DNA from: Alphaproteobacteria bacterium
GTDB taxonomy: Bacteria; Pseudomonadota; Alphaproteobacteria; UBA7985; JAUIBT01
Direction: 5' to 3'
DNA length: 33,073 nucleotides
Assembly: GCA_030428255.1 (NCBI GenBank)
Contig: JAUIBT010000033.1
Span: 1 to 33,073 of the forward strand
The translations under genes and the position numbers were made by a program. This document shows, in pieces, positions 1-33,073 of the stretch. Below the pieces are notes generated by a model. It worked only from the letters and a program-made list of their open reading frames with translations. It was not told where the DNA came from and made no database searches. The first letter of the stretch is position 1; the number at the start of each line of letters is the position of its first letter.

Positions 1-48
1 TCAAGACCAGCCCGCCAATCTGAAATCGACCCCGCCCAATCTGAAACA
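1..48. mobile_element. possible end of an IS21-like insertion sequence
   Basis: Read on the minus strand from position 48, the sequence begins TGTTTCAGATTGGGCGGGG and continues with a second copy of the same unit (GATTTCAGATTGGCGGG). Two or more copies of a short repeat just inside a TGT-starting terminus is the usual design of IS21-family (istA/istB) ends. The body of the element would lie to the left of the window. No transposase gene is visible, so this is pattern recognition only. It could also be an unrelated short direct repeat. Confidence 0.3.
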
Positions 49-132
49 GTCATGAACCAACCCTCCCGCTATGTCAGAGAGTGTTGAATCAGAAATCTCC
101 ATAATATGCAACTGTAGTACTAGAGCGCGCGC

Positions 133-1683
<1,551 letters not shown>

Positions 1684-1737
1684 GCTTGCTCTCTTAGAAC
1701 CAAAAAACGAGGTGGATGGCGGCGCGGGTTGCGCAGC

Positions 1738-3626
<1,889 letters not shown>

Positions 3627-4529
3627 ATGCGCCGCTTATATTCAGCGCTGTTTGCCCTGTCCGCGTTGCTTTTGGTTTTTGCGTGCCAGCCCACTCAAGA
3701 GGGCTCGGTCAATTGGCGCTTGGAGCCCGAGCGCGGGGCGCTGACCCCCAGTGAATGGACCTCGATTCCCGCATTTATCGTTGATTACACTGCGCAGGAC
3801 GGTACGCCTTTGAAGGCATGGGTCTGGAAAGGCTGGCTGCCCGCCTCGCCGACGCTGCTCTATCTGCACGGCCCGCGCGGCCACTTGGGATATTCGGCGC
3901 AATACCTGCGCTATATCATCGAGCAGGGCTTCCCGGTGATCATCCCCGAATATCGCGGTTTTGGACCCAATGAGGGCGAGGCATCTTTGGATGCCATGGT
4001 GGACGACGCTCTGGGGGCCTTCGACATGGCTCAGCGCCAGGCCGCTTTGCCGTCCCAGATTATCGTCATGTCGCACTCGGTGGGCTCACTGCCTGCCTCA
4101 GAGATCGCCAAGACCTACCCAAATGTCTATGGTTTGGTGCCCATCGCGGCCATGCCCGAGACCAGCGTGCAGCAGGTGCAGCAGAGCGATCCCTTGCTGG
4201 AGGCGCTGCGGAAAATGCAGCAAAACGGCAACGCCGGCTCTACCAAGACCACGGTGGTCAACACCAGTTTTACCGATGTCAAGGTGCCCAAAATCTTCGT
4301 TCACGGTCGCTTAGACAACGTTATGGACTACGCCAGTGCGCACCTGCTGTACGAATCGAGCCCCGGGCCGTCGGCTTTCATAACTCTGGACGATGTTGGC
4401 CATCGCCCGTCTGAGTTTGCGATTGCCAATCTCTATCCCTTGATTTTACAAGCCTTTGCGACCCGCAACATGTCTTTGCTTAAGCCCCTGGAATCGAGCG
4501 GCACAATCCATGTCGAGGTCAAGTATTAG
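3627..4529 (+). CDS. alpha/beta-hydrolase lipoprotein
   Basis: Predicted envelope lipoprotein with an alpha/beta-hydrolase fold. The N-terminus has a basic start, a hydrophobic stretch and a lipobox-like VFAC, giving a lipidated Cys20; Phe at -2 is unusual. The core shows LLYLHGPRGHLGYSAQYLR (oxyanion region), VIIPEYRGFG, a nucleophile elbow SHSVGS with Ser151 in place of the usual G-x-S-x-G, an acid candidate in FVHGRLDNVMDY and a His in DDVGHRPSEF. A Ser-Asp-His triad is therefore present, and an esterase or thioesterase-like role is likely, but the substrate is unknown. AGGTGA lies 6 nt before the ATG. It is monocistronic and converges with the sulfotransferase gene. Confidence 0.8.
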   Translation: MRRLYSALFALSALLLVFACQPTQEGSVNWRLEPERGALTPSEWTSIPAFIVDYTAQDGTPLKAWVWKGWLPASPTLLYLHGPRGHLGYSAQYLRYIIEQGFPVIIPEYRGFGPNEGEASLDAMVDDALGAFDMAQRQAALPSQIIVMSHSVGSLPASEIAKTYPNVYGLVPIAAMPETSVQQVQQSDPLLEALRKMQQNGNAGSTKTTVVNTSFTDVKVPKIFVHGRLDNVMDYASAHLLYESSPGPSAFITLDDVGHRPSEFAIANLYPLILQAFATRNMSLLKPLESSGTIHVEVKY

Positions 4530-4565
4530 GCCAAGTTGAGGACAAGCCGTTGAGCGCGCCTGGTC

Positions 4566-5345
4566 TCAGGTCGCCTCAACCCGCAGAGCTGGGCCTAAAG
4601 AGCTGGGCCTGATACGATGCGCTGCCATGTGCTGATAGTGCGGCTGCATGCGCCGATAGACCCGCTGCACCCGCTCAGGGGCGGCATCGATCTCGACGTA
4701 GGAGCGTGCCTGGCGCTTGAGGCCGGTCGAACGCGCCAGGTTGGCGTGAAACGAGCCGCCATCCCACCAGCTATGCGCTGACGGATCGCCACCAGCAGGC
4801 CAGCTTAGGGCCTCGGCGATATAAGGAATGCCGACAGCCTGGCAAAAGGCTTGCGTCATGGCCTCAGGATCTTCCAACAGATCGTCGCTGTCGATCACCG
4901 GTGGCGGATGGCCGCCGCCCAGCGCGGTCAACAGGTCAAACAGCGCGCGTTGCTCGGGAAATCCCACCTCCAGTTCGTCGAAGTCGGGCCACTTGTTGTA
5001 CATGGAGGTGATGGTCTTGGCCGGGTCGCGGATCAAGAACGCATGCGTAAAGTGGGCCAAGAACTGCGCATCCCACATGTGGTTGATGTAGTGCGGGAAG
5101 TCCTTCAAGAACACCGGCCCCCGGATGGCGCGCGCTTGAATGTCCTGCCAGACGCTCTCCAAGGTTAGGCCAGGGGTTGTCTTATCGCCTTGGCGAAAGC
5201 GCGGCCACAAGGGATCTTCGCCCTGATACCAGGCCTCGCCAAAGGGCTCGTGCAGGCAATCCAGGTCGCCGCGCTGGCGCATCATCCACTCAAAGGCGGT
5301 CGAGGTCGAGCGTGGCACGGCCCATAAAGCGATGATTTTATGCAT
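4566..5345 (-). CDS. sulfotransferase-like P-loop protein
   Basis: Cytosolic PAPS-dependent sulfotransferase-like protein of 259 residues. The 5'-phosphosulfate-binding loop is WAVPRSTSTAFEW at residues 8-20, and the 3'-phosphate-binding signature is FLIRDPAKTITSMYNKW. Acceptor substrates in this family range from small metabolites to glycans and cannot be read from the sequence. Its start overlaps the end of the upstream racemase-like gene by 8 bp, and GGAGAG lies 8 nt before the ATG, so the two are almost certainly translationally coupled. Databases sometimes label close relatives as branched-chain aminotransferases; the P-loop argues against that here. Confidence 0.8.
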   Translation of the reverse strand: MHKIIALWAVPRSTSTAFEWMMRQRGDLDCLHEPFGEAWYQGEDPLWPRFRQGDKTTPGLTLESVWQDIQARAIRGPVFLKDFPHYINHMWDAQFLAHFTHAFLIRDPAKTITSMYNKWPDFDELEVGFPEQRALFDLLTALGGGHPPPVIDSDDLLEDPEAMTQAFCQAVGIPYIAEALSWPAGGDPSAHSWWDGGSFHANLARSTGLKRQARSYVEIDAAPERVQRVYRRMQPHYQHMAAHRIRPSSLGPALRVEAT

Positions 5346-6165
5346 GATTTAAGCTCTCCAACAAGCGTCCACGCGGCAGCGTTGGGGCCAGCCCCAGCGA
5401 TCTAAAAATGCGCCAATACAAAGCGGTATCGTGACCGATCACCGGCTTGCCGAGCGCGGCTTCCAGCATGGGGGTCAGATGCAGCGGGCGTTGCGGCAGG
5501 CCAGCCGGGCCAGAGCGAAAATTGCACATGCCATTGATTAGGTAGGCGTCGGCGTCGGGTGCTTGCTCGGCCATGTATTCGAACGATTTAAGCGCCAGAT
5601 CGCCGTCGAACACCCAGCGGCAAGCGTTGATCGCGTCCTGGCTGTCAAACCAGCCTTGGTCGTGGAAGTTGCCCGCCCACAAAACGTCAAAGCCCGCCTC
5701 TTTCAAGAATCCGACGGTGCCCTGCCACCACTGCGGCCAGTGGTAGGCGGCGTTGAGCGCCACTTTTTCGACGTTCATGGCGCGTAGGGCCTCGACCATG
5801 GCGTAGCCTGCCATGTGGAATTCCAGCCCGTATTTATCCCCTAAGGCGCGGCAGTGATCGCGGATGCCTGCAACGCCCAGGCCCGACGCGTGGACCCAGT
5901 TCGAGCCGACTTGACCTGCCACGTCAACGCCATTGCGCGCGCAGACATGAACGAAATCTTCCAGCATGCCGAAGTTCTTTTTGCGCTGATCCAGGCCGTG
6001 GATGTAGTCGGGAACGTGCAGCATCCAGCCGTGAACGCCGACGCTTTCGGGGGCCATGCGCAAGAAGTCAGAGGGTGCGGCGTCGAAATCAAACGGCGGG
6101 CAGGTGAAGCCCACTTGTTGGGTGAACAGCTTGTGCTCAGGCCGCCAGGTTTCAGGCATCAACAC
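5338..6165 (-). CDS. Asp/Glu racemase-superfamily protein (arylmalonate decarboxylase / maleate isomerase-like)
   Basis: A 275-residue protein that reads as an Asp/Glu racemase-type fold. The segment YAMVEALRAMNVEKVALNAAY matches the usual 'A..EAL..LG..RVAL.TPY' strand-helix-strand, and the end PMLEAALGKPVIGHDTALYWR matches the C-terminal 'L....GKPV...N.A..W'. A candidate catalytic cysteine is Cys214 (INGMCNFRS). At the place where racemases and maleate isomerases carry their first Cys, this protein has GQVGSNWVHA with no Cys, more like single-Cys arylmalonate decarboxylases. The substrate is unknown. The start is the GTG at 6165, or the ATG two codons later, behind AGGGGGGA. It is coupled to the sulfotransferase gene. 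Confidence 0.6.
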   Translation of the reverse strand: MLMPETWRPEHKLFTQQVGFTCPPFDFDAAPSDFLRMAPESVGVHGWMLHVPDYIHGLDQRKKNFGMLEDFVHVCARNGVDVAGQVGSNWVHASGLGVAGIRDHCRALGDKYGLEFHMAGYAMVEALRAMNVEKVALNAAYHWPQWWQGTVGFLKEAGFDVLWAGNFHDQGWFDSQDAINACRWVFDGDLALKSFEYMAEQAPDADAYLINGMCNFRSGPAGLPQRPLHLTPMLEAALGKPVIGHDTALYWRIFRSLGLAPTLPRGRLLESLNHA

Positions 6166-6275
6166 GGCCCATCCCCCCTTGTTCGTATTGCCAGGCTGGC
6201 AGCTTGATAACGAAAGGGTGTGACTGTCAAGCTAGATGGTTGGCCAAATGGTTGGCCAGATGGCTGAGCATACGC
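6166..6275. repeat. 12-bp direct repeats and an inverted repeat between ialB-like and racemase-like genes
   Basis: ATGGTTGGCCAA (6235-6246) is followed directly by ATGGTTGGCCAG (6247-6258) and a degenerate third unit ATGGCTGAGCAT. An inverted repeat AGCTTGA (6201-6207) / TCAAGCT (6227-6233) encloses 19 nt. Neither has a T-tract typical of an intrinsic terminator. The direct repeat contains TTGGCCAA, itself a palindrome. Function unknown. Confidence 0.5.
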
Positions 6276-6923
6276 TTAAGAGGCGGCTTGGCGCAGAGCC
6301 AGCGCCTGGGAGGCCGCCGTGTAGCCCTTCAAGGACAGCGGCAGTTTGATGGTCTGCTGGCGCTCGTCCTGGAACATGACTTCCAGGCTTTGCCCGTCTT
6401 GCAGCAACTCGTCGAGCTCGGGATTGAGCAGCAAGCCAGCGTGGCAGCCGGTCTGATTGCAGGTCTCGAAGGGCAGGCGCAGGCTTTGGGATCCGCCGAA
6501 CACCAGGGCAAGACCACTGGGCAGGTAGACGCCAAGTGGCAGGGACAGCACACCAACCGGGCCAGCGGTTGCAGGGCTATAGGTGATGGAGAAGATCAGC
6601 AGCGTATTGCGTTGATCGGCTTGATCCGCGCTGGCCTGCAGGTCAAAGCGGGTCGAAATTGAGCAGCCCGCGCGCGCCTCACCGCCTTGCTGGCCCTTGA
6701 AACAGGCGAGCTGCCAGGCTTGGAACTCTTGCCGCTCTTGAGCCACGGCCGCGAGCGCGGTCTGTGGGTCCTGGACATCAGCTTGGGCCTTGGCTTGGGC
6801 CTTGGCTTGGGCCTTAACTTGGGCCTGCACTTGGGCATGGGCTGAGTGGCCTTGCAGACCCCACAGCAAGCCGATCACCATGGCGAAGGCAGCAAAGCGC
6901 GGCTCGGGTCGGGCAAACATCAT
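6276..6923 (-). CDS. IalB-family periplasmic protein
   Basis: Secreted protein of the invasion-associated locus B family, common in Alphaproteobacteria and of poorly known function. The family pattern is visible: FQAWQLACFKG with the first Cys, a second Cys in ARAGCSIS, LSLPLGVYLPSGLAL, and the paired cysteines in PFETCNQTGCHAGL, which probably form disulfides. The start at 6923 gives MMFARPEPRFAAFAMVIGLL followed by an AxA-type signal-peptidase site (SAHA). The frame is open to a GTG at 6962, but that would bury the signal peptide. Residues just after the signal peptide are a QAKA-type repeat encoded by 12-bp DNA repeats. The ribosome binding site is weak. Confidence 0.8.
   Translation of the reverse strand: MMFARPEPRFAAFAMVIGLLWGLQGHSAHAQVQAQVKAQAKAQAKAQADVQDPQTALAAVAQERQEFQAWQLACFKGQQGGEARAGCSISTRFDLQASADQADQRNTLLIFSITYSPATAGPVGVLSLPLGVYLPSGLALVFGGSQSLRLPFETCNQTGCHAGLLLNPELDELLQDGQSLEVMFQDERQQTIKLPLSLKGYTAASQALALRQAAS
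6781..6840 (-). repeat. 12-bp tandem repeat encoding a QAKA tract
   Basis: Five consecutive 12-bp units cover these 60 bases. The first three on the plus strand are GCTTGGGCCTTG, GCTTGGGCCTTG and GCTTGGGCCTTA; the last two are more diverged. They lie in frame in the ialB-like gene and encode alternating Gln-Ala and Lys-Ala dipeptides right after the signal peptide. Being a multiple of three, copy number can change without a frameshift. Confidence 0.9.
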
Positions 6924-7398
6924 GCAAGAAGGGCTCTTTAACTGGTCGGTTTCGCTTGCCACTTAAGGCCGAACTGACCGAACAGCTCAACCCCAGTCTG
7001 GCACGAGAGCCAGATTTGGCGCGGATTTTCGCGGATTGGGGCCAATTTGCTAGATGATCTGGTCCAATTTCTGCCTGTCCTTGCCAGTCAAGGGCGGTTG
7101 CGCTGCGCGGATTTACAAACGGAAGGCGAGCAATCGTTACTGGCAGCGTGAGGCTTCGCGCTGGGCGCGGCCAAAAAAAGCGGCCCCAAAAAAGGCACGT
7201 CCGCGTGGCGGACAGGCCCTTTTCGATGGTGCCAAGCACAGTGCGCCTACAGCAGGTCTCGCTGACTTGCATCCGCTCAAGGCGCTCTAGCAATCTGATT
7301 TTGATGCCAATGCACCTTTCAGATCTTTTGCACACTGGAGGTCGATTGCGAGTGCGCGCGCTGCGCGCTAGTCGTCTATTCCCTGTGCAGCCTTTATA
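6924..7398. other. 475-bp non-coding region between ialB-like gene and pntB
   Basis: No open frame here resembles a known protein. The region holds a strong hairpin with an A/T tract, listed separately as the pnt terminator, and presumably the promoter of the ialB-like gene, which I could not identify. The segment between the terminator and the pntB stop (about 180 bp) shows nothing clear. Confidence 0.45.
7187..7222 (-). terminator. rho-independent terminator downstream of pntAB
   Basis: On the minus strand the stem GTCCGC-CAC-GCGGAC (7213-7199) is perfect. It is flanked by AAAAGG on one side and by CCTTTTTT (7195-7188) on the other, so the A and T tracts extend the hairpin. The T-tract follows the stem in minus-strand order, fitting termination of the pntA-pntB transcript about 180 bp after the stop. 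The opposite orientation has only CCCTTTT and would be weaker. Confidence 0.65.
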
Positions 7399-8781
7399 TC
7401 AAGTGCCAATGGCACTGTTGAGCTGATCAAAGCTGTCCTTGGCGTCGCCGTAGAGCATGCGGGTGTTTTCTTTAAAGAACAGCGGGTTCTCTATGCCCGA
7501 GTAACCGCGTCCCTTACCACGCTTCAGCACGAACACCTGCGCCGACTTCCAGACTTCCAGCACCGGCATGCCCGCAATCGGCGAGCCTGGGTCTTCCTGG
7601 GCCGCCGGGTTGACGGTATCGTTCGATCCGACCACGATCACCACATCGGTCTCGGGGAAGTCGTCGTTGATCTCGTCCATTTCCAGCACGATGTCATAGG
7701 GCACCTTGGCCTCGGCCAGCAGCACGTTCATGTGGCCTGGCAAGCGGCCAGCAACCGGGTGAATGCCAAAGCGCACCGTCTTGCCGCGAGCACGGAGACG
7801 ACGGGTCAGCTCTGACACGGACTGCTGAGCTTGCGCGACGGCCATGCCATAGCCCGGCACAATGATTACCGATTGTGCCTCGTCCAGCGCAGCCGCCACG
7901 CCCGCAATGTCGATGGCGACTTGCTCGCCTTCGATTTCTTGCGCTTGGCTCTTGGTGTTGCCGAAGCCGCCCAAAATCACCGAAATGAAGTGCCGGTTCA
8001 TGGCCTTACACATGATGTAGGAGAGAATGGCACCCGAAGAGCCCACCAGCGCGCCAGTCACGATCAACAGATCATTGCCCAGCAAGAAGCCGGTCGCTGC
8101 AGCGGCCCAGCCTGAATAGGAGTTCAGCATAGACACCACCACCGGCATGTCTGCACCGCCAATGGCCATCACCAAGTGGATACCGATCACAGCGGCAATC
8201 GCGGTCATGACCCACAACGTCCAAGAGCCCGCGCCCTGAATATACATGACCAGCAAAACGACAGATATCGCCAACATGGCCAGGTTAAACAGGTGGCGAC
8301 CCGGCAGGATCAGAGCCTGCCCGCTGACCTTTCCAGCCAGCTTGCCATAGGCCACCAGCGAGCCTGTGAAGGTGATCGCGCCGATAAACACGCCCAAGAA
8401 GATCTCGATCTCGTGGATCAAAGTCTCGGCATGGCTGGCGTGATGCACGGGTGTCAGGTCCGAGTTCAGGCCGATAAAGACCGCCGCCAGACCCACAAAA
8501 GAGTGCATGAAGGCCACCAGTTGAGGCATGCCGGTCATCTCGACCCGCATGGCAATCGCACCGCCGACCAGGGCACCGACAAGCAGCGCGCCGATCACCA
8601 CCGGCGTTAGGCTGAAGTTCGGGCCAAAGATGGTGGCCGCCACCGCCAGCGCCATGCCGACGATACCATACCAAACGGCACGCTTGGCGCTCTCTTGGCC
8701 AGACAGGCCGCCCAAGGAAAGGATGAAAAGGACAATCGCCACAATGTAAGCGGCGGTCTGCAAACCGAAAGTCATAGTCAT
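7399..8781 (-). CDS. pntB: NAD(P) transhydrogenase subunit beta
   Basis: Integral membrane subunit of the proton-translocating transhydrogenase, which uses the proton gradient to drive NADH to NADPH hydride transfer. Of 460 residues, roughly the first 250 are hydrophobic membrane helices (domain II) and the last 180 form the NADP(H)-binding domain III, with [57 protein letters not shown] and the C-terminal [17 protein letters not shown]. The ATG at 8781 is chosen over an upstream extension because GGGGAAG lies about 8 nt before it and the protein then starts directly with a membrane helix. It lies 16 bp after pntA, in one operon. Confidence 0.97.
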
Positions 8782-8797
8782 GGTTGCGCTTCCCCGC

Positions 8798-10369
8798 TTA
8801 GGATTTCTGGAACATGGCCAGCATGCGCCGGGTGACCATGAAGCCGCCAACGATGTTGATGGTGGCTATCAAGATGGAAATGGCTGACAGCACCACCACC
8901 AGCGGCAGGTCAGAGGAGACCTGAAGCAAAGCGCCAATGATGATAATGCCGGAAATGGCGTTGGTGACCGCCATCAAGGGTGTGTGCAAGGAATGGCTGA
9001 CGTTCCAGATCACCTGGAAGCCGACAAAGCAGGCCAGCGCGAACACCACGAAGTGCTGCAAGAAGGCCACCGGTGCGACCGAGCCCAGGGCCAACAGCGT
9101 GATGCCGCCCACACCCAGCATGGCAAACTGGCTCAGGCCCTTGCGGCGCTCAGCGGCCAGCTCCTCGGCCTTGATTTGCTCGGGCGTTTTTTCTGGCTCT
9201 TTCTTGGCCGGCTGGGCCGCGATCGCCTGGATCTTGGGCGGCGGTGGCGGGAAGGTAGTCTCCCCCTCGAAGGTCACCGTGGCGCTGCGGATCACATCGT
9301 CTTCCATGTCGTGATTGATGACGCCGTCCTTGTCGGGCGTCAGATCGCTCAGCATGTGGAAGATGTTGTTGGCATAGAGCGTCGAGGATTGCGCGGCCAT
9401 GCGCGAGGGAAAGTCGGTGTAGCCGATAATGGTCACGCCATTGTCGCTGATCACTTTCTGATCGGCTTGGGTCAAGTCGCAGTTGCCTCCGCGCTCGGCG
9501 GCCAGATCGACCACAACCGAGCCCGGTTTCATAGCGGCCACCATGTCGGCCAACCACAGCTTGGGCGCATCGCGGCCCGGGATCAGCGCGGTGGTGATGA
9601 CGATATCCATCTCAGGTGCCAGCGCGCGGAACTTCTCCAGTTGCTTGTCGCGGAATTCAGGGCTGGAGGGCGCGGCATAGCCGCCAGTGGCTGCGCCATC
9701 TTGTCCTGCCTCTTCGAAGTCCAAATAGACGAATTCAGCGCCCATGGACTCGATTTGCTCGGCCACTTCGGGGCGAACGTCAAAGGCGTAGGTAATGGCC
9801 CCCAGCGAGGTTGCGGTGCCGATGGCGGCCAAACCAGCAACGCCTGCGCCGACGATCAAGACCTTGGCGGGCGGGATCTTCCCTGCTGCCGTGACCTGTC
9901 CGGTGAAGAAGCGACCGAAGTTGTTGCCCGCCTCGATCACCGCACGATAGCCAGCGACGTTGGCCATCGACGACAGGGCGTCCATCTTCTGCGCGCGGGA
10001 GATGCGCGGCACCATATCCATGGCCATGACCTTGGCTCCGGTGGCGCGCGCCACCTCAAGATCGTCGGCATTCTGGGCTGGATAGAAGAAGGAAATCAGT
10101 GTTTTAGAAGCGTTGAGACGCGCCAACTCGTCGGCTTGCGGCGGCCGCACCTTGGCGATGACATCGGCATCGGCCCAAAGGGCATCTGCGGTGTCTTTGA
10201 CCGTTACACCGGCATCGGCGTAGGCTTGATCGCTGAAGCCCGCGGCCAAACCAGCGCCGCTTTCTACGGCAAGGCTGTGGCCCAGTTTTTGGATCTTTGC
10301 GGCTGACTCTGGTGTCAGTGCGACGCGATTTTCGCCAGCAAAGCTCTCCTTGGGGATTCCAATCAACAC
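8798..10369 (-). CDS. pntA: NAD(P) transhydrogenase subunit alpha, fused alpha1-alpha2 form
   Basis: NAD(H)-binding subunit of the transhydrogenase. It begins [19 protein letters not shown] and has the Rossmann loop [14 protein letters not shown] charged, proline-rich linker ([27 protein letters not shown]) then leads to four membrane helices equivalent to PntAB. Many alphaproteobacteria split these halves into pntAA and pntAB, so the fusion is noteworthy. I place the start at the GTG at 10369: AGAGGAG precedes it by 10 nt, and the N-terminus then matches the family (522 residues). The frame continues to an ATG at 10441, but that adds a basic leader with no support; a TTGATG/TAAGAC promoter-like pair lies inside that stretch. 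Confidence 0.93.
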
Positions 10370-10555
10370 GGGAGCGTGTCTCCTCTGGTTTACTTGTAAT
10401 TTTGATTGCGCACTTGTCTTAGCGGTGCGGCCATGTGCCATCAAGGGGCAAGTCTGACCGATTTGGGGCCCTTGACTCCAGGACTATGCAGAGGCCGGCG
10501 CAGCACAGCTAGCGCGCAAAGGTCGCAACCCTGAAAGCGTGCGCCTGGCTACCCA

Positions 10556-12319
<1,764 letters not shown>

Positions 12320-12330
12320 GGCGCGGCGGC

Positions 12331-13047
12331 CTATTCGCGGCGCAATAAGCGATCAACCAGCAAGCTGGCCCAGCTCGCCTCGCGCTTGGCGGCATAGTAG
12401 GCGGCGACGGTAGCGTCTTCGTCATAATGCTGCTCAACCCAGTCCAAGAAGGCGATGGGTTGGTGTTCGTTGAAGTCACGATAGCTTTCGACAAAGAAAT
12501 CCAGCATGCCGGTCTTGGCTTGGCGGATGTGACCAAAGCGCCAGCTCAACTGCTTCAGTGCCGCGTCCGCTGAACCGCCTTGGGCAATCAGCACATAGAG
12601 CGCAGACATGATGCCTGCGCGGTCGGCACCCGACTTACAATGGAAAAGGATCGGATAGGCGACGGTCTCGAACAGCTCTTTGGCGCCAAAGATTTGCTCC
12701 TTGGTCGGCATACCGCGCGAGCGCATCTTGTGATAATGCAGCGCCAGGCCGCTTTCTTTGCAAGCAAGAGCGGAGAGGATTGAGGGGCCCAGCGGGTGGT
12801 CGCCGCGCAGATTGATGATGGTCTTAACCCCGCGCTTGGCGGCATTGCGTACCTGGCGTCCGGTCGGGTGAGAGCAGCGCTCAACACCCTCTGCGACCTG
12901 CCAGCGGTTGGGATAGACCACCCGCACGATTCCGTGATCAATCAGCATGGTATCCAGCCACGCGCCAAAGCGAGCACCTGGACGGCCAGGATTGGCGGCC
13001 CAAGCTGTGCGCCAGCGCAACAGCGTTTCGTCGATGAATTTCGGCAA
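12331..13047 (-). CDS. Cys-based protein/lipid phosphatase (PTP/DSP superfamily)
   Basis: A 238-residue protein with the CX5R phosphatase signature FHCKSGADRAG (nucleophile Cys137, phosphate-binding Arg143), preceded by the family-typical GVKTIINLRGDHP strand with its general-acid candidates. Bacterial members act on phosphotyrosine or on phosphorylated lipids and sugars; the substrate is not readable. The start is uncertain: the TTG at 13047 is the first in-frame candidate after an upstream stop and has no strong Shine-Dalgarno sequence. It directly precedes the MsbA-like exporter gene, so a role with the exported lipid or glycan is a reasonable inference. Confidence 0.78.
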   Translation of the reverse strand: MPKFIDETLLRWRTAWAANPGRPGARFGAWLDTMLIDHGIVRVVYPNRWQVAEGVERCSHPTGRQVRNAAKRGVKTIINLRGDHPLGPSILSALACKESGLALHYHKMRSRGMPTKEQIFGAKELFETVAYPILFHCKSGADRAGIMSALYVLIAQGGSADAALKQLSWRFGHIRQAKTGMLDFFVESYRDFNEHQPIAFLDWVEQHYDEDATVAAYYAAKREASWASLLVDRLLRRE

Positions 13048-13146
13048 AGCTCGGTCTCAACCTGGTTAGAATTAGCCGCTTGTGACTAGCAGCGCAGCCA
13101 AGGACATGCAAAGAAAACCTGGACCCAGCCAACGGGGCAAGATCGC

Positions 13147-13854
13147 TCAGCTCTGCGGGCGTTGGAAGGCTTGAATGATTTGTGCCAGGATGGCGACCGC
13201 AATTTCAGCCGGGCTCTGCGCGCCGATATCCAAGCCAATCGGGCCACGAATGCAGTCGATTTGCGCCTGGGTCAGCCCCTTGTCTTGCAAGCGTTGGTGG
13301 CGCTTGGCCTGGGTCTTGCGCGAGCCCAAAGCGCCGATGTAGGCCGGGGACCGCGCAGCGGCAAAGGCCAGCAACAGGGCCGGATCGTCGATCTTGGGAT
13401 CGTGCGACAAGAGGCACAGCGCAGATTGTTCATCAAAAGACTCGAGGCCCAAGATTTCATCCGGCCAGGCGGCGTGCAGCTCAAATCCGGCAAAGCGCTC
13501 GGGATGGGCAAAGGGCGGGCGCGGATCGATGATGGTGACGTCAAAGCCGCAGCTTTGCGCCATGGGGGCCAGCGCTTGGGCGATGTGCACCGCGCCGATG
13601 ATAAACAGGCGGCGGGGCGGCACGAAGGATTGCACAAAGACGGGGGTGTGGCCCGGGCCTTCGACCGTTTGCGCTTGGTTGCGGCCTTGCAGCGCCGCCA
13701 TGATCGCCTCAAGGCCCTCAGCCAACTCCAAAGCGCCCAAGCGCTGGTGGTCGGCGATGATCAGCTCACGCTCGTCGGCCAGGCTGCGTAGGTAAAAGAA
13801 GGCTTGACGGCGCGCCTTGAGCGCCAAAATCTGGTCCAGCAGATCCGATTGCAT
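13147..13854 (-). CDS. XdhC-like maturation protein, Rossmann-domain part
   Basis: A 235-residue XdhC-family protein covering the C-terminal Rossmann domain of the XdhC/CoxI family, with RRLFIIGAVHIAQALAPMA, VTIIDPRPPFAHPERF and the conserved YIGALGSRKTQAKR. XdhC proteins bind molybdenum cofactor and help insert its sulfurated form into xanthine-dehydrogenase or CO-dehydrogenase type hydroxylases. The smaller CoxI-type domain is encoded by the gene immediately upstream, 9 bp away, instead of being fused. AGGGGG stands 6 nt before the ATG. No molybdenum hydroxylase structural gene is in the window. Confidence 0.85.
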   Translation of the reverse strand: MQSDLLDQILALKARRQAFFYLRSLADERELIIADHQRLGALELAEGLEAIMAALQGRNQAQTVEGPGHTPVFVQSFVPPRRLFIIGAVHIAQALAPMAQSCGFDVTIIDPRPPFAHPERFAGFELHAAWPDEILGLESFDEQSALCLLSHDPKIDDPALLLAFAAARSPAYIGALGSRKTQAKRHQRLQDKGLTQAQIDCIRGPIGLDIGAQSPAEIAVAILAQIIQAFQRPQS

Positions 13855-13863
13855 GGCAGCCCC

Positions 13864-14241
13864 CTAGTTGGTACCGGTTTTGATGGCTTCGCTTTCGGCG
13901 CTGTCAATACCAAACACCGGTTCGACGTAGACATCCAATTGGCCACCGCAGGTCAGGCCAACCTCCCAGGCCATTTCATCGCTGACACCAAAGCTCAGGC
14001 GCTTGGCCTTGCCGCTGGTAATGGCCTCTTGAGCCTCAAACACCACGGCTTGCTCGACGCAGCCACCTGACACCGAGCCCAGCATGTGGCCGTCTTGATC
14101 CACCACCAGCCGCGAACCCACAGGGCGTGGCGAGGAGCCCCAAGTTTGGACCACGGTTGCCAGCGCCACGCGGCGACCGTCGCGCAGCCAGGCTTGCGCA
14201 ACCTGCAATGGGTCTTGGTCGGGCGTTGCGTGTGAGGACAT
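13864..14241 (-). CDS. XdhC/CoxI-domain maturation protein, N-terminal part
   Basis: A 125-residue protein consisting only of the XdhC/CoxI N-terminal domain, with GRRVALATVVQTWGSSPRPVG, the glycine-rich DGHMLGSVSGGCVEQAV and LTCGGQLDVYVEP. The Cys in SGGCVE is a conserved family position. With the separate Rossmann-domain gene 9 bp downstream it makes up a complete XdhC-like chaperone split over two genes, a common arrangement in alphaproteobacterial cox-like clusters. GGAG lies 8 nt before the ATG. It follows the coxE-like gene by 45 bp on the same strand. Confidence 0.88.
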   Translation of the reverse strand: MSSHATPDQDPLQVAQAWLRDGRRVALATVVQTWGSSPRPVGSRLVVDQDGHMLGSVSGGCVEQAVVFEAQEAITSGKAKRLSFGVSDEMAWEVGLTCGGQLDVYVEPVFGIDSAESEAIKTGTN

Positions 14242-14286
14242 GAGAGCGGCTCCAAAAGGTCTGCGGCTTGCGCTAGGTTCGCGCCA

Positions 14287-15495
14287 CTATAGCCCCTTTG
14301 CTAGTCGCTCGGCCAGAGCCTCCATGCTGGAAAGATTGTGGATCGGCAGGCTGAGGTCTACCCCCGCGTCCAGAATGCGCGCGCCAGCGGCCAGTGGCTG
14401 GTAGCCGTCCCAGCGCAGCAAAGGGTTGAGCCAGATCAGGCGGTGGGCCAAACGCGCCAGGCGTTGGGTCTCCCGCTGCATGAGCGCCAGGTCGTCGCGC
14501 TCCAAGCCGTCGGTGACCAGCAAACAGCGCGCACCAGAGCCCAGAACGCGCCGCGCCCACAGACGGTTGAAGTCGAAAATGGCCGTGCCCAGCCGGGTGC
14601 CGCCTTCCCAATCGGGCACCAAGCGCGCCACCTCGGCCAAGCTTTGATCTGCGTCCTTGTGGCGAAAGGCGCGCGAGACGTTGGTCAGCCGTGTGCCAAG
14701 CGTAAAGACATGCAGCGCGGCGGCCTGATCGGCGCTTTGGGCCAGCGCGTGGGCAAAGAACAGCATCACACGGGTGTATTGGGCCATGGAGCCGGAGATA
14801 TCCAATAAAAGGACCAGGGGCGGCGGGCGCAGGAGGCGGCGACGGCGCGGCAGGCTGGCGTCGGCCAGCAAGCTTCGGCCTTGGCGTTGCAGGGCTTTGC
14901 GCATGTCGATCGGACCACGGCTGGCACCGGCGGCTTGCCAGCGACGGCTGACGAGGCTTTGCGGGCGGCGCTGGAGCTGCGTCAGTGCGCGGCGCACGTC
15001 CTCAAGCTCGGCGCGGGTCATGCTGGCGAAGTCGCGCTGACGCAACTGGTCAAAGCTGGAGCTGGCTTGGCTCAGGTCCAGTTCAATCGCCAACTCCTCG
15101 CTCTGTTGGTCCTCGTCGTCCTTAAGATCCGGGGCGAGGCGCTGGGCCAAGGTCTGGGCTTGAAGGGTGTCGGTGTTGGGCGCTTGGGACTCGCCAGGCT
15201 CAGGCAGAATCAGCGACAACAGGCGTTGAAAATACTGCGGATCGCGCCAGTAGAGTGCGAAGGCCTGTTCGAAAAGGGCGCGGTCTTCGTGACGACGCAA
15301 CAGAACGCTGGCCAAGGCTTCCTTCAGGTCGTCGCGATGGCTCAGGCCAACCAGCCGCGTGACCTGCAGGGCATCAACCAAGGCCGCAGGGCCGATCCGA
15401 AGGCCGGCGCGCCGCAAAGCGCCAACAAACTGGCGCATGTGTTGGCTCAGTTGGCCATGGGTTGGCGAGCCTTCGGGCAAAGTGCCTGGCAGCAT
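14287..15495 (-). CDS. coxE: CoxE-like VWA-domain protein
   Basis: A 402-residue cytosolic protein with a C-terminal von Willebrand A domain carrying an intact metal-binding MIDAS: LLLDISGSMAQYTRV, the Thr-containing TLGTRLTNVSRAF, and LLVTDGLERDD. The N-terminal half (FVGALRRAGLRIGPAALVDAL) is typical of CoxE, which works with the MoxR-type ATPase CoxD to mature the copper-molybdenum active site of CO dehydrogenase; related sets serve other molybdenum hydroxylases. No MoxR gene is seen here. I chose the ATG at 15495 because AAGGA precedes it by 10 nt; an ATG at 15519 is an alternative. Confidence 0.85.
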   Translation of the reverse strand: MLPGTLPEGSPTHGQLSQHMRQFVGALRRAGLRIGPAALVDALQVTRLVGLSHRDDLKEALASVLLRRHEDRALFEQAFALYWRDPQYFQRLLSLILPEPGESQAPNTDTLQAQTLAQRLAPDLKDDEDQQSEELAIELDLSQASSSFDQLRQRDFASMTRAELEDVRRALTQLQRRPQSLVSRRWQAAGASRGPIDMRKALQRQGRSLLADASLPRRRRLLRPPPLVLLLDISGSMAQYTRVMLFFAHALAQSADQAAALHVFTLGTRLTNVSRAFRHKDADQSLAEVARLVPDWEGGTRLGTAIFDFNRLWARRVLGSGARCLLVTDGLERDDLALMQRETQRLARLAHRLIWLNPLLRWDGYQPLAAGARILDAGVDLSLPIHNLSSMEALAERLAKGL

Positions 15496-15931
15496 GGCGC
15501 GCAATTCCTTGCGTTTCATCGGGGCTATTGTGGCTTGGCACGGCGGCCTGGAGGCGCGCAGCAGCGCCAGCACGGCGCAGCCAACTAACACAATCCAGCC
15601 GCGCAAGGCCAGGGTCAAGCGGCGCGCGGATTATGGCGGTTATTGGGCTGAAGCGTGCAATCTAAGGTTCATGCATTTATCCACAGTGCCAGCCTGTCGC
15701 CTAGCTATCGACGGGAATTGTTGCAACTTTCAGTCGCGATTCTATGGCGGAATTCGCGGCGATGCTGTCCTGTGGTTGTGCAGCGGCAGCAAGGGCGCGC
15801 ATCTGGCATAGGCAGCAATTGATCCTCTTGGGCAAACTGCGTGTAACTGCGGTTCGCCCGATCCACTGAGTCCCTGGGCCGTTCAACGCGGCCTGCATTC
15901 AAGGCAAAAGACAGAAAGTAGCATAAGCCAC
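15496..15931. other. 436-bp divergent intergenic region, coxE / methyltransferase gene
   Basis: No convincing gene is present. The left part (to about 15620) is still GC-rich and open on the minus strand and may be coxE leader. The centre contains a perfect DnaA-box sequence (listed separately) in a more AT-rich patch. The right part must hold the promoter of the methyltransferase-tolC pair; I could not recognise -35/-10 boxes with confidence. Confidence 0.45.
15677..15685 (+). promoter_or_regulatory. single DnaA-box sequence TTATCCACA
   Basis: TTATCCACA matches the strict DnaA-box consensus exactly and lies in non-coding DNA between divergent genes. No cluster of further boxes and no AT-rich unwinding element are seen around it, so this is not an origin. 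It could be a DnaA-regulated promoter site or chance. Confidence 0.4.
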
Positions 15932-16591
15932 ATGTCAGTTCAGCGTTCCAGCATGATCGACGGCCAGTTGCGGCCCAACAAGGTAACCAATGAAGCGGTG
16001 CTTGCCAGCTTGGCCAGCGTTCCGCGTGAAAACTTCGTCGCCCCGAACATGGCCGGCGTCGCCTACGTCGATGAAGATCTGCCCATCAGCGCCAGCCGCT
16101 CCTTGATGGAGCCGATGGTCTTCTCTCGCCTGCTGGAAGCAGCAGCCCCCCAGGCCAGCGATACTACCTTGGTCGTGGCCTCTGGTTCGGGCTATGCCAC
16201 TTGCGTTCTGGGCGGCCTGTGTGCCTCGGCGGTTGGTCTGGAGAGCGATGGTTTGCTGGTGGATCACGCCCGCGCCCAAGCGAGTAATCTGGAGTGCAAC
16301 AACGTTGAATTCGTCATTGCTGATGTGACAAGGTGTGACGGCATTTCTGGCCCTATCAGCTTGTTGTTGGTCGGCGGCGCTGTCTCGGACGCCGCGCTTG
16401 TCGCCGAGTCCTTTAGCCCTATCTTGAGCGATGATGCCCGCTTGGTCATGGTCGAGCGCAGCAACCCCATGATCCCCGGCCTTGCGGTGCGCCTGACCCG
16501 CAGCGGCTCAGGCTGGCAGCGCGACGTTTTGTTCGATGCCTCGGTGCCTTTGCTGCCTGAATTTACAGCCGCGCCAAGCTTTCGCTTTTAG
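15932..16591 (+). CDS. protein-L-isoaspartate O-methyltransferase-like protein
   Basis: A 219-residue member of the alphaproteobacterial PCM-like family that usually precedes a TolC gene. The opening MIDGQLRPNKVTNEAVLASL, the segment VDEDLPISASRSLMEPMVFSRLLE and the end VPLLPEF fit the family. The SAM-binding glycine motif reads VVASGSGYAT instead of the usual G-x-G-x-G type, and the downstream strand reads LLLVGGAV where relatives commonly have an Asp (LIDGAV). Methyltransferase activity may therefore be altered or lost. The ribosome site is weak; translation could also begin at Met8. It is followed by tolC after 26 bp. Confidence 0.8.
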   Translation: MSVQRSSMIDGQLRPNKVTNEAVLASLASVPRENFVAPNMAGVAYVDEDLPISASRSLMEPMVFSRLLEAAAPQASDTTLVVASGSGYATCVLGGLCASAVGLESDGLLVDHARAQASNLECNNVEFVIADVTRCDGISGPISLLLVGGAVSDAALVAESFSPILSDDARLVMVERSNPMIPGLAVRLTRSGSGWQRDVLFDASVPLLPEFTAAPSFRF

Positions 16592-16617
16592 GAGCAGCCA
16601 CAAAGGAACTCTGCCAC

Positions 16618-18117
16618 ATGGCAAACACGCCCCGATCTCTAACCTCAGTTTCCCGGCAACGCCCCGGTCTTGCGGCGCTTGCTTGTGGGCTGCGTGTTTC
16701 GAGGGCAGCTCTGCTGGGGTCGGGTCTGCTGGTTTGCCTGACGGCCGCGAGCCCGGTCAGCGCCATGAGCTTGCAAGAGGCCTTGATGCTGACCAATCAA
16801 AACAGCCCGACCTTGCACGCCGCGCGTGCTGGGGTGAGGGCTGCAAACGAAAGCGTGCGTCAGACCATTGCTAAGGCCTTGCCGCAGATCAATGGTTCGG
16901 CGTCGTCGTCGCTGACCTACAGCGAATCCCTGGCCGCGCAAGATGTCTTTTCGCAAAAGCACAGCCTGGGGCTCGTGGTTGACCAAGTGCTCTATGCGGG
17001 CGGCGCGGTGGACAGCGGGCTCAAATTGGCCGATGCCAATGTGCGGGCGCAGTGGCAGCGTTTGGCGGCGACCGAACAACAGCTGATGACGCAAACCGCA
17101 GCGCGCTATATGGATATTGTGCTGAGCCAGGCCGTTGTCTCGCTCAATCAGGCCGCGCTGGATTTGACCGCCGAACAACTGCGGGCGGCCAATGCGCGCC
17201 GAGACGCTGGGGTGGCGACCATAACCGATGTCACCCAGGCCAAAGCCGCGGTGGCCAAGAGCCAAGCCGACCTGACTTTCTCTCGCCAGAACGTCCAAAT
17301 CGCCAAGTCGGCGCTGTTTGAAATGACAGGCGAGGTGCCCAGCCACGTCTATAACCCCGGCTTGCCGAGCAATTTGCCCTATTCGCTGGACGATGCGTTG
17401 AGCCGAGGCGTGGCCCAATCCCCTGCCATCAAGGCCGCGCGCTTGGCGCTGCAAGCTGCCGAAAACAATATACGTCTGCAGGAGGCCGCGCTTTACCCGA
17501 CGCTGGCTGCCAAGGGCACCGCCGCGCGGACCTGGGCTGGCAGCGAAGGCACCAACGTTACAGCAGGCAATACTTTCACCATTGGTGCCACCTTGTCAGT
17601 GCCCATTTTTGCTGGCGGCGAGACCCTGTCGAAGGTGCGCCAAGCCAAACACGAGCGCTCGCAAGCCCTGGCCGAGGTGCAAAGTCAAGAACGCAGCCTG
17701 CGGTCTTCCATCATGCAGGCCTGGAACGCCTACAACAGCCAACGTGCGGTGATCCAAGCCTTTGAGGCCCAAGTGGTGGCTGCCGAGGCGTCCTTTAACG
17801 CCGTGTCTGAGCAGGCCCGCCAGGGCCAAGCCAGCACGCTGGATGTCCTGCAGATGGAAAAATCTTTGTCGGATGCTCGCATTTCTTTGGCGCGCTCTCA
17901 GGCCGAGTACATCAAAGCGGGCTACAGCCTTTTGGGTGCCATGGGCGAACTGAGCCCTGATCGTGTCGGCGGCGGCCTGGTCTTCAGCCCAGCAGCCGAC
18001 TACGCCGAAGTAAGATCGAACCAAATTCCCGAATTTAGCCGTGAAAACTTCCCGTCCGTTGGACAATTCCCGGCAGAAATCGCTGAATTCCTAAACTCAA
18101 ACGCCTCAGGGCAATAA
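16618..18117 (+). CDS. tolC: TolC-family outer membrane efflux protein
   Basis: Outer membrane channel component of type I secretion and multidrug efflux systems. The 499-residue product has an N-terminal signal sequence with a hydrophobic core (ALLGSGLLVCLTAA) and a likely cleavage after SPVSA. Two structural repeats typical of the outer membrane efflux fold follow: SLQEALMLTNQNSPTLHAAR and, later, LDDALSRGVAQSPAIKAARL. Long coiled-coil-forming stretches rich in Ala, Gln and Glu come after each. AAGGAA stands 9 nt before the ATG. It is cotranscribed with the methyltransferase-like gene. No inner-membrane partner is adjacent, as is usual for a shared TolC. Confidence 0.92.
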   Translation: MANTPRSLTSVSRQRPGLAALACGLRVSRAALLGSGLLVCLTAASPVSAMSLQEALMLTNQNSPTLHAARAGVRAANESVRQTIAKALPQINGSASSSLTYSESLAAQDVFSQKHSLGLVVDQVLYAGGAVDSGLKLADANVRAQWQRLAATEQQLMTQTAARYMDIVLSQAVVSLNQAALDLTAEQLRAANARRDAGVATITDVTQAKAAVAKSQADLTFSRQNVQIAKSALFEMTGEVPSHVYNPGLPSNLPYSLDDALSRGVAQSPAIKAARLALQAAENNIRLQEAALYPTLAAKGTAARTWAGSEGTNVTAGNTFTIGATLSVPIFAGGETLSKVRQAKHERSQALAEVQSQERSLRSSIMQAWNAYNSQRAVIQAFEAQVVAAEASFNAVSEQARQGQASTLDVLQMEKSLSDARISLARSQAEYIKAGYSLLGAMGELSPDRVGGGLVFSPAADYAEVRSNQIPEFSRENFPSVGQFPAEIAEFLNSNASGQ

Positions 18118-18134
18118 TTTTCCGCTCGAACTGG

Positions 18135-18202
18135 GGTCAAGGCTTTGACCTGATCCGGCGGCGTGCTTAGCTATGCCTTAAGCTTGAGCGGGCCTCAGCC
18201 CG
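18135..18202. promoter_or_regulatory. two hairpins between tolC and cysK
   Basis: GGTCAA-GGCT-TTGACC (18135-18150) is a perfect 6-bp stem with a 4-nt loop, 18 bp after the tolC stop. CGGGC-CTCA-GCCCG (18189-18202) is a second, shorter stem about 40 bp before the cysK start. Neither is followed by a T-tract. The first may be a weak terminator or an operator, and the second may act in the cysK leader. Confidence 0.35.
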
Positions 18203-18242
18203 TGGCAAGCGATCCAACCGCACGCATTCGCAAGTGAGCATC

Positions 18243-19253
18243 ATGAGCCAAGCCAGCTACCCCAGCGTCTTTGAAATTGTCGGCAACACCCCTTTGATTG
18301 AGCTGCGCGCCCTGTCCAAGCAGACAGGCTGCCGGATTTTGGGCAAGTGCGAGTTTATGAATCCCGGCGGATCGGTCAAGGACCGCGCAGCCGCCAGCAT
18401 CATCAAGGCCGCCGAGGCCGACGGCAGCCTGCAACCGGGCGGGGTCATCGTTGAGGGTACGGCCGGAAACACCGGTATTGGTTTGTCGGTTATGGCGCGC
18501 GCACGCGGCTATACCACCAAGATCGTCATTCCTGAGACCCAGACCCAGGAAAAGAAAGATGCGCTGATCCAGGCGGGCGCGGAGCTGATCCAAGTGCCTG
18601 CCAAGCCCTATAAAGACCCCAACAACTACATCAAGATCTCAGGCCGCATGGCTGAGGAGATGAACGCCGCCAAACCGGGCTCGGCCATTTGGGCCAACCA
18701 ATTTGATAACGTGGCCAACCGCCAGGCGCACATCGACACCACTGCCCCCGAAATCTGGCAGCAGACGGGTGGGACAGTTGATGGCTTTGTGTCGGCGGTT
18801 GGGTCTGGCGGCACGCTGGCGGGCACCGCCATGGGCCTGCGCGCCTATAAGCCCGAGGTGAAAATCGCCCTGGCCGATCCGCACGGCGCGGCGCTCTATT
18901 CCTACTACACCAGCGGCGAGTTGAAGTCTGAGGGCTCTTCGATCACAGAGGGCATCGGTCAAGGACGGATTACGGCCAACCTGGAAGGCTTGAGCGTTGA
19001 TCATGCCTACCGCATCTCGGACGCAGAAGCGCTGGCCATTTTGTTCGATCTGATCGAGACCGAGGGCCTGGTGCTGGGCTCCTCGTCAGGCGTCAACCTG
19101 GCCGGGGCCGTTGCCTTGGCGCGCGAGCTTGGCCCAGGCCATACCATTGTAACCATGTTGTGCGACGGCGGGGCCCGCTATGCCTCCAAAATGTACAACA
19201 AAGCCTTCTTGCAGGAGCGGGATTTGCCCCTGCCGCCCTGGTTGCGCAACTAA
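18243..19253 (+). CDS. cysK: cysteine synthase A (O-acetylserine sulfhydrylase)
   Basis: PLP enzyme that makes cysteine from O-acetylserine and sulfide. The 336 residues show the family N-terminus VGNTPLIEL, the PLP lysine Lys46 in NPGGSVKDRAA, the substrate loop EGTAGNTGIGL, the phosphate-binding region SAVGSGGTLAG and the C-terminal SSSGVNLAGA. It belongs to the longer subtype with PETQTQEKKDAL and an end rich in Leu-Pro (RDLPLPPWL), typical of alphaproteobacteria. The ATG at 18243 is preferred over the GTG at 18234, since GTGAG lies just upstream of it. It is followed by msrA on the same strand, which may have its own promoter. Confidence 0.95.
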   Translation: MSQASYPSVFEIVGNTPLIELRALSKQTGCRILGKCEFMNPGGSVKDRAAASIIKAAEADGSLQPGGVIVEGTAGNTGIGLSVMARARGYTTKIVIPETQTQEKKDALIQAGAELIQVPAKPYKDPNNYIKISGRMAEEMNAAKPGSAIWANQFDNVANRQAHIDTTAPEIWQQTGGTVDGFVSAVGSGGTLAGTAMGLRAYKPEVKIALADPHGAALYSYYTSGELKSEGSSITEGIGQGRITANLEGLSVDHAYRISDAEALAILFDLIETEGLVLGSSSGVNLAGAVALARELGPGHTIVTMLCDGGARYASKMYNKAFLQERDLPLPPWLRN

Positions 19254-19260
19254 GCAGCCC

Positions 19261-19291
19261 TTGCTTGCGGATTTGCCCCGCCCCATATAAG
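19261..19291 (+). promoter_or_regulatory. possible promoter for msrA
   Basis: TATAAG at 19286-19291 resembles a -10 box. TTGCTT at 19261 or TTGCGG at 19265 could be the -35, but the spacings are 19 and 15 bp, neither ideal. It lies 62 bp before the msrA start. Confidence 0.25.
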
Positions 19292-19353
19292 CAGTCGTTT
19301 CGCCGTTGATCCGTCATCGGCGAGCATGGTGTTGCAGTTCCAACGGAGGGCAT

Positions 19354-19818
19354 ATGTCGGAGACCGCAATTTTGGCCGCAGGCTGTTTTTGGGGCGTCGA
19401 GGAGACGCTGCGCAAGACCCCTGGCGTGTTGAGCACTGAAGTCGGCTACATTGGCGGCGCGGTTGAAAATCCCGATTATCGCTTGGTGTGCAGCAGTACG
19501 ACTGGCCACGCCGAGGCCGTGCGTTTGCAGTTTGACCCCAAGCGGTTGAGTTATGAAGCGCTGCTGGAGCTGTTCTTCGAGCTGCATGACCCAACCCAGG
19601 TCAACCGCCAAGGCCCCGATGTGGGCACACAATACCGCAGCGCGATCTTTCCAACCACCGAAGACCAAAGTCAGACCGCCGCTGCGGTGATCGCAGCGCT
19701 TGCAGATTCGGGCAAATTCGCTAAACCCATCGCCACGGTGATCGAACCCGAGGCCCCCTTCTACCCGGCCGAGGACTACCATCAAAAGTACATCGCCAAA
19801 AAGCGCGGGGAGCTGTAA
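19354..19818 (+). CDS. msrA: peptide-methionine (S)-S-oxide reductase
   Basis: Repairs S-form methionine sulfoxide in oxidised proteins using thioredoxin. The 154-residue product starts MSETAILAAGCFWG, with the catalytic Cys11 in the GCFWG signature, and retains VGYIGG, TTGHAEAVRLQFDP, FFELHDPTQVNRQGPDVGTQYRS and the terminal YHQKYIAKK. The ATG at 19354 is chosen because GGAGG lies 5 nt upstream; the open frame extends 16 codons further without support. The stop overlaps the next start (TAATG), so the small unknown gene downstream is translationally coupled to it. Confidence 0.96.
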   Translation: MSETAILAAGCFWGVEETLRKTPGVLSTEVGYIGGAVENPDYRLVCSSTTGHAEAVRLQFDPKRLSYEALLELFFELHDPTQVNRQGPDVGTQYRSAIFPTTEDQSQTAAAVIAALADSGKFAKPIATVIEPEAPFYPAEDYHQKYIAKKRGEL

Positions 19819-20177
19819 TGCAAGACAATCAACTCATGTCCTGGAAGGACGACCGCGCAGCGCGCCAAGCTCAGTTTGAGCTGGCAGGCGAGGCGATTGC
19901 CTTTCCGGTCGTCACCGATGCCATGGTTCAGGAGATGGCCGATCAGTGCGATATCAAAAAGCCGCATCGCCAGGCTATCTTGCGCCGCACACAAAAGCAG
20001 TTGCGCGCCTTGCATAAGAAGAAGGACAGCCTCAGCGAGGCGCAAAATGAAACCTATATGTTTGCAGCTTTCATTTTGTGGATTGATGCCTTGATCGATG
20101 GCCGCCACCTGGCGATAAGAGACGGCCAGCTTGATCCACAAGCGATGGCGCAAGAGGCTTTCGACACGCTGGCTTAG
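19818..20177 (+). CDS. small protein of unknown function coupled to msrA
   Basis: A 119-residue protein I do not recognise. It is soluble in appearance, without a signal peptide or membrane segment. The middle (PHRQAILRRTQKQLRALHKKKD) is strongly basic and probably helical, followed by a hydrophobic aromatic stretch TYMFAAFILWIDALIDGRHL and an acidic, Ala-rich end. Its ATG shares one base with the msrA stop, so the gene is almost certainly real and co-expressed with msrA. A link to protein repair or redox stress is inferred only from that coupling. Confidence 0.75.
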   Translation: MQDNQLMSWKDDRAARQAQFELAGEAIAFPVVTDAMVQEMADQCDIKKPHRQAILRRTQKQLRALHKKKDSLSEAQNETYMFAAFILWIDALIDGRHLAIRDGQLDPQAMAQEAFDTLA

Positions 20178-20198
20178 GGCCTCGTGTTTGTTGGCGCT

Positions 20199-20221
20199 CC
20201 GGTTTGTTTGCTAACCGGTTT
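20199..20221 (+). terminator. possible weak terminator after the msrA group
   Basis: CCGGTT (20199-20204), an 8-nt loop and AACCGG (20213-20218) form a perfect 6-bp stem 21 bp after the stop of the small unknown gene, followed by TTTGG only. The short T-run makes termination uncertain. Confidence 0.3.
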
Positions 20222-20359
20222 GGCAACCCGTTTGGTGCCGTGTCTGCAGGGCCCCATGGCCATCGACCCCGGCAGGGGGCGGCTGTCGCTAAGTGTCGCC
20301 TTGCAGGAACAGTTTCGCTGAGGCACAAAGAGGTGCCAATTTATCGATCGACGGCGCGG

Positions 20360-20421
20360 GACTCTGACGGGTTCCCGTTAGACCCAGCCGCCTCGGTTAA
20401 ACCCCTTCGCTTCGCGCGAAG
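20360..20421. promoter_or_regulatory. candidate regulatory sites upstream of gcrA (GANTC, palindromes)
   Basis: GACTC at 20360-20364 is a GANTC site, the methylation target of CcrM and a hallmark of GcrA-regulated promoters. ACGGG-TT-CCCGT follows at once, and a perfect 12-bp palindrome CTTCGCGCGAAG lies at 20410-20421, 24 bp before the gcrA start. GANTC occurs by chance about once per 256 bp, so this single site is weak evidence. No clear CtrA or DnaA site was seen. Confidence 0.3.
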
Positions 20422-20444
20422 ACAGTCACTAGATGGAAGACCGC

Positions 20445-20822
20445 ATGTCTTGGACCGATGAACGCATCGATGAACTCAAGCAATTGTGGGGCGAAGGCCT
20501 CAGCGCCCAGGACATTGGCAAGAAGCTTGGCGTGACCAAGAATGCGGTCATTGGCAAGGCGCACCGTTTGGGTCTGCCGCCGCGCCCTTCGCCCATACGC
20601 CGCGCCCGTCCGGCACAGGCGACCAAGACCCGTCGCAAGACCAGCAATGCCAGCATTGGTTTGCGCGCCACAGGCCACACCTGCGTTTGGCCCATCGGCG
20701 ATCCGGCTGAAGATGATTTTCGCTTTTGCGACGCGCCCTCGATGCCGCACAAGCCCTACTGCCAAAAACACTACGATATGGCTTATATCCAGCCGCGTCC
20801 GCGCTCGTCTCGCTCTTCTTAA
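20445..20822 (+). CDS. gcrA: GcrA cell cycle regulator
   Basis: Sigma70-associated transcription factor that, with CcrM DNA methylation at GANTC sites, controls cell-cycle genes in Alphaproteobacteria. The canonical start MSWTDERIDELKQLWGEGLS leads into a helix-turn-helix (AQDIGKKLGVTKNAVIGKAH). A basic linker rich in Arg and Pro follows, then the C-terminal sigma-binding domain with TCVWPIGDP, FRFCDAPS and KPYCQKHYDMAY. At 125 residues it is shorter than the Caulobacter protein (173), mostly through a reduced linker. An ATG four codons upstream is in frame, but GGAAGA before the ATG at 20445 and the family N-terminus favour the latter. Confidence 0.96.
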   Translation: MSWTDERIDELKQLWGEGLSAQDIGKKLGVTKNAVIGKAHRLGLPPRPSPIRRARPAQATKTRRKTSNASIGLRATGHTCVWPIGDPAEDDFRFCDAPSMPHKPYCQKHYDMAYIQPRPRSSRSS

Positions 20823-20831
20823 GGACGCCTC

Positions 20832-22007
20832 ATGGTCCAACCCGTCCGACTGCATAGTACCTGGGGGGTGCTGGCGGTTCTGATCTTCAGCTCGTTGATT
20901 GCGGGCCTCGGCTTTTCGATGGGCACCTTGCTTGTCAACTCGGTCCTGGCGTCCCACGGCTACAACGAGTTCATGATCGGCGTTCACACGGGATTGGCGT
21001 CTCTGGCAACGGCGATTGCCGCGCCCATGGTGCCCATGATCGCGCGGCGCTTTGGCTACGTCTGGCCGATTATTATCGCCAGCCTGGCCATGGCGTTGCT
21101 CTATGCCCTCATGCCGACCTTCCCCACTTTTAAGCTGTTGTTTGCCGCGCGCTTTTTGTTTGGCCTGCTCTTATCGGTGCCCTGGGTGCTGTTGGAGGCT
21201 TGGGTCAACCAGGTCAGCCCCGATAAGCATCGCGGCAAGGTGACCTCGGCCTATGGTGCCTTTCTCATGCTGGGCTATGGCCTGGGGCCGGTGCTGCTGA
21301 AGTTCGTCGGCATCGAGGGTGACTTGCCCTATTATGTGCTGGCGGTGGTGATTGCCATGGCCACAGCCCCCTTGTTCCTGCTGGTGCCCCACGACCCGAT
21401 TGAGCTGGTCGCTAGCGAAGCCGAGCAGCCGGTGGTTGAACATCGCGACTTTACGGTCTTGTCAGAAGCGCCGTTCCTGTTTGCCTCGGCCTTCTTGGGC
21501 GGTTTCTTTATGGTCGCCTACTTCGGGCTGACCGGCATCTACGCCGACCGATTGGGCTATTCGGTCGCCCAAGGCAACGAGCTGTTGGCGGTGTTGATTA
21601 TTGGCGGCTTGTTCTTGCAGCTACCCATAGGGTGGCTGGCCGATCAGTTGGGCGCGCGCAACATGATCTATGTGTCTTTGGCCTTGGCCGGGGTCCTCAG
21701 TCTGTTTATCCCGGTTTTGAATTACGAATCCTGGCACCTTGTGCTGGCCATTGTCTACGCCGCCTTGCTGCAAAGCCTCTTTACCCTGCCGCTGGCCTTG
21801 CTGGGCGAGCGCTTTACCATCGAGCGCTTGGCTGCGGCCAACGCCATCTTTGTGGTGTCGTTTGAGGTGGGCTCGGTAAGTGGCGCGCCCTTGTTGGGGG
21901 CGGCGATGCAACATATTCACCGCAACGCCTTGCCATTTGGTACCGCCTTGCTGCTGTTTGGTCTGCTTGTTTTCCAAGGCTACCGCCGTATGATGAAGCG
22001 GCCCTAG
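20832..22007 (+). CDS. MFS transporter (YcaD-like)
   Basis: Inner-membrane major facilitator of 391 residues with about twelve hydrophobic segments. The loop between helices 2 and 3 reads MIARRFGYVW, and the equivalent repeat in the second half reads GWLADQLGARNMIYV, the usual MFS signature positions. RFLFGLLLSVPWVLLEAWVNQ and DKHRGKVTSAYGAFLMLGYGLGP resemble the YcaD/YfkF group of uncharacterised exporters. The substrate is unknown. AAGGA lies 7 nt before the ATG and the gene follows gcrA by 9 bp, so the two probably share a transcript; a functional link to cell-cycle control is not implied. Confidence 0.88.
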   Translation: MVQPVRLHSTWGVLAVLIFSSLIAGLGFSMGTLLVNSVLASHGYNEFMIGVHTGLASLATAIAAPMVPMIARRFGYVWPIIIASLAMALLYALMPTFPTFKLLFAARFLFGLLLSVPWVLLEAWVNQVSPDKHRGKVTSAYGAFLMLGYGLGPVLLKFVGIEGDLPYYVLAVVIAMATAPLFLLVPHDPIELVASEAEQPVVEHRDFTVLSEAPFLFASAFLGGFFMVAYFGLTGIYADRLGYSVAQGNELLAVLIIGGLFLQLPIGWLADQLGARNMIYVSLALAGVLSLFIPVLNYESWHLVLAIVYAALLQSLFTLPLALLGERFTIERLAAANAIFVVSFEVGSVSGAPLLGAAMQHIHRNALPFGTALLLFGLLVFQGYRRMMKRP

Positions 22008-22131
22008 CGACTTCTTTGTGAGCTGATTTTCTATGCTTCAGACCCTGATCTGTTCCGCGAATGCGCACCGGTTTGCCAAGGCGACTCCACCTTCAGGCCC
22101 CGCAGCCCGCGTCCAGGCCCAGCATCTTGCC

Positions 22132-23118
22132 ATGCCGCTGGCCCTGTGCCGGGCTTTCGCTGGCCTGTTGGCCCTGGCTCTGCTGGTACTGACGCCCGCA
22201 GCCGCGCAGCAGACCCAATCGGGCTTGCGCGGGCGCTTGATCATCGGCGCTGGCCCGGTCAATGGTCCAAACTACGTGGTGGGCGGCGCGATTTGTTCGA
22301 TCATCAACCAGGACAGCGCACGCCACGGCTTTGAGTGTTGGGTCATGCCGAACAACGGCATTCGTGACAATATCCTGGGCATGCAGAATGGGCGTATTTC
22401 GGCTTTCTTGATTCAGTCGGACTGGCAATCCTACATCTACAACGGTGACATTCCTGGGCTGCGTCTGACGACCTTGCGTCACCTCTTCTCTTTGCAGTCG
22501 CGCGCCATCATGCTGGTCGCGCGGGCCGGAGCCAATATCCAAGACATGACCGATCTGAAGGATACCCGCATTAGCCTGGGACCAGAGGACAGCGGGCAGC
22601 GGGTTTTGTCAGAGGCGATTTTGCGGGTCGCTGGGTATGCGCAATCCTCCTTTGCCGGCACTTTTGGTTTGCGTGGGCAAGAGATCTATAAGGCGCTGTG
22701 CGTGGACGAAAGTATTGATGCCGCCTTCTTGCCGGCCAATGTGCCGTCTGCGGCGATCCAAGAGCTTATTTTGGGTTGCGGGGCGAGTTTGGTTCCGATT
22801 GCAGGTCCAACCTTTGATCGCTTAATACGCGATAATCCCTATCTATCTGAAGTAGTCATCCCCGCAACGACCTATGAAGGTTTAGAGAACGACATTAACA
22901 CCTTAGCGTTCTCTTCGACGATTGTCTCAACCGATAGTCTACCTGACGAGGCCGCTTACACGATTACTGAGGCTGTATTTGACAACCTAGACGCGTTCCG
23001 TGAGTTGCATCCTTTATTGGGACGTCTGGATCCCGATAAGATGGCGGGAGTTGGAGCAACTGCCCCGCGTCATGTTGGTGCTGAACGCTATTTCGATCAG
23101 GCCGGCATTACCCGTTAA
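22132..23118 (+). CDS. TAXI-family TRAP transporter solute-binding protein
   Basis: Periplasmic substrate-binding protein of the TAXI class. From the ATG at 22132 the signal peptide is MPLALCRAFAGLLALALLVL, cut after PAAA. The mature part shows the family features LIIGAGPVNGPNYVVGGAIC, the surface loop AFLIQSDWQSYIY, LFSLQSRAIMLVAR, LKDTRISLGPEDSGQR and a C-terminal GAERYFDQAGI. An ATG at 22033 would add 33 residues that mask the signal; neither start has a good ribosome site. No TRAP membrane (DctQM-type) gene is adjacent, so the partner lies elsewhere or the protein acts alone. From about 22800 codon use changes to AT-rich codons such as TTA, CTA, ATA and GTA. Confidence 0.88.
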   Translation: MPLALCRAFAGLLALALLVLTPAAAQQTQSGLRGRLIIGAGPVNGPNYVVGGAICSIINQDSARHGFECWVMPNNGIRDNILGMQNGRISAFLIQSDWQSYIYNGDIPGLRLTTLRHLFSLQSRAIMLVARAGANIQDMTDLKDTRISLGPEDSGQRVLSEAILRVAGYAQSSFAGTFGLRGQEIYKALCVDESIDAAFLPANVPSAAIQELILGCGASLVPIAGPTFDRLIRDNPYLSEVVIPATTYEGLENDINTLAFSSTIVSTDSLPDEAAYTITEAVFDNLDAFRELHPLLGRLDPDKMAGVGATAPRHVGAERYFDQAGITR

Positions 23119-23199
23119 GCGCGTCACATAGATCGCCCACGGACCGCTGAGGCCGCTGCTCCCTTTGGTTGATACAGAACGGCTTTAGGGGAGCCTATA

Positions 23200-24348
23200 A
23201 TGAAAAAAACTTGGATTGTGAGCCTGGCATGTGTGTCTAGCTTCGCGCTTGCAGGGTGCCAAGGCACCATGGGCGAAAAGTTCGGCGCCTTCAAAGACGG
23301 CTTGAAAGGCGAGAGCGCGGAAGCGGCTCCGCAAACCGCACAGGCTGCACCGCAGACCTCGACGTATCAGGGCGCTTACCCTGGAACTTACCCAGGCACC
23401 TATCAGGCTGCTCCAAACGCCGTGCCGCTGACCGCTGCACTGGCTGTTGAGCAGAGCGGTAACGCCTATGCACCGGGCTATGGCACGGTTGTTCCGCAGG
23501 CCATGCAAGCACCCCAAGGTGTCGCTGCCTATCCGTATCCCGTAGCACCCGGCCAACAGCAGCCGCGTTTTGCGCGTCAAGCTGGCGGTGTAAGCGCAGC
23601 GCCGCAAGCGGGCTTGCCCGCAAGTGCAGCGGTGGCTGGCCTCCAGGCGAACCAGATGCAGGCGATCCCACAGCAGATGGCACCTGGTGCTCATCAGCCG
23701 ATTCAAACTTCGGCGCTGCAAACCATTGATATGCCCGCAGGCGGTTTGCCAGCGGCTCCAACTGCGGTGGCTGAGTTGCCCATCCCCGGCAGCATTCCTT
23801 CCATCCCCATGCCGGCCGGTCGCGAGCTGAGCCTACCCGAATTCGCTCAGGCACAGTTGGCTGCCCTGAAAGGCTTCCCCTACGCCGACCCGCGCCAGCG
23901 CAGCACCATTGCATCAGCGATGCGTGGCCAGCGTTTGCCCAAGTTGATGCGCTTCATTCCTTCGGACCTGCAGGCTAACGTTTTGCGTGACTTCGGTTGG
24001 GACGCTGCAAATCCGTCGGATGGCTTCAAGGACGAGATGCTGATCGGTGCGCAAATCGGTACCCCAGTGGTCTCACCGGTCAACGGCACCATTTCCAAGA
24101 TTACCTTTGCTGATGATAAGTCGAGCATCTCGGTCCGCTCTGGCGGCCTGGAGTTCCAGTTCAGCAACCTGGAAGTTGGCGGCCACCTGCGCGTTGGCCA
24201 AGCGATCAGCAGCGATGTCATTTTGGGCACCGTGTCTGAGAGCGGCCAGTTCAGTCACGCGATCCACTTCGTACCGGCGAACCAACTGTCTGCGGCCAAT
24301 GCTGCGAATGCGATCCATCCCTTCTACGTCGCGGCCTTTATGCTCTAA
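23200..24348 (+). CDS. lipoprotein with a degenerate M23 (LytM) domain
   Basis: A 382-residue lipoprotein with lipobox ALAGC (Cys20). Residues about 40-230 are low-complexity, rich in Ala, Gln, Pro and Tyr (YQGAYPGTYPGTYQAAP), and probably an extended spacer. Residues about 275-360 resemble an M23/LytM fold: IGTPVVSPVNGTISKITF, LRVGQAISSDVILGTVSESG and SHAIHFVP. The zinc-binding HxxxD motif before IGTPV is missing (it reads KDEMLIGAQ), and the HxH motif is reduced to A-I-H. It is therefore probably not a peptidase but an amidase-activator or binding protein, as known for EnvC/NlpD-type LytM proteins. AGGGGAG lies 6 nt before the ATG. The next gene encodes an intact M23 lipoprotein. Confidence 0.72.
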   Translation: MKKTWIVSLACVSSFALAGCQGTMGEKFGAFKDGLKGESAEAAPQTAQAAPQTSTYQGAYPGTYPGTYQAAPNAVPLTAALAVEQSGNAYAPGYGTVVPQAMQAPQGVAAYPYPVAPGQQQPRFARQAGGVSAAPQAGLPASAAVAGLQANQMQAIPQQMAPGAHQPIQTSALQTIDMPAGGLPAAPTAVAELPIPGSIPSIPMPAGRELSLPEFAQAQLAALKGFPYADPRQRSTIASAMRGQRLPKLMRFIPSDLQANVLRDFGWDAANPSDGFKDEMLIGAQIGTPVVSPVNGTISKITFADDKSSISVRSGGLEFQFSNLEVGGHLRVGQAISSDVILGTVSESGQFSHAIHFVPANQLSAANAANAIHPFYVAAFML

Positions 24349-24740
24349 GGCATGGGCTCGGCGCGCAGGCGCTTTGCTTGCTCGGAATAGGGCAGGCTTA
24401 CAGCTCAATACATGAGGTCGGTCGGGCGTGGAACGAAGCCAGTCGTCGTCAAGAAACACTGAACCAATTCGTCCGTTTGTCTTATTATCGCTGTGTTTGG
24501 GGGCTAACCCTGGACACAGCGTTTTTTTTGCCTGGCTTGATATGGAGACCGCAGGAAGCGGCCCGTTGGGCAAAGCGCGTCTGTTTGCACGGTGTCTTGG
24601 CGGTTGCGTCGCCAAGGGTTCTCGCGATAAGACGCAGAAAATGCACGATTTCTTATGACCGAAGACAGTATTTTAGTGGCCGTTTGCTTGGAACACGAGC
24701 CGAGCGGTTGAAGTGATATTTCTATCGGACCTTCGCCTTT
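24349..24740. other. 392-bp intergenic region with two hairpins
   Basis: No protein gene is supported here. It contains a strong rho-independent terminator (24489-24529) lying 141 bp past the preceding stop. A perfect hairpin CTTGGCG-GTTGCGT-CGCCAAG (24596-24616) sits in the leader of the following M23 gene. The space between the stop and the terminator is long enough for a 3' UTR-derived or independent small RNA, but no promoter is clear. Confidence 0.5.
24489..24529 (+). terminator. strong rho-independent terminator
   Basis: CGCTGTGT (24489-24496) pairs perfectly with ACACAGCG (24514-24521). GGG/CCC within the 17-nt loop could add pairing, and the stem is followed directly by eight T residues. 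This is the clearest intrinsic terminator in the window and ends transcription from the degenerate M23 lipoprotein gene or from a small RNA in between. Confidence 0.88.
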
Positions 24741-25544
24741 ATGCGTTGTTTTGTATTTGCATTGATTCTTTTGCCGCTGGCCGCCTTGGTCGCCGGATGC
24801 AGCCAAGACCCCCAACTCGCCGAAGTGCGCAGCTACAGCCTGCTCAAAGGTGCGACACCGGGCAATCCCTATGCACAGAGCGCTTACCGCCAACACCTTG
24901 GTGCGGGCGACGGAGGCCAGCAAGATCCGCTTGGCGACCTGATTGCCAATTCCAGTGCCTCGCTGGTCCCATTACCGGATTTTGCCGCTTACAGCGCTCA
25001 GCGCGACCGCATCATGACCGCTATGCGCCGCATGGACAAACAATTCGATGTCCGCAAGCGGCCTCGGCGCACGCCAAAGGAATGGGTCAAGCGCCCCTGG
25101 GACCACAGCCTGCCCTTCCTGCTGGCGGACCAAAAAGCCGACTACAGCTCGGACTATGGTTGGCGGTCCTTGTGGGGTCGCAAGGATTTCCACGGCGGCA
25201 TTGATATCATGGCCAAGAAGGGAACACCCATCTTTGCGGTCAGCGATGGCATTCTGGAATACGCCGAATCCGCGGGCCGCAACGGCGGCTTGGTGTTGCG
25301 CGGGCAGGGTCGCGATCAGGGCTACCACTTCACCTATTGGCACATTCGCCCATCGGCCAAGCTGCGCCAGGGCCAAGTGGTGCGTAAGGGTCAGTTGGTC
25401 GGCCACATTGCCAATTGGGGTGCGAATTCACACCTGCACTACGCGGTGCATGCCACCGAGGGCAAGAGCTATAAGGCGCGCTCCGACAGTGCCTCCTTGC
25501 ACCCGCTCCTCTATCACCGGGCCAAGGCCAGTACGCGGCGCTGA
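24741..25544 (+). CDS. M23 peptidase lipoprotein
   Basis: A 267-residue lipoprotein with lipobox LVAGC (Cys20) and a complete M23/LytM zinc peptidase domain at residues about 135-245. The metal and catalytic residues are intact: HGGID (His151, Asp155), YWHI (His201) and HLHYAVH (His231, His233), around GTPIFAVSDG and LRQGQVVRKGQLVGHI. Such enzymes cut peptide cross-links in peptidoglycan at the periplasmic face of the outer membrane. Residues 100-125 are basic (RKRPRRTPKEW). The ribosome site is weak. It follows a lipoprotein gene with a decayed M23 domain, separated by a terminator, and precedes an ABC exporter by 72 bp. Confidence 0.9.
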   Translation: MRCFVFALILLPLAALVAGCSQDPQLAEVRSYSLLKGATPGNPYAQSAYRQHLGAGDGGQQDPLGDLIANSSASLVPLPDFAAYSAQRDRIMTAMRRMDKQFDVRKRPRRTPKEWVKRPWDHSLPFLLADQKADYSSDYGWRSLWGRKDFHGGIDIMAKKGTPIFAVSDGILEYAESAGRNGGLVLRGQGRDQGYHFTYWHIRPSAKLRQGQVVRKGQLVGHIANWGANSHLHYAVHATEGKSYKARSDSASLHPLLYHRAKASTRR

Positions 25545-25616
25545 GCGCGGGCCTTGCCTCAAGGGTGAAAGCCGGTGTAAGACGATCCGCCGCATCCGCT
25601 AAGTCCGGAGGCCCCT

Positions 25617-27464
25617 ATGGCCAGCCAATCTCGGCATCTGTGGCGCTGGCTCGACCGCCTGTTGCCGCTCGAAAAAAACCCGCCCTACACCCGCCCGCCG
25701 CAAGGCGCGTGGCGGTATATCATCAGCTCCATTGGACAGATGCGCAGCGTGGCCGCCGCCATGCTGATCACCTCTGTGTTGTATGGCATAGCTGATGCGC
25801 TGTTGCCGGTCCTGCTGGGCCTGACCATCGACACCTACATCCTGCCGAGCGCTGACGGCCCGCGCATCTCGAACACGGCCTTCGTGGTGTTGGCGATTGC
25901 CGCGCTGGCCGCCCGACCCGTGCTGTTCGCTGTCGAGGGCCTGGCGACCTACTTCCTGTTTCACACCAGCTTTGAACCCATGCTGTCACGCCAAGCGCAC
26001 CGGCACATCTTGGGCCAGTCCTACAGCTTCTTCCAAAACGAGTTCGCCGGACGCATCGCCAACAAAGTCAGCGGCCTAGGGCGCTCGACCCGCGATGTGG
26101 TGGGCGATCTGCTGGAGGCCGTCTCCTACGTCTTCGCCTTCTTGTTGGTGGCGCTGTCTATCCTGACCGCCCTCAGCCCCTGGCTCATGCTGCCGCTGGG
26201 AGTGTGGATGCTGGTCTATGTCTCCGGCATTGCTTGGCTGGTGCCCCGGCTGCAAGCGCGCAACAAGCTGGCCTTCAAGGCAGCCTCAGAGGTGCAGGGC
26301 CGCATTGTGGACGCCTACACCAACATTCAAACCGTGCAACTGTTCGGCGACCCGGGCCGCGAGGATGGCTTCGTGCTGGATTCTATGCGCCTGGCGCGTG
26401 ATCGAGCGCGGTCGGTCAGCGTCCTGCTCTACGCGGCGGATTTGGGGCTCGAGCTGCTCAACACCGCGATGATTGTTGGCCTGTTCGCCATCTCGCTGTG
26501 GTTCTGGAGCCTGGATCTGGTCACGGCTGGCGCGGTGGCCATCGCCTTGCCGCTGGGCTTCAAGGTCATGGGCATGTCGAACTGGGTCATGCACATGGCG
26601 ACCAATATCTTTTCGGCGCTGGGCACAGTGCAAGAATCGCTGGATACCGTGGCGTTGGAGCCTGACATGCAAGACGCACCGGGCGCCAAGCCCCTGCAAG
26701 TGAGCGCGGGCCGCATCGTCTTCGAGCAGGTCAGCTTTTCCTACGGGGCCAAATCGGCGGTGGTCGAGGATCTCTCGTTTGTCGTGGAGCCGGGTGAGAA
26801 AATCGCGCTGGTCGGGCCATCGGGAGCCGGTAAATCAACGCTGACGGCGCTTTTGTTGCGGCTCTATGATCTGGACGGCGGGCGGATTCTGATCGATGGC
26901 CAGGACATCGCCCAAGTGACGCGCCAATCGCTGAGGAGCCAGATCGCGTTGGTGACGCAGGATACCTCCTTGCTGCACCGTTCGGTGGCGGAGAATATCG
27001 CCTATGGGCGGCCAGGGGCCAGCCGAGAGGAGATCGAGGCCGCAGCCGCGCGCGCCAGTGCCGCCGACTTCATCGCGGAGCTGAGCGATCTTGATGGCCG
27101 CAACGGGTTGGAGGCGCGGGTGGGTGAGCGGGGGGTCAAGCTGTCCGGCGGCCAACGCCAGCGCATTGCCTTGGCGCGGGTGTTGTTGAAAGACGCGCCG
27201 ATTGTGGTGTTTGACGAGGCCACCTCGGCGCTGGATTCCGAGACCGAAGCCCAGCTTCAAGAACAGTTGGAGCTGGTGAGCCAAAACAAGACGGTGATTA
27301 CCATTGCCCACCGCTTGGCGACTATCAAGCAGGCCGACCGGGTGTTTGTGATGGATGGCGGCAAGATCGTGCAGCTCGGCAGCCATGCGCAGTTACTGAA
27401 CGAGCCAGGGCTTTATGCCCAACTGTGGCAGCGCCAGGCGGGCGGCTTTGAGGCAGCGCGCTAG
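25617..27464 (+). CDS. ABC exporter (permease-ATPase half transporter)
   Basis: A 615-residue half transporter with a six-helix type-1 exporter domain to about residue 335, then an ATPase. The ATPase has Walker A GPSGAGKST, Q-loop LVTQDTSLLHRS, signature KLSGGQRQRIALARVL, Walker B IVVFDEATSALD and the H-loop IAHRLAT. The membrane domain starts with a longer, Pro- and Arg-rich cytosolic leader (LLPLEKNPPYTRPPQG) and contains SYSFFQNEFAGRIANKVSGL, as in the multidrug/lipid exporters of the YheI/MdlB type. Family members often pair as heterodimers, but no partner gene is adjacent. CGGAGG stands 6 nt before the ATG. Substrate unknown; it converges with asnB. Confidence 0.88.
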   Translation: MASQSRHLWRWLDRLLPLEKNPPYTRPPQGAWRYIISSIGQMRSVAAAMLITSVLYGIADALLPVLLGLTIDTYILPSADGPRISNTAFVVLAIAALAARPVLFAVEGLATYFLFHTSFEPMLSRQAHRHILGQSYSFFQNEFAGRIANKVSGLGRSTRDVVGDLLEAVSYVFAFLLVALSILTALSPWLMLPLGVWMLVYVSGIAWLVPRLQARNKLAFKAASEVQGRIVDAYTNIQTVQLFGDPGREDGFVLDSMRLARDRARSVSVLLYAADLGLELLNTAMIVGLFAISLWFWSLDLVTAGAVAIALPLGFKVMGMSNWVMHMATNIFSALGTVQESLDTVALEPDMQDAPGAKPLQVSAGRIVFEQVSFSYGAKSAVVEDLSFVVEPGEKIALVGPSGAGKSTLTALLLRLYDLDGGRILIDGQDIAQVTRQSLRSQIALVTQDTSLLHRSVAENIAYGRPGASREEIEAAAARASAADFIAELSDLDGRNGLEARVGERGVKLSGGQRQRIALARVLLKDAPIVVFDEATSALDSETEAQLQEQLELVSQNKTVITIAHRLATIKQADRVFVMDGGKIVQLGSHAQLLNEPGLYAQLWQRQAGGFEAAR

Positions 27465-27574
27465 CGCAAAGCCCGGGCATCGCCCGCGAATGCGCCAAAT
27501 CTGCTTGGGGTAAATTTGCGGCAATATCAAAGAGATAGAGCAGCGGATCTGATGTCATGTCAGAACCCGACGCG

Positions 27575-29443
27575 CTAAACTCGATACTGGCGACAGAAGG
27601 AATCCAGGCTCAGTAGGGACCAAATCAGCAGGCGCTTGTTGCCGTTGCCCTCAAAGTGGAGCTGCAAACGCTTGTCGAACAGAGGCTTGTCCAGAAAGCC
27701 CCAAATCGGCGACTGGTTGCCCAAGCGCTCTTGCACCCAGCCCGCCAACTCGCCCTTGAACCAGCTCGCGTCAGGGGCGGAAAAGCCCTGCTTGCGGCGC
27801 TCGAGGATTTCTTTGGGAACCAGGCCCTCGGTGGCCTTGCGCAAGATCAGCTTGGCGTTGTTCATCTCGCGATACTCATAGTGGGTCTCTGAGGACTCGC
27901 TGTTTTTGATGCTGTCCAAGAAGCCCAGCTTGAGGCGCAGCGGCAGCCGCATGGCAAAGTCCACCAGGTCGTTGTCCAAGAAGGGTACCCGCGATTCCAG
28001 CGAATGCGCCATAGAGATCTTGTCCTCTACGTAGAGCAAGCCGCGCAAGAAGGTTTTGGCCTCGAAGGTCAGCGCTGCATTCACAAAGTCTTCCCGCGCG
28101 GTGCGACTGCGGTCGAAGCCGTCGAAATAACCCGAAAAGACCGCCATGGGGTCGAAGATTTCGGTCTGATTGGCCACCGGACGCATGACATCGCGCAGGT
28201 CGGTGTTGGGCAGCAGGCGCTTCCAATAGGTGAGGTACTTGGTCAGGAAATCGTCGTAGTTCCGGCTCTTCATCACTTCCAGGTAGCGCCAGGAGTAGCC
28301 GGCAAAGATTTCGTCCCCCCCGGTGCCGCACAGCACGACCTTGTTGAACTTTGAGGCCAACTTGGCCGCGTACCAGTTGGGGTAGGACTGGCCGACGCGC
28401 GGCTCCTCAACGTGCCACACGAGTTGGTCGATACAGCGCGGAATGTCGGCTGGCTTGACCACTACCTCATAATGCTCGGTTCCAAAGGCGCGCGCCATGA
28501 CTTCGGCGGCGCGGCGCTCGTCAAACTGTTGCTCATAGTCCTGCACGTCTTGCAGATCAAAGCCGCAGGTGAAGCTGCGCAGGTTGGGGGTGAGCTGGGC
28601 GGCCATGGCGGTCAGATTGCCCGAATCGATGCCGCCGGACAGGTAAGCCGATACATCCACGTCCGACACCATTTGGCGCTTAACCGCTTGGCTGAGCAGG
28701 CGCTTGACCTCCTTGTAATATTCCTCGTCGCTGGCCCCGCTTTCTTCCTGCTCAAAGCGGAAGTCCCAGAAGGTTTTCGGCTCCAGGCGTAGATCGCAAC
28801 CCTGAGACAGATCCAGCGTTGCGACAGAGGCGGGCGGGAACTCGATCACGCCTTCAAGCAAGGTCTGGTCGGAAAAGAAATTCTGAAAGCTCAAGTATTC
28901 CTGCACGCCCAAGAGGTTGAGCTTGGAGGGAAACTCGGGGTGGCTCAAAAAGGCTTTGGCCTCAGACGCAAACAGCAGGACCGATGGGCCGCGATAGATG
29001 TAGAGCGGTTTGATGCCGTAGCGGTCGCGCGCCAGGGTTAGGCGCTTTTCGCGGCGGTCATAGAGGGCGAAAGCAAACATCCCGTTCAGGCGCTCTACGC
29101 AGTCGCGACCCCACTCCTGGTAGGCGTGCAGCAGCACCTCGGTGTCAGAGCTGGAAACAAAGCTGTGGCCCTTGTCTTCCAGCTCGCGGCGGATATCTTT
29201 AAAGTTATAGATTTCGCCATTATAAACAATGGCATAGCGTCCGTCGCCCGCATACATGGGCTGGTCGCCGCCATGGCTCAAGTCGATGATCGATAAGCGG
29301 CGATGGCCCAGGCCGACGCCTTCCTCGACAAAGTGGCCCTCGCCGTCGGGCCCTCGGTGGGCGATTGCATCGGTCGACGCTTTCAACAGCTCAGGATCGA
29401 CCGGCTTTCCAGTCAGGTTGACAATACCGGTAATACCGCACAT
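27575..29443 (-). CDS. asnB: asparagine synthetase (glutamine-hydrolysing)
   Basis: Converts aspartate to asparagine with glutamine and ATP. The 622 residues have the N-terminal nucleophile glutaminase (Cys2 in MCGITGIV, HRRLSIIDLS, VYNGEIYNF, SSDTEVLLHAY) and a C-terminal synthetase domain with the pyrophosphate loop YLSGGIDSG and CGTGGDEIFAGYSW. The length and the inserted segments match the subgroup often found in surface-polysaccharide loci, whose true role may be to amidate a sugar acid or peptide rather than to supply asparagine. AGAGG lies 7 nt before the ATG. It is divergent from a glycosyltransferase gene, which supports that reading. Confidence 0.92.
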   Translation of the reverse strand: MCGITGIVNLTGKPVDPELLKASTDAIAHRGPDGEGHFVEEGVGLGHRRLSIIDLSHGGDQPMYAGDGRYAIVYNGEIYNFKDIRRELEDKGHSFVSSSDTEVLLHAYQEWGRDCVERLNGMFAFALYDRREKRLTLARDRYGIKPLYIYRGPSVLLFASEAKAFLSHPEFPSKLNLLGVQEYLSFQNFFSDQTLLEGVIEFPPASVATLDLSQGCDLRLEPKTFWDFRFEQEESGASDEEYYKEVKRLLSQAVKRQMVSDVDVSAYLSGGIDSGNLTAMAAQLTPNLRSFTCGFDLQDVQDYEQQFDERRAAEVMARAFGTEHYEVVVKPADIPRCIDQLVWHVEEPRVGQSYPNWYAAKLASKFNKVVLCGTGGDEIFAGYSWRYLEVMKSRNYDDFLTKYLTYWKRLLPNTDLRDVMRPVANQTEIFDPMAVFSGYFDGFDRSRTAREDFVNAALTFEAKTFLRGLLYVEDKISMAHSLESRVPFLDNDLVDFAMRLPLRLKLGFLDSIKNSESSETHYEYREMNNAKLILRKATEGLVPKEILERRKQGFSAPDASWFKGELAGWVQERLGNQSPIWGFLDKPLFDKRLQLHFEGNGNKRLLIWSLLSLDSFCRQYRV

Positions 29444-29490
29444 CGCGGACCTCTTTCGTCATGCAAGGACAGAGCGCGGGCTTGAGTTCG

Positions 29491-29503
29491 CCCCTTAAAG
29501 GGG
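29491..29503. promoter_or_regulatory. 13-bp palindrome between asnB and the glycosyltransferase gene
   Basis: CCCCTTAAAGGGG is a perfect inverted repeat with 6-bp arms and one central base, lying 47 bp upstream of the asnB start in a 226-bp divergent spacer. GGGCT and AGCCC flank it at a distance as a second pair. It may be an operator shared by the two divergent genes; no regulator is nearby. Confidence 0.3.
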
Positions 29504-29669
29504 TGATCATCGCGAGCCCCATGCATTTTTCTAGCGACTGGCCCCAGCAATACAAGCGCTAAAGCAAACTAGCTGCATCGCTTGGGCGTTCATGCCCATC
29601 GCCTTGCTTGCCAAGCCAGCTCATCTCGCCTAGGCAGAAGCCCTGCCAAAAGACGGACCGCGAGCGCCC

Positions 29670-30797
29670 ATGCACATTCTGCACTACACCTCTGCCCACC
29701 CTTGGGACGACATCCGCATCTTGCATAAGATGTGCGTGGAGGCGGTGCGCCAGGGCCATGAGGTCAGCTTGGTGGCGGTTGACCCCGAGGCGCAAGAGGA
29801 CCGGCGATTTGACTTCAAGGGCGTTGCTGTGCACTTGCTAGCCCGCCGCGCAGGGCCCGGACGCTTACAACGCGCGACCAAGGTCGCCTGGCGCGTCACC
29901 CGCTATGCAGTGGCGTTGAAGCCCGATATCTTGCAGTTTCATGACCCTGAGCTGATCCCTCACGCCCTGCTGGCGGTGCCGCGCGGGCGACCGCTGATAT
30001 TTGATGCACACGAGGATTTCGTCGCCCAGCTTGAGGGCAAGGCTTGGGTGCGGGCCGGGCTGAAAAAGCGCCTGCTGCGTGCGGCCATGGCCAGCATGCG
30101 CGCGCTGATTGCTTGGCGGGCCAGCCATATTCTGGCGGCTACCGATGGCGTGCGTGCTGCCTATCCTGTGGCCAAAAGCAGCGTGCTGCGCAATCTGCCC
30201 ATCTTGGCCGAGTTCGATAGCGACGCGCGCCTGCCCTTGGATCAACGCGGGGCTGAGGCCTGCTATGTCGGTGCAATCTCCAAGGCGCGTGGGATTGTTG
30301 AGCTGATCGAGGCCCTGGCTCTGAGCCCGGCGACCGAGCTATTGCACCTGGCGGGGCGCTTTGAGACCCCCGCACTGGAGGCCGAATTGCGCGCCATGCC
30401 GGGCTGGGCCAAGGTGCGCTATCACGGGCTGGTGGGCCGCGCGCAGATCGTCGAGATCTTGGGCCGCTCGCGGGCCGGGTTGGTCACTTTGCATGCCACG
30501 CCCAACCACCTGCATTCGATTCCGATCAAGATGCTGGAGTATCTCTGCGCGGGCATCCCCTCCATTGCCTCGAACTTCGAGTATTGGCACAGCTTTGTCG
30601 CACAGGGGCGCACGGCCTTGTTTGTTGATCCCCTGGATCCGCAAGCGATCGCGCAGGCCCTGGATCAGGCTATGGCGCAAGCTGCGCACTTCGAAGCTGC
30701 TATGACGCCCGACACACGCCGGCGATTTGCCTGGGAGGAAGAGGCCAAGACCTTGGAGCAGGTCTATGTGGCCTGTCTGGCCCCGCAATCCGTCTAG
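29670..30797 (+). CDS. glycosyltransferase family 4-like protein
   Basis: A 375-residue GT-B-fold glycosyltransferase. The N-terminal half has MHILHYTSAHPWDDIRILHK with the nucleotide-independent Gly/His-type loop of family 4, then DILQFHDPELIPHAL and RPLIFDAHEDF. The C-terminal donor-binding half has YVGAISKARGIVELIEAL, VRYHGLVGRAQIVEILGRSRAG and the acidic motif region IPIKMLEYLCAGIPSIAS. It would transfer a sugar from a nucleotide donor to a lipid-linked or surface glycan in the cytoplasm. Donor and acceptor are unknown. It stands alone, divergent from asnB, suggesting a small surface-glycan locus. The ribosome site is weak. Confidence 0.87.
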   Translation: MHILHYTSAHPWDDIRILHKMCVEAVRQGHEVSLVAVDPEAQEDRRFDFKGVAVHLLARRAGPGRLQRATKVAWRVTRYAVALKPDILQFHDPELIPHALLAVPRGRPLIFDAHEDFVAQLEGKAWVRAGLKKRLLRAAMASMRALIAWRASHILAATDGVRAAYPVAKSSVLRNLPILAEFDSDARLPLDQRGAEACYVGAISKARGIVELIEALALSPATELLHLAGRFETPALEAELRAMPGWAKVRYHGLVGRAQIVEILGRSRAGLVTLHATPNHLHSIPIKMLEYLCAGIPSIASNFEYWHSFVAQGRTALFVDPLDPQAIAQALDQAMAQAAHFEAAMTPDTRRRFAWEEEAKTLEQVYVACLAPQSV

Positions 30798-30822
30798 GGC
30801 GGCGGGTCCTGGCATCGCGCGT

Positions 30823-30842
30823 CAAGTCTATCCAAGTCTATC
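30823..30842. repeat. 10-bp perfect tandem repeat
   Basis: CAAGTCTATC occurs twice in direct succession in the AT-rich spacer between the glycosyltransferase and nagA stops. A related CTATAAGTC follows. No function is apparent. Confidence 0.7.
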
Positions 30843-30873
30843 GCTATAAGTCTTTAGCTCTAAGCATCTGTTT

Positions 30874-30879
30874 TATAAT
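30874..30879 (+). promoter_or_regulatory. TATAAT hexamer in a convergent spacer
   Basis: A perfect -10 consensus on the plus strand, with only a poor -35 (TCTTTA at 30851-30856, 17 bp upstream). If active it would transcribe antisense into the 3' end of nagA. It may equally be chance in AT-rich DNA. Confidence 0.2.
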
Positions 30880-30949
30880 GCAAATGCACCTTCATAATCG
30901 AGGGCGATTGCTCGGGCTTTGCGCTGGCGTCCCATCTTCGCTGCCCAAC

Positions 30950-32107
30950 TCACAACACTTGACGGCCCAATTGCCAAACAGCCCCGAGCTCTCCAGTGGC
31001 TGTGAGATGTACCAAGTCGGCTTGCGCATGGTCACAGAGATGGCCGATCTCGCGCTGCTTTCCAATAAGCGTCGCCGGGATCGAGGTCGCCATATCCAAG
31101 ACATGCTCAAGGCGCTGTTGCGTGACGTTCATGATGTTTCGAAGGGCCGTCGACAAATCCAGATCAGCTCCAGCTAGGGTGCCGTCTGTCAAGGTTAGGC
31201 GCCCGTTGTGGCGATTGATTTGGCGACCATTAAGCTGGAAATGGGCAATGTCGGACCCGGCTGCTGCCATGGCGTCGCTAACCAGAAAAATCCTGCCGGG
31301 GCCCGCCTTTGCGCGTAGCGCGGCATGGATTGATACCGGGTGGACGTGGATCAAATCTGCGATCAATCCCGCAGACAGGCCGCCATGCGCCAAAGCGGCC
31401 CCCACAAGCCCAGGTTCGCGATTACCAAGCTGGCTCATGGCGTTAAACAGGTGAGTGACGCACCTCACACCGTTGTCAGCCGACATCATGCATTGATCAA
31501 AGCTGGCATCGGTGTGGCCGAGTGAGAGCAGAATGCCGGCGTCCGACAAGCATCTCATTTGCTCAAAAGACACGGACTCCGGGGCAAGCGTGACTTTTAA
31601 GAACGGGATGCGATCAGCAGCCTCCAAAAGGAGCGCGAGGTCAGCGGCCTCCATAGTGCGAATGAGAGACGGGGCATGCGCACCCTTGCGGGCCAGCGAC
31701 AAGTGGGGGCCTTCCAAGTGTAGCCCAACAATCCCGGGGACGCCCTCTGCAATAGCGGTCTCAACGGAGGTGATGGCAGCACGCACCTTGTCTGCGGTCT
31801 GGGTAATCAAGGTCGGCAGGATAGACGTAGCGCCCAGGCTTGCATGCGCCGCGGCGATGGTACGCAAGGTATCCACCGAAGGGTCATCATAGAACATGAC
31901 ACCGCCGCCGCCGTTGACTTGCAGATCGACAAAGCCGGGAGCAAGGATACCGCCACTCAGCTCGATCCTTTCGGCGTCGTCTGGAACTGCGTTATGCGGG
32001 ACGATGCCGCCAAGTCTGTCACCACGCAGCACAAGGGCGCGATCCATGTGAAGAGAGGCGCCATCAAATATAGCGGCACCATATAGAGCTGTTGTCTTTT
32101 CCCTCAT
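30950..32107 (-). CDS. nagA: N-acetylglucosamine-6-phosphate deacetylase
   Basis: Amidohydrolase that removes acetate from GlcNAc-6-phosphate in amino-sugar catabolism and cell-wall recycling. The 385 residues contain APGFVDLQVNGGGGVMFYDD, the metal-site Glu in LHLEGPHLS, metal His residues in SLGHTDASFD and THLFNAMSQL, and the catalytic Asp in FLVSDAMAAAG. The start at 32107 makes an ATGA overlap with the stop of the upstream SIS gene, hence tight coupling; a longer frame upstream is simply read-through of that gene. The product glucosamine-6-phosphate is the expected substrate of the SIS protein. Confidence 0.95.
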   Translation of the reverse strand: MREKTTALYGAAIFDGASLHMDRALVLRGDRLGGIVPHNAVPDDAERIELSGGILAPGFVDLQVNGGGGVMFYDDPSVDTLRTIAAAHASLGATSILPTLITQTADKVRAAITSVETAIAEGVPGIVGLHLEGPHLSLARKGAHAPSLIRTMEAADLALLLEAADRIPFLKVTLAPESVSFEQMRCLSDAGILLSLGHTDASFDQCMMSADNGVRCVTHLFNAMSQLGNREPGLVGAALAHGGLSAGLIADLIHVHPVSIHAALRAKAGPGRIFLVSDAMAAAGSDIAHFQLNGRQINRHNGRLTLTDGTLAGADLDLSTALRNIMNVTQQRLEHVLDMATSIPATLIGKQREIGHLCDHAQADLVHLTATGELGAVWQLGRQVL

Positions 32108-33073
32108 CGCGTCTCGGTCACTTTTTTCAGATGACGGGGCATGTCTGGATTGTTGCCGCGGGATGTCGCTACGCGTTCGACCATGGCGTAAAACGAGGTG
32201 ATTAGGCTGATCGGGTCGGTCAGGGGGTGGTCCGTTCGGCAATGAGGGATCGGGGTTGACAGCTTCGCTTTGTCGGAGGTGACGAATACTTTCGCTCCCT
32301 TGCCCGCGATCTGGTCCGCGATATCCACCAAGGCCGCCTCAGCGGCATCGCCTGAGGCGAAAGCAAGAACCGGAAAGCCTTCTTCGACAATCGACACTGG
32401 ACCGTGCAGAACCTCTGCAGAAGAATAGCTTTCAGCGTGAATTTGGCAGGTTTCTTTGAACTTGAGCGCGGCTTCGTTCGAAATTGCCCAGGTTGGGCCG
32501 CGGCCAAGCGTGAACAAAGATTGTTCGCTGCCAATCGCTTCGCGCACCTCAGGCCAGTCAAGCTCCGTCGCGCGCTGAAGAGCGAGGGGCAGAGTCGTAA
32601 GAGCCTTTCGCAGCTCATCATCATCGCGCCACTGCGCCAGCACCATGAGACCCGCAACCGCCGACGTAACGAAAGTTTTGGTGGCTGCCACGCTCAACTC
32701 CGGCCCGGCGTGCATTGGCAAGGTATGCGATGCCGCCTGTGCCAAGGGTGAGGTTGAATTGTTTGTGATCGCCACTGACAGCGCACCGTCGCGGCGGGCG
32801 GCGCGGGCCATTTCAACGATGTCCGGACTTTGGCCTGACTGCGAGACCGAAATGCACAAACTGTTGCGCAGCTTCAGTCGCGCGCCATAGATCGAAGCCA
32901 CTGAAGGGCCGACTGAGGCAACCGGCGCACCGGCAAGGAGCTCGATCGCGTATTTCAAGTAGTTGCAAACGTGGTCTGAAGAACCGCGGGCAACCGTGAC
33001 CACAAAAGCAGGGTCCAAGCTGCGAACCGCCTCAGCCGCCTTCGATAGGTCCGCGCTGCCTTTGGACAGCAAG
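32104..33073 (-). CDS. SIS-domain glucosamine-6-phosphate deaminase/isomerase, partial
   Basis: Two-SIS-domain sugar-phosphate enzyme, cut by the right edge: the frame is open to the last base, and only a short N-terminal piece should be missing. Visible motifs are VVTVARGSSDHVCNYLKY and SVSQSGQSPDIVEMAR (phosphate-binding serines of SIS domain 1), NEAALKFKETCQIHAESYSS and EVLHGPVSI (second domain, catalytic Glu region). The ending MPRHLKKVTETR is typical. It resembles the isomerase half of GlmS without the glutaminase domain, the form known as NagB-II, which deaminates glucosamine-6-phosphate to fructose-6-phosphate. The coupling to nagA strongly supports that role over GlmS synthesis. Confidence 0.9.
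   Translation of the reverse strand, partial: LLSKGSADLSKAAEAVRSLDPAFVVTVARGSSDHVCNYLKYAIELLAGAPVASVGPSVASIYGARLKLRNSLCISVSQSGQSPDIVEMARAARRDGALSVAITNNSTSPLAQAASHTLPMHAGPELSVAATKTFVTSAVAGLMVLAQWRDDDELRKALTTLPLALQRATELDWPEVREAIGSEQSLFTLGRGPTWAISNEAALKFKETCQIHAESYSSAEVLHGPVSIVEEGFPVLAFASGDAAEAALVDIADQIAGKGAKVFVTSDKAKLSTPIPHCRTDHPLTDPISLITSFYAMVERVATSRGNNPDMPRHLKKVTETR

Follow-up and report, generated by a model that had tools for sequence, protein, structure and literature searches.

A conserved, predicted pseudo-LytM lipoprotein encoded next to an intact M23 paralog in an order of uncultured Alphaproteobacteria

Two genes for lipoproteins of the M23 (LytM) type lie in tandem on the stretch of DNA analyzed here (33,073 nucleotides, hereafter the window), which is part of a 3.5 Mb draft genome whose relatives, uncultured Alphaproteobacteria, are represented by metagenome-assembled genomes. 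The second protein, p2, has an intact active site and the first, p1, has lost most of its own; the C-terminal domain of p1 models as a LytM fold, its gene is conserved and under purifying selection, and the locus is syntenic within the order. We tentatively propose, at somewhat less than an even chance, that p1 is a conserved LytM pseudoenzyme that brings a peptidoglycan endopeptidase into position or activates it, with its neighbor and paralog p2 as the likeliest client. The choice of p2 is favored because the tandem is conserved and the two proteins come from a common subfamily, and a regulator/hydrolase pair, as put forward earlier from the bare letters of the locus (hereafter the sequence-only reading), is plausible. 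In the proposed mechanism p1 would be lipid-anchored, probably in the outer membrane, and its long Ala/Pro/Gln linker, probably disordered to judge from its composition, would let the dead LytM domain reach the peptidoglycan; p1 would then contact p2 physically and, by analogy with degenerate LytM proteins, activate or position the endopeptidase, and might contribute to cell separation or cell shape.

For the comparisons the order was divided into three families: f1, the family of the window, with three genus members (the genus mates of the window being L071 and L072), f2 with six genomes and f3 with two. The gene of p1 (382 aa) occupies positions 23200..24348 and that of p2 (267 aa) positions 24741..25544, both on the plus strand. 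Both proteins start with a signal peptide followed by a lipobox with Cys20, read by eye from the translations: L-A-G-C in p1 (23248..23259, +), identical in L071 and L072, and V-A-G-C in p2 (24789..24800, +). In E. coli the residue after the lipobox Cys decides outer-membrane sorting (the Lol +2 rule), and the +2 residues, Gln in p1 and Ser in p2, suggest by that rule that both proteins would be sorted to the outer membrane. A match of p1 to the XAC1346 secretion chaperone (NCBIfam, E 0.00033, 21.2 of 120 bits) was rejected, as it covers residues 1-52, the signal-peptide/lipobox region. The low-complexity linker of p1 comprises residues 43-206 (23326..23817, +), of which 94 of 164 (57%) are Ala, Gln, Pro or Tyr and five are charged. 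The sequence-only reading had described tandem reading frames with Cys20 lipoboxes and M23-like C-terminal domains, which agrees with what was found (p2 by Pfam, p1 by hhalign and phmmer), and an Ala/Gln/Pro/Tyr linker, which is apt for Ala (38), Pro (26) and Gln (22) and less so for Tyr (only 8).

The assignment of p2 is straightforward. It matches the Pfam Peptidase_M23 family (PF01551) at 6.2e-16 and 58.8 bits, above the 28.7-bit gathering cut-off, and its best relative in a sequence search of the PDB has an E value of 6.2e-8. Its HxxxD/H/HxH set is complete, and the five residues of the set, which we take, after LytM, to be three zinc ligands and two catalytic His, are invariant across the 14 rows of the A1 alignment: H151 and D155 in HGGID (25191..25205, +), H201 in WH (25338..25343, +), and H231 and H233 in HLH (25431..25439, +). 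The claim that p2 keeps all of its zinc ligands is thereby confirmed. Similarly to the M23 endopeptidases Pgp3, MepM and ShyA/C, p2 has the full HxxxD/H/HxH set and exceeds the PF01551 cut-off; unlike them, it stays under all NCBIfam cut-offs (best 46.9 of 500 bits), and its close relatives, most of them with an insert after HxH, are found only in the order.

The relationship of p1 to M23 is firm when sequence comparison is carried through members of the family. On its own p1 reaches 0.0075 and 16.9 bits on PF01551, under the cut-off, as do its orthologs (21.7 bits in G001 and 24.6 bits in G002); it matched no M23 model of NCBIfam, and a PDB sequence search with p1 returned a single unrelated match (E 1.6) and no M23 structure. 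Profile-profile alignment of the p1 orthologs with the p2 family by hhalign gave 98.4% probability and an E value of 5.6e-15 over 168 columns, the homology beginning ahead of the LytM domain. The nearest relatives of p1 beyond its genus are the first copies of the f3 tandems (phmmer E 1.4e-13 and 1.4e-11), which clear the M23 cut-off themselves (39 and 32.8 bits).

The degenerate LytM domain of p1 spans residues 253-382 (23956..24345, +), and its active site was mapped in p2 numbering on a family alignment of 20 rows. KDEML (24028..24042, +) stands in the place of HxxxD, with Lys277 for H151 and Leu281 for D155 (Val in both genus mates), and Asn323 (24166..24168, +) in the place of the catalytic H201. 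Opposite HLHYAVH of p2, p1 has H-A-I-H (24256..24267, +), three residues shorter, so that one His of HxH is kept and one is gone, which one depending on the register; under either register four of the five active-site residues are lost and one is left, and the missing residues are restored in none of the three genus members. From these residues the p1 domain is judged to be catalytically dead. The sequence-only reading had noted the loss of HxxxD and of one His of HxH, which the alignment bears out; the loss at H201 had escaped it.

AlphaFold2 gave no usable model of full-length p1 on its three orthologs alone (pLDDT 30). A model of residues 207-382, built on 38 rows that included M23 relatives, reached a pLDDT of 79.9 and a pTM of 0.78, with averages per ten residues of 90-95 over model residues 71-150; given the M23 rows in its alignment, the model supports the fold and is not independent proof of it. 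In a Foldseek search the two best matches were LytM chains of DipM (best E 5.2e-6, TM 0.54 on the query), and lysostaphin, LytM and three EnvC entries were also found. VIA-align placed Csd3 first (Z 15.5), followed by DipM (15.0), EnvC (13.6-14.0) and the Csd1/Csd2 entries (11.8-12.7), with SpoIIQ also present (13.6). The C-terminal domain of p1 hence models as a LytM fold, as the earlier proposal supposed.

The pairing of an active with a degenerate M23 protein is a principle already known from Helicobacter pylori. As described in PMC5053510, Csd1 and Csd2 are both LytM proteins, of which Csd1 binds zinc and Csd2 has incomplete ligands and no metal; they form a heterodimer via helical domains (PMC5053510) within a shape-determining hydrolase complex (PMC5053510; PMC12468929). 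The sequence-only reading had set its pair apart because the partner is itself an M23 enzyme, and this distinction does not hold as a new one. Like Csd1 and Csd2, p1 and p2 are paralogous LytM proteins, one with a full set of zinc ligands and one degenerate; unlike them, they are lipoproteins with Cys20 lipoboxes and belong to a different lineage. The residues lost differ as well, being the first His of each motif in Csd2 and four of five in p1, and so does the neighborhood, as none of the 17 window proteins covered by the Pfam scan is a bactofilin. Csd1 and Csd2 dimerize by a helical part that includes three helices after the LytM domain. The known Csd1-Csd2 interface seems unavailable to the present pair, because the p1 model lacks these helices, with one short helix at its end, and p2, going by its length alone, lacks them as well, stopping 12 residues past the conserved Pro255. 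If p1 does control p2, the two would form another M23-M23 enzyme/pseudoenzyme pair besides Csd1-Csd2, on a different scaffold. Among the matches listed in an open-access literature search, none dealt with a tandem M23 pair of this kind in Alphaproteobacteria.

A search with p1 (E up to 0.001) over 116 genomes, its own included, found relatives in 10, all of them inside the order (10 of its 11 genomes), and in none of the 105 genomes outside it; no relative was found in the order member G009, which is 63% complete. Beyond the genus these matches represent M23 copies in general and not p1 orthologs specifically. The p2-family scan, done with one genome per species and possibly leaving out records of the window's own genome, yielded 44 loci, 13 from the order and 31 M23 proteins from other phyla. 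The alignments place p1 and p2 in a single M23 subfamily that was seen in this order alone, and most of its copies carry an insert after the HxH strand that ends in NAI(H/D)P (by eye); the f3 second copies and the f2 copies also carry C-terminal extensions.

The M23 slot has the same upstream neighbor in all of f1, f2 and f3, a gene for a TAXI-type TRAP solute-binding protein (22033..23118, + in the window; by Pfam, NCBIfam and gene order). The 17 window proteins covered by the Pfam scan include no TRAP permease. Behind this gene an altered M23 copy is followed by an intact one in all three f1 genomes and in both f3 genomes. No tandem occurs in the six f2 genomes; five of them have a single intact M23 copy in the slot, the sixth being the incomplete G009, and three have a second intact copy elsewhere. 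The pair, the conservation of which had been named as a check, is thus retained in f1 and f3 and absent from f2, an outcome that leaves the pairing idea standing.

In the f3 first copies HxxxD and the two catalytic His are retained and HxE replaces HxH (two of two), four of the five residues being intact. Because only this one active-site residue is altered in f3, a graded loss of the active site at a single locus is suggested, with one residue altered in f3 and four of five lost in f1. A separate question is whether the f3 first copy might still be an enzyme with Glu as a zinc ligand in HxE, in which case the f3 tandem would consist of two enzymes and the pseudoenzyme would be limited to f1. 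The four retained residues and the scores above the M23 cut-off would fit this, and a carboxylate at that place is not unique: the Pgp3-like M23 protein of the window's genome (L069, 8953-10026, minus strand, G000:C22; 97 bits on PF01551) has HLDW (by eye), that is, Asp at the expected third zinc ligand, which bears on the presumed inactivity of HxE. Against this, His is replaced by Glu at the third ligand in none of the other 15 aligned subfamily copies with HxH, and between the two f3 genomes the first copies have diverged faster (54% identity) than the second ones (72%). We regard an active f3 first copy as somewhat unlikely.

A stepwise history, in which an M23 lipoprotein arising by tandem duplication at one constant locus became a dedicated pseudoenzyme regulator of its sister with an interface unlike that of Csd1-Csd2, is speculative and, as a complete account, rather unlikely. 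Its proposed stages would be a single intact enzyme (f2), a first copy with one altered ligand (f3), and a first copy that has a long linker and is left with one of the five residues (f1). A tree of 20 M23 domains did not settle the deep order of the copies, as the branches are long, that of p1 measuring 5.86 changes per column. The AU test rejected neither the grouping of the first copies in one clade (p 0.498) nor that of p1 with p2 of f1 (p 0.134). One and two tandem origins are indistinguishable from sequence, and synteny alone favors one. Were p1 to control p2, the relatives would apparently show intermediate stages between enzyme and regulator at one syntenic locus, and both the order of the active-site losses and the onset of regulation would become testable.

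In the window 392 bp separate p1 from p2, and this gap contains an intrinsic-terminator-like hairpin with a stem of 14 pairs and eight T after it (24489..24529, +; -24.2 kcal/mol, z -4.2). Counterparts with 13 pairs and seven T each lie at the same position in L071 and L072, so that it is present in all three genus members; in L071 one pair is changed on both sides, the other changes being one-sided (by eye). The hairpin stands out by its fold and conserved place and not by the number of terminator-like sites, which at 1, 6 and 3 per region is not above chance (shuffled means 3.3-3.4). Rfam had no match over 24300-24800, and a second clear copy of the hairpin region was not found in the genome. 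Sigma-70 scans gave no site in the window's region, one in L071 (+) and one in L072 (-), as many as in shuffled sequences. Since a terminator-like hairpin lies between the genes in all three genus members, p1 and p2 are probably not one simple transcript in this genus, which is still compatible with a common function. In both f3 genomes the stop codon of the first gene ends 4 bp ahead of the second gene, an operon-like arrangement. The approximately 36 nt directly 5' of the hairpin (24453-24488) are also strongly conserved in the genus, with a promoter-like TTAACG/TATTAT match in L071, and may represent a small RNA or a 3' end with a regulatory function.

The main alternative is that p1 is a factor of the NlpD/DipM/EnvC kind for an amidase or lytic transglycosylase encoded elsewhere, its adjacency to p2 being only a trace of the tandem duplication; we consider this possible, though on balance doubtful. 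Degenerate LytM proteins are described as mostly regulating hydrolases (PMC9662197; PMC10336132), and EnvC, NlpD, DipM and LdpF provide the other model for such factors (PMC10336132; PMC9662197; PMC8416486). At an E threshold of 0.1 seven M23 loci were found in the window's genome. Besides p1 and p2 these encode a third p2-subfamily member, which has no lipobox, a ShyC/MepM-like protein, a second MepM-like protein, the Pgp3-like protein and a DipM/NlpD-like protein; none of those compared reaches its NCBIfam cut-off. The DipM/NlpD-like protein combines a degenerate LytM domain with two repeats resembling LysM (by eye), its best model being celldiv_DipM (202.9 bits, below its cut-off of 740). 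Together with p1 it brings the degenerate LytM proteins of the genome to at least two, and because this DipM-like protein and one Amidase_3 protein are also encoded, p1 may serve other hydrolases of the genome, candidate clients being the Amidase_3 enzyme and the other M23 enzymes. The DipM-like gene and that of the third, intact p2-subfamily paralog are convergent and about 1.7 kb apart (L066, 6328-7551, +, and 9215-10357, -; G000:C49), and in G002 their counterparts are on separate contigs.

The DipM and EnvC structures among the Foldseek matches, the Amidase_3 protein and the hairpin between p1 and p2 all speak for a client elsewhere. So does the EnvC model, which in ten genomes of the order (G009 left out) matched the LytM part in every case, only from position 236 onward of 385 and never above its cut-off, so that a second regulator slot may be open; the model is weak as a test, as the Caulobacter control was also below the cut-off and only one of 14 controls passes, and an LdpF-type protein may yet be present. 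The FtsX extracellular-domain model had no match in the genome, but it missed the Caulobacter control too. On the other side, the genome already has a DipM/NlpD-like protein, p1 has no LysM match in Pfam (E up to 1), a difference from the NlpD/DipM type, and the p1-p2 type of adjacency is retained across two families. Moreover, a p1 query finds members of the p2 family at E 1e-3 and not the DipM-like reading frame, which was in the set searched. NlpD is a lipoprotein, and p1 is like it in being lipid-anchored; like EnvC, NlpD, ActS, DipM and LdpF, p1 retains under selection a LytM domain that appears inactive by its residues, and its sequence, unlike theirs, places it in the p2 subfamily. Should p1 serve an amidase instead of p2, it would add a degenerate LytM factor of lipoprotein type, from bacteria without a full-length match to the EnvC model used.

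It is improbable that p1 is a non-regulatory lipoprotein, such as a tether between outer membrane and cell wall or a structural partner acting through the old LytM surface. The lipobox, the long linker of low charge, the modeled LytM fold and the strong conservation would suit such a function, and the structural matches include SpoIIQ, a degenerate protein of LytM fold that has a structural partner. The regulatory role that PMC9662197 and PMC10336132 assign to most degenerate LytM proteins argues against it, and binding by p1 is hypothetical.

A client in p2, as preferred here, agrees with the conservation of both genes, and p1 is the more constrained of the two within the genus. For the three pairs among the three genus members, a Nei-Gojobori script gave dN/dS values of 0.07, 0.09 and 0.05 for p1 (0.110/1.52, 0.112/1.29 and 0.052/1.06) versus 0.19, 0.20 and 0.08 for p2 (0.266/1.38, 0.298/1.46 and 0.102/1.31), ratios that are rough because dS is close to saturation. 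For the LytM domains alone, dN was 0.081, 0.070 and 0.033 in p1 (residues 253-382) versus 0.167, 0.176 and 0.048 in p2 (residues 100-267). The divergence between the f3 copies described above is the opposite of that in f1. That p1 is a pseudogene or a drifting relic of the tandem duplication, as its lost catalytic residues and very long tree branch might indicate, deserves next to no credence, since the frame is open in all three genus members, dN/dS is below 0.1 and conservation exceeds that of p2; the pseudogene reading is rejected on account of this purifying selection, and the term decayed, used of p1 earlier, is right for the active site and wrong for the gene. Among the neighboring genes, GcrA and MFS have dN values at or below that of p1, and for TolC, ABC and the TAXI protein the values of the two wider pairs fall between those of p1 and p2. 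Downstream, the region 27578-30797 encodes an asparagine-synthase-like amidotransferase (above the asn_synth_AEB cut-off) and a glycosyltransferase, together with weaker matches to XrtA/PEP-CTERM exopolysaccharide models under their cut-offs. In f1 the TAXI/M23 locus has the gene for the GcrA cell-cycle regulator (20433-20819 in the window) on its upstream side, and in f3 this gene is also found near the locus (L077 and L078).
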